Source: Lacinutrix sp. 5H-3-7-4
Lineage (GTDB): Bacteria; Bacteroidota; Bacteroidia; Flavobacteriales; Flavobacteriaceae
Length of the DNA stretch: 64,000 bases
Direction of reading: 5' to 3'
Assembly (NCBI RefSeq): GCF_000211855.2
Contig: NC_015638.1
Coordinates: 2,701,001-2,765,000, forward strand
Below, piece by piece: positions 1-64,000 of this stretch (position 1 is its first letter; each line of letters begins with the position of its first letter). The notes beneath the pieces are model-generated. The model saw nothing but the letters and a program-made list of their open reading frames with translations. It searched no databases and was not told where the DNA came from. The position numbers and the translations under genes were made by a program.

Positions 1-762
1 GGTGTAACCAAAATTATTAAAGTTGGTGGCATTCAAGCCATTGCCGGTTTAACCTTTGGAACAGAAAGTATGCCGCAGGTTTATAAAATTTTTGGACCAG
101 GAAACCAATTTGTAACCGTAGCAAAACAATTAGCAACTAAATATGGTGTCGCAATCGATATGCCAGCAGGACCAAGTGAGTTATTAGTTGTAGCAGATGA
201 TACTGCAAATGCAAGTTATGTGGCTTCAGATTTGTTATCTCAAGCAGAACATGGCGCAGATAGTCAAGTCATTTTGGTGTCTACATCTCAAAATTTCATT
301 AACGCTGTAGCGGAAGAAATAAAGGTTCAAATAAAAGCACTTCCAAGACAAGATATTGCTAAACAAGCGATAGAGAATTCAAAATCTATTTTAGTTGAAA
401 CTGATGCTATAGCATTAGATTTAATCAATCAATATGGACCAGAACACTTTATAGTGTGTACAAAAAATGATGATTTTTACGTTAACGGAATTGAAAACGC
501 AGGATCTGTATTTATTGGTAATTATACACCAGAAAGTGCTGGAGATTATGCATCTGGTACCAATCACACCTTACCAACCAATGGGTTTAGTAAAGCGTAT
601 TCTGGAGTGAATTTAGATAGTTTTACTAAAGCAATTACATTTCAAAATATAACAAAACAAGGTTTGCTTAATATTGGGAATACTATTGAGTTAATGGCTG
701 AAGCTGAAGGTTTACAAGCGCACAAAAATGCAGTAACTCTTCGTTTAAACGATTTAAAGTAA
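1..762 (+). CDS. hisD: Histidinol dehydrogenase, 5' end outside window
   Basis: HisD catalyses the last two steps of histidine synthesis, oxidising L-histidinol to histidine with two NAD+ in the cytosol. The reading frame is open from base 1, so only the C-terminal 253 residues are present. Visible family signatures are FGPGNQF, the PSELLVVAD stretch, LLSQAEHGADS (the Gln and His expected to bind zinc), SAGDYASGTNHTLPT (zinc Asp) and the late His in GLQAHKNAV. It heads the visible part of the histidine operon, with hisC 81 bases downstream across a palindromic repeat. Identification is secure; the start cannot be seen. Confidence 0.97.
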   Translation, partial: GVTKIIKVGGIQAIAGLTFGTESMPQVYKIFGPGNQFVTVAKQLATKYGVAIDMPAGPSELLVVADDTANASYVASDLLSQAEHGADSQVILVSTSQNFINAVAEEIKVQIKALPRQDIAKQAIENSKSILVETDAIALDLINQYGPEHFIVCTKNDDFYVNGIENAGSVFIGNYTPESAGDYASGTNHTLPTNGFSKAYSGVNLDSFTKAITFQNITKQGLLNIGNTIELMAEAEGLQAHKNAVTLRLNDLK

Positions 763-768
763 CTATCT

Positions 769-839
769 GTCACCTCGAGCGCAGTCGAGAGGTCACATTA
801 TTATAGAGATTAAATAGGTCTCGACTGCGCTCGACCTGA
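769..839. repeat. Palindromic intergenic repeat, CTCGA family, copy 1
   Basis: Two arms, 769-792 and 817-839, share the core CTCGACTGCGCTCGA in opposite orientation and can fold into a long hairpin with a 24-base loop. A second copy with the same arms and a different loop lies at 6175-6237. It fills the hisD-hisC gap. Its GC-rich core stands out in AT-rich DNA. Function unknown; it resembles the REP-like palindromes scattered in many Flavobacteriaceae genomes. Confidence 0.85.
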
Positions 840-843
840 TATA

Positions 844-1893
844 ATGAAAATGAAACAAAATTTAAACATAAACAACCTAGTTAGAGCTAACATCAAAGCT
901 TTAAAACCGTATTCATCAGCAAGAGAAGAGTTTAAAGGTACAGCAGATGTGTTTTTAGATGCCAACGAAAATCCGTTTGGTGAGTTAAACCGTTATCCAG
1001 ACCCTAAGCAAATAAAGATTAAAGAAAAACTATCAGAAATTAAATCTGTAGAAACCAATCAAATTTTTATAGGTAATGGTAGTGATGAAGTTATAGATTT
1101 AGCGTTTCGTATTTTTTGTGAACCAGGAAAAGATAAGGTGTTAACCTTTACGCCAACTTACGGAATGTACGATGTGTCTGCAAACATCAATAATATTGAG
1201 GTAATTAAACAACCTCTAATTAACGATTTTCAAATAAATCTAAATCAGCTACAACCGTATTTAGATGTTGAAGAGGTGAAAATCATTTTTATTTGTTCAC
1301 CAAACAATCCAACAGGAAACACTATTAATACTGAAGATATTGAATATATTTTAGAGAATTTTAATGGTATCGTGATTGTAGACGAAGCTTATATCGATTT
1401 TAGCTCGCAAGCATCATTCATTAAAAATATAAATAAATACAACAATCTAATTGTAAGTCAAACCTTTAGTAAAGCTTGGGGATTAGCAGGTGTTAGAGTT
1501 GGTGTTGCTTATGCAAGTGAAGCCATTATTGCACTTTATAATCGTGTAAAACCACCATATAACGTTAGTACATTAAATCAAGAAGCAGTTTTAAATAGCT
1601 TAAATAATCAAACTGAAGTTGCTAAAAATATTGACACAATTCTTTCAGAAAGAACGAAATTAAAAGACGCTTTAAGTCAATTACCTATCGTAAAAAAAAT
1701 ATACCCAACAGATGCTAACTTTTTATTGGTTGAAGTAGATAATGCTAATAAAACGTATCAATATTTAATCAATAAAAAAGTAATTATTAGAAACAGAAAT
1801 ACTCAAGTAGAGAATTGTATACGTATTACTGTGGGAACAAGTGAAGAAAATGAGAAATTAATTGAAAACCTTCAATTAATTTCGAAATCCTGA
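844..1893 (+). CDS. hisC: Histidinol-phosphate aminotransferase
   Basis: HisC is a cytosolic, PLP-dependent class I/II aminotransferase that moves an amino group from glutamate to imidazole acetol phosphate. The 349-residue length fits the family. Seen: DANENPFGE near the start, the SPNNPTGN loop, DEAY, and the PLP lysine K210 in SQTFSKAWGLAG. ATG 844 is used; a second in-frame ATG at 850 is possible. The stop codon TGA (1891-1893) lies inside a palindromic repeat, so the last codon or two may have been reshaped by insertion of the element that follows. Confidence 0.96.
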   Translation: MKMKQNLNINNLVRANIKALKPYSSAREEFKGTADVFLDANENPFGELNRYPDPKQIKIKEKLSEIKSVETNQIFIGNGSDEVIDLAFRIFCEPGKDKVLTFTPTYGMYDVSANINNIEVIKQPLINDFQINLNQLQPYLDVEEVKIIFICSPNNPTGNTINTEDIEYILENFNGIVIVDEAYIDFSSQASFIKNINKYNNLIVSQTFSKAWGLAGVRVGVAYASEAIIALYNRVKPPYNVSTLNQEAVLNSLNNQTEVAKNIDTILSERTKLKDALSQLPIVKKIYPTDANFLLVEVDNANKTYQYLINKKVIIRNRNTQVENCIRITVGTSEENEKLIENLQLISKS

Positions 1894-1906
1894 ACTTGTT
1901 TCAGGA
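1888..1906. repeat. 19-bp palindromic repeat, left copy
   Basis: TCCTGAACTTGTTTCAGGA is itself a hairpin (7-bp arms TCCTGAA/TTCAGGA) and is the exact reverse complement of the copy at 2216-2234. It contains the hisC stop codon. Together the two copies bracket the GIY-YIG pseudogene. Confidence 0.9.
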
Positions 1907-1925
1907 ACTTTTAAAATAAAACTAA

Positions 1926-2210
1926 ATGACAAATAATTACTATTGTTACATTTTAACAAATAAGAATAGAACTGTCTTGTATGTTGGTTATACAGAAAAT
2001 ATTCGTCAAAGAATAGAACAACATGAAAAAGGGAAAGGTTCTGTATTTACTAAAAAGTACAATGTATTCGATTTAATCCATTTAGAAAAATTTGAGTTAA
2101 AAAAAGAAGCAAAATCAAGAGAAAGACAACTTAAAAATTGACATAGAAAATGGAAACGGGAACTTATTAAAGTTACTAATCCTAGTTTAAAAACATTAGA
2201 AATTAAATAA
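1926..2210 (+). pseudogene. GIY-YIG single-domain endonuclease, interrupted by an in-frame TGA
   Basis: The frame from ATG 1926 gives a small GIY-YIG nuclease of the UPF0213/YhbQ type: CYILTNK then LYVGYT (the GIY...YIG core), the RIEQHEKG helix with its Arg, and RERQLKN. At 2139-2141 the frame meets TGA where relatives normally have Trp in a KNWHRxWK motif. Beyond it the same frame continues as HRKWKREL and on through TNPSLK to TAA at 2208-2210. Restoring Trp would give 94 residues, the family's usual size, so this is best read as one TGG-to-TGA nonsense change in a once intact gene. A shortened 71-residue product with the catalytic core could still be made. The gene sits between hisC and hisB, bracketed by perfect 19-bp inverted repeats. 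Confidence 0.85.
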
Positions 2211-2215
2211 AAAGA

Positions 2216-2234
2216 TCCTGAAACAAGTTCAGGA
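2216..2234. repeat. 19-bp palindromic repeat, right copy
   Basis: TCCTGAAACAAGTTCAGGA is the exact reverse complement of 1888-1906. It lies 18 bases upstream of the hisB ATG and closes the 347-bp GIY-YIG micro-element (1888-2234). Confidence 0.9.
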
Positions 2235-2252
2235 TTGATTAACAAGTTAATC

Positions 2253-3392
2253 ATGAAAAAAGTACTATTCATAGACAGAGACGGAACCTTGGTTTTAGAG
2301 CCACCTGTAGATTATCAATTAGATAGTTTAGAGAAATTAGAGTTCTACCCAAAAGTGTTTCAATACATGGCTAAAATAGCTTCAGAGTTAGATTTTGAGC
2401 TAGTTATGGTAACCAATCAAGATGGTTTAGGGACAGATTCTTTTCCAGAAGACACCTTTTGGCCAGCGCAAAACAAAGTGATTTCAGCATTCGAAAAAGA
2501 AGGTGTTGTGTTTTCTGAAGTTTGTATAGACAAAACCTTTCCGCATGAAAATGCTGAAACTCGTAAACCAAGAACAGGTTTGCTAACAAAGTATTTTGAT
2601 AAAGCTGAATACGATTTAGAAAACAGTTTTGTTTTAGGTGATCGTATTACAGACATGGAATTGGCTAAAAACCTTGGAGCAAAAGGTATATTTTTATCTG
2701 AAGATCCTGAATTAGGAGCAGATGAAATTGAAAGCTCAAAACAAGCTATATTAGATTGTATTGCTTTAACAAGCACAGATTGGAAAACTATTTACGAGTT
2801 TCTAAAATTAAATGATCGTGTCGCTGAAATTACTCGTAATACTAACGAAACCAAGATATATATTAAATTAAACCTTGATGGTTCTGGTAAAAATGAAATT
2901 GATACAGGTTTAAAGTTTTTTGATCACATGTTAGACCAAATTGGTCGTCATGGCGCAATGGATTTAACCATTAAAGTAGATGGTGATTTAGAGGTAGATG
3001 AGCATCACACGATTGAAGACACCATGATTGCTTTTGGCGAATTGTTTAATAAAGCCTTGGGTAATAAATTAGGTATTGAGCGTTACGGATTTTGTTTACC
3101 AATGGACGATTGCTTAGCTCAAGTAGCTGTTGACTTTGGAGGTAGAAATTGGTTAGAATGGGAAGCCGATTTTAAACGCGAAAAAATAGGCGATATGCCA
3201 ACCGAAATGTTTTTCCACTTGTTTAAATCCTTTACAGATGGCGCAAAATGTAACTTAAATATTAAAGCTGAAGGTACTAACGAGCATCACAAAATAGAAG
3301 GTATTTTTAAAGCCTTTGCAAAAGCAATGAAAATGGCAGTAAAACGTGATGCTAATAAAATGTTTTTACCATCAACTAAAGGTATGTTGTAA
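2253..3392 (+). CDS. hisB: Bifunctional histidinol-phosphatase / imidazoleglycerol-phosphate dehydratase
   Basis: A 379-residue fusion enzyme doing two steps of histidine synthesis in the cytosol. The N-terminal HAD phosphatase (about residues 1-165) shows FIDRDGTL with the nucleophile Asp and [12 protein letters not shown]. The C-terminal dehydratase (about 190-379) shows [21 protein letters not shown] and NEHHKIEG, the manganese-binding histidine clusters. ATG 2253 is chosen over an in-frame TTG at 2235, which falls next to the inserted repeat and adds residues absent from the HAD fold. The stop overlaps the hisH start as TAATG, indicating translational coupling. Confidence 0.96.
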
Positions 3393-3973
3393 TGAAGTTA
3401 GTAATTATAGATTACGGAGCAGGTAATATAAAAAGCATTCAATTTGCCTTTAAACGCTTAGGTTACAATGCTATTTTATCAAACAATCCAGATGAGATTA
3501 AAGCAGCAGACAAAGTTATTTTTCCAGGAGTTGGCGAAGCAAGTTCAGCAATGAAAATGCTTAAAGAGAGCGGTTTAGACACTTTAATTCCAACATTAAA
3601 ACAACCAGTTTTAGGAATTTGTTTAGGCATGCAATTGATGTGTAAATCTTCAGAAGAAGGTAACACCAAAGGTTTGGGAATTTTTGATGTAGATGTAAAA
3701 CGTTTCAACAATACAGTTAAAGTACCACAAATGGGATGGAATACGATAACAGATTTAAAATCAGATTTGTTTAAAGGTGTCAAAAACCAAGAGTTTATGT
3801 ATTCTGTACATAGTTTTTATGCCGAAAATTGTAAACAAAGTATTGCCACAACTACTTATAGTTTAGATTTTGCTTCAGCTTTACAAAAAGATAATTTTTA
3901 TGGTGTACAATTTCATCCAGAAAAATCATCAGTAGTAGGAGAGCAAATATTAAAAAATTTTATAACGCTTTAG
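3392..3973 (+). CDS. hisH: Imidazole glycerol phosphate synthase, glutaminase subunit
   Basis: HisH hydrolyses glutamine and channels ammonia to HisF for imidazole ring formation. The 193-residue class I glutamine amidotransferase shows the oxyanion strand near FPGVGEA, the nucleophile C77 in GICLGMQLM, and the His-Glu pair in GVQFHPEKS. It begins one base inside the hisB stop. Its partner gene hisF lies 1.4 kb downstream, beyond a DUF3592 gene and hisA. Confidence 0.96.
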   Translation: MKLVIIDYGAGNIKSIQFAFKRLGYNAILSNNPDEIKAADKVIFPGVGEASSAMKMLKESGLDTLIPTLKQPVLGICLGMQLMCKSSEEGNTKGLGIFDVDVKRFNNTVKVPQMGWNTITDLKSDLFKGVKNQEFMYSVHSFYAENCKQSIATTTYSLDFASALQKDNFYGVQFHPEKSSVVGEQILKNFITL

Positions 3974-3993
3974 TTATTTTAGAAGAATAAAAA

Positions 3994-4440
3994 ATGAAAC
4001 TTAAATATCTTTTTATAGTTCTGGGATTAATAGGAATTACAATGCTTTTAGTAGCTTTTTATAAGTGTATAAACACTTTTGAATTTCTTTCAAAATCTAA
4101 TGAAACTGAAGGTGAAATTATAGAAATAGTAAGTACGTTTAATGCCACAAATACAAGTGATCAGTCTTTAAGAGTGCTTTATAAGCCATTAATTAGGTTT
4201 TATGATTTAAAAGGAAATCCTATAGAATTTCATTCACCTATAGGAAGCAAATTGCCTAAAAACTATAATGTTGGAGATAAAATAACTATTCTTTATAATA
4301 CACAAGACCCTAAAAAAGCTGTGATTAAAAGCTTCAGTTCTTTATGGTCTGAGAGTATACTATTAGGAATATTTGGAATAATTTTAATTAGCATCGCTAT
4401 TGTTTTCTTTGTTTTATCAAAAAAAATAGCGCACGCTTAA
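3994..4440 (+). CDS. DUF3592 membrane protein inside the his operon
   Basis: A 148-residue protein with a TM helix at about residues 5-24, a soluble beta-rich middle and a second TM helix at about 120-142. The middle has the DUF3592 pattern: ETEGEIIEI, then YKPLIRFYD, then NVGDKITILYNTQDP. DUF3592 proteins are small membrane proteins of unknown function. It starts 20 bases after hisH and ends before a hairpin terminator, so it is probably cotranscribed with hisH. No histidine role is suggested by sequence; it looks like an extra gene that entered the operon. Confidence 0.8.
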   Translation: MKLKYLFIVLGLIGITMLLVAFYKCINTFEFLSKSNETEGEIIEIVSTFNATNTSDQSLRVLYKPLIRFYDLKGNPIEFHSPIGSKLPKNYNVGDKITILYNTQDPKKAVIKSFSSLWSESILLGIFGIILISIAIVFFVLSKKIAHA

Positions 4441-4453
4441 TATAAAAATGGAT

Positions 4454-4488
4454 AAAAAAGCATTCAAAAATATTAGAACGCTTTTTTT
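4454..4488 (+). terminator. Hairpin terminator within the his operon
   Basis: Stem 4454-4465 pairs with 4476-4487 over 12 positions with one mismatch, around a 10-base loop, and ends in a run of seven T. It lies just after the DUF3592 gene and 66 bases before hisA. If active it would lower readthrough into hisA-hisF-hisIE. Confidence 0.65.
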
Positions 4489-4553
4489 ATCTGAATTAGC
4501 ATATAATAAATTATACTCTTAAAAATAATTAAGGGTTATTAACAAGTAAATTA

Positions 4554-5297
4554 ATGAGAATAATACCAGCAATAGACATAATAGACGGAAAATGTGTACG
4601 CTTAACAAAAGGCGATTACAATACCACTAAAATTTATAATGAAAACCCACTAGAGGTTGCAAAACAATTTGAAGACGCAGGAATCGAATATTTACATATG
4701 GTAGATTTAGATGGTGCAAAAGCCGATCATGTTGTAAACTATCGAGTTTTAGAGCAAGTAGCATCTAAAACCAACTTAAAAATCGATTTTGGAGGTGGTT
4801 TAAAGTCTGATAATGATATTATTACAGCATTTAATTCTGGTGCAAAACAAATTACAGGCGGAAGTATTGCTGTTAAAAACAGAGATACTTTTGAGCGTTG
4901 GATTAGTAAATATGGTTCTCAAAAAATCATTTTGGGTGCAGACTGTAAAAATGAAAAAGTAGCCATAAGTGGTTGGTTAGAAGAGAGTAGTTTAGAAGTA
5001 ATTCCGTTTATAAAAGCGTATCAAAAACAAGGAATTAAGTATGTGGTTTGTACAGATATTTCAAAAGACGGAATGTTAGAAGGTCCATCAATAGAATTAT
5101 ATAAAAATATTATTCAGCAATGTTCAAATGGTAGTTCTGGTCAATCCATAAAACTTATAGCATCTGGTGGAGTAACGACTATTCAAGATTTAGAAAAGCT
5201 TTCAGAAATTAATTGTGAAGGTGTAATTATTGGTAAAGCGATTTACGAAAACAGAATTTCTTTAAAAGAATTGACAAATTTCATTTTAAAACAATAG
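4554..5297 (+). CDS. hisA: ProFAR isomerase (phosphoribosylformimino-AICAR-P isomerase)
   Basis: HisA is a cytosolic beta/alpha-barrel that isomerises ProFAR to PRFAR, the HisF substrate. The 247-residue length is typical. Seen: catalytic D8 in [13 protein letters not shown], the phosphate-binding FGGGLKS, the second catalytic Asp in [12 protein letters not shown], and the C-terminal phosphate loop ASGGVTT followed by VIIGKAIYE. The gene follows a terminator-like hairpin without a clear TAnnTTTG box, so its transcription start is uncertain. Confidence 0.96.
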
Positions 5298-5303
5298 TTT
5301 TTT

Positions 5304-5329
5304 GTCATTCCGCACTTGATGCGAAATCC
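5304..5329. repeat. Palindromic intergenic repeat, CCGCA family
   Basis: A hairpin with arms ATTCCGCA and TGCGAAAT (one mismatch) around a 5-base loop. It is preceded by GTC as in similar repeats I know from Flavobacteriaceae. It lies between hisA and hisF. Only one copy was noticed in this window. Confidence 0.55.
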
Positions 5330-5354
5330 ATATATTTTTATAATTAATAAAATA

Positions 5355-5369
5355 CCCGCTTTCGCGGAA
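5355..5369. repeat. Short CCGC/GCGG palindrome before hisF
   Basis: CCGC (5356-5359) and GCGG (5364-5367) pair around TTTC. This is a second kind of GC-rich palindrome in the hisA-hisF gap, ending six bases before the hisF ATG. It resembles CCGCTTTCGCGG-type repeats seen in related genomes; that link is from memory. Confidence 0.45.
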
Positions 5370-5375
5370 AATATT

Positions 5376-6131
5376 ATGCTCACAAAACGAATTATACCAT
5401 GTTTAGACATTAAAAACGGAAGAACCGTTAAAGGTGTCAATTTTGTAAATCTTCGTGATGCTGGAGATCCAGTAGAATTAGCAAAACAATATGCTGTAAA
5501 AGGTGCAGACGAGCTTGTTTTTCTAGATATTTCAGCAACTTTAGAAGGTAGAAAAACTATGATTGATATGGTTTTAAAGGTAGCAGAACAGGTTAATATT
5601 CCGTTTACAGTTGGTGGTGGAATTTCGTCTGTTGAAGATGTTGACATCCTTTTAAAATCTGGAGCAGATAAAGTGTCTGTAAATTCTTCAGCAGTAAAAC
5701 GACCAGAATTGGTTAATGAGTTAGCAAATAAATTTGGTAGCCAATGTGTTGTGGTTGCTATAGATGCTAAGCAAATTGATGGTGAATGGATGGTGCATTT
5801 AGCAGGAGGAAGTATTCCAACCAATTTAAATTTATTCGATTGGGCAAAAGAAGTTGAACGTAGAGGTGCAGGAGAAATACTATTTACATCCATGAATAAC
5901 GATGGTACAAAAGCAGGTTTTGCAAATAAAGCTTTAGCCAAGTTATCTGAAACATTAAATATACCAATTATTGCTTCAGGTGGAGCAGGAACAGTTCAGC
6001 ATTTTGTAGATACATTTAAAGATGGAAAAGCGGATGCTGCATTGGCTGCAAGCGTATTTCATTTTGGTGAAATAGCAATTAAAGATTTAAAAGAAGCATT
6101 AAAAGACAACAATATAGCAGTAAGACTTTAA
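5376..6131 (+). CDS. hisF: Imidazole glycerol phosphate synthase, cyclase subunit
   Basis: HisF is the (beta/alpha)8 cyclase that uses ammonia from HisH to make imidazole glycerol phosphate and AICAR. The 251-residue length matches the family. Seen: D11 in [24 protein letters not shown], the second catalytic Asp region [20 protein letters not shown] and [12 protein letters not shown] 5376 is chosen because HisF normally begins a few residues before CLDIK; the frame runs open upstream to 5316 only through repeat DNA. Confidence 0.96.
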
Positions 6132-6137
6132 GTCGAT

Positions 6138-6158
6138 ATGCTGTACTCGTTTCAGCAT
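6138..6158. repeat. Palindromic intergenic repeat, ATGCTG/CAGCAT family
   Basis: ATGCTG (6138-6143) and CAGCAT (6153-6158) form a small hairpin directly after hisF. It looks like a decayed copy of the GCTGAA...TTCAGC repeats common in this family. It abuts the CTCGA repeat at 6175. Confidence 0.45.
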
Positions 6159-6174
6159 CTCACAAAAAAATAAA

Positions 6175-6237
6175 GTCACCTCGAGCGCAGTCGAGAGGTT
6201 ATTAAAATATTAAGGTCTCGACTGCGCTCGACCTGAC
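6175..6237. repeat. Palindromic intergenic repeat, CTCGA family, copy 2
   Basis: Arms 6175-6199 and 6214-6237 match those of the repeat at 769-839, while the loop is shorter and unrelated. It fills the gap between hisF and hisIE and ends 15 bases before the hisIE ATG. Conserved arms with a free loop fit a structural or mobile role better than protein coding. Confidence 0.85.
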
Positions 6238-6251
6238 AAAAGAAACTAAAA

Positions 6252-6854
6252 ATGAACATAGATTTTAATAAAAACAACGACGGATTAGTGCCAGCAATCA
6301 TACAAGACGCAACAACAAAAAACGTGTTAATGTTGGGCTACATGAATGAAGAAGCATTTAATAAAACCAAAGACACAAAATTAGTTACCTTTTTTAGCAG
6401 AAGTAAAAATCGTTTATGGACTAAAGGTGAAGAAAGCGGAAACGTTTTAAATCTGGTTGACATTAAATTAGATTGTGATAACGATACGTTATTAATTCAA
6501 GTTAACCCAAAAGGACCAACGTGTCACAAAGGAAGTGATACCTGTTGGAATGATACTAATGCTGAAAATTTTGGGTTTATTTCTAAATTAGAAAACACAA
6601 TTGAAAGTCGTGTAAAAGCAGGAGATTCAGAAAAATCATATGTCGCTTCATTATTCGCCAAAGGCATAAATAAAGTGGCTCAAAAAGTAGGAGAGGAAGC
6701 TGTAGAAGTGGTTATTGAAGCAAAAGATGATAACGACAATTTGTTTTTAAACGAAAGTGCAGATTTATTGTTTCACTACTTAATGTTATTGCAAGCTAAA
6801 GGTTTTAAACTTAATGATGTGGTTAACGTTTTAAAAGGACGTGAGAAGAAATAA
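6252..6854 (+). CDS. hisI: Bifunctional phosphoribosyl-AMP cyclohydrolase / phosphoribosyl-ATP pyrophosphatase
   Basis: A HisIE fusion of 200 residues covering the second and third steps of histidine synthesis. The N-terminal cyclohydrolase (about 1-110) shows VLMLGYMNEEA, WTKGEESGN, KLDCDNDTLL and the zinc cysteines in GPTCHKGSDTCW. The C-terminal all-alpha pyrophosphatase (about 113-200) shows KSYVASLFAKG and VGEEAVEVVIEAK. It is the last gene of the operon and is followed directly by a strong terminator. The fused form is usual in Bacteroidota. Confidence 0.96.
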   Translation: MNIDFNKNNDGLVPAIIQDATTKNVLMLGYMNEEAFNKTKDTKLVTFFSRSKNRLWTKGEESGNVLNLVDIKLDCDNDTLLIQVNPKGPTCHKGSDTCWNDTNAENFGFISKLENTIESRVKAGDSEKSYVASLFAKGINKVAQKVGEEAVEVVIEAKDDNDNLFLNESADLLFHYLMLLQAKGFKLNDVVNVLKGREKK

Positions 6855-6860
6855 ATTATT

Positions 6861-6890
6861 AAAGTCGCTAATTATTTTAGCGACTTTTTT
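6861..6890 (+). terminator. Rho-independent terminator of the his operon
   Basis: A perfect 11-bp stem (AAAGTCGCTAA with TTAGCGACTTT) around a 5-base loop is followed by a T run. It starts six bases after the hisIE stop. The A-rich left side may let it also serve the convergent gene at 6901-8100. Confidence 0.9.
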
Positions 6891-6900
6891 AGTATTAACT

Positions 6901-8100
6901 TTATTTGTTTTCACTAATAATATCTAAAGTTTGCCTAATCCAATCTGTTTTAAAATCTAGAGTTATATCTGGTTTTATTCCTATACTTTCATATTGAAAA
7001 TATTTATGAAAATTCATATCTGTAGGAGTAACAGAAAAATATTTTGAAGGTGTTGTATAGCTTCTTCCGTAATTTAATCCATATGCAATAACGCCAAATG
7101 TAGTTTGCCCTAAATGTGTTGCGTGCTTGAGTTTTTTTAATTTTAAAGTAAATTGCTCGCCATTGCTAGCTGTAAAAGCATTTGTTAATATATATACATT
7201 TTTATGTTTTAAAAGTTTTATAAAAGGATCTGAATATTTTTTATTTCCTCCGGTGTTACTTCTTAAATCTACTATTATATTTTTTGCTGTTAATTTGTTT
7301 TTAGTTTCTTCATAGAAAGCTAATAAATCTTTCTTTTTACTATTACTAAAATTGGCAAAATATAAATACTGTGTATTCTCATTAAGTTGTTTAAAAGTAA
7401 AAGATTTTTGATTCTTTTTAATAAATTCAACATCGCTTGTGCCTTTCTTTTTATAACTCCATAATCTTCCATTTTCAAACGTTAAACTCTTTAATAATCT
7501 AGGTGTTTTATTCTCAAGTTTGTAGTGATAAATATTGTATTTATTATTAATAGTTTTGTATGCGTAGAAACTTATATCTCCAATTTCCCATTGTTTTAAA
7601 TTACTTTCAAGTATAACACCTATATATTGGTTTTTGTTATCATCATAATATATTCCAACTTTTAAAGATGTGCTGTAATTGTAAATACCTTCAATAGAAT
7701 TAGTTTTCTTTTGGCTTAATTCGTTTTTTAAATCTTCAATATTTCTATCTGTTTCTGGGTGATTAAAACCAATTTTTCTAGTATTTGAGTTTATATCTAA
7801 AAAGGGTTGTTTTATAGATAAACTTAAATGGTTGTCATTAATTAGGTTTGTTTGTTTTAATAAAAGTTTAAAGCAGGCTTCTATAGCAATTGGTTGTTTC
7901 ATTTGTAATGAAAGCATTTTATAAACAGTCTCAAAATTTTCTTTTTTATCTCCTTTTATTTGTTTTTTATAAGATGGCATTTTCTTTAATTTACTTACTA
8001 TAAAATCTAAGTCGGCTTTACAATTGCAGGTTTCGTTTTGTGTGAAAGCGAATGAAATTCCGAAGAAAAAAATTGTGCTAAAAGCAATTAAATGTTTCAT
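6901..8100 (-). CDS. Exported S41-like (tail-specific protease family) protein
   Basis: A 399-residue protein with a signal peptide (MKHLIAFSTIFFFGISFAF then TQNE), so it is exported. The C-terminal third looks like an S41 peptidase: NIIVDLRSNTGGN, then ILTNAFTASNGEQF with the likely nucleophile Ser, then GQTTFG. The first 240 residues are not recognised. No PDZ domain is evident, unlike C-terminal processing proteases, so the closer match is the TSPc domain alone. Substrate unknown. It is convergent with the his operon and separated from the upstream LytTR gene by 95 bases. Confidence 0.75.
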   Translation of the reverse strand: MKHLIAFSTIFFFGISFAFTQNETCNCKADLDFIVSKLKKMPSYKKQIKGDKKENFETVYKMLSLQMKQPIAIEACFKLLLKQTNLINDNHLSLSIKQPFLDINSNTRKIGFNHPETDRNIEDLKNELSQKKTNSIEGIYNYSTSLKVGIYYDDNKNQYIGVILESNLKQWEIGDISFYAYKTINNKYNIYHYKLENKTPRLLKSLTFENGRLWSYKKKGTSDVEFIKKNQKSFTFKQLNENTQYLYFANFSNSKKKDLLAFYEETKNKLTAKNIIVDLRSNTGGNKKYSDPFIKLLKHKNVYILTNAFTASNGEQFTLKLKKLKHATHLGQTTFGVIAYGLNYGRSYTTPSKYFSVTPTDMNFHKYFQYESIGIKPDITLDFKTDWIRQTLDIISENK

Positions 8101-8195
8101 AATTAAAATGATTTGAATTAAAATTTATCTGTTGCTAATATATTTCAGATTGTATTATTAATTCAACTATAGTAGGTGTTTGGGGTGAAATGATA

Positions 8196-8993
8196 CTATG
8201 CTGTGGTAAAATTTAAAGTGTTTTTTACTGTCTGCAAGTAAGTTTTAGAAACAGGTACTTTTATACCATGAGAAAGTATAAGAAAATGTTTCCCTTTACT
8301 TATTTCCCACGATTGAAAATGATAAGGATTAATAATATACGATCGATGTGTACGTTGCAATTTTGTAAAGTTGGTTTCTATATAAGATAGAGTATTTCGT
8401 ATTATGCTTTTTTTTAAAACATTACCAGAAATGTATAATACTACAATATAATTGTCTGACGAATTTACAGCTATTAAATCGTTTAAATGAAGTTTTAAAC
8501 TTTCGTAATTTCCTTCTCCTTGAATTTCTATTTTTATATCTTCAATTTGTTTTTCATAGTATTTTCCAAAAGCATATCTACCAATTATAATAATTGGTAA
8601 TATTATAGCTAAAGCAGGTAAGAATAGTGCTTTTAGCATATAGCCAAAAGAATGTGGGTTTGGCTGATTTTTAACCACAATATATAAATAGACAAATCTA
8701 GCTAACAAAATTGCTATTAGAGACAAACTGAATAAAAATAGTATTTCGTGTTGTAACAACCACCTTTTTGAATACTTCGTATTAAATAAATATTGTAAGG
8801 GAATAAATATTATATAAGATATTGTAGCAATTAAGCTGTAAATTGGAAGGAATTTGAGTTTTTCGTTATTATTAAACTCATTAATATCAAGAGGTTCTGT
8901 AAAATATAAAAACAAAAACACCCACAAACCTAAACTTATACCAATTATAAAATGGTGTTTAATTAATGGATCTAAAGGGTATTTAATTTGCAA
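8196..8993 (-). CDS. Membrane-anchored LytTR-family DNA-binding regulator
   Basis: The 265-residue protein has four predicted TM helices in its first 145 residues and a C-terminal LytTR domain (about 165-262) with SSDNYIVVLY, FTKLQRTHRSYIINP and the late VPVSKTYL. LytTR domains bind direct-repeat DNA and usually sit in response regulators; here the receiver is replaced by a membrane domain, a form frequent in Bacteroidota. No histidine kinase is adjacent, so it may sense a membrane signal directly. Target genes are unknown; the downstream S41-like gene is one possibility. Confidence 0.85.
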   Translation of the reverse strand: MQIKYPLDPLIKHHFIIGISLGLWVFLFLYFTEPLDINEFNNNEKLKFLPIYSLIATISYIIFIPLQYLFNTKYSKRWLLQHEILFLFSLSLIAILLARFVYLYIVVKNQPNPHSFGYMLKALFLPALAIILPIIIIGRYAFGKYYEKQIEDIKIEIQGEGNYESLKLHLNDLIAVNSSDNYIVVLYISGNVLKKSIIRNTLSYIETNFTKLQRTHRSYIINPYHFQSWEISKGKHFLILSHGIKVPVSKTYLQTVKNTLNFTTA

Positions 8994-9012
8994 AATAGTT
9001 ATTATATAGAAT

Positions 9013-9044
9013 AAAAAGCATCAGTTAAAAACTGATGCTTTTTT
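9013..9044 (-). terminator. Terminator downstream of the 9061-9477 gene
   Basis: A 14-bp perfect stem (AAAAAGCATCAGTT with its complement) closes on a 3-base loop, with A and T runs on either side. It lies between the stop of the minus-strand membrane gene and the start of the LytTR gene and should end transcription of the former. The symmetry allows activity in both directions. Confidence 0.85.
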
Positions 9045-9060
9045 ATAAAATTTCAATAGC

Positions 9061-9477
9061 TTAAGAAAGCCATCCTTTTTTTGTAGCATATTTTGAAAAC
9101 CAAACTAAACCAATAGAAACTATAATAATCATTGGTGTCATAGCATTCGCCATTTTAATACCAAATGCTAAATAAGACATTTGTATAACAGCAGCTATTG
9201 CAGATAAAAGTAAAAGAAAGTAAGCCCATTTTTTTCTAAGTAATAAAGCAATACAACCTAATGCACCGCCAAAAACGGCAACTGCGTAAGCAATCATATA
9301 CCAAGACGGTAAATTAGCATATAAATCTTGCATATCTTGTGGTAATTCTGCCATCATTTCAGCAGTCATTCCTATTTGAGCAAAATAGGCGCCAACACCT
9401 AAAATATTCCAAATCAATGCAACAATAGTAATAATCCAAAACCAAATTGGTGGTTTTTGTGTAGAAATTGTACTCAT
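9061..9477 (-). CDS. Small four-helix membrane protein, function unknown
   Basis: 138 residues with four hydrophobic helices at about 12-32, 58-78, 84-102 and 108-128. Between helices 1 and 2 is an acidic, Met-rich loop (MTAEMMAELPQDMQDLY). I recognise no family signature; similar flavobacterial proteins are often called hypothetical or sugar transporter-like without evidence. It forms a single-gene unit with its own terminator. Confidence 0.7.
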   Translation of the reverse strand: MSTISTQKPPIWFWIITIVALIWNILGVGAYFAQIGMTAEMMAELPQDMQDLYANLPSWYMIAYAVAVFGGALGCIALLLRKKWAYFLLLLSAIAAVIQMSYLAFGIKMANAMTPMIIIVSIGLVWFSKYATKKGWLS

Positions 9478-9574
9478 AATTAAAAGTTTAGTTAGTTAAT
9501 AAAAAGACAAGTTATAAATTTTTTGTTTAACGTTTGCATATAAGTTATTTTCGGGCAAAATATTAGGTGCAATT

Positions 9575-10351
9575 TTGAAAAAATTCTTCTACGTTATAAA
9601 AATTCAATATTTAGGCTACCGCTTTCACGGTTGGCAAAAACAACCAGATGTAAAAACGTTACATTTAATGGTAGACCGTACATTAAATTTTATATTAGAA
9701 GGAAAACGCTTTAAAAGTTTAGCTTCTGGAAGAACAGATGCCATGGTTTCTGCAGAAGAAACAGCAATAGAACTTTTTTTATATGAACCAATAGAAGATC
9801 AAAAGGCTTTTTTAAAGTTGTTTAATACCAATTTACCACAAGATATTAGGGCTTTAGAAATTACGGAAGTTGATGCTAAGTTTAATATTATTAATAACCC
9901 TAAAGTAAAAGAGTATATATATCTATTTGCTTTTGGAGATAAATTTCATCCTTTTTGTGCGCCAATACTAACAACTATTCTTGACGACTTAGATGTTGAA
10001 ATAATGAAAATAGGAGCAAAGCTCTTTGAAGGTGAACATTATTTAAAAACTTATTGTTATAAACCATCCAATAACGGGATTTATACGCGCGAGATACTTA
10101 CTTGCGAAATTGTGGAGAACACAATATATACTGCTAATTTTTTTCCTAAAAAAAGCTATTTATTGCGTGTAAGAGGTAAAGGTTTTATGCGAAACCAAAT
10201 ACGTTTAATGATGGGAACATTAATAGATTTAGGTAAAGGAAAGCTAACTTTAGAGGATATAAAAGCTTCGTTAGAGCCCGATAACACTATAAAAATGGAA
10301 TACATCGCACCAGCTTCAGGCTTAATACTAAAAAGTCTAAAATTCGATTAA
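9575..10351 (+). CDS. truA: TruA-family tRNA pseudouridine synthase
   Basis: TruA enzymes convert uridines in the tRNA anticodon arm to pseudouridine. The 258-residue protein shows the N-terminal RNP-like strand (KIQYLGYRFHGWQKQP), the catalytic Asp D55 in SLASGRTDAMVSA and the C-terminal FMRNQIRLMMGTLIDLGKG. The start is TTG 9575, giving MKKFF; no upstream ATG fits. ASGRTDAMVSA differs from the standard GAGRTDAGVHA, so this may be a TruA paralogue rather than the main enzyme, and its substrate could differ. Confidence 0.85.
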   Translation: MKKFFYVIKIQYLGYRFHGWQKQPDVKTLHLMVDRTLNFILEGKRFKSLASGRTDAMVSAEETAIELFLYEPIEDQKAFLKLFNTNLPQDIRALEITEVDAKFNIINNPKVKEYIYLFAFGDKFHPFCAPILTTILDDLDVEIMKIGAKLFEGEHYLKTYCYKPSNNGIYTREILTCEIVENTIYTANFFPKKSYLLRVRGKGFMRNQIRLMMGTLIDLGKGKLTLEDIKASLEPDNTIKMEYIAPASGLILKSLKFD

Positions 10352-10506
10352 CTGTTAATTTAATTAACAGCAACTCTTTCTTCTTAACATAATTTAAGTT
10401 AATAACTTTTGGATACCGTTAAATGCAGTTAAACTGCTCTTTAACAGTTTTGTTTAATTGTATATTTACAATAGTTAGACAAAATAACAGCTAAACAAAA
10501 TCAACC

Positions 10507-11010
10507 ATGAGTTACTTAAATATACAAGACGAAAAACTAATTCCAGTAGTAATGGAATTAAATACACTATTAGCAGATTATCATTTATATTATCAAAAGC
10601 TTAGAACATTCCATTGGAATGTGTTGGGTAAAAACTTTTTCGATTTACATATTAAGTTTGAAGAAATGTATAATGAGGCTCAAGTTAAAATTGATGAAAT
10701 AGCAGAAAGAATCCTAACATTAAGGCATCATCCTGTAAGTAAATTAAGTGATTATTTAAAAATTTCATCTTTAAATGAAGCATCAGGAATGACTACAGAT
10801 CAAGAAATGGTTGACATTTTATTAAATGATCATAAACTTATTTTACTACAAATGAGTAAAGTTTTAGAAGCTTCTGAAGCTGCTGGAGATGAAGGTACAA
10901 TTGATTTAATTGGAGCTTATACAAGAGAATTAGAAAAGTCAAGTTGGATGTTAAATGCTTGGTCTAAAAGTACAAATGATCAACTTAAGCAAGATGAAGT
11001 TAAAAGTTAA
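10507..11010 (+). CDS. dps: Dps-family ferritin-like DNA-protection protein
   Basis: Dps proteins form 12-subunit shells that oxidise and store iron and shield DNA during stress. The 167-residue protein has the four-helix pattern: LADYHLYYQKLRTFHWNVLGKNFFDLH (ferroxidase His and Trp), then FEEMYNEAQVKIDEIAERI (the Asp and Glu ligands), and a C-terminal helix with SSWML. It starts a stress-related plus-strand run: MscS follows after 50 bases, then DUF1328 and a small lipoprotein. The 155-base upstream gap contains small palindromes (10352-10370; GCAGTTAAACTGC near 10426) but no clear TAnnTTTG box. Confidence 0.92.
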   Translation: MSYLNIQDEKLIPVVMELNTLLADYHLYYQKLRTFHWNVLGKNFFDLHIKFEEMYNEAQVKIDEIAERILTLRHHPVSKLSDYLKISSLNEASGMTTDQEMVDILLNDHKLILLQMSKVLEASEAAGDEGTIDLIGAYTRELEKSSWMLNAWSKSTNDQLKQDEVKS

Positions 11011-11060
11011 TATCAAATAAAGGTACAACTAAAAACTAAATCTTAATTAATAAAAAAAAC

Positions 11061-11966
11061 ATGACAGACGAATTAAATAAAGCATACGATCTTTTATCAG
11101 ATAAACTTATAGGTTGGTTTAATGCTATAATAAAAAATATACCAAACTTAATAATAGCTATAATAGTTTTAGTAGTCTTTTATTATGTTGCTAAATATGT
11201 ATCTAAACTTGTAGGAAAGTTAGTTTCTAAAAAAGTGCACCAAGATTCATTAGTGAATATTATTACTAAAATGGTGGCAATAGTTATTATCGCAGCCGGT
11301 TTATTTTTAGCTCTTGGCGTATTAAATCTTAGTAAAACATTAGAAACATTAATTGGAGCCGCAGGAGTTTCTGGACTGGTAATAGGTTTAGCATTACAAG
11401 GTACTTTAAGCAATACTTTTGCTGGTATAGTATTAAGCTTTAGAAAAAGTATAGAATTAGGTCACTGGGTAGAAACCAATGGTTTTGCTGGCGAAGTAGT
11501 AGAAATTAGCTTAAAAAACTTTGTGGTTAAAGAAGCTGATAATAAGCTAGTAATGATTCCTAATAAATCCATATTAGAGAATCCTGTTAAAAACTACTCG
11601 TTAACAAAAAAAATGAGAATCATTGTAAGTTGTGGTGTTGGTTACGAATCAGACTTAGAGCAAGTTAAAAAGCTTACAAAAACAGCTATTGCTCAACAAT
11701 TTTCTAATATAGAAAGTGAAGATGATGTAGAATTTTATTACCAAGAATTTGGAGATAGTTCAATAAATTTTATTACTAGATTCTGGATAAAAGGTAATAA
11801 AGCAAAAGATAGAATTACGGGACAAAGCGATGCTATAATTGCTATAAAAAAGGCATTTGATAAAGAAAATATTAATATCCCTTTCCCAATACGAACGCTA
11901 CAATTTGATAATAAATTGAATGTAGCTCAAGATATAGAACAAGAATCAAACGAGGCAGAAGCCTAA
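11061..11966 (+). CDS. mscS: Small-conductance mechanosensitive channel
   Basis: A 301-residue inner-membrane channel that opens under membrane tension and protects against osmotic downshock. Three N-terminal TM helices (about 20-45, 65-90 and the pore helix around 95-120) precede the beta domain. The pore helix is Gly/Ala rich (GAAGVSGLVIGLALQGTL), followed by SNTFAGIVL and the MscS-signature VVEISLKNFVVKEADN. The tail ends in an acidic Glu-rich stretch. It probably shares a transcript with dps. Confidence 0.93.
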   Translation: MTDELNKAYDLLSDKLIGWFNAIIKNIPNLIIAIIVLVVFYYVAKYVSKLVGKLVSKKVHQDSLVNIITKMVAIVIIAAGLFLALGVLNLSKTLETLIGAAGVSGLVIGLALQGTLSNTFAGIVLSFRKSIELGHWVETNGFAGEVVEISLKNFVVKEADNKLVMIPNKSILENPVKNYSLTKKMRIIVSCGVGYESDLEQVKKLTKTAIAQQFSNIESEDDVEFYYQEFGDSSINFITRFWIKGNKAKDRITGQSDAIIAIKKAFDKENINIPFPIRTLQFDNKLNVAQDIEQESNEAEA

Positions 11967-12010
11967 TCGATTATAAATCAAATATTATTAACCTTTAAAA
12001 ACTAAAAATT

Positions 12011-12166
12011 ATGTTACGTTGGACAATCACATTTATTATTATCGCAATTATTGCAGGAGTCTTAGGCTTTGGTGGAATTGCAGGAGGAGCAGCAGGAATT
12101 GCTAAAATATGTTTCTTTATATTTATTGTATTATTTATTTTATCTCTAATTAGAGGAAGAAGATAA
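12011..12166 (+). CDS. DUF1328 (YtjA-like) small membrane protein
   Basis: A 51-residue protein beginning [20 protein letters not shown], with two hydrophobic helices joined by a Gly/Ala-rich turn ([12 protein letters not shown]) and ending LIRGRR. This is the DUF1328/YtjA pattern, a family of tiny membrane proteins of unknown role often found near stress genes. It lies 44 bases after mscS, consistent with one transcript. Confidence 0.85.
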
Positions 12167-12187
12167 TCTATAAAAAATAACAAAATC

Positions 12188-12243
12188 AATGATTAATTTG
12201 TATCAATAACGTTTAGAAGCAAAAATTCACACAATTAATCATT
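12188..12243. repeat. Perfect 11-bp inverted repeat in the leader of the small lipoprotein gene
   Basis: AATGATTAATT (12188-12198) and AATTAATCATT (12233-12243) are exact complements separated by 34 bases, between the DUF1328 gene and the ATG at 12280. It could be an RNA fold or a protein site, but AT-rich arms of this length can arise by chance. Confidence 0.4.
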
Positions 12244-12279
12244 ACATTTAAATTATTAACCAATAAAATTATAACCAAA

Positions 12280-12420
12280 ATGAAAAAATTATCTTATTTA
12301 TTTTTATTGATGTTTTCAATGTCAATAGTATTAACCGGATGTAGAGAAGAATCAACAGGAGACAAAGTTGAAGACGCAGTAGAAGACGTTGCAGACGATG
12401 TAGAAGACGCTGTAGATTAA
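12280..12420 (+). CDS. Small acidic lipoprotein
   Basis: A 46-residue protein: a signal peptide ending in a lipobox (VLTGC, Cys at 21) and a short acidic tail with a VEDA/VEDV repeating pattern (KVEDAVEDVADDVEDAVD) that should form an amphipathic helix. Similar tiny lipoproteins follow stress genes in related bacteria. Function is unknown. A strong terminator follows, ending the dps-mscS run. Confidence 0.8.
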   Translation: MKKLSYLFLLMFSMSIVLTGCREESTGDKVEDAVEDVADDVEDAVD

Positions 12421-12441
12421 CTCTGTAAATTTAATATATTT

Positions 12442-12485
12442 AAAAAGTCTCAATTTCAAATTACTTGAAATTGAGACTTTTTTTT
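12442..12485 (+). terminator. Rho-independent terminator after the dps-mscS run
   Basis: An 18-bp perfect stem (12442-12459 with 12465-12482) around a 5-base loop, ending in a run of T. It lies 22 bases after the lipoprotein stop and 29 bases before the next gene. Confidence 0.92.
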
Positions 12486-12513
12486 AAATTTACATTAATT
12501 CGAAAACTAAAAA

Positions 12514-13188
12514 ATGATTTCTAAAAACGTACTAGAGTTTCTAAAAAAATTAGAAGAAAATAATAATAGAGAATGGTTTAATGAGCATAAGCCAGAGTTT
12601 AAGGCACTTGAGACAGAAGTGAAAGCGTTTTTTACTGCTATAAATCAAAAATTAAATGTGCATGATGAGACAGATAAAGTAAAAGTTTTTAGAATTTATA
12701 GAGATGTGCGTTTCTCAAAAAATAAAACACCATATAAAACCCATTTTGGAGGTTCATTTCATAGGGTAAAACCTAGATTGCGTGGTGGTTATTATTTTCA
12801 AATACAACCTAATAATCAAAGTTTTTTAGCTACTGGTTTTTGGAATCCTTCAAAGGAAGATTTATTAAGAATTAGAAAGGAATTTGAAATGGATGATGAA
12901 GAAATTAGAACAATAATAAATCAAGAGGCATTTAAATCTGTTTGGGGAAGTATTGAAGGTGAGGCGCTTAAAACAGCTCCAAAAGGCTTTGATAAAGAAC
13001 ATCAAGCCATAGATTTAATTAGAAAAAAGCAATTTATATTTACTAAAAAAATTACAGATAAAGAATTAGTAAGTAAAGATTTACTAACAATAATAGATGA
13101 ATCTTTTAAAACAATTCGCCCATATTTTGATTATATGAGCGATGTGTTAACTACAAATTTAAATGGTGAGTCTCTAATAGATAATTAG
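12514..13188 (+). CDS. DUF2461 family protein
   Basis: A 224-residue soluble protein. It matches DUF2461 (TIGR02453): LEENNNREWFNEHKPEF near the N-terminus, VFRIYRDVRFSKNKTPYKTH, and the aromatic stretch RGGYYFQIQPNNQSFLATGFW. The family is widespread in Bacteroidota and its biochemical function is unknown. It has a possible weak promoter overlapping the preceding terminator (TAAATTTA at 12485-12492, TTG 17 bases upstream). Confidence 0.88.
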   Translation: MISKNVLEFLKKLEENNNREWFNEHKPEFKALETEVKAFFTAINQKLNVHDETDKVKVFRIYRDVRFSKNKTPYKTHFGGSFHRVKPRLRGGYYFQIQPNNQSFLATGFWNPSKEDLLRIRKEFEMDDEEIRTIINQEAFKSVWGSIEGEALKTAPKGFDKEHQAIDLIRKKQFIFTKKITDKELVSKDLLTIIDESFKTIRPYFDYMSDVLTTNLNGESLIDN

Positions 13189-13203
13189 TAATTTTATTTG
13201 TTT

Positions 13204-13620
13204 TTACACTGCTAAAAGTACATTGTCTTTTTCAAACAATTGAATACTACTTTGCAAGCGTTGTATAACAATATTCATCATTCGTTTATTTAAGGCCGAA
13301 GAGTTTTTAATGTAAAGTAAATATTCTTCAGTTGTAAATTGTCCAATAACAATACCTTTAAGCGAGTTTCTAAACTTTATATCTTTATGTATGGCATTAT
13401 CAATATAATGCAAGCGTCTTTCAGTGTTTAAATCATAAAAAACATTTTTATGTTTTGTAATGTAGTTTTTAAAAACTTCAATAAATAAGTCGTTTTGTAA
13501 TTTAATTACAGGACGTAACGTTAGGTTTTGAAAACGCTCATCGCTACTCATATTGTCTGAAATTTTAATTGAAGAAATTGTAGGTCTAATTGCTAATAAT
13601 TGTTGATCTCTTGAAGTCAT
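13204..13620 (-). CDS. Conserved hypothetical protein
   Basis: 138 residues, no signal peptide or TM segment, mostly charged and helical. Notable stretches are LAIRPTISSIKISDNMSSDERFQN at the N-terminus and FRNSLKGIVIGQFT in the middle. Relatives in the family are sometimes labelled glyoxalase, but no metal-binding pattern is visible and I do not support that name. It is convergent with the DUF2461 gene and divergent from the DUF72 gene. Confidence 0.65.
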   Translation of the reverse strand: MTSRDQQLLAIRPTISSIKISDNMSSDERFQNLTLRPVIKLQNDLFIEVFKNYITKHKNVFYDLNTERRLHYIDNAIHKDIKFRNSLKGIVIGQFTTEEYLLYIKNSSALNKRMMNIVIQRLQSSIQLFEKDNVLLAV

Positions 13621-13683
13621 AATTATAAGTGTTTTTATAAAAATATTAATTATGATGGTATAATCATTTCATATAGTAATTTC

Positions 13684-13714
13684 TTGTTAACTGTTTTATG
13701 AACAATTACCTTTA
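13684..13714 (+). promoter_or_regulatory. Predicted promoter of the DUF72-thioesterase pair
   Basis: TTG (13684-13686), a 20-base spacer, then TACCTTTA (13707-13714), one base from the Bacteroidota -7 consensus TAnnTTTG. The same 20-base spacing occurs at the nitroreductase and S74 promoters here. The ATG follows 18 bases later, giving a short leader. Confidence 0.5.
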
Positions 13715-13732
13715 TATAAAATAAAAAAAGCC

Positions 13733-14632
13733 ATGAAGTTTGGAAAAGTAGAACATCCAGAATTAATAGATTTTAGTTTGCCAAAAGACCATAAAGACAC
13801 TAAACGTGTGCTTAATTTGGTAAAAGATGATAACATACCAGACATTTATGTAGGTTGTGCAAAATGGAATAGAGCAGACTTAAAAGGTTTTTATCCTCGA
13901 GGCACAAAAGATGAGCTGGCTTATTATTCTTCACAATTTAATGCTATAGAATTAAACGCAACTTTCTATCGTATTTTTCCAGCAGAACAATTTGAAAAGT
14001 GGTATGAAAAAACACCTTCAAATTTTAAATTTTTTCCAAAACTTAATCAAGAAATTAGCCATTGGAAACGTTTACAAGATACAAATGCAGCAGTAGAAAA
14101 TTACTTGTATAACGCTTCAAATTTAAAAGAAAAATTAGGTACTATATTTTTGCAAATGCATTCAAATTTTGCACCTAAAGATTATGATCGTGTTGTAGAA
14201 TTTGTTGAAAATTGGCCTAAAACAATTCCGCTAGCGATTGAGTTTAGACATACAGATTGGTATAATACAGCAATAGCCCAAAAACTTTACAAATTACTAG
14301 AAGATAACAACATATCTAACATTATAGTAGACACTGCAGGACGTAGAGATATCATGCACATGCGTTTAACAAACAGTACGGCTTTTATTCGTTATGTTGG
14401 TGCTAATCACCCAAGTGATTATACACGACTAGACGATTGGGTACAACGAATAAAAGAGTGGAAAACACAAGGAATAAAAGAAATAAACTTTTTTATACAT
14501 CAAAATATAGAGAAAGAATCACCATTACTTTCTGCATATTTTATACAAAAACTTAATAATACATTAGGTTATAATTTAAAAATACCTAATGAAGATTTAA
14601 ATAAAAATAATTCACAACAAAACTTATTTTAA
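13733..14632 (+). CDS. DUF72 family protein (YecE-like)
   Basis: A 299-residue soluble TIM-barrel-like protein of the DUF72/YecE family. Seen: IYVGCAKWNRADLKGFYP, NAIELNATFYRIF, KFFPKLNQEISHWKRL, IPLAIEFRHTDWY and the late INFFIHQNIEKESP. The family has no firmly established reaction. It is followed three bases later by a thioesterase gene, so the two are probably cotranscribed from the promoter at 13684. Confidence 0.9.
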   Translation: MKFGKVEHPELIDFSLPKDHKDTKRVLNLVKDDNIPDIYVGCAKWNRADLKGFYPRGTKDELAYYSSQFNAIELNATFYRIFPAEQFEKWYEKTPSNFKFFPKLNQEISHWKRLQDTNAAVENYLYNASNLKEKLGTIFLQMHSNFAPKDYDRVVEFVENWPKTIPLAIEFRHTDWYNTAIAQKLYKLLEDNNISNIIVDTAGRRDIMHMRLTNSTAFIRYVGANHPSDYTRLDDWVQRIKEWKTQGIKEINFFIHQNIEKESPLLSAYFIQKLNNTLGYNLKIPNEDLNKNNSQQNLF

Positions 14633-14635
14633 ATT

Positions 14636-15022
14636 ATGAGATTTCATACAAGAAAATGGGTAAAACCCGAAGACTTAAACCCAAACGGAACGCTTTTTGG
14701 CGGTAGATTATTAGCTTGGATAGATGAGGAAGCTGCATTATACACAGTTGTACAGCTTGACAACCCTAAAATAGTGACTAAATACATGAGTGAAATTAGT
14801 TTTAACAGTAAAGCCTTAGAAGGTGATATTGTTGAAATTGGTATGGAAGTTAAAAAATTTGGCAGATCATCGATTACTTTAAAATGTGAAGTAAGAAACA
14901 TGATGACACGAGAAACTATTATAACAGTAGAAGATATAATTATGGTAAACCTAGGAAAAGACGGTAAGCCAAAAGCTCACGGTAAAACCAAAGTTGAGTA
15001 TGTAAAAGACAGGTTAAAATAG
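14636..15022 (+). CDS. Hotdog-fold acyl-CoA thioesterase
   Basis: A 128-residue single-hotdog enzyme expected to hydrolyse acyl-CoA in the cytosol. It shows NPNGTLFGGRLLAWIDEEAAL, the YciA/BFIT-type motif with the catalytic acidic residue on the long helix, then VEIGMEVKKFGRSSITL. It starts three bases after the DUF72 stop, so translation may be coupled. Chain-length preference cannot be read from sequence. Confidence 0.88.
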   Translation: MRFHTRKWVKPEDLNPNGTLFGGRLLAWIDEEAALYTVVQLDNPKIVTKYMSEISFNSKALEGDIVEIGMEVKKFGRSSITLKCEVRNMMTRETIITVEDIIMVNLGKDGKPKAHGKTKVEYVKDRLK

Positions 15023-15044
15023 CAATAACCTAAATTAAGCAGTA

Positions 15045-15326
15045 TTAAGCTAAAGGCTTTAAGTATTTTTTATCTACATAAAAAGTTCCAAAAGGAATTA
15101 AAGAACCTAAAAGAATAATTGCAAACGTTTTAGAGTTCCATTTAAAAGTACTTTTTAGTAAAATAGCCAAAGCAATATAGGCAACAAATAACAAGCCATG
15201 CGGCATACCTAAAAGTTTTACAAATTCATCGTTACCTTCTGGCATTCGTTTATATATTGAAGCGCCCATAAGTAATAAATAAGATACGCCTTCTAAAAAA
15301 GCTACGATTCTAAAAGTTTTAAGCAT
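15045..15326 (-). CDS. DUF3817 integral membrane protein
   Basis: A 93-residue protein with three TM helices (about 5-24, 40-62 and 68-85). FLEGVSYLLLMGASIYKR and LGMPHGLLFVAYI, with its conserved His, fit DUF3817 (YdzA-like). Function is unknown. A -7-like box, TAAATTTG on the minus strand (15352-15359), lies 26 bases upstream of the ATG; no TTG was found at the expected distance. Confidence 0.85.
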   Translation of the reverse strand: MLKTFRIVAFLEGVSYLLLMGASIYKRMPEGNDEFVKLLGMPHGLLFVAYIALAILLKSTFKWNSKTFAIILLGSLIPFGTFYVDKKYLKPLA

Positions 15327-15428
15327 AAAATTTTAATTCTAATTTGTATTGCAAATTTAAGAAAAGTAGTATTTGGTTTAACCATTTTGGTATTAATATT
15401 TATCTTTATAAAAATTAAAACCAAAACC

Positions 15429-18260
15429 ATGCGAATATTAAAAACAACAGCATTAGTTGCTGCTTCTTTGTTAATGATTAATTGTTCAGATTCTAAAGAA
15501 GAAAAAAACACTACTTCTGCAACAGAATTTAAAATTGATTACGAAAAATTTACTTTAGATAATGGGCTCGAAGTGATACTTCATGAGGATCACAGTGATC
15601 CAATTGTAGCTGTAGCAACAATGATGCATGTAGGTTCAAATAGAGAAAAACCAGGACGCACAGGTTTTGCTCACTTTTTTGAGCACATGAGTTTTAATGA
15701 TAGTGAAAATGTACCTGTTGGTGCCAATAGAAAAATGATACCAGAATGGGGAGGAAGTAGAAATGGCGGTACATCAAACGATTATACAGTATATTATGAA
15801 GTTGTACCAAAAGATGCTTTCGAGAAAATCCTTTGGATAGATTCAGACCGTTTTGGTTATATGATTAATACAGTAACAAAAGAAGCTTTAGAGCGCGAAA
15901 AACAAGTTGTAAAAAACGAAAAACGCCAACGTGTAGATAATGCAGCTTATGGTTATACAGATGAAATTAAACGTAAAAACCTTTACCCAGAAAATCATCC
16001 ATATAACTGGACGGTTATTGGTGCATTACCAGATTTACAAGCAGCAACAATAGACGATGTAAAAGAATTCTATAAAAAATATTATGGCGCTAGTAATGCA
16101 TCGCTTGTAATAGCAGGAGATATTAATATAGAAGAAACTAAAAAACTGGTAGAAAAATGGTTTGGCGAAATACCAAGCGGGCCAAAGGTAGAAAGCTTAC
16201 AGCCTATGCCAGTAACATTAGAGAAAACAAAATCGTTATATTTTGAAGATGGTTTTGCTAAATTACCAGAGTTACGCATCACATTTCCAACTGTAGAACA
16301 GTATAATAAAGACAAATATGCCTTAGAAATTCTTGGGCAAGTTTTAAGCGGAAGTAAAAAAGCACCATTATATAAAACAATAGTTGAAGAGCAAAAACTA
16401 GCACCTAGAGTTGGTACTTACCAAAGTAGTAGTGAACTTGCAGGTGAGTTTGTATTTAGAGTACGAGCAAATGCAGGTACAGATTTAGATAATGTAAAAA
16501 GTGCCATTGATGAAGGTTTACTTCGCTTTGAAAAAGAAGGTGTTAACGAAAAAGATTTAAAACGAATTAAAGCAGAGCTTGAAACTAGCTTATATAGAGG
16601 CGTTAGCACTGTTTTAAACAAAGCATTTCAACTGGTAGAAGATAACGAGTTTAAAGGTGATCCTAGTTATATTACCCAAACAGCAAAATTAACAAACGCT
16701 GTTACAGCAGAAGATGTTATGGCTGCTTACAACAAGTATTTAAAAGGAAAAAACTATGTAATGACAAGTGTTGTACCTAAAGGAAACTTAGATTTAGCAG
16801 TAGAAAATGCAGAGCAAGCAACTGTTTGGATTGAAGAAGTTAAAAAAGATGTAGCCAACGAAGAAGTAAGTCAAGGTGCAGAAGCTGTTTACGAAAAAAC
16901 ACCATCTAAACACGATAGAAGCGAACCTGGTTACGGTGAATTACCATTATTTAAATCTCCAGAAGTATGGACAAATGAGTTAAGTAACGGTATGGCAATT
17001 TATGGGATTGAAAATAACGAAGTACCTTTAGTACAGTTTGATATTACAATACCAGGAGGTCATTTATTAGATCCTGTAGAAAAATCTGGTGTAGCTAACT
17101 TATTAACCGATATGCTTATGGAAGGTACAGCAACAAAAACTCCTGCAGATTTAGAAGAAGCTATAGGATTATTAGGTGCTAGTATTGGTATGTATTCTAC
17201 AAACGAAGATTTTCATATTACTGGAAGTTGCTTAGCTAAGAATTTTGATGAAACAATAGCTTTAGTAAAAGAAATAATTTTACAACCACGTTGGGACGAA
17301 AAAGAATTTAGTCGTCTTAAAAAAGCATTAGAAACAAGTTTAAAAGGTAGAGAAGCCAACCCTAATAGTATAGCTACTTTAGCATATAATAAATTACTGT
17401 ATGGTGATAACCATATTTTCGCTGTTCCAGGTTCAGGAACTTCAGAATCTACACAAGAAATTACTTTAGATGATTTAAAAAAATATTACAAAAAATTATC
17501 TCCAAAAGAAGCAACATTTCATATTGCTGGAGCTTTAGCAGCGTCTCAGGTAAAATCAACTTTAGAAACATTAAACGATTGGAATACAAAAAGCGTAGAA
17601 ATTCCAACCTATGCTATTCCAGAAGCAAACGCTAAAAATCAATTATATTTTATAGATTTTCCAGGAGCTAAACAATCTGTAATTCGTATTGGTAAATTAG
17701 CATTATCTCAAGAAAATGAAGAAGCAAATAACTTACGTTTTGCAAACGAAATTATTGGTGGTGGATCTAGTGGTAAATTGTTTCAAACCTTAAGAATTGG
17801 AAAAGGTTATACTTACGGTGCATATTCTGGTATTAGTAGTAATAAAGAAGTTTCTCCGTTTACAGTAAGAACGAGTGTTAGAGCTAACGCAACGCTAAAA
17901 TCTTTAGAAATTATAAAAAATATGATTTCAAATTATTCTAGCGACTTTTCTAATAATGAAGTAGAATTAACTAAAAATAAAATTTTAAAAGGAAATACTA
18001 GAGCTTACGAAAGTTTAGGTGCACAATTAGGAATGCTAAGAAACATTAGCAAGTTTAATCTTTCACACACCTTTACAGAAGAAGATCAAGAAGAATTAGT
18101 AAATATGACTCTTGAAGACTATAAAACTATTATAGATAAATATTTAACTGAAGAAGATATGATTTATGTAGTTGTTGGTGATAAAGAAACACAATTTGAA
18201 GAAGTAAAAAAACTAGGAAAAAATATTATTGAGTTAGACATTAATGGTAATAAAATATAA
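15429..18260 (+). CDS. Lipoprotein zinc protease of the M16 (pitrilysin-like) family
   Basis: A 943-residue exported M16 protease with two M16 halves in one chain. The first half (about 35-480) has the inverted zinc motif HFFEH at residues 82-86 and a downstream Glu in EREKQVVKNEKRQ. The second half (about 500-930) is the non-catalytic partner with GSSGKLFQTLRIGKGYTYG. ATG 15429 is chosen because it starts a signal peptide ending in a Cys (LLMINC, Cys 19) typical of lipoproteins; the frame is open 42 bases further up. Probably attached to a membrane facing the periplasm, degrading peptides. Confidence 0.92.
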   Translation: MRILKTTALVAASLLMINCSDSKEEKNTTSATEFKIDYEKFTLDNGLEVILHEDHSDPIVAVATMMHVGSNREKPGRTGFAHFFEHMSFNDSENVPVGANRKMIPEWGGSRNGGTSNDYTVYYEVVPKDAFEKILWIDSDRFGYMINTVTKEALEREKQVVKNEKRQRVDNAAYGYTDEIKRKNLYPENHPYNWTVIGALPDLQAATIDDVKEFYKKYYGASNASLVIAGDINIEETKKLVEKWFGEIPSGPKVESLQPMPVTLEKTKSLYFEDGFAKLPELRITFPTVEQYNKDKYALEILGQVLSGSKKAPLYKTIVEEQKLAPRVGTYQSSSELAGEFVFRVRANAGTDLDNVKSAIDEGLLRFEKEGVNEKDLKRIKAELETSLYRGVSTVLNKAFQLVEDNEFKGDPSYITQTAKLTNAVTAEDVMAAYNKYLKGKNYVMTSVVPKGNLDLAVENAEQATVWIEEVKKDVANEEVSQGAEAVYEKTPSKHDRSEPGYGELPLFKSPEVWTNELSNGMAIYGIENNEVPLVQFDITIPGGHLLDPVEKSGVANLLTDMLMEGTATKTPADLEEAIGLLGASIGMYSTNEDFHITGSCLAKNFDETIALVKEIILQPRWDEKEFSRLKKALETSLKGREANPNSIATLAYNKLLYGDNHIFAVPGSGTSESTQEITLDDLKKYYKKLSPKEATFHIAGALAASQVKSTLETLNDWNTKSVEIPTYAIPEANAKNQLYFIDFPGAKQSVIRIGKLALSQENEEANNLRFANEIIGGGSSGKLFQTLRIGKGYTYGAYSGISSNKEVSPFTVRTSVRANATLKSLEIIKNMISNYSSDFSNNEVELTKNKILKGNTRAYESLGAQLGMLRNISKFNLSHTFTEEDQEELVNMTLEDYKTIIDKYLTEEDMIYVVVGDKETQFEEVKKLGKNIIELDINGNKI

Positions 18261-18384
18261 AAACTAACACTTTAAAAATCAGCTAATTAATTTTGTTTAA
18301 TTAACAGCAATTTATGACTAAAAATTATCACCTTTGGCATATAATTTGTAAGTTATAGAAACACTTTAATTTTAAATATAAAAT

Positions 18385-19293
18385 ATGAATAAAACATTGA
18401 TTAATTTTATTGCAATAGTATTAATGTTTGTTGGCACTATGTCATTTGCACAAAATGAATTGCCAATAAAACATAGTCAAGACATTGATCCTATAGCAGA
18501 ATTACAAAATTCTAATCTACAAAAGCTATTAGAGGCCGAAATAATGGCTAACCCTAAATGGAGACAACTTATTAGAAATAAAAAAATGTCTGTAGGTGTT
18601 GTAGATTTAACAGATGAAACTAATATAAAATACGCAGGTTTAAATGATGAGCATATGATGTATGCTGCAAGTTTACCAAAAATCGCCATTCTTTTAGCAG
18701 CTATGGATGCTATTGAAACAGGAGAGTTAGTAGACACTAAAGAGGTAAGAAAAGACATGCGATTAATGATTAGTAAATCTAACAACGCAGCATCAACCAG
18801 AATGATAGATCGTGTAGGTTACGAGAAAATTGAATCTGTTTTACGCGCTCCTAAAACCAAACTTTACGATGAGGAAGTTGGTGGTGGTTTGTGGGTTGGT
18901 AAACGTTATGCTTCTGGAGGAAGACGTTATCCAGACCCAATTAAAGGACTAAGTCATGCTGCAACAACAAAGCAAGTATGTAGTTTTTATTATCAATTAG
19001 CAATGGGAAACCTAATAAGTACAGACCGTTCTAAAGAAATGCTTGATATTATGAAAGATCCAGCATTACACCATAAGTTTGTAAATACATTAGATAAAAT
19101 AGCACCTAACGCAACTATTTATAGAAAATCTGGTTCTTGGAAAAACTATCATGCAGATTCGGCATTAGTTTGGGGACCAAAACGTAGATATATTATAGTG
19201 GCACTAATAGACAATAATTTTGGTGAACAAATAACCAGAAATTTAGTAGTACCAATTGAGAAAGTGTTAAAAAAATCACGTTCTTTATTATAA
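18385..19293 (+). CDS. Exported serine hydrolase, beta-lactamase/transpeptidase fold
   Basis: A 302-residue protein with a signal peptide (cleavage near AQ22-N). It has the three active-site motifs of class A beta-lactamases and penicillin-binding enzymes: S96-LPK, SNN at 132-134 and KSG at 248-250. The Glu166 omega-loop motif is not evident, so peptidoglycan or another acyl substrate is as likely as a beta-lactam. The next gene starts only 32 bases downstream on the same strand. A second hydrolase with the same motifs lies at 22157-23479. Confidence 0.82.
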   Translation: MNKTLINFIAIVLMFVGTMSFAQNELPIKHSQDIDPIAELQNSNLQKLLEAEIMANPKWRQLIRNKKMSVGVVDLTDETNIKYAGLNDEHMMYAASLPKIAILLAAMDAIETGELVDTKEVRKDMRLMISKSNNAASTRMIDRVGYEKIESVLRAPKTKLYDEEVGGGLWVGKRYASGGRRYPDPIKGLSHAATTKQVCSFYYQLAMGNLISTDRSKEMLDIMKDPALHHKFVNTLDKIAPNATIYRKSGSWKNYHADSALVWGPKRRYIIVALIDNNFGEQITRNLVVPIEKVLKKSRSLL

Positions 19294-19325
19294 TAAATAA
19301 ACTATAATTTAAAGTATAGTAGCCT

Positions 19326-22160
19326 TTGCTAAAAAAACTTTTTAATAAAACATTTGGACTAAGAGATGGTGAAATATACATCTCTTTTTTAATGCAGTTT
19401 TATATCTTTTTAATAATAACTGTGTTACTAATAGTTAAACCAACGGTAAATGCCCTTTTTGTAAATAAATTAGGAGCAGATAGTTTACCGTATGGTTATT
19501 TGTTAGTTGCAATGGTAGCTGTAATTACTACTATATTTTATAATAAAGCAATACGAGAGTTTTCGTTATTACGCGTAACAATAGTATCTTTAATAGTATT
19601 TAGTTTAGCGTTTATAGTTTTAAGTATAGTATTACATTTTAATGTGTTATTTAATTGGATACTATATTTTTATTATTTAAGTATTTCGTTATTTGCTGTA
19701 GTTGCTACGTCTCAATTCTGGATTTTAGCTAATATGGTTTTTAATGCCCGAGAAGCCAAACGGTTATTTGGTTTTATTGGAGCAGGAGCAATAGCTGGAG
19801 GCGTTTTTGGTGGCTACCTAACCAGTTTAATTGTTTCAACTTATGGTAACAAATTTGCAATTTTATTGGCTGCAATTTTAATATTATGCTGCATTCCAAT
19901 TATAAAAAAAATCTGGACACTTCGTATACAAAAAATGACAACTTATGTGAGGAAACAACGCGTTTATAATGATACAAATGCGCAAGTACCTTCATTTAAA
20001 CTTATACTAAAATCCAAACATTTAACTTATTTAGCATTAATAACGGGAATAAGTGTAATTGTAGCAAAGTTAATAGATTTTCAATTTAGTGATTTTGCAA
20101 ATAAAGCCATATCAGATTCAGATGAATTGGCTTCATTTTTTGGTTTTTGGTTCTCTACATTTAATGTTATAGCCTTAGCACTTCAGTTATTTGTAACTAA
20201 TAGATTTTTAAGTAAACTGGGCGTTTCATCTACATTATTAATTTTACCATTAGGCATTGCTTTAGGAAGTTTATTGTTTTTAACCTTTCCAGAATTATGG
20301 GTATTAGTTGTTATAAAAGGTATAGATGGGAGTTTTAAGCAATCGCTAAATAAAGCGGCTGTAGAATTGTCTATAATGCCTATTCCTTTAAATATTAAAA
20401 ATCAAGCAAAGTCTTTTATAGATGTAGCTGTAGATAGTGTTGCTACTGGTGTAGCAGGTTTTTTATTAATATTTTTAATTAGAAAACTAGAGCTAAATAC
20501 AGCTTATATAACCGTTATTATTTTACTTTTTGTATTTATCTGGATAATTTTAATTTACAGACTACGTGAAGCTTATTTTAATTCGTTTAGAGTTAATATT
20601 CAAAAAACATTAGTAGAACATGAAAAAACACCTAAAAAACGTAAATACGAAACAACCCTAATAGCGGCAAGACGTATATTAAATTCTGGTACAGAGGCCG
20701 AAATACTAAGTTTATTAAACCAGCTAACCACATATAAATTAATACCTTTAAAGGATAGTATTATAAGTTTACTAGATCATCCTTCAAATACGGTTAAAAC
20801 GGAAGCTATAAAGCAATTGTTTCAATACGATAAAGGTACAGCTCTTTATAAAGTTAAAGCGTTAGTAGAAGAAAAAGATGATGATTTGGTGTATACTGCT
20901 TTAAATTATATTATTCATCATTCGTATATAAATACCAATCAATTTTTTGATGAATATTTAAACCATGAAACAGATTATATTTCTAATGCTGCTTTGTTGT
21001 GTCTTTCTATTGAAGCAAAAAATAATAAAAAACTATCTGTAAAATATAATTTACATTCTAGAATTGCAGATCGTGTACGTACGTTAAATACACCAGAAGG
21101 TTTTAGCCGTAAAGAAGCTGTTGGAGAATTGTTAATTACCATTGCGTACGCTGGAATAGAAAAGTTTTATCCGTTTATCACTGTACATTTAAATAACAGA
21201 AATCCTTATATAGTAAAACAAGCTATTAAGGCAGCAGGTATTACCGCTAGCCAAAGATTTGTTGATGATTTACTTCATTTTTTACCAGAAAAAGAATTTA
21301 GAAAAACCGCTGTAAAAGCACTAAGAAATTATGGATTAGGTATTACAAAAACCATTCTTGAGTTTGATAAAAATGAAGATTTACAAGACAATATTAAACA
21401 ACATCTACCTAAAGTTGTAGGTTCGTTTAAATCTCAAAACTCGGTAAAAGTATTATTAAATTTACTTAAAAGTAATGATATTGTAATTCGTTTAGAATCA
21501 TCAAAAAGTCTTTTAAAACTTAGAACAAAAAATCCAGATTTATTTTTTAATAAACGCATTTTTAGAAGAGAAATTATAAGAGAAAGTAAATATTATAAAT
21601 CTACTCTAGATGCTATAGCATCTATTCAAAACACTATTAATCAAGAAGTGGTTTTAGAACCTAAAAACGATAGTGATACCGAAATTTTAATAGCAAGACA
21701 AAGTTTAATAGATATTTTAGAAGAACAACTAGAAACCAGTTTGCAATGTATTTTTAAACTTTTAAGTCTTGTTTATGATGAAGCCGATATTGGCGTAACT
21801 TATTCTGGTTTATTAAGTGAGGTTAAAGAGGCTAGAGTAAATGCTTTAGAGTTTTTAGATAATTTGCTAAATGCACAATTAAAATCTAAAGTTTTTCCTT
21901 TAGTAGAACATACTGTTTTTGCTGAAGATAATTTTGAATCTACGGTATTAAAACTTAATACAATACCAGAAAAAGCTTATTTGGCCATGTTACTTAAACG
22001 TAGAGGTAAGCGCGTTAAGCTAGAGATATTATACCTCATTAAGGTGTTAGATGATAAAAGTTACGTCCCAATCGTGATGCCTTTAAAAAAGCATCGCAAT
22101 AAGGACGTAAAATTCTTTGCATATTCAACAATTGAGAGCCTTACAGATGTGAGACGTTAA
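19326..22160 (+). CDS. ATP/ADP-translocase-like carrier with C-terminal HEAT-like repeats
   Basis: A 944-residue protein. The first about 420 residues form some 11-12 TM helices. TSQFWILANMVFNAREAKRL and LFGFIGAGAIAGGVFGG resemble the signature region of nucleotide translocases (TLC/NTT family; compare FW...AND...GKRLFGLIGAGG). From about 440 to 944 it is soluble and alpha-helical, with repeating helix pairs that look like HEAT repeats. The start is TTG 19326 (MLKKLFNKTFGLRDGE); the next in-frame ATG would cut into the first helix. Its stop overlaps that of the convergent gene (TTAA at 22157-22160). Whether it moves nucleotides is not shown; MFS-like is the safe minimum. Confidence 0.7.
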   Translation: MLKKLFNKTFGLRDGEIYISFLMQFYIFLIITVLLIVKPTVNALFVNKLGADSLPYGYLLVAMVAVITTIFYNKAIREFSLLRVTIVSLIVFSLAFIVLSIVLHFNVLFNWILYFYYLSISLFAVVATSQFWILANMVFNAREAKRLFGFIGAGAIAGGVFGGYLTSLIVSTYGNKFAILLAAILILCCIPIIKKIWTLRIQKMTTYVRKQRVYNDTNAQVPSFKLILKSKHLTYLALITGISVIVAKLIDFQFSDFANKAISDSDELASFFGFWFSTFNVIALALQLFVTNRFLSKLGVSSTLLILPLGIALGSLLFLTFPELWVLVVIKGIDGSFKQSLNKAAVELSIMPIPLNIKNQAKSFIDVAVDSVATGVAGFLLIFLIRKLELNTAYITVIILLFVFIWIILIYRLREAYFNSFRVNIQKTLVEHEKTPKKRKYETTLIAARRILNSGTEAEILSLLNQLTTYKLIPLKDSIISLLDHPSNTVKTEAIKQLFQYDKGTALYKVKALVEEKDDDLVYTALNYIIHHSYINTNQFFDEYLNHETDYISNAALLCLSIEAKNNKKLSVKYNLHSRIADRVRTLNTPEGFSRKEAVGELLITIAYAGIEKFYPFITVHLNNRNPYIVKQAIKAAGITASQRFVDDLLHFLPEKEFRKTAVKALRNYGLGITKTILEFDKNEDLQDNIKQHLPKVVGSFKSQNSVKVLLNLLKSNDIVIRLESSKSLLKLRTKNPDLFFNKRIFRREIIRESKYYKSTLDAIASIQNTINQEVVLEPKNDSDTEILIARQSLIDILEEQLETSLQCIFKLLSLVYDEADIGVTYSGLLSEVKEARVNALEFLDNLLNAQLKSKVFPLVEHTVFAEDNFESTVLKLNTIPEKAYLAMLLKRRGKRVKLEILYLIKVLDDKSYVPIVMPLKKHRNKDVKFFAYSTIESLTDVRR

Positions 22161-23479
22161 TTATCTCCTGTATCGTCTTCGTCGTCTTTATCTTTAAAAT
22201 TTTCATCTAATTTAGCATCAGAGTTTTCGTTATTTTTTTCAATAAGGTCGTCAATTTTACTAGCTAAATACATATGTGCTCCAGCAGAGTTTTTGTCTAG
22301 TACATTAGACATTAAACACACAATATATTTTGATCCCTTATTAGGGTGTTCTACAATAATAACAGAATTCATATAATTAAATACATTTCCTGCATAACTT
22401 TTGCAATCTGGATTTTTTTCTCTGTCACACTTATAATAACTGCCAGATTTAAAATATACAGCAGCACTATCTAATCTATTAGATTTTGCATAACGTATAC
22501 GTCTGTCTGTAGAGTAGAGTAGGCGTTTCATTTCTAAACTAGATTTGGTATCAATAATTTTACCTTGTTCTAATTTTACAAGCCATTTCATTAAACCTTT
22601 TGGCGTACCAATACTACCACCTTTTCTACCTACATATTTTCCTGCAGGTCTTGTAAACATGCCACCAAGTCTCCAATCATCTTCAGTAATACTTAATTCA
22701 CGTAACGGTTGGTTAACTACAGTATTTGCTAAGCTTGTTAAGCTATCTCTTTTAGTGTTTTTAAAATAGTTTTCGCCTTCTTCTTCGGTTAAATTAACAT
22801 AATCTGCACCAAAAGCGGCCATTAGCATGGCTTCGCGATACATTACACTTGCAGCACCATTATTACTAACCGAAACCATATGATCTAACCATTCAAAAAG
22901 TGAAAATTTATCGCTAGCAACAACTTGTCTTTTAACCAATTTATCTTTTTCTATATCATAAATAGGTATGGTGTGGTGATCTCCAGTTCCCCAATAACGA
23001 GCAGAAACTTTAATGTCTTTTAAGTACATAATTCTATCATCCCAATTTGGGCAAACCTTTGCCATTTGGGTAAATACAGCATTTAGCACTGCTATTTTAC
23101 CAACACTACCAGGTTGATATCCAACATTTTCTCTGTGCGATGCGTATTTTAAATCATCTGGATTAGACATATCTAAAACTGCAACCGAGTAGTTTCCGCC
23201 AGGAATTAATCTTTTAATTTTACGCATAAAATCATCATCATCTACAAGTATAGTATTTAAACTATCTGTAGCACGAGAGGTTAAATTAAGTTTTATGTCT
23301 TCAAGTTTTTTATAGGCACCAAAAGGAATACGATTATAAGGCACACTATCTTCTTGCATTTTTTGCAGTTGATATAAACGTTTTATTCCTGTACGTTGGT
23401 AACCATCTATTGGATAAGATATAAAGCCAAAAGAAATTAAAATACAAAGGCTAATGGTTATATAGAATAGTTTTTTCAT
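22157..23479 (-). CDS. Exported serine hydrolase, beta-lactamase fold, acidic tail
   Basis: A 440-residue protein with an N-terminal signal or anchor helix. GSVGKIAVLNAVF carries the SxxK pair, VSVSNNGAASV the SxN motif and YFKSGSYY the KSG motif. The last 30 residues are highly acidic (DEDDTGDN at the end). It shares the three-motif plan of the 302-residue hydrolase at 18385 but is longer and only distantly similar. It starts 17 bases after the stop of the dikinase-like gene on the same strand, so the two are probably cotranscribed. Confidence 0.8.
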   Translation of the reverse strand: MKKLFYITISLCILISFGFISYPIDGYQRTGIKRLYQLQKMQEDSVPYNRIPFGAYKKLEDIKLNLTSRATDSLNTILVDDDDFMRKIKRLIPGGNYSVAVLDMSNPDDLKYASHRENVGYQPGSVGKIAVLNAVFTQMAKVCPNWDDRIMYLKDIKVSARYWGTGDHHTIPIYDIEKDKLVKRQVVASDKFSLFEWLDHMVSVSNNGAASVMYREAMLMAAFGADYVNLTEEEGENYFKNTKRDSLTSLANTVVNQPLRELSITEDDWRLGGMFTRPAGKYVGRKGGSIGTPKGLMKWLVKLEQGKIIDTKSSLEMKRLLYSTDRRIRYAKSNRLDSAAVYFKSGSYYKCDREKNPDCKSYAGNVFNYMNSVIIVEHPNKGSKYIVCLMSNVLDKNSAGAHMYLASKIDDLIEKNNENSDAKLDENFKDKDDEDDTGDN

Positions 23480-23496
23480 GTATACGTATTATTTTT

Positions 23497-26400
23497 TTAT
23501 AATTTTTCTGAAAGATTAATAGTTTGTTTTGAATCTGTATTTGGAGCAATAGAAGATAAATACTCAGAGCTTTTAGCTTGTTTATTTTCTACAAATGGTC
23601 TAATTTGAAACAACCATAATTTATTATTTTTAAAACCAAATTCCACATCGTAAGCTTGTTTAGCATCATCATTATGTTTAGCCATAGTTTTTCTAATTTC
23701 TGAAGCTAAAGTTCTAATATCTTTAATGTTTTGTTGATTTAGTATTGGTGTTTCAAAACTAGTGGTATATTGTTTAGTTCCGCCATAATCTGGTAGTCTA
23801 ATGTAATCGCTTTGTCTTGCTGGAGCTAATAGTACATTGGCTTTTGAAGTGATTAAGCGTGTTTCGGCACTTTGTCCATCTACAGCGCCACCAGCACCAC
23901 GACTAAATGCAACGGTTAAATCTTCATCATTACCAGAGTTTATACCTTTAGTAATCATTACACCAGAATAATCTACATCTACACTAGGAATAATTAAAAT
24001 TGAAGGAAAAACATTTTCGGGATTACTTAAATATTTTTGTCTCCATTTAAAGCTACGCTCTGTATATGCACTTGCCCAAACGCGTTTAATGCCTTTTATT
24101 ATTTCATCTTCAGCTTTAATATTAAAAAGTGTAAGGTTTAATCCTGCACCAGTAAATTCTTTTAAATCTTCCATATTAGTATCACTTCGTAAAAACACAG
24201 GAACATTACCAATAGCATCTCCAAAGGCCGAAGCAAAGCTTGATTTCATATCATTTAAAAAAGCAGCCTCTAAAGGCATATTTATTATTGCTTTGTGCAA
24301 AACCTCTAAAGCGTCTAATTGAAATTTCTCAACAACCTCATCACTTTTATTTGCTTCACGCATGGCTTTAGCTGTATTAAAAGTGCTATTTAAATACTGC
24401 CAATAGGTTTTATTTTGATTTGGCATTTGTTGGTCCATATGCGTTCTAAAAATCCCAAAAGGAATTATTATACCTTCAACAACTTGCTTTGGAAACATTT
24501 TTTTTAAAGCTCCTAAATTGGCTGCTTTTGGTCCGCAAAGTTTACCAGAATCACTAGCGTCTACATCACGCATATTAATAACTTTAGAAACATCTAATCG
24601 TATTTGATCTACAGGAACAGCAATTACATTTTTATTTCTTTCCTTTTTATTGAAAAGTTTTTTTTCGATTGAAGACATATCATCTTCAGTTTTTAAAATT
24701 ACATTTCCCTTGTTAGATACTGCATAAAATACTGTTTCACCATTATGTTTTTTTAATTCTTTTAAGTTGTTATAAGACAACGCAGCATTTGGTATGCCAA
24801 GGTTTCTGGCAAGTAGCTGTACGTGAGAAACCAAATTACCTTCAGACACGGTCATGATTCCTGCAACAGGTTTTAAATCGTGTGGTGGTTTTTCAAAAAT
24901 GTATATTTTATTAGTGTTAACCTCAATATTATCTGGGTTACCATCAACAACAACTAATTCGCCATAGGCATAACCAGGATTTAAACCACGTATTGCACTT
25001 TGGTTTTCAATAGCCATAACACTATTATTTATATGAGACGTTTTGGCAATAAAGGCACCAAACAAACTTACTGTTTCACCTAAATTTAATGCAATACTAC
25101 TTCTTATACGATCGTCTATAAAACCATAAGATAAAGGCTCGAAAGCAGTATATTTACCTACAATATCTTGATAATTTGCTTTAACGGTAGATGCGCTCCA
25201 CTCAACAACACTGCGGCTTGTGGTTAGTAATTGGTTTAATTCATATAAAGTTAAATTGTTTTGCGCAATTTTGTTATTGAGTGTATTTTCAATAGCATTA
25301 TATTCCCAAATTTCAATTAAACCGGTTCCCATCGCAGCACAGGTTAGAGCATTAATTTTATCTAAACTTTCGCCAACGGTATTAATTTGCCAATTTTGAG
25401 TTTCGGTAAGTAAAGTATGTTCTAATTGGTTTGATAAATCTAAAAGCTGAAGTCTATGTTTACTATTTTTATAGCTTAGTATATTTTCACGTATTTCGGT
25501 TAATATTGAAGCAATCTCAGAAACAAATGAAGCCGATGTTTTTTGGTTTTTGTTAGATGTTATAAACGCTTTAATTTTTAAAGTTGTTGGATTTGAAACC
25601 GGTAGTTTATTTAATTCCTTTTCTAATTTTGAAAAATCTATAGGAGAATAAAATTTATACATGGTTTCAACTAATTCGTCAAAACCTTTTTTTAAATCAT
25701 TAGGTATAGTGTTATTAGCTATATAATCCTTAACTAGTTTTATATCTGTAACTTCTGGTTGTCCATGAATTTTTATTCTAATATCCATGAAAGATTTTAA
25801 ATCTTCAGATAGTGTTTTACTTTGACTACGCATTAGCTGTGCTATATTATCATCTCCATTATGTGGTATATCTTTTAAGGCTTGCCTTAGTAAATAGTAC
25901 TTAGAGGTTATAATTTGCTCATCTTTTAGTAACCATTCAAAAAAATCTTTTCCCCAAGCTTCTTCATCTTCACTTTGTATTGCTCCTCTATAAAATTGAG
26001 CTTTTTGCAAAACCCAACCATTATCTACACTTGCTAAGTACTTGCCTAGTTGATATTGTTTTAAACGACTATAATTATTGTTGTGGTCTAAAAAATCTTT
26101 TGGTTCTAAAGCTGCTATAATTTCACCAAAATATAAATTATTTGTCTTGCGTAAATCTAGAGCAGTGGTTTTAAATGCAGCATGTTGAATACCTCCACCA
26201 ATATCGTCTGGGCATGGATCTCTAGGTTCTCTTTCTGTACCATCTTTACAAAACCATTTAATACGATGGTATGGACCACGAGGATCGTTTTTATAGGTTT
26301 CAATTAAATTTTTTATTTGTTTAGTAGTGCGTTGTTGAGCATTACTATAGCTAATAAAAGCATAAAACAAAATAAAAGTGAAAAAGGTATTTTTAAGCAT
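23497..26400 (-). CDS. Exported PEP-synthase-like dikinase with glucan-water-dikinase domain order
   Basis: A 967-residue protein with a signal peptide (MLKNTFFTFILFYAFISYSNA, then QQ). Order: an unrecognised N-terminal region (about 25-470); a phosphohistidine swivel domain with VAGIMTVSEGNLVSHVQLLARN, catalytic His 526; then a C-terminal ATP-grasp domain (about 620-945) with CGPKAANLGALKK, IIPFGIF, LRSDTNMEDL...FTGAG and LWLFQIRPF. PEP synthases have the ATP-grasp first; the order here and IPFGIF/SNMED-like motifs match alpha-glucan water dikinases. ATG 26400 is chosen for the signal peptide and because an upstream in-frame ATG at 26430 falls inside a TACTTTTG promoter box. An ATP-using enzyme outside the cytoplasm is odd; substrate unknown. 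Confidence 0.75.
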   Translation of the reverse strand: MLKNTFFTFILFYAFISYSNAQQRTTKQIKNLIETYKNDPRGPYHRIKWFCKDGTEREPRDPCPDDIGGGIQHAAFKTTALDLRKTNNLYFGEIIAALEPKDFLDHNNNYSRLKQYQLGKYLASVDNGWVLQKAQFYRGAIQSEDEEAWGKDFFEWLLKDEQIITSKYYLLRQALKDIPHNGDDNIAQLMRSQSKTLSEDLKSFMDIRIKIHGQPEVTDIKLVKDYIANNTIPNDLKKGFDELVETMYKFYSPIDFSKLEKELNKLPVSNPTTLKIKAFITSNKNQKTSASFVSEIASILTEIRENILSYKNSKHRLQLLDLSNQLEHTLLTETQNWQINTVGESLDKINALTCAAMGTGLIEIWEYNAIENTLNNKIAQNNLTLYELNQLLTTSRSVVEWSASTVKANYQDIVGKYTAFEPLSYGFIDDRIRSSIALNLGETVSLFGAFIAKTSHINNSVMAIENQSAIRGLNPGYAYGELVVVDGNPDNIEVNTNKIYIFEKPPHDLKPVAGIMTVSEGNLVSHVQLLARNLGIPNAALSYNNLKELKKHNGETVFYAVSNKGNVILKTEDDMSSIEKKLFNKKERNKNVIAVPVDQIRLDVSKVINMRDVDASDSGKLCGPKAANLGALKKMFPKQVVEGIIIPFGIFRTHMDQQMPNQNKTYWQYLNSTFNTAKAMREANKSDEVVEKFQLDALEVLHKAIINMPLEAAFLNDMKSSFASAFGDAIGNVPVFLRSDTNMEDLKEFTGAGLNLTLFNIKAEDEIIKGIKRVWASAYTERSFKWRQKYLSNPENVFPSILIIPSVDVDYSGVMITKGINSGNDEDLTVAFSRGAGGAVDGQSAETRLITSKANVLLAPARQSDYIRLPDYGGTKQYTTSFETPILNQQNIKDIRTLASEIRKTMAKHNDDAKQAYDVEFGFKNNKLWLFQIRPFVENKQAKSSEYLSSIAPNTDSKQTINLSEKL

Positions 26401-26427
26401 TGTAGTTTTTAGTTTTATATAAAGAAA

Positions 26428-26435
26428 CAAAAGTA
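26428..26435 (-). promoter_or_regulatory. Predicted -7 promoter box of the dikinase-hydrolase pair
   Basis: On the minus strand this reads TACTTTTG, a full match to TAnnTTTG, 27 bases upstream of the chosen ATG. No TTG is found at 19-20 bases, so the -33 half is missing or weak. Confidence 0.4.
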
Positions 26436-26618
26436 TTCTATTTGGTAATTGAATATTTGCATTTTACTTTAATTTAATAAATATATTTAATGCAATCGCA
26501 TATAGTATTTGTTATTTTAGTTAATCTATTCTTAATAGCTAAGTTTTTAAGATAAAATTATAAAACAATTATTTTCTAATATTTAGTTTTACATTAATAA
26601 TTAATTAAACTTTAGATT

Positions 26619-27047
26619 ATGAAAAGCAAATCGATAGTACTAATAGCAACTTTTTTAATGGCATTTTTTGGTTGCCAAGAAAAAGTTCAAAGTCAAGCTC
26701 CAAAAGCGGTACAAGAAGCATTTCAAGCTAAATATCCAGGAGAAAATGATCCTGATTGGGAAATTGATGCTCACGGAAATTACGAGTCGCACTTTAAGAT
26801 AGATGGTATTAAATATCGAGCAGATTTTTCACCAAATGGAGATTGGATAGAGACCGAAACTAGTATCAAGAAAAAAGAATTACCAAAAGCAATTAGAAAA
26901 GCAATTAAAGATAATTATGGAGATGAACATATTACCGAAGTAGAAAAAGTAGATTCTGCTACTAAAGGAGAGTTTTACGATGTAGAATTTAGGCGAAAAG
27001 GTAAAAACAAAGATGTTGAATATAGAGCATCAGGTGAAGAATTATAA
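26619..27047 (+). CDS. Exported PepSY-like (DUF2874) lipoprotein
   Basis: A 142-residue protein with a lipobox-type signal peptide (AFFGC, Cys 19) and two tandem PepSY-like units. Each has the pattern PKA(V/I)xxA(F/I)xxxY, followed by a strand with DxxGxY or EFYDVEF: first about 27-75, second about 88-142. PepSY-like proteins bind or modulate periplasmic partners; the exact role is unknown. It is monocistronic, ending in a strong terminator. Confidence 0.8.
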   Translation: MKSKSIVLIATFLMAFFGCQEKVQSQAPKAVQEAFQAKYPGENDPDWEIDAHGNYESHFKIDGIKYRADFSPNGDWIETETSIKKKELPKAIRKAIKDNYGDEHITEVEKVDSATKGEFYDVEFRRKGKNKDVEYRASGEEL

Positions 27048-27067
27048 TTCCAGAAAATAGTTTAAAT

Positions 27068-27102
27068 AAAAAAAAGGATGGTCATATGGCCATCCTTTTT
27101 TT
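27068..27102 (+). terminator. Terminator between the PepSY-like and Pmp3 genes
   Basis: AAAAAAAGGATGG and CCATCCTTTTTTT enclose a short loop, with T and A runs on both sides. It sits between two convergent genes and can serve both. Confidence 0.9.
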
Positions 27103-27111
27103 ATTTTTGTT

Positions 27112-27267
27112 TTATTCTTGACTCACATAAAATGCATGAATTACGCCAGGTAACCAGCCAATTAAAGTAAGTATTAAATTAATTAGAAACTTACTACCAA
27201 TACCATGCTGCATAGCAACAGATACTGGTGGTAATAATAAATTTAAAATGATTGTTAGTAATGACAT
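27112..27267 (-). CDS. Pmp3/YqaE-family small membrane protein
   Basis: A 51-residue protein with two TM helices, beginning MSLLTIILNLLLPPVSVAM and containing LILTLIGWLPGVIHAFYV. This is the Pmp3 (YqaE, UPF0057) signature: the PP pair in helix 1 and GWLPG in helix 2. The family is induced by salt and envelope stress in many organisms and affects membrane potential in yeast. It sits among other stress genes and is convergent with the PepSY-like gene. Confidence 0.92.
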   Translation of the reverse strand: MSLLTIILNLLLPPVSVAMQHGIGSKFLINLILTLIGWLPGVIHAFYVSQE

Positions 27268-27449
27268 AAAAGGTTGTTTTTAAATTGTTTATCTTAAATA
27301 TATTGAAAAACATGGGTATTAGCAGGTATATTTAAGATATGTTTAACTCATAAAATACCGTATAAACAAACTTTAATTGCAAATGAGATAATATACACTA
27401 GCTACTGTGTCTAAATTTACTTTTAACTAATAATTTAAAAAAAATAATT

Positions 27450-27956
27450 ATGATAAAGCCAAGAGAAAAAGCACCAGAACTTACAATAAATTTAGTTAAT
27501 GATAGCGTTTGGAAACTAAGTGAACAAACACCAGAACATTTTACAGTAATATTTTTTTATAGAGGAAAGCATTGTCCAAAGTGTAAAGAGCAATTAGAAG
27601 AAGTACAAGAGCATATTGAAAAATTTTCTAAAAGAGGAATTAATGTAATAGCAATAAGTTCTGATACTGAAGCAGTAGCAAAAGAAACCTATAAAGATTG
27701 GGAAATAGATGATATTCCATTAGGCTATGGTTTTCCTATTGATGAAGCTCGAAAATGGGGATTATTTATTTCTGGAGGAATAAAAAAAGAACCAGAATAC
27801 TTCACTGAACCTGGATTATTTTTATTAGATAAAGAACATAAAGTGTATTGGGAAGATATACAATCTATGCCTTTTGGAAGACCATCATTAAGAGATATTT
27901 TAGGTGGAGTAGATTTTATTTTAAAAGAAGATTATCCTGCAAGAGGAGAAGCATAA
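27450..27956 (+). CDS. Peroxiredoxin-like (AhpC/TSA) thiol protein
   Basis: A 168-residue thioredoxin-fold protein. FFYRGKHCPKCKEQLEE contains a CxxC at the place of the peroxidatic Cys in AhpC-like proteins, followed by GINVIAISSDT. A later conserved part reads PGLFLLDKEHKVYW. With CxxC it may act as a peroxidase or a disulphide reductase. It leads a run of alcohol dehydrogenase (21 bases on) and YihY genes, suggesting a redox-stress unit. Confidence 0.82.
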   Translation: MIKPREKAPELTINLVNDSVWKLSEQTPEHFTVIFFYRGKHCPKCKEQLEEVQEHIEKFSKRGINVIAISSDTEAVAKETYKDWEIDDIPLGYGFPIDEARKWGLFISGGIKKEPEYFTEPGLFLLDKEHKVYWEDIQSMPFGRPSLRDILGGVDFILKEDYPARGEA

Positions 27957-27977
27957 TCAATAATTAAATAAGAATTT

Positions 27978-29024
27978 ATGACAGAAGTAAAAGCATACGG
28001 AACAGAAAGTAAAGAAGCAGATTTAAAACAAATAAAAATAGAACGTCGAGATCTTAAAGAAAATGATGTAGAAATAGAAATACTATATTGTGGTGTTTGC
28101 CACAGTGATATTCATGCAGCAAAAAACGATTGGGGAAATACAACATATACTTTGGTTCCTGGTCATGAGATTGTAGGTAAAGTCAAGCAAGTAGGAGATA
28201 AGGTTTCAAAATATAAAAAAGGAGACTTAGTTGGCGTTGGTTGTATGGTAGATTCTTGTCAAGAATGTAGCGCTTGTAAAGATGACTTAGAGCAATTTTG
28301 CGAAAAAGGTATGGTAGGTACTTACAACGGTGAGAACAAACATACAGGTAAACAAACATTTGGTGGTTATTCTACAAGTATAACTGTACGAGAAGAGTTT
28401 GTAGTTAGTGTACCAGAAAATTTAGATTTAAAAGCTGTAGCACCATTATTATGTGCTGGTATAACAACTTATTCACCTTTAAACCATTGGAATGTAAAAA
28501 AAGGAGATAAAGTAGGAATAATTGGTCTTGGTGGTTTAGGGCATATGGGTATAAAATTTGCTCACGCAATGGGAGCCGAAACATATATGATTACCACATC
28601 ACCAGATAAAGCAGATGATGCCAAGAAACTAGGAGCAGATGCTGTATTAATTTCTAAAAATGAAGATGAAATGAAAGAACACCATGGAACTTTCGATTTT
28701 TTATTAAATACAGTACCAGTAAAACATGATATAAACCCTTATTTGCAGTTGTTAAAAAGAGACTCAACAATGGTAATGGTAGGAGCAATTGAACCTTTAG
28801 AGCCTATGCATGGTGGTAATATTATTATGGGTAGAAAAAGAGTAGCTGGATCCTTAATTGGTGGTATTAAAGAAACTCAAGAAATGTTAGATTTCTGTGG
28901 AGATAATAATGTTACAAGTGAAATAGAACTTATTGAAATTAAAGACATAAACAAAGCTTTTGAACGTGTACAAGATAGTGATGTTAAATATCGTTTTGTT
29001 ATAGATATGTCTAGTCTAAAATAA
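27978..29024 (+). CDS. Zinc-dependent alcohol dehydrogenase, cinnamyl-alcohol/YahK type
   Basis: A 348-residue medium-chain dehydrogenase that should reduce aldehydes with NADPH in the cytosol. Catalytic zinc ligands are in CGVCHSDIHA and VPGHEIVG; the structural zinc Cys cluster is CMVDSCQECSACKDDLEQFC. The Rossmann motif is GIIGLGGLGHMGIKFA, and the later GGIKETQEMLDFC is typical of the YahK/CAD group. Together with the following dehydrogenase at 30088 it suggests aldehyde detoxification. Confidence 0.92.
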   Translation: MTEVKAYGTESKEADLKQIKIERRDLKENDVEIEILYCGVCHSDIHAAKNDWGNTTYTLVPGHEIVGKVKQVGDKVSKYKKGDLVGVGCMVDSCQECSACKDDLEQFCEKGMVGTYNGENKHTGKQTFGGYSTSITVREEFVVSVPENLDLKAVAPLLCAGITTYSPLNHWNVKKGDKVGIIGLGGLGHMGIKFAHAMGAETYMITTSPDKADDAKKLGADAVLISKNEDEMKEHHGTFDFLLNTVPVKHDINPYLQLLKRDSTMVMVGAIEPLEPMHGGNIIMGRKRVAGSLIGGIKETQEMLDFCGDNNVTSEIELIEIKDINKAFERVQDSDVKYRFVIDMSSLK

Positions 29025-29045
29025 ATAGAAATGAAATTATAATTA

Positions 29046-29948
29046 ATGAGTGATTCCAAAAAATTTAAACTTATTCAATTACCAAAACTACTAGCAAAAG
29101 CTGGTAGTTCTTGGTTTAAAGGCAAACCTTTTGAGCGTAGTGCAATAGTAGCTTACTATGCAATACTATCTTTACCTGCATTAATAATTATTATTTTAAA
29201 TATTGTTGGCGGTATTTGGGGAAGAGATATTGTGCAAGGCGAGTTATTAAACGAAATTACAAAAGCAATTGGTCCAGATACGGCAGAGTCTATACGATTA
29301 ATGATTGTGCAAAAAGGTAGTGAAACGACATCGGTTTTTGCTACTATTGTTGGTGTTGGTACGCTAATTTACGGTTCTACAGGTGTGTTTTTTCAGTTGC
29401 AATCTGCTTTAGATAATATTTGGGAAAGCGAATCAAACTTTGAAAATAGTATTGTAGCAACAATTGTAAGTCGATTAAAAAGCTTTGGTTTCATTTTAAT
29501 TATAGGGTTCTTGTTACTAACAAGTTTTATTTTAACCTCATTATTAAGTACCTTTAATAAACGCCTAGAAAATATTTTACCAGAAAATCTATTAGATTTC
29601 TTATTCATATTCGATTTTTTAATATCTATTGGTTTTATCTACTTGCTATTTGCTGCTATGTTTAAGTTTTTACCATCAGCAAAAATAAGTTGGAAAACCG
29701 TAAAAGTAGGAGCTTTGTTAACTACCGTTCTTTTTTTAATTGGCAAATATTTATTAGCTATTTATTTTAGTGAAATGGAACCTGGTTCAACTTATGGTGC
29801 TGCAGGATCCATAATTTTAATTATGTTATGGGTTTCATATTCTTCATTAATACTATTATTTGGAGCTCATTTTACTAAAATATATTCAGATGAATATGTA
29901 AATAAAAAAGATGTTTCAAATCTTTTAAATAAAGCACTAAAATCATAA
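29046..29948 (+). CDS. YihY/BrkB-family membrane protein
   Basis: A 300-residue inner-membrane protein with six TM helices. Family marks are AIVAYYAILSLPALIIIILNI near the start, GVGTLIYGSTGVFFQLQSALDNIW, and the late GSTYGAAGSIILIMLWVSYSSLILLFGAHFTK. Function of the family is unsettled; it was once called RNase BN by error. It starts 21 bases after the alcohol dehydrogenase stop. Confidence 0.92.
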   Translation: MSDSKKFKLIQLPKLLAKAGSSWFKGKPFERSAIVAYYAILSLPALIIIILNIVGGIWGRDIVQGELLNEITKAIGPDTAESIRLMIVQKGSETTSVFATIVGVGTLIYGSTGVFFQLQSALDNIWESESNFENSIVATIVSRLKSFGFILIIGFLLLTSFILTSLLSTFNKRLENILPENLLDFLFIFDFLISIGFIYLLFAAMFKFLPSAKISWKTVKVGALLTTVLFLIGKYLLAIYFSEMEPGSTYGAAGSIILIMLWVSYSSLILLFGAHFTKIYSDEYVNKKDVSNLLNKALKS

Positions 29949-30026
29949 ATAATTAGCAGCTTGTGCGCATTTAGAAAACATGTTAGCACATATGCTATTT
30001 AGCATCCTAAGCTTTTCTTAAAGTGA

Positions 30027-30057
30027 TTGGTAATGCTTTAGAAGATGTTTAATTTTA
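30027..30057 (+). promoter_or_regulatory. Predicted promoter of the succinate-semialdehyde dehydrogenase gene
   Basis: TTG (30027-30029), 20-base spacer, TAATTTTA (30050-30057), one base from the -7 consensus, and 30 bases before the ATG. Confidence 0.45.
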
Positions 30058-30087
30058 TTTCAATCAAGAAAAAATAAAATAAAAACT

Positions 30088-31485
30088 ATGGAAAGAGATA
30101 CTGAAAAAGGGTTTAAAACAATAAACCCAGCAACAGAACAAGTAATAAAAAGTTATACATACATGTCTAAAGAAGAAGCATTAAAAGCTGTAGAAAACTG
30201 TAATAGTGCTTTTTTAAATTGGAAAACAGAATCTTTAGAAGATAGAGCAAAAATTATAAAAGCTATTGGTGAAAAACTAAAAGCTAATAAGGATGACTTA
30301 GCTAATTTAATGACTACCGAAATGGGTAAATTAGTGAAGCAAAGTCACCAAGAAATTGAGCTTTGTGCTGGTATTTGCGAGTATACTGCAACTCAAGGTT
30401 TAAAAAAGTTAGAAGATGAAGAAAGAGAATTGCCAAATGGAGGCAAAGGTATTATTACGTACTCACCATTAGGAGTTATTTATGGTATTCAACCATGGAA
30501 TTTTCCTTTATACCAAGTTATTCGCTACGCAATTGTAAACTTAATGGCTGGAAATGGTGTGTTATTAAAGCATGCTAAAAATGTTACTGGGTGTGCACTT
30601 AAAATTCAAGAAATATTTAAAGAAGCAGGATTACCAGAAAATTTATTTACAGTATTAATTATAGATCACGGCACATCTGATGAAATTATAAAAAACGACT
30701 TTGTTAGAGGTGTAACCTTAACTGGTAGTTCTGGAGCAGGTAGAAAAGTAGCAGAAAATGCAGGTAAAGCGTTAAAGAAAACAGTATTAGAATTAGGTAG
30801 TAATGACGCCTATTTAGTACTTGATGATGCAAATATTGAAAAAGCAGTAAAAACATGTGTACAAGGTCGAGTTTATAATAATGGAGAAACTTGTGTCGCA
30901 GCAAAACGTTTTATTGTTGTAGAAAGCGTATACGAAGATTTCAAAAAAGGTTTTGTAGAAGCCATAAGTAACGTAACATATGGAGATCCAATGGATTCAA
31001 ATTCTAAAATAGGACCTATGGCAAGAGAAGATTTAAGAGATAAAATTCACGATCAAGTAAAAGAGAGTATAGATAAAGGAGCTAAAGCACTTTGTGGTGG
31101 TGAGATACCAGAAGAAAAAGGCTATTATTATCCTTCTACTGTTTTAGATAATGTTACTCCAGGACAACCAGCTTATGATGATGAGCTATTTGGTCCTGTT
31201 GCATCACTAATTAAAGCAAAAGATAATGAAGACGCTATGCGCATTGCAAACGATAGTCGTTTTGGTTTAGGTGGTGGCATTTTTACAGAAGACGAAGATA
31301 AAGCTATAGACTTAGCTAAAAATCATTTCGATACAGGAATGGTAAATATAAATTCTTTTGGTTTAGCGCATCCAAATATGCCTTTTGGTGGTATAAAAAA
31401 TTCTGGATATGGTAGAGAACATGGAGGATTTGGTATTCATGAATTTGTAAACACAAAATCAATTTTATTAAATAATAAGAAATAA
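30088..31485 (+). CDS. NAD(P)-dependent succinate-semialdehyde dehydrogenase
   Basis: A 465-residue aldehyde dehydrogenase that oxidises succinate semialdehyde or a similar aldehyde. Seen: IYGIQPWNFPLYQ, the cofactor loop LTGSSGAGRKVAENAG, the general base Glu in LELGSNDAYLVLDDA, the nucleophile Cys in YNNGETCVAAKRF and the late PFGGIKNSGYGREHG. SND in place of the usual GGK/GGS is the pattern of the SSADH subgroup. It has its own promoter and terminator. Substrate specificity is inferred from the subgroup only. Confidence 0.9.
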   Translation: MERDTEKGFKTINPATEQVIKSYTYMSKEEALKAVENCNSAFLNWKTESLEDRAKIIKAIGEKLKANKDDLANLMTTEMGKLVKQSHQEIELCAGICEYTATQGLKKLEDEERELPNGGKGIITYSPLGVIYGIQPWNFPLYQVIRYAIVNLMAGNGVLLKHAKNVTGCALKIQEIFKEAGLPENLFTVLIIDHGTSDEIIKNDFVRGVTLTGSSGAGRKVAENAGKALKKTVLELGSNDAYLVLDDANIEKAVKTCVQGRVYNNGETCVAAKRFIVVESVYEDFKKGFVEAISNVTYGDPMDSNSKIGPMAREDLRDKIHDQVKESIDKGAKALCGGEIPEEKGYYYPSTVLDNVTPGQPAYDDELFGPVASLIKAKDNEDAMRIANDSRFGLGGGIFTEDEDKAIDLAKNHFDTGMVNINSFGLAHPNMPFGGIKNSGYGREHGGFGIHEFVNTKSILLNNKK

Positions 31486-31506
31486 AAATTCTATTAATAA
31501 TATTTT

Positions 31507-31540
31507 AAATCTGCAGAATCACTTTCTGCAGATTTTTTTT
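31507..31540 (+). terminator. Rho-independent terminator
   Basis: A 12-bp perfect stem (AAATCTGCAGAA with TTCTGCAGATTT) around a 5-base loop, then a long T run, 21 bases after the dehydrogenase stop. Confidence 0.92.
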
Positions 31541-31566
31541 ATATAAATAACTCAAACAAATCATAG

Positions 31567-31597
31567 GTGCTTTCTGTAAATAATGTAAGTATCTTTG
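31567..31597 (+). promoter_or_regulatory. Predicted promoter of the DEAD-box helicase gene
   Basis: TATCTTTG (31590-31597) fully matches TAnnTTTG; 20 bases upstream is GTG (31567-31569), one base off the -33 TTG. The ATG lies 18 bases downstream of the box, giving a very short leader. Confidence 0.5.
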
Positions 31598-31615
31598 TGA
31601 AAATTTTATCTGGTA

Positions 31616-32935
31616 ATGGGCATTAGTAAAAACGACATTAAATCTCAAAAACAAATTCTTGCTAAACTAAATATAGAAGCGTTAAATCCTATGCAGGAAG
31701 AGGCACAGCTATCTATAAACTCTACAGCAAATACAGTGTTGTTATCGCCTACAGGAACTGGTAAAACGGTTGCATTTTTGTTACCAACCATTGCAGAGTT
31801 AGATGCCAATGTAGAAAATATACAATTACTAATCTTGGTACCTTCTAGAGAATTAGCAATACAAATAGAACAAGTTATTCGTGAAATGGGAACAGGATTT
31901 AAAGCAAATGCTGTTTATGGAGGAAGACCTTTTTCTAAAGATAAAATAGAATTAGCTCATGCGCCGGCAATTTTAATAGGAACTCCAGGACGTGTTGCCG
32001 ATCATTTAAGGCGTGAAACTTTTATAATTGAAGATATAAAAACTTTAGTTTTAGATGAATTTGATAAATCTCTAGAAATTGGATTCGAAAAAGAAATGAG
32101 TGAAATTCTTGCCAGCTTACCAAACATAAAAAGGCGTGTTTTAACCTCAGCAACTCAGGATATGGAAATTCCTAAATTTGTTGGTTTAGAAAATGAAATT
32201 ACTATTGATTATTTGGATACTAAAATTTCAAATTTAGAAATTAAAAAAGTGATTTCTCCAGATAAAAATAAGCTTCAAACCTTAGTAGATTTAATACACC
32301 AAATAGGAAATAAGCCAGGAATAATATTTTGTAATTTTAAAGATACAATACAATTTGTAAGTGATTTTTTAGAAGATAATAATATTCCGCACGGTACATT
32401 TTATGGTGGTTTAGAACAAATTGAAAGAGAACGTGCTCTTATAAAATTTAGAAACGGAACACATCAAATAATAATAGCAACAGATTTGGCAGCACGCGGT
32501 TTAGATATTCCAGAACTAAACTTTATCATTCATTATCAACTACCATTAAAAGCTGAAGAGTTTACACATAGAAATGGTAGAACTGCTAGAATGAATGCAA
32601 AAGGAACAGCTTATGTTTTACAATGGGAAAATGAATATTTACCAGAATTTATAACAACTTCTCAAATTGAAAAATTAAACGGAAAACATTCAAACATAAA
32701 CAGTAATTGGTCAACATTATTTATTTCTGGAGGAAGAAAAGATAAAATTTCTAAAGGTGATATTGCGGGTTTATTTTTTAAACAAGGTAACCTGGAAAGA
32801 AACGAGTTAGGTGTTATAGAACTTAAACAAGACTGTGCATTTGTAGCAGTTCCAAAATCTAAAGTAAATAGCATTATTACAAGTACAAACAATACGCGTT
32901 TAAAAAAGAAAAAAGTTAGAGTAACACTTATTTAA
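31616..32935 (+). CDS. DbpA-like ATP-dependent RNA helicase (DEAD-box family, DEFD variant)
   Basis: A 439-residue helicase expected to remodel RNA, probably in ribosome assembly. Seen: Q-motif LNPMQEEA, Walker A SPTGTGKT, PSRELA, GTPGR, motif II as DEFD at 147-150 in place of DEAD, TSATQ, RGLDIP and HRNGRTAR. The C-terminal about 70 residues (SGGRKDKISKGDIAGLFFK onward) match the DbpA RNA-binding domain, which targets 23S rRNA helix 92 in E. coli. The Phe in motif II seems shared by flavobacterial relatives. Confidence 0.9.
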   Translation: MGISKNDIKSQKQILAKLNIEALNPMQEEAQLSINSTANTVLLSPTGTGKTVAFLLPTIAELDANVENIQLLILVPSRELAIQIEQVIREMGTGFKANAVYGGRPFSKDKIELAHAPAILIGTPGRVADHLRRETFIIEDIKTLVLDEFDKSLEIGFEKEMSEILASLPNIKRRVLTSATQDMEIPKFVGLENEITIDYLDTKISNLEIKKVISPDKNKLQTLVDLIHQIGNKPGIIFCNFKDTIQFVSDFLEDNNIPHGTFYGGLEQIERERALIKFRNGTHQIIIATDLAARGLDIPELNFIIHYQLPLKAEEFTHRNGRTARMNAKGTAYVLQWENEYLPEFITTSQIEKLNGKHSNINSNWSTLFISGGRKDKISKGDIAGLFFKQGNLERNELGVIELKQDCAFVAVPKSKVNSIITSTNNTRLKKKKVRVTLI

Positions 32936-32998
32936 ATTTAATCAACTATTAATTGACTGAATATTAGGGCTATATACTTATGAGGTGTTGATATTTTT

Positions 32999-33028
32999 AT
33001 ATCTTTAATTATTAATAATTAAAGATAT
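32999..33028. promoter_or_regulatory. Perfect 30-bp palindrome overlapping the start codon of the DUF1566 gene
   Basis: The 15-bp half-site ATATCTTTAATTATT (32999-33013) is followed immediately by its exact complement (33014-33028). The right half contains the expected ribosome-binding region and the first two bases of the ATG at 33027. As RNA it could hide the start codon; as DNA it could be an operator. Confidence 0.7.
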
Positions 33029-33836
33029 GGATGAAATTTATAAAATTATTACTTCAAGTGCTTTTTCAATTGTAGCACCTTTAATTTTAGGGGTTTTAGC
33101 ATCTTGGTATATTTCGAAACATTTTTTTCAAAAAAAACAGCCTTCAATATTACAGTTAGCAAAGCGATTAAAAACCACCAATTTTGGTAATTATTATAAT
33201 CTTACTCAAGAAATTGATATACGCGTAATAGACACCAAGTATTTTGGTAAATGGCATATAAAAACTAATGGAACAGTTACAGATACTAAACATTATTTAT
33301 GTTGGATTCGGGCGCCTTGGGGAACCAAATGGAACGGCAATGCATTTGAAGGAAAGCCAATAGCTGTTAATTGGAGAGATGCAAGTAGTCTTTTTGGTGA
33401 AGGTATTTATAGAGAATATTATAAAAATACCAAAGAAGTTGATTGCCTTGATATTGATATTAATTCACATAATTATAAAAAAGGAAACTGCGAAGTGGCT
33501 TTTGCAAACAATAGCAATTGGAGATTACCAACATCTCTAGAGTTAGAAACATTACACTATAAAAATGCTATAGAAGTAAATAATAGAAATGAATACTCTA
33601 ATGCGTTATTAGCACTTAAAACAGAATTGTTTCCTGGTTTTAAAGTAAATTCAAAAAATTATAATGTTTGGAGTGCAGACCAAGCAGGCTCTAATTGTGC
33701 CTGGATTTCAAATGAGTTATACTGCCAATCTGATGAAAAGATTGACAGTAAATTTCATATACTTTTTGTTAGAACAGTTAGCGCTATTGAAATTGAAAAC
33801 GAACGAAAACTAATTTTAAAAAAACGGATAAGTTAA
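33027..33836 (+). CDS. Membrane-anchored DUF1566 protein
   Basis: A 269-residue protein with one N-terminal TM helix (about 10-29) and a C-terminal DUF1566 (Lcl-like) domain, shown by NSNWRLPTSLELETLHY and the late NVWSADQAGSNCAW and FVRTV. DUF1566 domains have a C-type-lectin-related look and occur in surface proteins. The N-in orientation of a lone anchor is not certain. The upstream gap holds a perfect palindrome reaching the start codon. It is convergent with the sprF-like gene, four bases away. Confidence 0.75.
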   Translation: MDEIYKIITSSAFSIVAPLILGVLASWYISKHFFQKKQPSILQLAKRLKTTNFGNYYNLTQEIDIRVIDTKYFGKWHIKTNGTVTDTKHYLCWIRAPWGTKWNGNAFEGKPIAVNWRDASSLFGEGIYREYYKNTKEVDCLDIDINSHNYKKGNCEVAFANNSNWRLPTSLELETLHYKNAIEVNNRNEYSNALLALKTELFPGFKVNSKNYNVWSADQAGSNCAWISNELYCQSDEKIDSKFHILFVRTVSAIEIENERKLILKKRIS

Positions 33837-33840
33837 GTTA

Positions 33841-34842
33841 TTAATTTTTTTTGTTTAAACCAGCGCCTCTGTATTTTCTCCAACTTGTTCCTTGAGTACA
33901 TGGGCAATCACTCATGCCTTGTAGAAAATCTATACCAATGGTAACAGAATGTGTTCCAGAATTATATCCAGATAAATCATTTATAGTCATTTGGTACGAA
34001 TAGGCTAAGTAAAAACCACTTTTCATTACGCCTGCCATAGGTCCAATATTTAAAGGTTTTCCAATTTGATCGTTTAAAAAACGATAAGAAGCTCCAATCC
34101 AGTAATAATCTCCTTTACGATTAAATTTTCTGTATTTAAAATTAATGTCTGTACTAGAACGTCCATCATTATTATACCTTTGGTAAAAAATAGAAGGTTC
34201 TATTTCGGTATTTTTTTTAGTTTGAATAATATAACCTGTGTAACCTTGAAAATTTAAAAGTTTACTTGGTTCAATTCCTGTAAAAGCATCAATGTCTTTT
34301 TCTAAAATATTATTTGCATTAAGACTTAAATAAAACATTTTATATCTATACAATATTCCAACATCAAAGTTATTGTTGTTTATAGATCTATCATCTGTTA
34401 TACTGGGATCTACAATTGGCATTTCTTCTGTACCTTCAAAATTTTCAATATCAATTTTAAAACTATTTATATTGTATGATAAACCAAAAGATAAATATTG
34501 TTGAGATTTTGAATCTAATACAAGGTGTTGAGCAAAAGAAAATTTAGCTCCTTTTTGTCTTGTATTTCCATTTTTATCATTGTACAAAGTAATACCAACT
34601 CCAGAACGATTAGCAATTCTAAAATCTGCATAAAGTGCTTGATTGTCTGGAGCGTTTTTAATACCAACCCATTGTGTTAATCCATTAGCCCTAATTCTTA
34701 AATTATCTCCAATTCCTGCATAAGTAGGAGAGATTACAAAATCATTATCTGCTAAATATTGTGTCCAAACAGGTAAATTAAGTTCTTGTGCGTAACTATT
34801 AGAAACAATAAAAAGAACGATATATAATGCTAGTTTTTTCAT
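33841..34842 (-). CDS. sprF: PorP/SprF-family outer-membrane protein
   Basis: A 333-residue protein with a signal peptide (MKKLALYIVLFIVSNSYA, QE) and a repeating amphipathic beta-strand pattern. N-terminal LPVWTQYLADNDFVISPTYAGIGDNLRIRA and LDSKSQQYLSFGLSYNIN are PorP/SprF marks. In Flavobacterium johnsoniae SprF is needed to deliver the adhesin SprB to the surface through the type IX system. Here it lies directly downstream (21 bases) of a SprB-like gene on the same strand, matching the sprB-sprF order. Confidence 0.88.
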   Translation of the reverse strand: MKKLALYIVLFIVSNSYAQELNLPVWTQYLADNDFVISPTYAGIGDNLRIRANGLTQWVGIKNAPDNQALYADFRIANRSGVGITLYNDKNGNTRQKGAKFSFAQHLVLDSKSQQYLSFGLSYNINSFKIDIENFEGTEEMPIVDPSITDDRSINNNNFDVGILYRYKMFYLSLNANNILEKDIDAFTGIEPSKLLNFQGYTGYIIQTKKNTEIEPSIFYQRYNNDGRSSTDINFKYRKFNRKGDYYWIGASYRFLNDQIGKPLNIGPMAGVMKSGFYLAYSYQMTINDLSGYNSGTHSVTIGIDFLQGMSDCPCTQGTSWRKYRGAGLNKKN

Positions 34843-34863
34843 AATAATAAGTTTTTAGTTCTT

Positions 34864-37800
34864 TTATCTATATAGTGTAAAATGTCCTACGTATTCTTTT
34901 TCTAGAAGTTCGCTATTTGGTTTAACAACATACCAGTAGTCACCAGTAGGAAGCTCGGTACCATTATAACGTCCATCCCAATATTGACCAACTCTATAAG
35001 TTGCAACTTTACGGCCATAACGGTCAAAAATATCAAAAGTTAAATCTGGAAAATCGTCTACACAACCAGGAGCCCAAGTATCTGCAGTTCCATCTCCATT
35101 TGGAGAGAAGTAATTAGGAATACAAGGTCCAATAATTTCTATTTCAATTGAAGCTTCATCTTGGCAGCCTAAACTATCTGTAACAATAACAGTGTATGTA
35201 CCAACTTGTGTTACCGTAAATTCATTTTCACTTCCATAGTTTTCATTATTAAACGTATATGTATAGCCACCAGTTCCACCAGTAGTTTGAGCTATAATTT
35301 CACCAGGTTCATCACCTTCAATTAAATTTAAAGCAAGAGGTTGATAATTTTCTATTGTAAAAAAGTCTGTGTATTGTACACAACCATTATCATGAGTAAC
35401 TTCAATATAATGTTCTGCTCCACCTGCATAATCTACATTAGTAAATACGTTACTAGTTTGCGAGCCAATACCATCTAATGAATAAGCTAATACGCTTGTA
35501 TCTGTAATGCTTTCATCTACATAAACAGTTACTGTATTGCTTAACGCGTTGTCATCACATAAATATTCAATTTCTACTGTTGGATTTATTCTTACAGCTT
35601 CAGGAAAAGTAATATTCCATTCGGTTCTACAGCCTTGGTTATCTGCTACGTAAACTATGTGGTCACCACCATTTAAATTGGTAAAGTCGAAAATAGTTTG
35701 TGTCGCTGTTCCAACGGTATATGTTCCGTTAATATCATCTAATACGACACTGTAAGGTAGACTTCCGCCAGAAATATCTACGCTAAAGGCACCATTTGCT
35801 TCGCCTTCACAAGTTTCTTCAAACATAGAATCTGGAACAATTTGCAGAATTACCGGAACTGGATCTGTAATTGTAAAGGTATCTGTATAGAAACATCCTA
35901 ATACGTCTTGTACGATAAATTGATAGGTTCCTGGTGCTAAGTTTTCAAATATATTAGTATCAAAAAATTGATCTAATTGTGGTGAAATAGCATATTTAAT
36001 AATTCCTGTTCCGCCAGAAGCGTTAATTTCAATTCCACCATCGTTACTACCGCTACAGGTAATTTCATTAACAACAAAATCTACTTGTAATGGAGCACTA
36101 GGTTCTGTTATTGTTACAGTTTCAGACGTTGTTAAACAGTTATCGCTAATTACATTTACTGTATATGTTCCTGCTGTTAATCCTGTAAATGATGCTGGAC
36201 TATCTGTTGTAGTAGTAATATTGTTAGAAGCGTCTTCTAATTCGTAAGTGTAGTTTCCTAAACCACCTTGAGCGGTTGCAACAATACTTCCGTTAGTATC
36301 ACCAGCACAGTTTATAGTTGGATTATCACTTTCTAAATTAATAACTAAATCTGGTAGAGTGTCTATAGTAATTTCATTTGAAACGTTAGCAACACAGCCA
36401 TTAGCATCTCTAACATAATATTGGTATGTTCCTGGTGTAACAGCTATTGTGGTACTATTTGTAAAAGCACCTAAAATATTAGCAAAATTACTTGTATTAC
36501 TGTAACTGTAAATACCAGTCCCACCATTGGCTGATAAAGTAAGTTCGTAAGTTATTGGACAAGTTTGCGTACTAGAGTTAACTAAACTAGCAGTAATAGG
36601 TGTAGGTTCGTTTATAATAATAGTTGGTGAGTTTAATTCACAATTATAACCATCTGTAATAGTTACAGAATATGTTCCAGCACCTAAATTATTAAACACA
36701 TTACTGTTTTGTGGTCCAGAAATACTAGTTGTTGGAGAATCTGTATTTAATGTATAAGTATAATTTGTTCCTTGTCCGCCAGTGACGTTACTAACTGTAA
36801 TACTTGCATCTTGGTCTCCAAAACAATCTACAGTATTTGCACTAGCTGTAAATGTGGCGTTTATAGGTTGCGGAGTATTTAATGTAATACTTTCTGAAAC
36901 TATACAACCTTCATTATCTCTCACATTTACGGTATATGTTCCTGCAGATAGGTTTTCGAAAGCACCATTAGTACTGTACGGGACCGTTGCATCACCAGTT
37001 AATTCATATTCTAGATTTCCCCAACCACCAGAAGCTACTGCTGTTATTGTTCCTATATTATTATCGCAAGTAACATTAGAAGTTTCTGAAAGAGCTAATG
37101 TTAATGCTTGAGTTGGAGAAGCTATAACAACTGTTGAAATTGCAGAACAAAATGGACTTTCGGTTTCTATAATTTCTACTGAAAAAGTTCCTGCTTGCAT
37201 TCCTGTTACAGTAAGCGGGTTTGTAGATGTATTTGCATTTACAACACCAGTAACTGAAGTTCCAAAATCATTATAAACATTATAGGTATAAGCTCCAGAA
37301 TAACCGCTTACATTAATATCGAAAGTTCCAGAATTATCACCAAAACAAATAACAGCAGTTGGTGAGGTAGTAAATGTTGGAGCAGTGGCAGAAGCTAATG
37401 AAACAGTAACATCTTCTGTACAAGAAGTAACAGTATCTGTAACAGTTATAACATATACACCTGAAGGTACTCCAGAGAATACATTTCCGCTTAAACTAAT
37501 AGAAGCAGGATTTGGACTAATACTATAATTAAATGATCCAGAACCATTTAAAGCATCTATTGTAATTTCTCCATCATTATCATTACAAGTCGGTAATGCA
37601 GTTACACTTGGTGTAACAGTTATTGGAGCAGGAATGTTAACAGTTACTGTATTACCACAACCATTTGCATCTTGAATCTCGATAGTATGCGTTCCTGAAA
37701 ATAAATTTGAAATTGTAAACGGAGCATTTTGTGATTGAAAACTTCCTCCATTTATACTAAAACTATATGGAGCAATTCCTGGATTATCTAATGTAACATC

Positions 37801-40800
37801 AATTTCAAAATCACCTTCATCTGTAGTACATAAGTTATCGACTGTAGCCGAAATTACAGGAGAATCATCCATTGGTAATACAACTACTGGACTAGAAATA
37901 ATACAACCATAAGCATCTATTACATGTACGTAATAGTTTCCAGCATTTTCATTAAATGTACTTGCTGTTGCCCACGCAGGATCTGTAGCTGTTGGAGTAG
38001 TAGCTGTTGTTGTTATTTGATATTGATAAGGAGCAGTTCCGTTTTGTGCCACAGCACTTATAACTCCAGAATTAGGGTTACAATTGGCATTTTGATCTAC
38101 AGAAGTTGTTAAGCTTAACAGAAAAGCAGATTCTGTAATATTAAAAGGAGCTGTTACTATACCACAACCAGCATTTGTTCCTGAGGTTTCTGTTATTGAA
38201 ACAAAATAGTTACCAAAAGGTAACGGACCTAAATTTGTTTGTGTAAAAGAACCATTAGCAGTAACAGTACCAGTTCCTGTAACACCTGTAGTTTGCAATG
38301 ATAAAGAATCGAAAATTTCGAAAGAAATTGAAGTGTCTACACTATAAACACTATTTACAGTAAAAGAAACATTTCCATCTGCACTACCTGTACAAGTAAT
38401 GTTATTTGCACTTACAGCATCTACTGTTAATGTAGAGTTTGTTGGGATTGGAGTAGTAGCAGGTTCATAATAACTACACATTGTAGACTCATCATAAACT
38501 ATAAATGTATATGTTACTCCAGAAGTTAAACCTGTAAATGTGGCTGATTGACTTCCAGGACTATCTTCTGGCAACCATGTTCCTGTAGGATATACAGTAC
38601 TTGGACCTTCGTAAATGCTAAAATAAAATGGACCTGTACTACTTAAAGTAGAGCCAACACTTACTTCTGCTTCACCACCAGTTGTACAATCTACAGTTGT
38701 AGTAATATCTATATCCAAATCTGTTGGAGGAGAAGCTACTAATACATCTTGTTGTAAAATAGAACATCCATTAGCATCAACTATATTAATTTCATATAAA
38801 CCAAAATCTACAACATCAAAACTTACAGAGGTAGATCCTGTATTGTTTAATTCAGAATTTGAATATCCATTTGTTCCTGTAACAAAATAATTATAAGGAG
38901 CCGTTCCGCCAGTAACGGAAGTAACAATAACCGAACCTTGAGAAACACCACTACTTGTACATGTTATATCTACGGTATCAAAAGTCATTACTATAGGATC
39001 TGGCTCATTAATTGTAATGGTATCTGTTCCCGTACACGAATTAGCATCGGTTATAGTAACAGTATAGGTTCCTGCATTTAAACCAGATGTTTGTGTGCCA
39101 TAGTTAACACCAGTTGTATCGTTATTTACATTAATTGTAAATGGTGCTGTACCAACAGTATCATCAATAGTTATATCTATAGAGCCATTTGAATCTCCAT
39201 TACAAATAACACTTTGTGATTCTACTACAGCACTTAATGCCGGAGGAGAAATTGGGCTTATGGTAATACTATTAGATTCTGCAATACAGTTATTAGCATC
39301 TGTAATTTGAAATTGATATGTTCCTGGTGTTGAGGTCGCATAGTTAAATGTAGATGGAGTAGTACCTAAATCTGTATATGCACTACCATCTACAGAAACA
39401 GCGTATGTATAAGGTGCAGTTCCTGTAATTGTGCCCAAAATTTCAGCATCTGGTGTTGCAGTACAATCTAAATTTGAAGTTAATACTACATTTACAGTTG
39501 GAGTTGCGATAGGATCTATTGTGATAGATTCACTATAAATACAATCGTTTTCGTCTCTTACCTGAAATGTATAAGTATCTGGAGCTAAGCCAGAAAAAAC
39601 GGTTCCTGTTTGGTATGCTGTTACACTTGATGCAGGAGCAATAATTTGATATTCTAAAGCACCTGTTCCTCCAGTAGTTGTTAAGGTAACATCTGCGGTG
39701 TTTGAAGGACAAGTTATAGGCGACACATTAAAAGTTAAATCTGTTGGCGGGTTTAGAGGATCTATTGTAATATCATTAGTTGTTTGTGTACAATTACTAG
39801 CATCTTGAATAGTAATTGTATAAGTACCTGCAGTTAAATCTGAAAACGTACTGCCTAACTGAAATGTAACACCATCTATACTATATTGGTAAGGTGCATT
39901 ACCGCCTGAAACAGCAGTTACACTAATTGTTCCGTTAGTAGAACAAGTATAATCTGTTGTTAACGTAGCCGTTGCATTAATAGGGTCACTTTCAGATATT
40001 GTTACTGTTTGAGGATCTGTATTACAAACTGAAGTTCCAACAGTATATAATAAAACAACATCATAATTACCAACACCTAAACCAGTGAATATTGGAGAAT
40101 TAAAGAATGTAACGCCACCATCTATACTGTATTCTATACTGTTTCCGTTAGCGTTTGTTACATTTATTTCAATACTTCCAGTGTCTAATCCAGCACAAGC
40201 AATATCATTTGTAACGACATTAAAATCTGGTTCTGGAATAATATCTACAGTAATGGTAGTGTTAGCACTACAGTTGTTAGAATCTACAACAGTAATGTCG
40301 TAAACTCCAGCAGTTGTAACTACTATCTCTGGTACAGTTTGAAAATCGGTTGTACTGTTTACAAAGTAAAAATATGGAGGTGTACCACCTTGAGGATATA
40401 CTGTTATTTCTCCTTCAGTACATGTTAAAGGACTTGTAATTGCAGCTGTTGTTGTTAACAATGGTGGTTCTGTAATTGTTATATCTTCAGTATAAGTACA
40501 ACCATTTTCAGTTTCAACAGTAACTGTATAGTCTCCAGGATTTAAATTTTCAAAAGAATAAGTATTATCTACTATTGGACCTACATCATTTACTAAAGTT
40601 CCGTTTTCAAACAACTCGAAAGAATATTGTGGATCTACATCATTTGCTGCTAAGTAAATACTACCTAATTCACCATGACATAATGGTTGAGTTACAATAG
40701 ACGATACTGTAAAATTGCGTTCTCGAATTTGAACATCTAATACAGTAAAAATACATGGATTTGTATCTATACCAATTTGTCTAATATAAACCGTGTAATA

Positions 40801-43074
40801 ACCTGCAGTATTAATTGTAAAAACATTACTGGTTTGAAATGTAACATTATCTAAACTATACTCATAGCCAGACGGTACATTGTTTACAGTAATACTTCCA
40901 GGAGTTGTACAAATAATATCTGTAGCAACAACTGTAGGTTCTAATAAATTTTGATACACATTAAAATGAAACTGAACAAAACAGCCTCCTTGATAATTAA
41001 TGGTTAATCTAAATTGACCTGCTGTATTGGCTATATAATCTGCTCCAGTTGCCACTTGATTCCATACACAGGCATTATCTTCATTTGCACAATCTGGATT
41101 TGAAACTGCAGCACAACTTGATTCGTCTAATTGTTCCCATATAATTGATGTTGCACCAGCGATATTGGTTTGGATGTCTCTAAAATCTTCGGCACCACAT
41201 AAAAATATATTTGGAAGTAATTCGCCATCGTTAGGACAGGTAACAACCTCATCTGCATACGGTATAACAGGATTATCTATTTCACCACCATAAAGTTCAA
41301 CATTAAATTGTTGTTCTATAGATTGGCAAGGTGCAATGGCCGTGTTAAATACATAATAACTTCCTGTTTCGGTAACAGTTATAGATTGATTTGTGCCAAT
41401 TACAGGAGATCCAGTAGGACTTGTTGACCATGAATATGAATCGTAGCCATCTGCCGCAGTAATTTCTAAACTTGAACCACATAGAATTTCATCTTGAACG
41501 AATTGACAATCTAAGTCGGTTAAAAAATTTGTAGCTTGTGGCGTTAATAAACATCCAGTGTTACTATTTAAACTAGGGTCATCTGTAATTTGAAACGTTG
41601 GGTTATAAAAACCATTATAGGTTGCAAACGCTTGATTATTAATAATGTTAGAACAGGCATCTGCTAACTCATTACAATTATCAACGACTTGAACTTCAAT
41701 TCTAATTTCATAAACAGGATCATTTTCTTCAACTAAATAATCTTCTATATTAAATATTATTTCTCTTGTAACAGGATCATAACTAGCAACAGTTACACCT
41801 GGCGGAAGAACCAAATCTGTAGGATAATTAAAAATGATATTAATTGGTAAAACATCTCTTATTTGAAAACTGGTAGCATTATCGTTTCCTGTATTTTGAA
41901 AACCGATAACATAGTTTAACGAATCTCCTAAGTTTACTGTTTGTCCTCCAATATTATTACCAGCATCATCTTCTACAATTTTTGTTAAAACAATATTTGG
42001 TTCAATAATTTCTACAGCAAAGGCAAAAAAGTATTGAAAATAAGTATCTCCAGCGGTTTCTAGCCTTACTGTTGCAGATGTGGCATCGTTTGCAATAACA
42101 GTATTTCCTGGGTTAGGAATTGCCATTACTCCAGTATCAAAACCTAAAGTATTTGTACTGTTTGGCACTCTATTGTTAACCGGTGTTGCATCGAGTTGAG
42201 TAACTGAACTATTAAAAAAATTAAATGCTGGACGATCTGCTGCAGAAAGATTGACTCCATTAAGTAACATTTGATCACCAGTAATTGGTTTATCTCCTTC
42301 TAAAGTAGCAAAGGCAAAATTAGCTCTTACCGGAGCAGGAGCAGGTACGGTTCTAAAACCATTTATTGGAATATCTGCAGTTGGATTTTGTGAAGCACTA
42401 ATAGCACTAAAACCATCGAAACTTGTTATAGATTTACCAGGTAGTGTTGGGTCTTCATAAACAACAAATAGTGACCAACCGGCAGATTGACCTGTGCCAT
42501 TGTATGGATTGAAAGTAGAAGTTTCTCCTGTTCCTGAAGAAACATTAGCAACGGTGTAAGTCCCTAAATCTGTACCAGAGCCAAAAGCTGTAACAATATC
42601 TGTTACATCTGCATAACACGCATAAGAAAAACTATTTCCACCATCGACAGAGTTGCCATTAGCATCAAATATAACAGTACCTTGAATGTCATTATAACCT
42701 CCTGTGGGACCTTTAAATTTTACATCTGTAATGGGTTCATTACCTGGATTTACAGCACCCCAATAAAGTCCTGCATATTTTATTAAATAACAGTTTGGAT
42801 TTGGTATGTTTAAATCTGCACTAGAAGAGCTAAAGGTTGTGTTGTCACTATCAATATCAATATAATTCATATCAACATTGTGGTTGTACACAGAGTTATT
42901 ATTAAAGGCATTATTGTCTGGGCCAAGAATGTTATTACCAATTAATACTATATCTCCTTTTAAATCTTCATCGAATCTAGGTGTAAATGGTTCAAAATTT
43001 TGTCCAAAGGATTTGAGGCTAAGGAAAAGTAGTGAAACAATAAATATTGCTTTAACATAAGTAGGGATTTTCAT
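34864..43074 (-). CDS. sprB: Giant SprB-like gliding motility adhesin
   Basis: A 2,736-residue surface protein with signal peptide (MKIPTYVKAIFIVSLLFLSL), ATG 43074 chosen over 43095 for this reason. Residues about 25-360 form the SprB-type N-terminal region; about 365-510 resembles a DUF11-like repeat (VLTKIVEDDAGN). From about 720 to 2,640 I count about 23 SprB repeats, each ending in forms like AGTYTVTITDANSC...ITINEP. The last about 85 residues are a gliding-type (type B) secretion domain: PNYFSPNGDGTADTW, FDIFDRYGRKV, YVGHFTLYR. F. johnsoniae SprB is over twice as long. Exported by the type IX system and moved along the cell surface. Symbol by synteny and architecture. Confidence 0.85.
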   Translation of the reverse strand: MKIPTYVKAIFIVSLLFLSLKSFGQNFEPFTPRFDEDLKGDIVLIGNNILGPDNNAFNNNSVYNHNVDMNYIDIDSDNTTFSSSSADLNIPNPNCYLIKYAGLYWGAVNPGNEPITDVKFKGPTGGYNDIQGTVIFDANGNSVDGGNSFSYACYADVTDIVTAFGSGTDLGTYTVANVSSGTGETSTFNPYNGTGQSAGWSLFVVYEDPTLPGKSITSFDGFSAISASQNPTADIPINGFRTVPAPAPVRANFAFATLEGDKPITGDQMLLNGVNLSAADRPAFNFFNSSVTQLDATPVNNRVPNSTNTLGFDTGVMAIPNPGNTVIANDATSATVRLETAGDTYFQYFFAFAVEIIEPNIVLTKIVEDDAGNNIGGQTVNLGDSLNYVIGFQNTGNDNATSFQIRDVLPINIIFNYPTDLVLPPGVTVASYDPVTREIIFNIEDYLVEENDPVYEIRIEVQVVDNCNELADACSNIINNQAFATYNGFYNPTFQITDDPSLNSNTGCLLTPQATNFLTDLDCQFVQDEILCGSSLEITAADGYDSYSWSTSPTGSPVIGTNQSITVTETGSYYVFNTAIAPCQSIEQQFNVELYGGEIDNPVIPYADEVVTCPNDGELLPNIFLCGAEDFRDIQTNIAGATSIIWEQLDESSCAAVSNPDCANEDNACVWNQVATGADYIANTAGQFRLTINYQGGCFVQFHFNVYQNLLEPTVVATDIICTTPGSITVNNVPSGYEYSLDNVTFQTSNVFTINTAGYYTVYIRQIGIDTNPCIFTVLDVQIRERNFTVSSIVTQPLCHGELGSIYLAANDVDPQYSFELFENGTLVNDVGPIVDNTYSFENLNPGDYTVTVETENGCTYTEDITITEPPLLTTTAAITSPLTCTEGEITVYPQGGTPPYFYFVNSTTDFQTVPEIVVTTAGVYDITVVDSNNCSANTTITVDIIPEPDFNVVTNDIACAGLDTGSIEINVTNANGNSIEYSIDGGVTFFNSPIFTGLGVGNYDVVLLYTVGTSVCNTDPQTVTISESDPINATATLTTDYTCSTNGTISVTAVSGGNAPYQYSIDGVTFQLGSTFSDLTAGTYTITIQDASNCTQTTNDITIDPLNPPTDLTFNVSPITCPSNTADVTLTTTGGTGALEYQIIAPASSVTAYQTGTVFSGLAPDTYTFQVRDENDCIYSESITIDPIATPTVNVVLTSNLDCTATPDAEILGTITGTAPYTYAVSVDGSAYTDLGTTPSTFNYATSTPGTYQFQITDANNCIAESNSITISPISPPALSAVVESQSVICNGDSNGSIDITIDDTVGTAPFTINVNNDTTGVNYGTQTSGLNAGTYTVTITDANSCTGTDTITINEPDPIVMTFDTVDITCTSSGVSQGSVIVTSVTGGTAPYNYFVTGTNGYSNSELNNTGSTSVSFDVVDFGLYEINIVDANGCSILQQDVLVASPPTDLDIDITTTVDCTTGGEAEVSVGSTLSSTGPFYFSIYEGPSTVYPTGTWLPEDSPGSQSATFTGLTSGVTYTFIVYDESTMCSYYEPATTPIPTNSTLTVDAVSANNITCTGSADGNVSFTVNSVYSVDTSISFEIFDSLSLQTTGVTGTGTVTANGSFTQTNLGPLPFGNYFVSITETSGTNAGCGIVTAPFNITESAFLLSLTTSVDQNANCNPNSGVISAVAQNGTAPYQYQITTTATTPTATDPAWATASTFNENAGNYYVHVIDAYGCIISSPVVVLPMDDSPVISATVDNLCTTDEGDFEIDVTLDNPGIAPYSFSINGGSFQSQNAPFTISNLFSGTHTIEIQDANGCGNTVTVNIPAPITVTPSVTALPTCNDNDGEITIDALNGSGSFNYSISPNPASISLSGNVFSGVPSGVYVITVTDTVTSCTEDVTVSLASATAPTFTTSPTAVICFGDNSGTFDINVSGYSGAYTYNVYNDFGTSVTGVVNANTSTNPLTVTGMQAGTFSVEIIETESPFCSAISTVVIASPTQALTLALSETSNVTCDNNIGTITAVASGGWGNLEYELTGDATVPYSTNGAFENLSAGTYTVNVRDNEGCIVSESITLNTPQPINATFTASANTVDCFGDQDASITVSNVTGGQGTNYTYTLNTDSPTTSISGPQNSNVFNNLGAGTYSVTITDGYNCELNSPTIIINEPTPITASLVNSSTQTCPITYELTLSANGGTGIYSYSNTSNFANILGAFTNSTTIAVTPGTYQYYVRDANGCVANVSNEITIDTLPDLVINLESDNPTINCAGDTNGSIVATAQGGLGNYTYELEDASNNITTTTDSPASFTGLTAGTYTVNVISDNCLTTSETVTITEPSAPLQVDFVVNEITCSGSNDGGIEINASGGTGIIKYAISPQLDQFFDTNIFENLAPGTYQFIVQDVLGCFYTDTFTITDPVPVILQIVPDSMFEETCEGEANGAFSVDISGGSLPYSVVLDDINGTYTVGTATQTIFDFTNLNGGDHIVYVADNQGCRTEWNITFPEAVRINPTVEIEYLCDDNALSNTVTVYVDESITDTSVLAYSLDGIGSQTSNVFTNVDYAGGAEHYIEVTHDNGCVQYTDFFTIENYQPLALNLIEGDEPGEIIAQTTGGTGGYTYTFNNENYGSENEFTVTQVGTYTVIVTDSLGCQDEASIEIEIIGPCIPNYFSPNGDGTADTWAPGCVDDFPDLTFDIFDRYGRKVATYRVGQYWDGRYNGTELPTGDYWYVVKPNSELLEKEYVGHFTLYR

Positions 43075-43135
43075 GTTTTTCTGATTTACTAACAATTTTA
43101 TTTTATCCAGTAGGCTTAGATAAAAACAAAATTTA

Positions 43136-45667
43136 TTATTGGTTTTCTATTTTCACGATTGACATTTGTTTGTTATATATATTAGTTCCCTTAGCGTTTA
43201 AGGATTTATTAGCGGCTTGAATATTATTATACTTTTTTGAGTAGATATAATATTTACTGGTATTTACATCGTAGAAAAAGTTAACATCTTTTTCTCCAGA
43301 TTGTATTACTTTAGTTAAAAAGTCATCACGTTTATTAACATCACTATGTACAGCGATTACTAAATAATATCCACTTTCTTCTTTATTAATGTTTTTAAGA
43401 ATTTGAATATTATCACTTTGTTTTACTCCAAAATCAAAATCATCTTCTGTAAATTCTTGCTCTGTGATTGAAGTATTATTTTTTAATTTTTGTAATGTAG
43501 CTCTATCTTGTGCGTAGCGTTCATCTTCATTATCAAATGATGCTCTTTTAATTCTCCTTCTACGTTCATATTCTGTAGATATATTAATGTCTTTTAGCTC
43601 TATATCTAATTGATTTTTAGCTTGTATGGCTTTATTTTGTTCTAACTCTAATCGTTGTATCGTTTTTTTATAGTATAAGTCTACATTTTCTAATGCTAGC
43701 GTGTTAGATTGTTTATTTTCTTCGTATAAATCTTTTAATTTTTTAATTTCTTCATTACGATCTTTTATAATTGTTTCTAATTCGGCTTTAATTCTATTTA
43801 GCTTATTATTTTCTTCTGTAATACTTTTAAATGCTTTTGGCTTAACAGCAAGACCTTGTTCGCTTAAATCATTTTCTTCTTTTAAATCTTTTAAATCTTG
43901 ATCTTTAATTTTTACAATATCATCAAACTGTTTTAAAAGTTGATTTTGAGTTGTTTTTGATGCTTCGGCTTGTTGTGTTAATGCTAACATTTCTTTTCCT
44001 AACTCGTTTGTTGGATTTATGATTGCATCATCTAAAACTTCGGTTTCGTTTTGTATTGTTTCTTCTTGTTGAACTATATTTTCTTCAGCTTTTGCTTGTT
44101 GTTCTGCTAATAATTTCTCTTGTGCTTCGGCTTCGGCTTTAGCTTGTTGTTCTGCTAGTAATTTAGCTTGTGCTTCAGCTTCAGCTTTTGCTTGTTGTTC
44201 TGCTAGTAATTTAGCTTGTGCTTCGGTTTCGGCTTTAGCTTGTTGTTCTGCTAGTAATTTAGCTTGTGCTTCAGCTTCAGCTTTTGCTTGTTGTTCTGCT
44301 AATAATTTAGCTTGCGCATCGGCTTCTGCTTGTGCTTGTTGTTCTGCTAGTAATTTAGCTTGTGCATCGGCTTCGGCTTGTGCTTGTTGTTCTGCTAATA
44401 ATTTAGCTTGCGCATCGGCTTCAGCTTGTGCTTGTTGTTCTGCTAATAATTTAGCTTGTTCATCGGCTTCGGCTTGTGCTTGTTGTTCTGCTAATAATTT
44501 AGCTTGTTCATCGGCTTCGGCTTGTGCTTGTTGTTCTGCTAATAATTTAGTTTGTTCTTCAGCTTCGGCTTGTGCTTGTTGTTCTGCTAGTAATTTAGCT
44601 TGCGCATCGGCTTCGGCTTTTGCATTTCGTTCTGCAGCTACTTTTGCGTTGTTAGCTTTTCTCTTTTTAGCTGCAATTCTTCTACGTTTATTATCATTTC
44701 CAGAAATTAAACTACTTACTTCATCGCCACTGCTATACTCATATCTTTCGGTATTTTTAAATCTATACGCTATAGAGATTTCATGAGATGATCCAAAATC
44801 TGTTAAATCTCCAAAAGGTTTTTCAAAATTGTACTCAATAGCAATTTGTGGTGAAATATTAATACCAAGTCCGCCAGAAGCTCCATAAACTGTATTATAG
44901 CCAACTTGTGCCCAAATTCCTTTTGGAACTGTAAGCATTGCGATTCCAGAAATAATTGTTTCGTCTTTTCTGAATTCTGATTTTACTAATCCTGAAAACT
45001 TACTTTCATCAAAAAAACCGCGAGATGACAAATAACCAGTATACATTATATGTCCCTGAATGGCTTGCTCTGGATTGTTTTCTATAAGTGTAGATGAATT
45101 AAAATTATATGATACTATATTGTTTAATGATACTCCAAAATCGAAAAAACCAGTTCCATAATTAATTGCTGGATTTACGGTAAGTATAAAGTTTTCTGGA
45201 ATATTTTCTAACGAAGGATCATTAAAATTAGTTACTACTTTACCATCATTTAATCCGCTTTTGTATGCACCAATATTTAAACCAAATGTAAGGTTACTGT
45301 CTCTTTCTAATCTTGCATTGTAAGCAAAATTTAATATACCTCCAAATGTTGTTAGTACACCATAATTTTGTTGAAAAACGCTTAAACCAGCACCTATGTT
45401 TTCTCCAAATCGACCTGAGTAACTAGCTAAATAGGTGAGTGGAGCATCTTCAAATTGTGTCCATTCTCTTTTATTTGATATGCTTATATATTTATTTTGT
45501 TCTCTAACAAAACTAAATGTTGGGTTTATGGTAAATCTATTAAAGGTTAGTGAGTTTCTTATGGGAATATTTAGAGCAACAACACCATCATCTACAACTT
45601 CTTCTTGAGAAATTAATAGTTGTATAGAACAAATACATAATACTAAAACGAGAAGTAGAGTTTTCAT
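43136..45667 (-). CDS. sprD: SprD-like protein: PorP/SprF-like barrel, coiled-coil repeats, SPOR-like end
   Basis: An 843-residue exported protein (signal MKTLLLVLVLCICSIQLLIS, QE). Residues about 25-320 resemble PorP/SprF barrels (NRFTINPTFSFVREQNKYISIS; GLGINISPQIAIEYNF). About 345-530 holds eleven tandem 16-residue units (AKLLAEQQAQAEADAQ type) predicted as a long coiled coil; a second charged coiled coil runs to about 730. The end (about 745-843: GYYLVIAVHSDVNKRDDF, FFYDVNTSKYYIYSKKY) resembles a SPOR domain. Position one base after the sprC-like gene and just before sprB matches sprD of F. johnsoniae, whose mutants spread poorly. The symbol rests on synteny. Confidence 0.7.
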   Translation of the reverse strand: MKTLLLVLVLCICSIQLLISQEEVVDDGVVALNIPIRNSLTFNRFTINPTFSFVREQNKYISISNKREWTQFEDAPLTYLASYSGRFGENIGAGLSVFQQNYGVLTTFGGILNFAYNARLERDSNLTFGLNIGAYKSGLNDGKVVTNFNDPSLENIPENFILTVNPAINYGTGFFDFGVSLNNIVSYNFNSSTLIENNPEQAIQGHIMYTGYLSSRGFFDESKFSGLVKSEFRKDETIISGIAMLTVPKGIWAQVGYNTVYGASGGLGINISPQIAIEYNFEKPFGDLTDFGSSHEISIAYRFKNTERYEYSSGDEVSSLISGNDNKRRRIAAKKRKANNAKVAAERNAKAEADAQAKLLAEQQAQAEAEEQTKLLAEQQAQAEADEQAKLLAEQQAQAEADEQAKLLAEQQAQAEADAQAKLLAEQQAQAEADAQAKLLAEQQAQAEADAQAKLLAEQQAKAEAEAQAKLLAEQQAKAETEAQAKLLAEQQAKAEAEAQAKLLAEQQAKAEAEAQEKLLAEQQAKAEENIVQQEETIQNETEVLDDAIINPTNELGKEMLALTQQAEASKTTQNQLLKQFDDIVKIKDQDLKDLKEENDLSEQGLAVKPKAFKSITEENNKLNRIKAELETIIKDRNEEIKKLKDLYEENKQSNTLALENVDLYYKKTIQRLELEQNKAIQAKNQLDIELKDINISTEYERRRRIKRASFDNEDERYAQDRATLQKLKNNTSITEQEFTEDDFDFGVKQSDNIQILKNINKEESGYYLVIAVHSDVNKRDDFLTKVIQSGEKDVNFFYDVNTSKYYIYSKKYNNIQAANKSLNAKGTNIYNKQMSIVKIENQ
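44090..44627 (-). repeat. Eleven tandem 48-bp coding repeats
   Basis: Within the sprD-like gene eleven units of 48 bp encode the 16-residue pattern KLLAEQQAQAEADAQA with small changes (ADAQ, ADEQ, AEAQ, TEAQ; QAQ or QAK). Units differ at synonymous positions too, so they are not all recent copies. Unit multiples of three keep the frame if the number changes. Boundaries are approximate. Confidence 0.88.
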
Positions 45668-45668
45668 A

Positions 45669-47132
45669 TTATTTTATAATTGTTATTGAACCTTTTTTAA
45701 CTTCATTATCCTGTGTTGTTATTATATAATAAAACACTTGATTTACACTTGTTAGTTCTAAATCGTTTTCTGGCCAATTATTTAAATAGTCATTTGTTTG
45801 AAAAACTATTTTCCCACGATTGTCCATGATTAAAACTCGAGTATTTGTACCTGTTACATATTTTGTAGGTAAAGTCCAGGTATCATTTATTGTATCTCCG
45901 TTAGGACTAATTAAATTAGGGATTTTTTCTACATCAGGAAATGGATCGAAAGCTTCGTTAATTTCAAATGTAAATTCTCTAGAGCCTTCACAACCTGCAG
46001 TTTCGGTTATAATTACCGTGTAATTTCCAAAGTTTGATGCGTTAAAACTGTTTCCTGTTGCTTCTGGAATTAATGAATTATTTAAAAACCATTCGAATTG
46101 AGGATTGTTTGCTGTAGCAGTTATTATGACGTTTAGTGTTTGTTCTTCTTCAATTGTATTGGTTTCTTCTACATTAATTGAGGCTTCAAAAAGTTCGCTT
46201 ATTAAATCTATTTCTCCAGAAACCGAGCATTCTCCTAAGTCTACTTGTACAGCGTATATTCCAGACTCTGTAGTTTCGTACATTTGACTTGTTGCCTCTG
46301 GTATACTTGTACCATTTTTAAACCATTGGTAACTATTACCATTTATTGTACTTAATACTGTTGGACCTTGATCTGGACAAAATGGATTGCTTAAACTAGA
46401 TGAAATACCAGCATTAGTTTCTCCAGAAGTTACTTCGCTTATGGTTACTCTATTTGAAAATGAATTAGAAGTACATGAGCCATAATCTGTTTCTACAAAA
46501 TATGTTCCTTCTTGATTTACAGAAAGCGTTGCTCCATTAGATACAAATACAGATGTGGTTGGACTTGTTTCTCTATACCAACTATATGTTAGAGATGGAT
46601 AATTTAAAGGAGAATTGTTGTTACCTGTACCTGGGTTATCTATTGATAGTAAATAACTGCCTCCAGTACAATAGGCTCCAGTTGATACTAAATTATTTAT
46701 AGTAAAAGGTGCATCTTGAAGTTTGTAGTATGCTGCAAAAGAAGCAGAACTCGAACTTGTAGCTACAGGTGCAGTACTTTTTATTCTAATTCTATAATTT
46801 TCTCCTCCTGTTGTTGTGGGTATTGAAAAATTTAAAGTTGCTGGAGATGTGGTTACACTTCCTGCAGTAGATGTATAAATTGTTGTAGCATTAGAAAAAT
46901 CGCCGTTTTCATTAGATAATTCTATTAAAAATTGATTAGATGAATCTAGCCCATTTTCTGGTGAAAATACAAATGAAGTAGAGTAGTTGTTAAAATTTTC
47001 GCTCGCACATGCTTGTGAAAAACCTAAATTAGGAGCTCCAATTACTATTTGTGAGTTAGCTTTTTCTTGTGCTATAAGTATGAAAAAGCATAATAAGCAA
47101 TATAGATGGTATTTTGTTTTTTTGATGTACAT
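45669..47132 (-). CDS. sprC: SprC-like secreted protein with gliding-type C-terminal domain
   Basis: A 487-residue protein with a signal peptide (ILIAQEKANSQ) and two or three Ig/PKD-like beta domains with paired Cys (for example FCPDQGPTVLSTINGNSYQWFKNG). The last 85 residues are a type B secretion domain: PNLISPNGDTINDTWTL, RVLIMDNRGKIVFQTN and the final KKGSITIIK. It should be exported by the type IX system. It heads the sprC-sprD-sprB-sprF-like set; the sprD-like start is one base downstream of its stop. The symbol rests on synteny. Confidence 0.75.
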   Translation of the reverse strand: MYIKKTKYHLYCLLCFFILIAQEKANSQIVIGAPNLGFSQACASENFNNYSTSFVFSPENGLDSSNQFLIELSNENGDFSNATTIYTSTAGSVTTSPATLNFSIPTTTGGENYRIRIKSTAPVATSSSSASFAAYYKLQDAPFTINNLVSTGAYCTGGSYLLSIDNPGTGNNNSPLNYPSLTYSWYRETSPTTSVFVSNGATLSVNQEGTYFVETDYGSCTSNSFSNRVTISEVTSGETNAGISSSLSNPFCPDQGPTVLSTINGNSYQWFKNGTSIPEATSQMYETTESGIYAVQVDLGECSVSGEIDLISELFEASINVEETNTIEEEQTLNVIITATANNPQFEWFLNNSLIPEATGNSFNASNFGNYTVIITETAGCEGSREFTFEINEAFDPFPDVEKIPNLISPNGDTINDTWTLPTKYVTGTNTRVLIMDNRGKIVFQTNDYLNNWPENDLELTSVNQVFYYIITTQDNEVKKGSITIIK

Positions 47133-47221
47133 TTTGTTTATACTTTTCTATCCTATAGGCAATTATGTTGTTTTTTAGCGAAATATATTTTGGTTTTATT
47201 TAGTTAAGGGTAATAGATTGT

Positions 47222-48523
47222 TTAGTCGTCTCTTGAAGCGACAATTTGATTTATTCTTAATCTGAAATCTGGGTTTTTTTGATTGTTTGAATCAATAAAA
47301 GTTTCAGAGTCTGGTCCTTTTGAGTACACGTTGTTAAACGCTCTACTGCCATACCAATTTTCTAAATCTTCATTATTGCTTTTGTCTTTTACAAAAATGT
47401 TTCCGTTGCAATTATTAAAGTAAGTGCTAGAAAAAACTATTTTCTCTAAGTTGTTGCTGTTTATTTTTATTTTTTTATCTAGTATTACAGCAGGATTAAA
47501 GCCAGATATTACACTTCTGTCTATTTTAAATGTTGCAGTTTCTCCTATATAAATAGCTTCGTTTACTAAACCTACTTTAATGTCGTAGTCTAAATCTTTA
47601 CTTATATTTAATAAAGTTAGATTCTCTGCATTAACAGTAGTTTGACATTTTGTAAGGTCTACATTTATTTTATCATCATGATTTAAAACATATAAACTTC
47701 TAGATGGACCTGAGCCAGAAACATATGGCGATTTAATTGCTAATGAGTTAATTAGGTTGCACTCTGATCCATAATTAATAACATAATCGTTTTTACTTGA
47801 TTTATATGAAACAAATTTATCTAGTGTTAATGACCCGCCTAATATTTTATACGAGCTACCTTGACAATAGCTAACCATTACATTATTAAGTTTGGTTTCT
47901 CTACCAACACCGGCTAATGTTAATGCACTTAAGTAACCATGCTCTTTAGTTCTTTTTCCTGCATACTCAATTCTTACATAATTTAATACACCAGAATTAC
48001 TATCTAAATTTTCACCACCATAGCTAATGTGTTTAGCATCTGTAGTTTCTAAACCATAAGCAATTTTAGAATTATTGTTTGTAAGATTAGTTTGTGCATC
48101 TCCAAGAATTATTAATCCACCCCAATCTCCAGGTTTTTTAACACTTCTATTTGATGTAAATACAATAGGATCTGTAACTTTTCCATTTGCAATAATTTTA
48201 GATCCATTAGAAATAGTTAAGGATCCTTTAGTATCAAAGTCTCCTAATATAACAGTTCCGGGTTCTATTGTTAAAGTTGTACTGTCTGTTACAAATACAT
48301 CTCCTAATAATAAGTAAGTATCACTTTTATTTAATTTTGTGTCGTTTACTATATTACCTGTTAATATTTTAGTAGGTTTATTATAATCTACTTTATTAGG
48401 TCTAAATTCTGTCCAGGATTTTAACCAGTTTTCATAACCGGTAATTCCTTTTTCTTGTTGTGCAAAAAGTGAACTGCATATAATAAACAGAAGTAGGGCG
48501 AATAAATGGGTTTTTTTAGTCAT
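47222..48523 (-). CDS. Exported beta-helix-like protein
   Basis: A 433-residue protein with a signal peptide (MTKKTHLFALLLFIICSSLFA, QQ). The middle has strands of a right-handed beta-helix type: TTLTIEPGTVILGDFDTKGSLTISNGSKIIANG, DPIVFTSN, GDWGGLIILGDA, NYVRIEYAG, LNNVMVSYC. Such proteins in Bacteroidota are often called T9SS-associated or hypothetical. No gliding-type C-terminal domain is visible here. It precedes the sprC-like gene by 89 bases on the same strand and may belong to the surface locus. Confidence 0.72.
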   Translation of the reverse strand: MTKKTHLFALLLFIICSSLFAQQEKGITGYENWLKSWTEFRPNKVDYNKPTKILTGNIVNDTKLNKSDTYLLLGDVFVTDSTTLTIEPGTVILGDFDTKGSLTISNGSKIIANGKVTDPIVFTSNRSVKKPGDWGGLIILGDAQTNLTNNNSKIAYGLETTDAKHISYGGENLDSNSGVLNYVRIEYAGKRTKEHGYLSALTLAGVGRETKLNNVMVSYCQGSSYKILGGSLTLDKFVSYKSSKNDYVINYGSECNLINSLAIKSPYVSGSGPSRSLYVLNHDDKINVDLTKCQTTVNAENLTLLNISKDLDYDIKVGLVNEAIYIGETATFKIDRSVISGFNPAVILDKKIKINSNNLEKIVFSSTYFNNCNGNIFVKDKSNNEDLENWYGSRAFNNVYSKGPDSETFIDSNNQKNPDFRLRINQIVASRDD

Positions 48524-48714
48524 GGTTAAAGTCTTTGTTATAGATTATTGGGGATAATATATAGATCAATTTTAATCAAAAATAGTATGAAATACAAATA
48601 ATATCGATAAAATACAATATTTATGTTAATAGCAAAGTAATTTCTTACATTAGGTTTGTTTTTTAAGACCAATCATTACAAACAATTATTTATTTTTTTT
48701 AGTAATTTAAATTA

Positions 48715-49167
48715 TTAGTCAACTTTAAAATCGTTATAGGTATGTAGAGATTTTAATGTTTCTTCATAAAACAATATTGCAGCAATTAAATCTTTAGAAT
48801 CTGAATATGGTAATATTGATTTTTGAAACTGAATTGTACTATCAAAATATTCTACCGAAGCTTTTTCATTTGCTTCCAGCGCTTTTTTGTTTTCTTTAGT
48901 TTCTGGTATTCCTAAGCTTGACATTGTAACGTTTGGTTTAGTTGCAAAAGCAATATTTGGTAAAATATTTACAATAACCTCAATACGCTCTGTATATAAA
49001 ATAAGTAAATCACCTTTAGGAATTTTTTTTAACTCATCAAGACTATGATATTTACTAATACTAACCTTACCAGTAATAAGTCTAATTTGGTTCTTTTCTT
49101 TTTGTGCATAACCGATACTCAAAATCATAAAAAAGATAACGGTAAAAAGTGTTTTTTTTGCTTTCAT
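48715..49167 (-). CDS. Small exported protein, function unknown
   Basis: A 150-residue protein with a signal peptide (MKAKKTLFTVIFFMILSIGYA, QK), no recognised domain, and a helical, charged body with LDELKKIPKGDLLILY. ATG 49167 is chosen for the signal peptide and because a good promoter lies just upstream (49197-49226); the frame is open to 49266 but through that promoter. Confidence 0.72.
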   Translation of the reverse strand: MKAKKTLFTVIFFMILSIGYAQKEKNQIRLITGKVSISKYHSLDELKKIPKGDLLILYTERIEVIVNILPNIAFATKPNVTMSSLGIPETKENKKALEANEKASVEYFDSTIQFQKSILPYSDSKDLIAAILFYEETLKSLHTYNDFKVD

Positions 49168-49196
49168 TGTAATGTCGTTTTCACATGTAATTACAA

Positions 49197-49226
49197 CAAA
49201 ACTATATAAATTATTGGATAAAACAA
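49197..49226 (-). promoter_or_regulatory. Predicted promoter of the 48715-49167 gene
   Basis: On the minus strand: TTG (49224-49226), 19-base spacer, TAGTTTTG (49197-49204), a full match to TAnnTTTG, 29 bases upstream of the ATG. Confidence 0.65.
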
Positions 49227-49582
49227 CTCTATTTCCAATTTTTTTTAACTTTTTTTTATCGAACAAATGTTGTTTTTATCGGTTAAAGTGCATTTTCATT
49301 GGATTAAATGCTAATTTATAGGTTGTAAAGCGAGCTGTTGAATAATTAAGAAATTTTAAGTTAAAATTTATAAAATCTCGATTTATGGTGCTGGCAGTCA
49401 GTATACAATTGTAAAAGAAAATAGCCTTATATTTAATATTTGAGTGCGTTTTTTATGTGAATATATTATATGGTCCCCAAAAAAATCACACAATCTGTAA
49501 TACTTTTATATATAAAGATGATATTAAATGTATCCTAATACTTAAAGTTATGTTAAAGTAACTGCTTTTATAAATATAACTA

Positions 49583-49613
49583 TTGTCAGGTTTGTTTTAA
49601 AAATATAAGTTTG
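49583..49613 (+). promoter_or_regulatory. Predicted promoter of the S74 fibre gene
   Basis: TTG (49583-49585), 20-base spacer, TAAGTTTG (49606-49613), a full match to the Bacteroidota consensus, 22 bases before the ATG. Confidence 0.7.
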
Positions 49614-49635
49614 CCAGCCCTAATCAAAAATTTAA

Positions 49636-51093
49636 ATGAAAAACTTAACCTTATTACTTTATTTTTTAGTAACCACTAGTTTTGCTCAAGTAGGAATAAA
49701 TACTACAGCGCCAGATGAATCTTCAATTTTAGATGTAACAAGTTCTAATAAAGGAATTTTAATTCCAAGAATTAGTTTAACTTCTACAACAGATGTTACT
49801 ACTATTGAAACGCCAACAGTTAGTTTACTTATATATAATACAGCATCAATTGATGATGTAACTCCTGGATATTATTTTTGGAATGGTTTAGATTGGTCGA
49901 GAATAGCTACTTCAAATAGAGAAAATAATTCGTGGAGTATTTTAGGAAATACTAATACAGATGATGCTATTAACTTTATAGGTACAAGTGATAATCAAGA
50001 TTTAGTTTTTAAAAGAAACAATATTCAGGCCGGTTTTTTAAAAGAAAACAACACTGCTTTTGGAGTAAATAGCTTACCGCTTAGTAGCACAGGAACAGAC
50101 AATGCTAGCTTTGGAGTTAACGCAATGTCTTCTAATAATTCAGGAAGAGAAAATACAGCCATAGGGCAAAATGCCTTAAGAGATAACCAAAATGGGACGA
50201 GTAATACTGCAGTAGGATTTAATACACTTCTTGCAAATACAGCGAGTTCAAATACAGCAATTGGATCAAGCTCCTTAGTTAATAATACTTCTGGCTCTGG
50301 AAATATAGGAGTTGGTTCTTTAACTTTAAATCAAAATACTACAGGAGGAAATAATACCGCAATAGGTATGCAGTCGCTTACAAAAAATACAACCGGAACT
50401 AATAATACTGCTAGTGGGCTTTTTGCATTGTTCGATAATACTACAGGAACACACAATACTGCAAATGGCTCAGAATCTTTAACTTTTAATACTAGTGGCG
50501 ATTATAATACTGCTATTGGTACTAATGCATTATATTCTAATACATCTGGTTATAATAATACAGCAGTCGGTAGTAATGCTTTAGATAATGTTACAACGGG
50601 TCATAATAATACTGCAATTGGATATTTGGCTAAAGTCCCTTTTGGTAATGGAAGTAATCAAGTGCGTGTAGGTAATACTCTTATTGCTTATGCAGGAGTT
50701 CAAGTGGCTTGGGATGTAACTTCAGATAAACGTTGGAAAAATACCATTGAAGATTCTAATTTAGGATTAGATTTTATAAACACTTTACGTCCTGTGTCAT
50801 ATTTCAGAAATAATGATAAGACTAACAGAATTGAATATGGTTTTATTGCTCAAGAATTAAAACAAGCTTTACAAAGTTCTGGTGTTAAAAGTAAAAGTAT
50901 CGTTTCTGAAGACAGTGAAGGTATGTTAAGTGTAAGATATAATGATTTGTTTTCTCCTATAGTTAAAGCTATACAACAGCAAAATGATGAAATTGAAACA
51001 CTAAAAGCTGAAAACAAAACCTTGAAATTAAAACAGCAAGCTATTGAAAATGAACTTCTAGAAATCAAAAAACTATTATTGAATAAAAAATAA
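49636..51093 (+). CDS. Secreted fibre protein with YadA-head-like repeats and S74 chaperone domain
   Basis: A 485-residue protein with a short signal peptide (LLYFLVTTSFA, QV). Residues about 20-100 form an N-terminal domain with SSILDVTSSNKGILIPRISL. About 150-350 has eleven degenerate repeats built on NTAxGxxAL, like the head of trimeric autotransporter adhesins. About 365-430 is an intramolecular chaperone (Peptidase_S74): SDKRWKNTIEDSNLGLDFI, LRPVSYF, YGFIAQELKQAL. It ends in a coiled coil (TLKAENKTLKLKQQAIENELLEI). S74 domains assist trimer folding and often cut themselves off. No type IX signal is obvious. Confidence 0.85.
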   Translation: MKNLTLLLYFLVTTSFAQVGINTTAPDESSILDVTSSNKGILIPRISLTSTTDVTTIETPTVSLLIYNTASIDDVTPGYYFWNGLDWSRIATSNRENNSWSILGNTNTDDAINFIGTSDNQDLVFKRNNIQAGFLKENNTAFGVNSLPLSSTGTDNASFGVNAMSSNNSGRENTAIGQNALRDNQNGTSNTAVGFNTLLANTASSNTAIGSSSLVNNTSGSGNIGVGSLTLNQNTTGGNNTAIGMQSLTKNTTGTNNTASGLFALFDNTTGTHNTANGSESLTFNTSGDYNTAIGTNALYSNTSGYNNTAVGSNALDNVTTGHNNTAIGYLAKVPFGNGSNQVRVGNTLIAYAGVQVAWDVTSDKRWKNTIEDSNLGLDFINTLRPVSYFRNNDKTNRIEYGFIAQELKQALQSSGVKSKSIVSEDSEGMLSVRYNDLFSPIVKAIQQQNDEIETLKAENKTLKLKQQAIENELLEIKKLLLNKK

Positions 51094-51199
51094 CTAGCTT
51101 CAAGAATTTAATTTAAAAATTATAATAATATTAAGAAACACTTTCAATTAAAGGTCTTTAATTTGAGCTCTTATTTTTTTAATAAATAAAGAGCATATT

Positions 51200-51952
51200 A
51201 TGACTAATAAAATGATTGGTATAGTTGGTGGTGTAGGCAGTTACGCAGGAATAGACTTAATTAAAAAGGTGTACGATTTAACCGAAGCAACTTCAGATCA
51301 AGACCATTTACCTGTGTCTATGTTATCTGTTCCTCACAAAATTATTGACAGAACAAAATATCTGTTAGGTGAAACCGAAACCAATCCTGGAATTGCAATT
51401 GCCGAAATTATTGCCTCATTAATTGCTAGTGGTTCATCAATCATTGGTATACCTTGTAATACAGCTCATGCTAAACCTATTTTAAGTTTAATTGAAAAGA
51501 GTATACCAGAATCTTGTGTTTTGGTTAATTTAATAGAAGAAGTAGGATTGCATATTTCTACAAAACATCCTGAAATTACAAAAGTTGGTGTTTTAGGTAC
51601 AACAGGTACTATTTTAGCAAAAGTATATCCCGAAGTGTTATCTAAATACAATATTGAAGTTATTCAGCCATCAGAAGATATTCAAGATTTATTTGTACAT
51701 CCATCAATATATGATACATCTTACGGTATAAAAGCATTTTCAAATCCCGTAAACGAAAAAGCAAAAGAAAACTTAAGTATGGCAGCAACATATTTATCAA
51801 GAAAAGGCGCCCAAGCTGTTATTTTAGGATGTACCGAAATTCCATTAGCCATCCAATACGAAAAGATTGAAGACAGTTTAATAATTGATGCTACAACAGT
51901 TTTGGCTAGTGCATTAATTAGGGAATCTAAAAAAATGGAATTAAGTAATTAA
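51200..51952 (+). CDS. Aspartate/glutamate racemase family protein
   Basis: A 250-residue cofactor-free racemase-like enzyme. The two catalytic cysteines are in IGIPCNTAHAKPI and VILGCTEIPLA; the N-terminal MIGIVGGVGSYAGIDL binds substrate carboxylates. It resembles aspartate racemase (RacD/YgeA) more than MurI. The product could be D-Asp or D-Glu for the wall or signalling; this cannot be decided here. It is convergent with the HxlR regulator, two bases apart. Confidence 0.85.
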   Translation: MTNKMIGIVGGVGSYAGIDLIKKVYDLTEATSDQDHLPVSMLSVPHKIIDRTKYLLGETETNPGIAIAEIIASLIASGSSIIGIPCNTAHAKPILSLIEKSIPESCVLVNLIEEVGLHISTKHPEITKVGVLGTTGTILAKVYPEVLSKYNIEVIQPSEDIQDLFVHPSIYDTSYGIKAFSNPVNEKAKENLSMAATYLSRKGAQAVILGCTEIPLAIQYEKIEDSLIIDATTVLASALIRESKKMELSN

Positions 51953-51953
51953 A

Positions 51954-52298
51954 CTATTTAATATGGCTCTTTTGTTCAGAAACAGCATAAATGCCCCAAT
52001 CTGCAATAGATTGCACTACAGGAATTAAAGTTTTACCAAAATCGGTTAACGAATATTCTACCTTTAAAGGTGGTTTAGAAGTGTATACCTTTCTTTTTAC
52101 AATACCATCTTCTTCTAAAGTTTTTAATTGTAAACTCAATGTACGCTCTGTAACTGTTGGCATTTCTTTTCTTAATTCATTATATCGGAGTGTTTTATCA
52201 ATTAAATGAAACATAATTACCGTTTTCCATTTTCCTCCAATAATTCCCATGGTTAAACTGGCACAACATGGATATTCCTTTCCTTTAAACGTATACAT
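51954..52298 (-). CDS. HxlR-family (DUF24) transcriptional regulator
   Basis: A 114-residue winged helix-turn-helix regulator. Seen: GIIGGKWKTVIMFHL, LRYNELRKEMPTVTERTLSLQLKTLEEDGIVKR (recognition helix and wing) and the late YSLTDFGKTL. A Cys pair at residues 11-12 (YPCCAS) lies where HxlR/YodB-type proteins keep a redox- or quinone-sensing Cys. It is divergent from a nitroreductase operon, with matching inverted repeats between them, so it very probably represses that operon and itself. Confidence 0.9.
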   Translation of the reverse strand: MYTFKGKEYPCCASLTMGIIGGKWKTVIMFHLIDKTLRYNELRKEMPTVTERTLSLQLKTLEEDGIVKRKVYTSKPPLKVEYSLTDFGKTLIPVVQSIADWGIYAVSEQKSHIK

Positions 52299-52337
52299 AA
52301 TTATTTTTTAAGTATTAAATCTTTGGCTAAGATAGAA

Positions 52338-52373
52338 TACTATACTTATTTATACAACTATACTTTTTATAGT
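52338..52373. promoter_or_regulatory. HxlR operator candidates near the regulator gene
   Basis: ACTATA-N5-TATAGT is present at 52357-52373 with spacer CTTTT, identical to the core at 52493-52511. Directly next to it an imperfect copy starts TACTATACTT at 52338. This pair lies 40-75 bases upstream of the hxlR ATG and suggests autoregulation. Confidence 0.6.
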
Positions 52374-52461
52374 AAATTTAACATTCAGCTGAATGTATTG
52401 ATTTTGTTGGGTTTACAAACTTTTTAAGTGTAATATTTTATACTATCCTTTTTGACCGTTA

Positions 52462-52511
52462 TTGTGAAAAATAGATACTACAATTACATTTGTACTATAC
52501 TTTTTATAGTA
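52462..52511 (+). promoter_or_regulatory. Nitroreductase operon promoter with HxlR operator on the start site
   Basis: TTG (52462-52464), exactly 20 bases, then TACATTTG (52485-52492), a full -33/-7 match. The inverted repeat TACTATA-N5-TATAGTA (52493-52511) begins at the next base and covers the expected transcription start. The same core with the same CTTTT spacer recurs at 52357. This is the layout expected for repression. Confidence 0.75.
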
Positions 52512-52544
52512 TAATTAATAATCAACTCAAAAAAACATATAATA

Positions 52545-53219
52545 ATGAATACACCAAACATTGCACAAGAAGATATTTTAAACGCATTTAACTACAGACA
52601 TGCTACTAAAGAATTTGATGCTACCAAAACATTAACTGATGAGCAAATCAATTTCATCTTAAAAACAGCGAATTTATCACCAAGTTCTTTTGGTTTTGAA
52701 CCTTGGCATTTTATAGTGGTACAAGACAAAGATTTACGCGAACTTTTAAAACCTGTAGCTTGGGGAGCACCAGTAAAACTAGACACTGCAAGTCACTTTA
52801 TTTTAGGTTTAGCAATGAAAGCGCCAATGGTAAAACACAATGCAGAATACATAGAACATATGATGAAAGACGTTAAGCAAATGCCAGAAGATGTTGTAGA
52901 AATGTATTCTAAATTTTACAGAGAGTTTCAAGAACGTGATTTTAACTTAGATTCAGATAAAAAATTATTCGATTGGTCATCAAAGCAAACGTATATTGCC
53001 TTAGGTAATATGATGACAGCTGCTGCTTTAACCGGAATCGATTCTTGTCCTATAGAAGGCTTTCATATTGAAGAAACTGAAGCTTTGTTAAGAGATAAGT
53101 TCGAAGTGGATACTGACAAATATGGAATTTCATTTATGGCTGCTTTTGGTTACAGAAAAGCAGATCCAGAATTCGGAAAATCAAGACGTAATTTTGAAGA
53201 TATTGTAACATTTAAGTAA
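52545..53219 (+). CDS. NfsB-type nitroreductase / NAD(P)H-quinone reductase
   Basis: A 224-residue FMN enzyme. FNYRHATKEFDATK carries the FMN-binding Arg-His region; LSPSSFGFEPWHFIVVQD and GIDSCPIEGFH match the NfsB group. Such enzymes reduce nitroaromatics, quinones and flavins. It is the first gene of a five-gene run (gaps 26, 20, 34 and 1 bases) controlled by a promoter with an HxlR site. This fits a response to quinones or other electrophiles. Confidence 0.92.
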   Translation: MNTPNIAQEDILNAFNYRHATKEFDATKTLTDEQINFILKTANLSPSSFGFEPWHFIVVQDKDLRELLKPVAWGAPVKLDTASHFILGLAMKAPMVKHNAEYIEHMMKDVKQMPEDVVEMYSKFYREFQERDFNLDSDKKLFDWSSKQTYIALGNMMTAAALTGIDSCPIEGFHIEETEALLRDKFEVDTDKYGISFMAAFGYRKADPEFGKSRRNFEDIVTFK

Positions 53220-53245
53220 GCAACTCCTTCTAAAAACACAAAAAA

Positions 53246-54253
53246 ATGAAAGCAATAGGATACAAAGAGAATTTACCAATTGAGAACGTAAAGTCTTTAC
53301 AAGACATAACATTAGAAACTCCAAAAGCAACTGGAAGAGATATTCTTGTTGAAATTAAAGCGATTTCTGTAAATCCAGCAGATTACAAAGTGCGTGCAGG
53401 AATGCCAGCAGAAGGTGACAACTGGAAAGTTATTGGTTGGGATGCAACAGGTATTGTAAAAGAAGTTGGAGAAGATGTGACTCTTTTTAATGTTGGAGAT
53501 GAAGTTTGGTATGCAGGAGATTTTACACGTCAAGGGAGTTATGCACAATTTCAAATTGTAGACGAGCGTATTGTTGGTAAAAAACCTTCAAGCCTATCCT
53601 ATGCTGAAGCTGCTGCTTTACCGTTAACCACACTTACAGCTTACGAAATGCTGTTCGATAGGCTACAAGTTACTAAAGATGATGCTAGCAAATCCATTTT
53701 AGTTATTGGTGCTGCTGGTGGAGTTGGTTCTATCTTAGTACAATTAGCTAAAAAGCTGACAAAATTAAACATTATTGGTACTGCTTCTCGCAAAGAAACC
53801 ACAGCTTGGTTAAAAGAATTGGGTGCAGATACTGTGATTAATCACAGAAATAAATTGAGCGAAGAGTTTGAAAAATACAACTTGGCTGCTCCAGAGTATG
53901 TAGTAAGTTTAAACGCTACAGAACATCATGTAGATGAAATTGTAAAACTGATTAAACCTCAAGGTAAATTCGGGTTTATTGACGATCCAAAATCGTTAAA
54001 CGTCATGCCTTTTAAAGGAAAAGCAGTTTCTACACACATAGAGTTAATGTTCACACGCTCAATGTTTCAAACGGAAGATATGATAGAGCAACACCATATT
54101 TTGAACAAAGCTTCAGAATTAATTGACAACGGAACAATTAAAACTACTTTAGGTGAAAATTTCGGAACCATAAATGCTAAAAATCTTCGTAAAGCACATG
54201 CTTTCTTAGAGACAGAAAAAGCTAAAGGGAAAATTGTTTTAGAAGGATTTTAG
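53246..54253 (+). CDS. Zinc-free medium-chain oxidoreductase (quinone reductase-like)
   Basis: A 335-residue MDR-superfamily protein. Seen: ISVNPADYKVRAG, DATGIVKEVGEDV, the LTTLTAYEML helix, Rossmann motif VIGAAGGVGSILVQLAK and the late GKIVLEGF. The Cys zinc ligands of alcohol dehydrogenases are absent, so reduction of quinones or enones with NADPH is likely. Annotation pipelines often call this branch zinc-binding. It is the second gene of the HxlR-linked run. Confidence 0.88.
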   Translation: MKAIGYKENLPIENVKSLQDITLETPKATGRDILVEIKAISVNPADYKVRAGMPAEGDNWKVIGWDATGIVKEVGEDVTLFNVGDEVWYAGDFTRQGSYAQFQIVDERIVGKKPSSLSYAEAAALPLTTLTAYEMLFDRLQVTKDDASKSILVIGAAGGVGSILVQLAKKLTKLNIIGTASRKETTAWLKELGADTVINHRNKLSEEFEKYNLAAPEYVVSLNATEHHVDEIVKLIKPQGKFGFIDDPKSLNVMPFKGKAVSTHIELMFTRSMFQTEDMIEQHHILNKASELIDNGTIKTTLGENFGTINAKNLRKAHAFLETEKAKGKIVLEGF

Positions 54254-54273
54254 ATTTAGTAAATTTTATAAAA

Positions 54274-54747
54274 ATGAAAAACATACTAACAGCAGCATTA
54301 ACTATAATTATTTCTATAATTAGTAATACAGTTGATGCACAAGTAACAACTATAGATTCTGTAGCCACATCAAAAGTGCAACATTTTAATTTTGATGATA
54401 TGGCATCGGAAACCATCGGAAAAGGCATAAAACGCAAATGGTTTCATGGTGAAAAAGGACAAATGACTATTTTTAATTTAGAAAAAGATGCGCATATTCC
54501 TTGGCATAAACATCCAAACGAACAAATTACTTACATAATGTCTGGTAAGGTTAAAATAAAAACCATTATAGATGGAAAAGAAACATTTGTAGAAGTTGGA
54601 GCAGGAGAAGTCATTGTTTTTCCTGAAAATGTACCACATGAGTTTTGGGCTTTAGAAGAAACCGTAGATTTAGATGTGCACGTTCCTGTTCGCCAGGATT
54701 GGTTGTCTAAAGAATTACCAGAGTATTTAAAGAAAACGAAAAAATAA
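54274..54747 (+). CDS. Exported cupin protein
   Basis: A 157-residue single cupin with a signal peptide (SIISNTVDAQ). Motif 1 is IPWHKHPNEQITYIMSGKVKI and motif 2 is VIVFPENVPHEFWALEE, giving the metal His/Glu set. Such proteins may be metal-dependent oxygenases, isomerases or binding proteins. Export is unusual for a partner of cytosolic reductases. Third gene of the HxlR-linked run. Confidence 0.82.
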   Translation: MKNILTAALTIIISIISNTVDAQVTTIDSVATSKVQHFNFDDMASETIGKGIKRKWFHGEKGQMTIFNLEKDAHIPWHKHPNEQITYIMSGKVKIKTIIDGKETFVEVGAGEVIVFPENVPHEFWALEETVDLDVHVPVRQDWLSKELPEYLKKTKK

Positions 54748-54781
54748 AATTAATCAGTATTAAAACTGAAAATCAAACATC

Positions 54782-55615
54782 ATGAAAAAAAATATTTTAA
54801 TCGCATTAGCACTAATAGCAGGTATTTTTGCAACCGCGCAAACACCAACAACAGACAATATTAAGTCTATAAACGAAGTAGTAACTGTAGATACTGTAGA
54901 ATGGGGCTGGTTAAATCCGTTACGAGGCGATAAAAGTCCAGCTGCAGGAAAACTTTGGGGAGACAGAACCAAAAACGAACCAGCAGGTTTTTTAGTAAAA
55001 TTCAATAAAGGATTTTCTTCGCCAGCACACATTCACAACATTACGTATCGTGGTGTGGTCATTAAAGGTTTATTGCATAATGATGACGAACAAGCCGAAA
55101 AACAATGGCTACCAGCTGGATCTTATTGGCAGCAACCAGCAGGAGAAGCACATATTACTGCAGCAGATGGTGAAGAAAACATGGCTTTTTTAGACATACA
55201 GGAAGGACCATATTTAGTACAACCAACAGACGAAGCTTTTGATAATGGTGAACGACCAATTAATGTAGATAAAACCAATTTAGTATGGTTAAACGCTAAT
55301 GATATAGAATGGGTTTCAGAAAAAAGTAATGTAGAAACTGCTTTTTTATGGGGAAGCCACGAAAATAATCAATTACGTGCTTCTTTAATAAAATTACCAG
55401 CTGGTTTTAAAGGAAAAATTAAAAATTTAAGTCCAAATTTTAGAGCTGTAGTTATTTCTGGAGGAATTTCACACCAGTTTTCTAAAAAAGAAGATAAAAA
55501 GGAATTAAACGCACCATCTTATTTTGGAGCAGAAGAAAATGCAACTTCCATAATTTCAGCAGAAAAAGAAACGGTTCTTTATATTAGAAGTAACGGTAAT
55601 TTTGAAGTCAAGTAA
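54782..55615 (+). CDS. Exported DUF4437 double-cupin protein
   Basis: A 277-residue protein with a signal peptide (LIAGIFATA, QT). SSPAHIHNITYRGVVIKG and SYWQQPAGEAHITAAD form the N-terminal cupin with His ligands; a second, weaker cupin follows (FRAVVISGGISHQF). This matches DUF4437, related to anti-sigma ChrR cupins. Function unknown. Fourth gene of the run; the next gene starts one base after its stop. Confidence 0.82.
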   Translation: MKKNILIALALIAGIFATAQTPTTDNIKSINEVVTVDTVEWGWLNPLRGDKSPAAGKLWGDRTKNEPAGFLVKFNKGFSSPAHIHNITYRGVVIKGLLHNDDEQAEKQWLPAGSYWQQPAGEAHITAADGEENMAFLDIQEGPYLVQPTDEAFDNGERPINVDKTNLVWLNANDIEWVSEKSNVETAFLWGSHENNQLRASLIKLPAGFKGKIKNLSPNFRAVVISGGISHQFSKKEDKKELNAPSYFGAEENATSIISAEKETVLYIRSNGNFEVK

Positions 55616-55616
55616 A

Positions 55617-56723
55617 ATGAAAAAGATAAGTTTACTACTAAGTTTAATCACTTCGGTTATGACAACACAAGCACAAAATACTTTAACGGAAGTAGAAACG
55701 TATGCAACCGTAGACCAAGCAGTAGGTAATATTGCTTTCACCAATGATGGCGAATTGGTTTATAGCCATCATCCATTTTTTGGACCAGAAATTAGAGTAG
55801 TAAAGTTTGACAAAAAGACAAACACAACTACACCTTTTCCAAATTTAGAATGGAACACACCACGAGACACCGACGATAATTATTTAAGTAATGTCTTAGG
55901 TATTCGTAATGATGAAAACGGCATTATTTGGATGATAGATATGGCACAGCGTAATAATGTAACGCCAAAAATTGTAGGTTGGAATACAAAAACGAATGCT
56001 TTAGAACGTATTTATTATTTACCAAAATCATCGGTTCCAAAAATTGCGCAACCTAATGATATGGTAGTCGATACCAAACATGGCTACTTTATAATTGCAG
56101 ATGAAGGCATAGGAAATGGAGGAGATGGAAGTCAAGCTGCGTTTATAATTGTAGATATGAAAACGGGTAAAGCACGTCGTGTTTTAGAAGGTACACGAAC
56201 AACTAAACCAGAAAACACACCAACAGTAATTAAAGGCAAACATTTAGCTGTTAACGGAAAAGATTTATTGGTTGGTAACGACGGAATTACAGCTGATAAA
56301 GATTTTGAATATATTTATTACGGTCCGTTAAACGGAACTAAAATCTACCGAATTAAAACGCTTGATTTAGTTAACGAAGCGTATACAGATGAAGATTTAG
56401 ATTCTAAAATAGAAACCTATTCTAACAAACCAAATAATGGAGGAATGTCTATAGATAAAGATGGAAACATTTATTTAACTGCTTTAGAAAGCAACAGTGT
56501 TGCTGTTGTTTTGGCCAAAGATAAAAGTGTAAAAACAATGATTGCTGATGAAAATATGGTTTGGCCAGATGGTGTAAGCTATAATCATGTAGATGGTTAC
56601 ATGTATGTGTCAGCAGCACAGGTAAATAAAGGTGCTGTTTTTAACAATGGTAAAGATCAATCCACAAAACCATTTTACATTTTTAGATTTAAGCCTGTTG
56701 TTGACGGTGTTTCATTCAGATAA
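55617..56723 (+). CDS. Exported yellow/major-royal-jelly-like beta-propeller protein
   Basis: A 368-residue protein with a signal peptide (MKKISLLLSLITSVMTTQA, QN). It follows the MRJP/yellow pattern, related to SMP-30 propellers: GNIAFTNDGELVYSHHPFFG, NGIIWMIDMAQRN, IAQPNDMVVDTKHGYFIIADEG and GGMSIDKDGNIYLTALESN. In insects yellow proteins act on dopachrome-type quinones; bacterial members are uncharacterised. ATG 55617 fits the signal peptide; an in-frame ATG 15 bases up overlaps the previous gene. Last of the HxlR-linked run. Confidence 0.82.
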   Translation: MKKISLLLSLITSVMTTQAQNTLTEVETYATVDQAVGNIAFTNDGELVYSHHPFFGPEIRVVKFDKKTNTTTPFPNLEWNTPRDTDDNYLSNVLGIRNDENGIIWMIDMAQRNNVTPKIVGWNTKTNALERIYYLPKSSVPKIAQPNDMVVDTKHGYFIIADEGIGNGGDGSQAAFIIVDMKTGKARRVLEGTRTTKPENTPTVIKGKHLAVNGKDLLVGNDGITADKDFEYIYYGPLNGTKIYRIKTLDLVNEAYTDEDLDSKIETYSNKPNNGGMSIDKDGNIYLTALESNSVAVVLAKDKSVKTMIADENMVWPDGVSYNHVDGYMYVSAAQVNKGAVFNNGKDQSTKPFYIFRFKPVVDGVSFR

Positions 56724-56768
56724 TTTTAGTTGATTAATAGTTGAATCCCTAATTATTGATTAATAGCA

Positions 56769-56803
56769 AGAAGAAGTCACCATGTTGTGGCTTCTTCTAT
56801 TTT
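56769..56803 (+). terminator. Terminator after the nitroreductase operon
   Basis: A 12-bp stem with one G-T pair (AGAAGAAGTCAC with GTGGCTTCTTCT) around a 6-base loop, followed by ATTTT. The T run is short. It separates the operon from the AraC-type gene. Confidence 0.65.
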
Positions 56804-56834
56804 AAATATTTAGTACCTTTAAAAAAAGATTTAC

Positions 56835-57698
56835 ATGCCAAGAACTATTATCGAAAATATCGTCATTGCGCAATACAAAGACCAAACATTTTTTGAGTTT
56901 TGTAAATACACTACTATTCGTTTTTTCGAAATTCTTTATTTTGAAAAAGGTACAGGAACCATAAAAATTAATGGTAAAACGGTAAATTACACACCAAATA
57001 GTGTGTTTGTTTTTATTCCAGATGATATTTATATCGTTAATGCAGAATCGGCTACAACTACAGTAGCTATAAAGTTTTTAAAGAGTTTTTTTAGAAAAAC
57101 AAGTTCGCAAAACTCCAATCTTCCAGTAAACGATTGGTTTCGTAAAATTGAAGAAATTCTAAATAGCGAAAGTCACGAACTTCGTGAAATGCAATTTGAA
57201 ACCGATGCAGACAGATCACATTTAGTATCCTTAATTAATATGGTGGCTACCGAATATTTAAACAAACAATCTTTCGATATTTTTATTATTGAAAATTCAT
57301 TGTCTGTAATCCTTCATTTAATTGCCAGAAATATTCAGTTCATAAATACTTCAGATTCGGTAAAGGAAGTAAAGTCTTCAAAAATTCAACAAATCATCAA
57401 TTATATTCATTCTAATATTTATAATTCCGAAGTATTATCTACCAAAAGTTTAGCTGAAGAATTTCATATGGCAGATAATTACATCAGCGAATATTTTAAA
57501 AAACATACCGATGTGTCGTTAAAAAAATACATCATTAATTATAAATTAAAATTAGTAGAAACAAGGTTGAAGTATACCGATTTGCAATATTCTGAAATTG
57601 CTGCAGAACTCAGTTTTACAGATTCTAGTCATTTAAACAAAACCTTTCAAGCCTATAAAGGCACAAGTTTAAGTGCTTTTAAAGCGAGTTTAGCCTAG
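56835..57698 (+). CDS. AraC-family transcriptional regulator
   Basis: A 287-residue regulator. The N-terminal half (about 1-150) is cupin-like (FEILYFEKGTGTIKINGKTVNYTPNSVFVFIPDD) and may bind an effector. The C-terminal about 100 residues are the double helix-turn-helix: IQQIINYIHSNIYNSEVLSTKSLAEEFHM, then YISEYFKKHTDVSLKKYIINYKL and YSEIAAELSFTDSSHLNKTFQAYKGTSLSAFK. It is followed by two units that share an upstream module (57722 and 59788) with 21-bp-spaced direct repeats, the spacing typical for AraC activators. It probably activates both. Confidence 0.93.
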   Translation: MPRTIIENIVIAQYKDQTFFEFCKYTTIRFFEILYFEKGTGTIKINGKTVNYTPNSVFVFIPDDIYIVNAESATTTVAIKFLKSFFRKTSSQNSNLPVNDWFRKIEEILNSESHELREMQFETDADRSHLVSLINMVATEYLNKQSFDIFIIENSLSVILHLIARNIQFINTSDSVKEVKSSKIQQIINYIHSNIYNSEVLSTKSLAEEFHMADNYISEYFKKHTDVSLKKYIINYKLKLVETRLKYTDLQYSEIAAELSFTDSSHLNKTFQAYKGTSLSAFKASLA

Positions 57699-57721
57699 TT
57701 TTTAGCTTAGTTTTTTACAAG

Positions 57722-57790
57722 AAACCTCTTTTTTTACTAATACCACTTTGTTTTCTACCAAATAAAAGCTTGGTGTCTATTTTAAATTTG
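57722..57790 (+). promoter_or_regulatory. Activator-type promoter module, copy 1 (enoyl-CoA hydratase unit)
   Basis: AAACCT-N2-TTTTTTACTAA-N14-CTACCAAA (57722-57762), then 20 bases, then TAAATTTG (57783-57790). TACTAA (57735) and TACCAA (57756) are direct repeats 21 bp apart. The last bases AAA sit where other promoters here have the -33 TTG. 33 of 41 upstream positions are identical to copy 2 at 59788. Confidence 0.72.
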
Positions 57791-57832
57791 CAGTGTAATT
57801 AATACACACACAATAATTTAAAACATGACATC

Positions 57833-58678
57833 ATGAACTACAAGAACTTTCAAACATTTACCGCAACACAAAAAGGAGCAATATTAACCGTTGGCATTAA
57901 CTTCGGACCAGTAAACGTACAGGGACAAGAAATGCTAGCAGATTTAAGCAGTCTTTGCTTACGATTGGAACGCGATAGAAGTGTAAAAGTTGTAGTTTTT
58001 GAATCGTCTAATCCAGGATATTGGGTTTGCCATTATGATACCGATTTATTAAAAGATTTATCTACAGAAGCTGTTCCAAGAAATGAAATTCAGCTATTAG
58101 ACTTACAAGCTGTTTTAGAAAGATTAAGCAATGTACCACAAGCAACTATAGCAAAAATTGAAGGTTTTGCTCGTGGTGGCGGACACGAAATGGCATTAGC
58201 TTTAGATATGCGTTTTGCAGCCAGAGGAAAAGCCAAATTCATGCAAATGGAAGTAGGTATGGGCATTTTACCTTGTGGTGGTGGCGCATCACGTATGGCT
58301 AGACAAGCAGGTTTAGGAAAAGCATTAGAAATTATTTTAGGTGCTAGAGATTGGGATGCAGACGAAGCTGAAAAATTCGGAACCATAAACAAAGCTTTAA
58401 ATGCAGATGAAATTGGTCCTTATGTGAATGCTTTGGCAGAACGTATTTCAAAATTTCCTGCAGATTCTATTGCAGCTAGCAAACGCGCAGTTTATGCGTC
58501 TATAGACTTATCAATAAAAGACGCTTTAAAAGAAGAAGCGTACCAATTGTTTCAAGCAACCAGTAAAACACCTGCAGTAAAACGTTTTCAATATGCAGAT
58601 GATAATGGTGCTCAATTTGACCATAACAATCAAAAAAATTGGGAGCAAATGGTAATGGATATTCAAGCAGTAAATTAA
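57833..58678 (+). CDS. Enoyl-CoA hydratase/isomerase (crotonase) family protein
   Basis: A 281-residue crotonase. The oxyanion and catalytic regions are visible: AKIEGFARGGGHEMALALDMRFAA (first Glu) and FMQMEVGMGILPCGGGASR (second Glu), so a hydratase-type active site is retained. The substrate is unknown. It is the first gene after the AraC regulator, starts with a module-type promoter, and is followed after 38 bases by an oxidoreductase, suggesting they act together on one compound. Confidence 0.87.
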   Translation: MNYKNFQTFTATQKGAILTVGINFGPVNVQGQEMLADLSSLCLRLERDRSVKVVVFESSNPGYWVCHYDTDLLKDLSTEAVPRNEIQLLDLQAVLERLSNVPQATIAKIEGFARGGGHEMALALDMRFAARGKAKFMQMEVGMGILPCGGGASRMARQAGLGKALEIILGARDWDADEAEKFGTINKALNADEIGPYVNALAERISKFPADSIAASKRAVYASIDLSIKDALKEEAYQLFQATSKTPAVKRFQYADDNGAQFDHNNQKNWEQMVMDIQAVN

Positions 58679-58716
58679 TAAAAAACAATAATTATAAATT
58701 AAAAAAGAAGATAGAA

Positions 58717-59700
58717 ATGAAAGCAATGTTAATTAAAGAATACGGAGAAAATGGAAATTTCGAAGTTTCAGAAATAGCAAAACCAGAAGTAAAAGCGAAT
58801 CACGTATTAGTAAAAATAGCAGCATCAAGCGTAAATACTATTGATACTATGATTAAAAATATGGGATCAGATTTACCATTATCACCAGCTGCTCCAGCGT
58901 TGTTAGGTATGGATTTTTCAGGAACTGTTGAAGCTGTTGGAGAAGGAGTAACAGGTTATGCTGTTGGAGATGAAGTCTATGGTTGTGCTGGCGGACTTGC
59001 AGATTTACCAGGAACTTTAACCGAATATATTGTTGCAGATAGTAATTTAATGGCGCATAAGCCAAAAGATTTAACCATGCGAGAAACTGCAGCTTTACCA
59101 TTAGTAGCAATTACTGCTTACGAAGGTTTAACAAGAGCAGGAGTAAAAGCAGGACAAAAAGTATTGGTACATGGTGGTTCTGGAGGCGTTGGACACTTAG
59201 CTGTACAATTGGCTAAATATTTTGGTGCTGAAGTTTTTGCTACAGGTACAGGCGATAATCAAAAAGCTATTGTAGAAAAATTTGAAGCAACCTTTATAGA
59301 TTTTAAAACGGAAAAAGTAGCAGATTATACCGCAAAATATACCAATGGTGGTTTTGATGTGGTTTTTGATACGGTTGGTGGTGCAAATCTTACCAATTCT
59401 ATTGAATCAGTTGCTTTAAATGGACATATTTCTACTACAGTTTCATTATGTGAATTAGACTTAACGCCATTACATTTTAAAGGTGCATCCTTGCACGTAG
59501 TATTTATGTTAATCCCAATGTTGCATAATTTTAATAGAAATAAACACGGAAACATTTTAGAAACATTAGCTAAAATTTCAAACGAAGGACATTTAACACC
59601 AATTGTAGATGAAAATCAATTTTCATTAGAACAAGTTGGAGATGCTTATGCACATTTAGCAAGCGGAAAAGCTATTGGAAAAATAGTGGTAGAGCATTAA
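58717..59700 (+). CDS. NADPH-dependent quinone/enone oxidoreductase (MDR family)
   Basis: A 327-residue medium-chain reductase without zinc ligands. Seen: VLVKIAASSVNTIDTMIKNMG, LLGMDFSGTVEAVGEGV, LPLVAITAYEGLTRAG, the NADPH loop VHGGSGGVGHLAVQLAKYFG and the final GKAIGKIVVEH. ATG 58717 is chosen because MKAMLIKEY is the normal family start; the frame is open upstream to 58639 only by overlap with the hydratase. It shares only general family likeness with the 53246 protein. Confidence 0.88.
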   Translation: MKAMLIKEYGENGNFEVSEIAKPEVKANHVLVKIAASSVNTIDTMIKNMGSDLPLSPAAPALLGMDFSGTVEAVGEGVTGYAVGDEVYGCAGGLADLPGTLTEYIVADSNLMAHKPKDLTMRETAALPLVAITAYEGLTRAGVKAGQKVLVHGGSGGVGHLAVQLAKYFGAEVFATGTGDNQKAIVEKFEATFIDFKTEKVADYTAKYTNGGFDVVFDTVGGANLTNSIESVALNGHISTTVSLCELDLTPLHFKGASLHVVFMLIPMLHNFNRNKHGNILETLAKISNEGHLTPIVDENQFSLEQVGDAYAHLASGKAIGKIVVEH

Positions 59701-59708
59701 AAATAAAT

Positions 59709-59729
59709 GGATTTTTTATAAATCCTTTT
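59709..59729 (+). terminator. Weak terminator after the hydratase-oxidoreductase unit
   Basis: GGATTT and AAATCC pair around a 5-base loop and are followed by four T, nine bases after the stop. A stronger hairpin follows at 59749. Confidence 0.5.
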
Positions 59730-59748
59730 AAGTTGATTAGTAGTTAGA

Positions 59749-59773
59749 ATGCCTCTTTTTTAGGGGCATTTTT
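59749..59773 (+). terminator. Terminator upstream of the oxygenase promoter module
   Basis: ATGCCTC pairs with GGGGCAT (one T-G pair) around a T-rich loop and ends in five T. It should insulate the next unit. Confidence 0.7.
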
Positions 59774-59787
59774 CATTTACATACTGC

Positions 59788-59856
59788 AAACCTTGTTTTT
59801 TACTAAAACTACCATTTTTACTACCAAACACCATCTATCGTTTAGCCTTAATTTTG
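59788..59856 (+). promoter_or_regulatory. Activator-type promoter module, copy 2 (2OG oxygenase unit)
   Basis: AAACCT-N2-TTTTTTACTAA-N14-CTACCAAA (59788-59828), 20 bases, then TAATTTTG (59849-59856). All distances equal those of copy 1, including the 21-bp direct repeat (TACTAA 59801, TACCAA 59822). The ATG follows 48 bases later (42 in copy 1). Confidence 0.72.
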
Positions 59857-59904
59857 CTTAAAACAATTACAATAACAGTAGTTATTAATTAAAATATATA
59901 AATC

Positions 59905-60867
59905 ATGAAAACAATAACAAATACAAATGCACTAGAACAAGCACGTGCACTTACACAACCAACTCGCGAAGCTTCATTAAAACGTGAACCTTCTGTATCT
60001 CATTTTTGGAATAGCAACAGAAAATTACTGGAAGAAGCATGGGCAACATGGGAAATGGAAAACAAAGACAATTTACTAATTCCTGATGAAACACTACTTG
60101 ATCCAAAATTGCGAAAAGCAATAAATGACGCTTGGGAAAACCCAGAAAAAGAAAATGCTGTTGCCGATTTATGGGAAGAAATTATTCCAGGCGTTTATGT
60201 AGCACAATTTTTTGATCTTGAACGTTTAGCGGAATTCCGTAAGTATTTAGAAGATGCAGTAAATTCTGAAATCCCAAAACGTGCACCTTATGGTATTCAA
60301 TTAAATCGTTATGGAATGATGTTAGATGAGCGTTCTGAAGGTCATTTAGCTGCACCAAGTTTCCAAGCCTTTTATAACGACATGATGGATCGTTATATGC
60401 GTCCAATTGCCCGTTTATTGCTTGGTACTTATGGTTACGATAACCAAACGTTTGGTTTTTCAATTCAATATAATCCAGATAAGGATAAAGATTTACATGC
60501 ACACACAGATGCTTCAGCAGCGACTTTAAATATTAATATTAACTTACCTAATGAAGTATTTACAGGATCTGAAGTTGATTTCTATGATAAAGCTTCCGGA
60601 AAAACAGTGCAAACCATTTTTGAACCAGGAAAAGCAATCCTTCACAGAGGTAATGTGCCACATGCTACACATCCAATTACTAGTGGACAACGTAGTAACT
60701 TGGTAGTTTGGTTATACGGAGATCAAATGCAAATTCCTCGTGGTAGTACTAGTAGCTACGGAAATATCAGTAGTAACACAATCAAAGATGTTGCATTAGA
60801 AAGCGTTACAGCGCGCCAACGTTGGAGCTTACCAGATGGACCAAAAGATACAGCTGCACCGTTTTAA
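59905..60867 (+). CDS. 2-oxoglutarate/Fe(II)-dependent oxygenase
   Basis: A 320-residue oxygenase with a C-terminal double-stranded beta-helix of the P4Hc type. The iron ligands are H200 and D202 (HTD in LHAHTDASAATLNINI) and the distal His in RGNVPHATHPI; the 2OG-binding Arg is in GQRSNLVVWL. No signal peptide, so cytosolic. The N-terminal about 100 residues (SVSHFWNSNRKLLEEAW) are not recognised. The substrate is unknown; its promoter links it to the AraC regulator and the hydratase-oxidoreductase pair. Confidence 0.85.
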   Translation: MKTITNTNALEQARALTQPTREASLKREPSVSHFWNSNRKLLEEAWATWEMENKDNLLIPDETLLDPKLRKAINDAWENPEKENAVADLWEEIIPGVYVAQFFDLERLAEFRKYLEDAVNSEIPKRAPYGIQLNRYGMMLDERSEGHLAAPSFQAFYNDMMDRYMRPIARLLLGTYGYDNQTFGFSIQYNPDKDKDLHAHTDASAATLNININLPNEVFTGSEVDFYDKASGKTVQTIFEPGKAILHRGNVPHATHPITSGQRSNLVVWLYGDQMQIPRGSTSSYGNISSNTIKDVALESVTARQRWSLPDGPKDTAAPF

Positions 60868-60904
60868 AAAGAATAAAAAATAGAATACATTGCAATAAAA
60901 GTAA

Positions 60905-60985
60905 AATGTCAGTTCAAGTGATTTTTCTTCAGAAGAATTTCTGAAGAAAAATAGTATCAAGAACTTCTCTCTAATTGACATTTCA
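60905..60985. repeat. Flavobacterial palindromic repeat with 14-bp perfect stem
   Basis: ATTTTTCTTCAGAA (60921-60934) and its complement (60939-60952) enclose a 4-base loop. Outer pieces also pair: ATGTCA near 60906 with TGACAT near 60978, and GTTC with GAAC. The layout matches a GTCAGTTC...TTCTTC...GAACTTC...TTGACAT repeat I know from this family, so it is a repeat first and a terminator for the oxygenase gene second. Confidence 0.65.
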
Positions 60986-61001
60986 ATAAAACACAACAAA
61001 A

Positions 61002-61793
61002 ATGAAAACCATATTAATCACAGGAAGTACAGACGGTATAGGAAAACTTACTGCTCTTAAACTAGCCAAAGAAGGCCATGAAGTATATGTTCATGGAAGA
61101 AGCAAAGCTAAAGTAGACAGCGTTATTGCCGAAATTAAAAATGCTTCAAACAACGAAAATATAAAAGGATTTGTTGCCGATTTTTCAGATTTAAATGCTG
61201 TAAAACAAATGGCAGCACAAATTAAAAATGAAGTATCAAGTTTAGATATTTTAATTAACAATGCAGGAGTTTTTAAAACATCTTCGGAAAAAACAAAAGA
61301 CGGATTAGATATTAGAATGTCTGTTAATTATATAGCACCTTATATTTTAACGGAGTCTATTGTACCTGTTTTAGAAAAAGGTACAAATACAAGAATTGTT
61401 AATTTAAGTTCTGCAGCACAATCTACCGTTAAAAAAGGTATTTTAACAGGAGTTGTTTCTATTAACGCAAGTGATGCTTATGCACAAAGTAAATTGGCAT
61501 TAACCATGTGGAGTTTTTATTTTGCAAAACAACATCCAAATATTACGACTATAGCTGTAAATCCAGGTTCTTTATTAAATACCAAAATGGCTAAAGAAGC
61601 TTACGGACAACATTGGTCTCCGGCAGAAAAAGGTGTAGATATTCTTTATGATTTGGCCATGTCTGAAGCAAATAAAAATGAGTCAGGCAAGTATTTTGAT
61701 AATGATAAAGGTGGCTTTAGTAATGCACATCCAGATGCTTATGATGAGGCTAAAATTCAAACATTATTAGAGATTACAAGTAGTTTGGTTTAA
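61002..61793 (+). CDS. Short-chain dehydrogenase/reductase
   Basis: A 263-residue SDR. The cofactor motif is TGSTDGIG, followed by HGRSKAKV, which favours NADP(H); NNAG, the catalytic Ser in LSSAAQ and the YAQSK Tyr-Lys pair are present. Substrate unknown. It lies 134 bases after the oxygenase, across a palindromic repeat, and has no promoter module of its own, so membership in the AraC-linked group is uncertain. Confidence 0.9.
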   Translation: MKTILITGSTDGIGKLTALKLAKEGHEVYVHGRSKAKVDSVIAEIKNASNNENIKGFVADFSDLNAVKQMAAQIKNEVSSLDILINNAGVFKTSSEKTKDGLDIRMSVNYIAPYILTESIVPVLEKGTNTRIVNLSSAAQSTVKKGILTGVVSINASDAYAQSKLALTMWSFYFAKQHPNITTIAVNPGSLLNTKMAKEAYGQHWSPAEKGVDILYDLAMSEANKNESGKYFDNDKGGFSNAHPDAYDEAKIQTLLEITSSLV

Positions 61794-61879
61794 AAGTTAA
61801 ATTTAATTGTTAAATTATAGAAAATTAATTTTTTAGTTAAAAAGATATTCAAGTTCTTGCTAAATTAAATTTTAAATTA

Positions 61880-62500
61880 ATGGATAACCTAATAACTTTC
61901 TCAATAGCAGTTTTTACTGCCTTTTTTGCGATAACAAATCCGATTTCTAATATGACGGTTTTTTTATCTTTAACGCAAGGTGCAGACAAAAAAACAAAGC
62001 ATGACATTAACAGGCGATCAAATATTATAGCATTTGTTATTGTTGCAGTTTTTGTATTATTAGGAAAATATATTTTCGAGTTATTTAATATTAGTATTCC
62101 GGCATTTAAAATTACAGGAGGAATACTAATATTTTTTATTGGCTTTGATATGTTACAATCAAAACGTTCTAACGTAAAAAGCCTTAAACATGTTCATGTT
62201 GATGAGAATATTGCGGTTTCACCTTTAGCAATTCCTATTTTGGCAGGTCCAGGAACCATTGTTACTGCAATGAATTTTGTTGCCAATGTAGAAACTGTCC
62301 ATATAATAATTGTAATTCTTATTTTTGGTTTAATGAGTTTACTAACGTATTTCACTTTTAGATTAAGTGATTTAATTGTTAGAATTGTAGGGAAAAATGT
62401 GATTTCTGTTATAGGAAAGATCATGGGTTTAATTATTGCTATTATTGGTACAGGAATGATTATAAACGGAATAAAACTTTCTTTTGATTTTATAACATAA
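61880..62500 (+). CDS. MarC-family integral membrane protein
   Basis: A 206-residue protein with six TM helices. AFFAITNPISNMTVFLSLTQG, GGILIFFIGFDMLQ, SPLAIPILAGPGTIVTAM and the final VIGKIMGLIIAIIGTGMIINGI are MarC/UPF0056 marks. Despite the name, a link to multiple antibiotic resistance is not supported in E. coli, and the function is unknown. It starts a plus-strand group with the KefF-like gene 21 bases downstream. Confidence 0.92.
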   Translation: MDNLITFSIAVFTAFFAITNPISNMTVFLSLTQGADKKTKHDINRRSNIIAFVIVAVFVLLGKYIFELFNISIPAFKITGGILIFFIGFDMLQSKRSNVKSLKHVHVDENIAVSPLAIPILAGPGTIVTAMNFVANVETVHIIIVILIFGLMSLLTYFTFRLSDLIVRIVGKNVISVIGKIMGLIIAIIGTGMIINGIKLSFDFIT

Positions 62501-62521
62501 ACCTAATTTACTACTGTTAAT

Positions 62522-63118
62522 ATGAAAAAAATCCTAATTCTATTTGCGCATCCAAAACTTGAAAAATCCAGAGCTAATTTATCTTTAATTAATCATATTA
62601 ATGATAAAGAAAATGTGACTGTTCATGATTTATACGAAGAGTATCCAGATTTTCATATCGACGTTCCTAGAGAGCAAAAATTATTAGAATCACATGATAT
62701 AATTATATGGCATCATCCTTTTTATTGGTATAGTTGTCCGCCATTAATGAAACAATGGATTGATATGGTTTTAGAGTTTAATTGGGCTTATGGTCCAGAA
62801 GGTAATGCACTTCAAAATAAAACATGTTTAAATGCCATAACAACTGGAGGTTCTAAAGAAGTTTACTGTTCAGCCGGATATAATAGCTTTACTGTAAAAC
62901 AATTTTTAAGACCTTTTGAGCAAACTGCTAATTTATGTGGAATGATTTATTATCCACCATTTGCAGTTATGGGAACACATAATCTTTCCGATGAAAAATT
63001 AAACGATTATAAAATTAATTATGGAAAATTAATCGATTTGCTTCAAAACAATTTAGCAATAAACGATTTTGAGAAAAAATCTTTTATTAACGATATACCA
63101 CAACTTAAAAACTCTTAA
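62522..63118 (+). CDS. KefF-like NAD(P)H oxidoreductase
   Basis: A 198-residue flavodoxin-fold protein of the NQO1/KefF group. It begins KKILILFAHPKLEKSRANLSLI, has IIWHHPFYWYSCPPLMKQWIDMVLEF (the conserved HPFYWY loop) and TTGGSKEVY. In E. coli KefF binds and activates the KefC potassium efflux antiporter in response to electrophile adducts. Here a KefB/KefC-type antiporter begins four bases downstream, which strongly supports the same pairing. Confidence 0.88.
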   Translation: MKKILILFAHPKLEKSRANLSLINHINDKENVTVHDLYEEYPDFHIDVPREQKLLESHDIIIWHHPFYWYSCPPLMKQWIDMVLEFNWAYGPEGNALQNKTCLNAITTGGSKEVYCSAGYNSFTVKQFLRPFEQTANLCGMIYYPPFAVMGTHNLSDEKLNDYKINYGKLIDLLQNNLAINDFEKKSFINDIPQLKNS

Positions 63119-63122
63119 TTAT

Positions 63123-64000
63123 ATGACAGGAAGTTTACTTTTTGAAGCTATCATGTTTTTGCTTGGAGCCATTATTTGTGTCTCTATAGCAAAGCGATTA
63201 GGTTTAAGTTCGGTTATTGGTTACTTATTAGCAGGTGTATTAATTGGGCCTTATGTTTTAGGTTTTATTGGAGAAGAAGGCGAAGATATATTGCATTTTG
63301 CAGAATTTGGAGTCGTCATGATGCTGTTTCTTATTGGATTAGAAATTGAACCTAAAAATTTCTGGAACATGCGGAAAACCATACTTGGTATGGGAGGCAT
63401 TCAAGTAGGAGGAACCATGTTGTTATCCTATTTGTTATTTACTTTTTTAGGTTACGATTGGGAAGTCGCTTTAGTGATTTCTATGGCTGTAGCATTATCA
63501 TCTACAGCAATTGCTATGCAAACCATAAAAGAAAAAGGTTTGATGGAAACTACTTTTGGAACTTCGGCATTTTCCATTTTATTGTTTCAGGATATTATAG
63601 TGATTTTTATGATTGGTATAATGCCATTATTATCTAATTCTAATACAGAAACAGAAACCAATGGACATGCTGAGTCTGTTAGTCTAATTGAAAGTTTACC
63701 TTTAGGACTTCAAACAATAGCTATTATACTATCGGTTGTAGTAATTATTGCTTTAGGGCGTTATGTCATTGTACCAATGCTAAGAAAAGTTGCAAAAACA
63801 GATGTAAGAGAATTACTTATTGCTGCAGCGTTTTTAATTGTTTTTGGTATTTCATTTATTATGGAATTGGTAGGTATAAGTCCAGCTTTAGGTGCTTTTT
63901 TAGGTGGTGTAGTATTATCTAACAGTGAGTTTAAACACGAATTAGAAAGCACTCTAGAACCTTTTAAAAACTTACTATTAGGTTTGTTTTTTATGGCAGT
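63123..64000 (+). CDS. KefB/KefC-type monovalent cation:proton antiporter, 3' end outside window
   Basis: The first 292 residues of an inner-membrane CPA2 antiporter (MTGSLLFEAIMFLLGAIICV start). Seen: KRLGLSSVIGYLLAGVLIGPYVLG, FAEFGVVMMLFLIGLEIEPKNFW, SMAVALSSTAIAMQTIKEKG, the SILLFQDI motif with the transport Asp, and LGAFLGGVVLSNSEFKHELES. About eight helices are visible. The cytosolic RCK/TrkA-N domain, which would confirm KefC-type gating, lies beyond the end. The upstream KefF-like gene supports electrophile-gated potassium efflux. Confidence 0.88.
   Translation, partial: MTGSLLFEAIMFLLGAIICVSIAKRLGLSSVIGYLLAGVLIGPYVLGFIGEEGEDILHFAEFGVVMMLFLIGLEIEPKNFWNMRKTILGMGGIQVGGTMLLSYLLFTFLGYDWEVALVISMAVALSSTAIAMQTIKEKGLMETTFGTSAFSILLFQDIIVIFMIGIMPLLSNSNTETETNGHAESVSLIESLPLGLQTIAIILSVVVIIALGRYVIVPMLRKVAKTDVRELLIAAAFLIVFGISFIMELVGISPALGAFLGGVVLSNSEFKHELESTLEPFKNLLLGLFFMA

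Follow-up and report, generated by a model that had tools for sequence, protein, structure and literature searches.

The gene of an AraC-family regulator in Lacinutrix sp. 5H-3-7-4 is followed by two promoters which share a 41-bp module at an identical distance from their -7 boxes. From comparison of this locus with its relatives we consider these modules, with a probability of roughly 0.88, to be the operators of the adjacent regulator, which would bind them as a dimer for a class II-type activation of a local regulon. The assignment is based on the co-occurrence of module and regulator, the variety of target genes, the restriction of sequence identity to module and box in loci with two modules, and a change of the operator class with the class of the regulator. 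A preceding sequence-only reading of the same DNA had proposed the link between regulator and module; it is supported by 62 of 65 held-out loci, by the class switch that accompanies the paralogous regulator AraC2, and by the absence of the module in a genome that lacks the regulator (G091). Beyond the reach of that reading were the extension of the repeat to full 17-bp half-sites and the sister operator of the paralogue.

Organization of the locus

The window, i.e., the whole stretch of 64,000 nucleotides that was analyzed, belongs to a 3.3-Mb genome assembled as a single contig. Its relevant features are listed in Table 1. The oxidoreductase gene starts 38 bp behind the hydratase gene and the two probably form one operon. 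The oxidoreductase was also described as quinone-reductase-type. For the putative oxygenase a lysyl hydroxylase was the best PDB match (E 9.7e-06); the protein is OGFOD2-like, but under the Pfam cut-off. A hairpin with a T-rich tail divides the two target units, so that module 2 probably starts a transcript of its own. The promoter of the regulator gene carries no module, and neither the search of the window nor that of the whole genome yielded a third one. The neighborhood contains genes for a nitroreductase, quinone-reductase-type oxidoreductases, an HxlR protein, a flavodoxin-fold reductase and an antiporter.

Table 1. Features of the regulator locus (positions in the window)
Feature	Position	Strand	Basis
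Terminator-like hairpin 5' of the regulator gene	56769..56798	+	Hairpin prediction
AraC-family regulator, 287 aa	56835..57698	+	Pfam, homologues, structure model and fold search
Operator module 1 (predicted), 41 bp, before the hydratase-oxidoreductase unit	57722..57762	+	Comparison of window, genome and relatives
Distal 17-bp half-site, module 1	57725..57741	+	21-bp direct-repeat peak, 109 modules
Proximal 17-bp half-site, module 1, in the -33 region	57746..57762	+	Alignment and self-match over modules
-7 box TAAATTTG, hydratase promoter	57783..57790	+	Spacing, relatives, held-out pattern
Enoyl-CoA hydratase/isomerase-family protein, predicted target	57833..58678	+	Pfam
MDR-type oxidoreductase (PIG3-like, under the cut-off of that family)	58717..59700	+	Pfam
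Terminator-like hairpin 3' of the oxidoreductase gene, directly 5' of module 2	59746..59772	+	-14.3 kcal/mol, z -5.56
Operator module 2 (predicted), 41 bp, before the oxygenase gene	59788..59828	+	Comparison of window, genome and relatives
Distal half-site, module 2	59791..59807	+	Self-match over 109 modules
Proximal half-site, module 2	59812..59828	+	Self-match over 109 modules
-7 box TAATTTTG, oxygenase promoter	59849..59856	+	Spacing, relatives, held-out pattern
Putative Fe(II)/2-oxoglutarate-type oxygenase, predicted target	59905..60867	+	PDB match, Pfam

Structure of the module

As the sequence-only reading had stated, the two modules agree at 33 of 41 positions and each is followed at 20 bases by a full TAnnTTTG box (TAAATTTG at 57783, TAATTTTG at 59849); the direct repeat of 21 bp, from TACTAA (57735) to TACCAA (57756), was likewise recovered, and the second copy is alike. 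It had also set the AAA of both module promoters against a TTG said to occupy -33 elsewhere in the window, and here one part stood: the module promoters lack TTG, but the others possess it only partly. Ten TAnnTTTG boxes were found upstream of window genes, and among the eight without module a TTG precedes the box by 22–23 bases in three cases and by 26 bases in one. A search of the window for the shared pattern with up to three mismatches returned the two modules only (mean 0.00 in 100 shuffles); because this pattern was derived from the same data, the weight rests on the held-out tests given below. Within the whole 3.3-Mb genome, module plus box was matched with 0–1 mismatch only at the two modules, and one further match had three mismatches and an imperfect box.

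For the anatomy of the module, 27 copies from the window and 16 relatives were aligned, and a set of 109 was compiled from the two window modules and 107 modules that scored at least 25 bits in the named loci, those on training contigs among them. The consensus of the 109 modules is CCTtnTTTTTTACtAAa-Acca-CntTtTTTtnTACcaAa, followed by 20 poorly conserved bases and TAanTTTG. The repeat unit comprises full 17-bp half-sites, two per module, whose self-match over the 109 modules peaks at a shift of 21 (0.69), with 0.48 at shift 20 and 0.50 at shift 22. An alternative 18-bp alignment of the half-sites by way of their CC(T) pieces was rejected: its self-identity in the same set was 0.55, and shift 18 was therefore regarded as a side peak and 21 as the period. 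In several Maribacter, Zobellia, Olleya, Lacinutrix and Ulvibacter loci half-site 1 is degenerate before the oxygenase gene (CCTTGAAAT...).

The proximal half-site ends where the TTG of a -33 element would be expected. This TTG is missing at offsets 26–32 in 108 of the 109 modules, and AAA is found at offsets 28–30 in 78 of them. Counted from the -7 box, the half-sites would extend from about -69 to -53 and from -48 to -32. In these respects the module is built like a class II operator: its half-sites repeat in direct orientation at about 21 bp, and the proximal half-site would lie over the -35/-33 region at a fixed distance from the core promoter, the start being a predicted one. A transcribed RNA element was rejected, since the module precedes the -7 box. 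Comparison of both promoters within the 31 loci that have two modules gave an identity of 0.68 for the module and 0.86 for the box, and of 0.31 for the spacer and 0.30 for the upstream flank.

Conservation in held-out loci

A protein search of named genomes led to 80 loci. After removal of 13 loci on contigs of the training genomes and of two partial matches (L222 and L223, 33 and 29% identity), 65 held-out loci remained, with regulators of 44–98% identity. A matrix of the module without the box, trained on 26 modules, reached the threshold of 25 bits in 58 of these 65 loci; because many of the loci share ancestry and the cluster may be transferred as a unit, such counts are not those of independent trials. 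On the reversed sequence of all 80 loci the matrix had nine matches above 14 bits, the highest at 20.5. Seven held-out loci remained under the threshold, four with 15–24 bits and the box at offset 51 (L190, L192, L211, L219) and three with no match above 14 bits (L196, L215, L217).

The distance to the box is almost invariable. Among 88 modules with at least 25 bits, the full TAnnTTTG stands at offset 51 in 82 and at offset 50 in two; three of the remaining four have no full box and one is a shifted second reading. Even for matches scoring 14–25 bits the box was at offset 51 in 15 of 17. It is one base nearer in L205 and in one module of L210, one base further in one module of L220, and L163, L145 and L214 each have one module without a full box at offset 51. 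The bare pattern TAC-N18-TAC-N24-TAnnTTTG was found within 700 bp behind the regulator gene in 60 of the 65 loci exactly and in two with one mismatch. The three loci without it are L215, in which 78 bases of contig are left, L205, with a gap shorter by one, and L192, with the module 2.4 kb further. Other gaps between TAC and box, from 18 to 30, occurred in at most one of the 65 loci each. Periods of 16–20 and 22–27 between the two TAC were found in none; a period of 15 was found in 13 loci, which we ascribe to a TAC lying within these modules. Over 921,049 bases of reversed or opposite-strand DNA the bare pattern had no match.

The sequence-only reading had named orthologues that keep the regulator and lack the module as the observation that would speak against it. 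The regions of all 16 relatives that possess the regulator carry the module with the same spacing to TAnnTTTG, as do 62 of the 65 held-out loci.

Genes preceded by the module

The module stands before hydratase, oxygenase, oxidoreductase and SDR genes, and also before genes for a bestrophin-type membrane protein, a DUF1330 protein and a SnoaL-like protein. G195 and G050 have an extra module before an SDR gene; that of G195 has a spacing longer by one base. With distant homologues (L079, L198, L210, L220) the module is located upstream of the regulator gene or of a nearby SDR gene. Several carriers, e.g., L074 and L076, have an oxygenase gene without a module of its own, placed after the hydratase gene. 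This distribution supports the view that the module goes with the regulator and not with one target gene. L148 and L151 show a hydratase-type module joined to an oxygenase-type spacer, while the hydratase and oxidoreductase genes are missing; recombination of one module with the other would be expected to leave such an arrangement. The first module of L145 continues into residual oxidoreductase sequence.

Co-occurrence with the regulator in the family

A first list of homologues, in which identities below 40% were included, covered 38 of 299 genomes of the family (E <= 1e-30). Those homologues below 40% that were examined fall into the AraC2 group and mostly have an operator of their own; therefore only the 17 genomes with a regulator of at least 47% identity were treated as carriers. 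A sequence model of 71 positions, built from 26 modules, was run on these 17 genomes, and the best 150 first-look candidates per genome were scored. Among these candidates 28 sites reached E <= 1.3e-8, all of them inside the cluster of the regulator; 26 are training sites, which match by construction, and two belong to a second copy of the cluster in G227. Sites ranking below these, as far as E 6.6e-4, are also near the cluster, e.g., sites of AraC2 type. In the genome of the window the two modules had E-values of 5.9e-15 and 1.3e-13, and the other five matches among its best 150 candidates (0.027–0.066; weaker sites could be missed) were partial and at chance level.

For comparison, 30 genomes were selected from the 282 of 299 without the regulator and their best 150 first-look candidates were scored in the same way. 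Some match at E <= 0.1, mostly a short one, was present in 28 of the 30. Five matches were below E 1e-3, two in G180 and one each in G242, G287 and, as a partial one, G020. Whole-model matches in G180, G242, G287, G063 and G274 adjoin a second regulator gene or, in G180, precede nitroreductase and oxygenase genes. Every full-length match among these candidates was of the sister class and lay next to a paralogous regulator gene or a target of that regulator; a few that cover nearly the whole length, e.g., in G237 and G072 (E 0.05 and 0.07), do not rise above chance.

The hydratase (E <= 1e-60) is encoded in 13 of the 299 genomes, all of which have the regulator. The oxygenase was detected in 20, i.e., 16 carriers and four genomes without regulator (G091, G286, G237, G180). 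In G091, which is of the same genus and encodes an oxygenase of 95% identity, neither a module nor an alignable remnant was found before the oxygenase gene. There is no module before the oxygenase gene of G286 and G237 either; sites of the sister class occur next to the AraC2 gene of G286 and before the oxygenase gene of G180.

The regulator and its paralogue AraC2

The regulator is a member of the AraC/XylS family, with an AraC-type double HTH and a cupin-type ligand or dimerization domain. The N-terminal cupin domain (AraC_binding, PF02311) scored 29.9 bits against a cut-off of 21.1, and the C-terminal double HTH (HTH_18, PF12833) 52.9 against 33.6, with PF00165 at 27.7 against 26.6. In a structure model (mean pLDDT 78.8, pTM 0.56) the HTH part resembles solved AraC-type DNA-binding domains (3lsg_A, TMt 0.90, rmsd 1.2 in the fold search), and the N-terminal part has a TMt of 0.63–0.70 to the regulatory domain of RhaR and of 0.59–0.66 to the dimerization domain of AraC. 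Superposition of the whole chain was poor (TMq 0.32–0.38), so the support from the fold is limited to the separate domains. The only cysteine of the protein is residue 23 (C23), and 30 of 30 aligned homologues have a cysteine there as well. Among 78 named homologues, each taken to its first stop for the cysteine counts, it was found by pattern in 74, and the remaining four also have a cysteine at that place; 56 have one cysteine in total and 22 have two or three.

AraC2, of about 36% identity, is encoded divergently to a nitroreductase gene in many relatives. Considering tblastn matches of at least 50% identity only (31 loci) and searching 600 bp upstream, the geometry of the module recurs on the divergent side in 24 of 31 loci; the other seven are without it. 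The 24 loci represent 18 distinct sites, 17 exact and one with one mismatch. Directly ahead of TAC the exact distinct sites have a purine in 16 of 17 and 15 of 17 cases, and those of the first class have a pyrimidine in 97 of 101 and in 92 of 101. The proteins of the two classes (17 and 19 sequences) have mostly fixed differences in the HTH domain, e.g., D214/N215 to P/T and S264/N268 to V/S.

Proposed mechanism and alternative explanations

We propose that a dimer of the regulator binds head-to-tail on the two 17-bp half-sites, which a period of 21 bp, i.e., two helical turns, would place on one face of the helix. The proximal half-site occupies the -33 place and ends 20 bases before TAnnTTTG; given this position and the fixed gap, the bound protein would replace the missing -33 contact and recruit RNA polymerase. 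Activation would then be of class II type, as by AraC at araI1-I2. The regulon would be a local one, consisting of the hydratase-oxidoreductase unit and the oxygenase gene with a separate operator each.

A protein that covers the -33 region might instead act as a repressor, which blocks the polymerase until an inducer frees the promoter, and the overlap of the proximal half-site with this region would suit such a role. A repressor, however, has no need of an exact distance to the -7 box, which is kept in 82 of 88 held-out modules, and with no -33 TTG in 108 of 109 modules the promoters look weak unaided, so that repression is unlikely. More improbable is that the module is the site of some other DNA-binding protein or an element of an alternative-sigma promoter, with the regulator linked by mere synteny. 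The HxlR protein would be a candidate, as its gene is close by in the window and in several relatives, but the module is present in regions in which HxlR was not found (L064, L065, L069), and G091 has HxlR and oxygenase, yet neither regulator nor module. Moreover, the sequence class of the operator changes with the class of the regulator. That the likeness of the two promoters is just the trace of a recent segment duplication without function, as the closeness of both copies could suggest, is scarcely credible, for spacer and upstream sequence have an identity of about 0.30 in the 31 two-module loci, against 0.68 for the module and 0.86 for the box.

Returning to the regulator as activator, our guess is that the signal acts through the cupin domain or through C23. 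The nitroreductase, quinone-reductase-type oxidoreductases, HxlR, flavodoxin-fold reductase and antiporter nearby lead us to the tentative suggestion of an oxidant or electrophile sensed at the invariant Cys23.

Comparison with known systems

Promoters of the Bacteroidetes type consist of -33/-7 elements. At araI1-I2 of Escherichia coli, AraC half-sites of 17 bp form a direct repeat 21 bp apart, with the proximal one at the -35 region. The system described here is like it in the combination of cupin and double-HTH domains, the half-site length, the 21-bp spacing and the position of the proximal site, whereas the half-site sequence differs, a -7 box TAnnTTTG takes the place of the -10 element and no sugar operon is involved.

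Motifs predicted for the proteins of hybrid two-component systems (HTCS) of Bacteroides thetaiotaomicron are direct repeats as well, with tandem sites on average 21 bp apart and an AraC-type DNA-binding domain in the protein (PMC3878776). These HTCS proteins have periplasmic sensor, kinase and receiver domains and serve polysaccharide use, whereas the regulator in Lacinutrix is a one-component protein of 287 aa. An assignment to the HTCS proteins was rejected, as this protein has cupin and HTH matches only. CphR of Rhodococcus, also an activator of AraC type, has its two imperfect direct repeats of 15 bp at -35 to -69; its site adjoins the regulator gene and an oxygenase is controlled (PMC6205950), which is comparable to the present locus; it differs in the phylum, in the repeat TGCA-N6-GGNTA and in phenol as signal. 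The protein RclR of E. coli, which senses hypochlorous acid and uses Cys-21 and Cys-89 to form a disulfide (PMC7464077), shares the AraC family, an N-terminal cysteine (Cys-21 in RclR, Cys-23 here) and redox genes nearby. A classification as reactive-chlorine sensor of RclR type was rejected, as the regulator has one cysteine and RclR, by that account, two.

By title or the start of the abstract, no description of the regulator, operator or regulon was found in the open-licence papers searched, which is weak evidence of novelty. While the geometry of AraC-type sites is already known, we found this regulator, operator and regulon, which are well delimited, in none of the titles and abstract beginnings searched.

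Implications for the Flavobacteriaceae

To our knowledge, activator sites have rarely been defined to the base within the Flavobacteriia. Here comparison alone fixes the half-sites, their period and the distance to the -7 box across many genera, and names the likely regulator with its local regulon. The two regulators with their two operator classes offer a pair for studying how AraC proteins choose their DNA. A speculative and somewhat more doubtful extension of the signal proposed above would be a regulon of the Flavobacteriaceae with a single-cysteine (C23) AraC-type sensor of oxidants or electrophiles, promoters without -33 element and a paralogue, located in the same cluster in many relatives, whose operator has the identical geometry and is set off mainly by the switch from pyrimidine to purine ahead of each TAC. 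Once the inducer is known, regulator and promoter could become an inducible system for flavobacteria. For the promoters of the Bacteroidetes, the modules provide examples in which a predicted activator site stands in place of the -33 element.

The regulator and its probable operators in related loci

The AraC-family regulator of the window contains a single cysteine, at residue 23; all 30 homologues in the alignment, with identities down to 46%, have a cysteine there too.

At loci L148, L151 and L145, hybrid promoters and a deletion were observed, and the hydratase gene together with all or most of the oxidoreductase gene is missing. These promoters and the deletion look like products of recombination or loss starting from the first module, which precedes the hydratase-oxidoreductase unit. 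In L148, L151 and L183 the module is preceded, at a distance of about 18 bp, by a third half-site-like copy, CCTAATTTTTTACTAA or CCTAAATTTTTACTAA.

In genome G227 the cluster occurs a second time in degraded form, with stops within the oxygenase and regulator matches; the two operators of this copy still score 2.2e-16 and 7.5e-13. Damaged regulator genes whose operators are retained also occur at L022 (genome G087; stop at codon 276) and at L191, where the reading frame is interrupted and runs for 221 codons before its first stop. The same-genus genome G091 (L080) has neither the regulator nor the hydratase, the oxidoreductase or the module, which are all missing together; there, a DUF4437 gene is followed by the oxygenase about 180 bp behind.

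Locations of the features
Feature	Sequence	Position
Regulator gene	window	56835-57698
Nitroreductase gene facing HxlR gene	window	51954-52545
Degraded cluster copy	G227:C1	4757983-4762007
Hybrid promoter	L148, L151	near 7885
Deletion	L145	near 7898

A second AraC paralogue and its operator class

A second AraC paralogue (AraC2, about 36% identity) is encoded at L064, L066, L067, L070, L072, L082, L114 and other loci; the homologue search did not detect it in the Lacinutrix genome at E <= 1e-30. Comparison of the loci revealed a separate operator class accompanying AraC2, with unchanged geometry and mostly a purine preceding TAC. In G180, sites of this class lie upstream of both a nitroreductase and an oxygenase gene.

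Opposite the nitroreductase gene, the window carries an HxlR gene. Because many relatives carry AraC2 with its operator in this position, the arrangement suggests that the regulator at the nitroreductase gene has been exchanged, HxlR versus AraC2.
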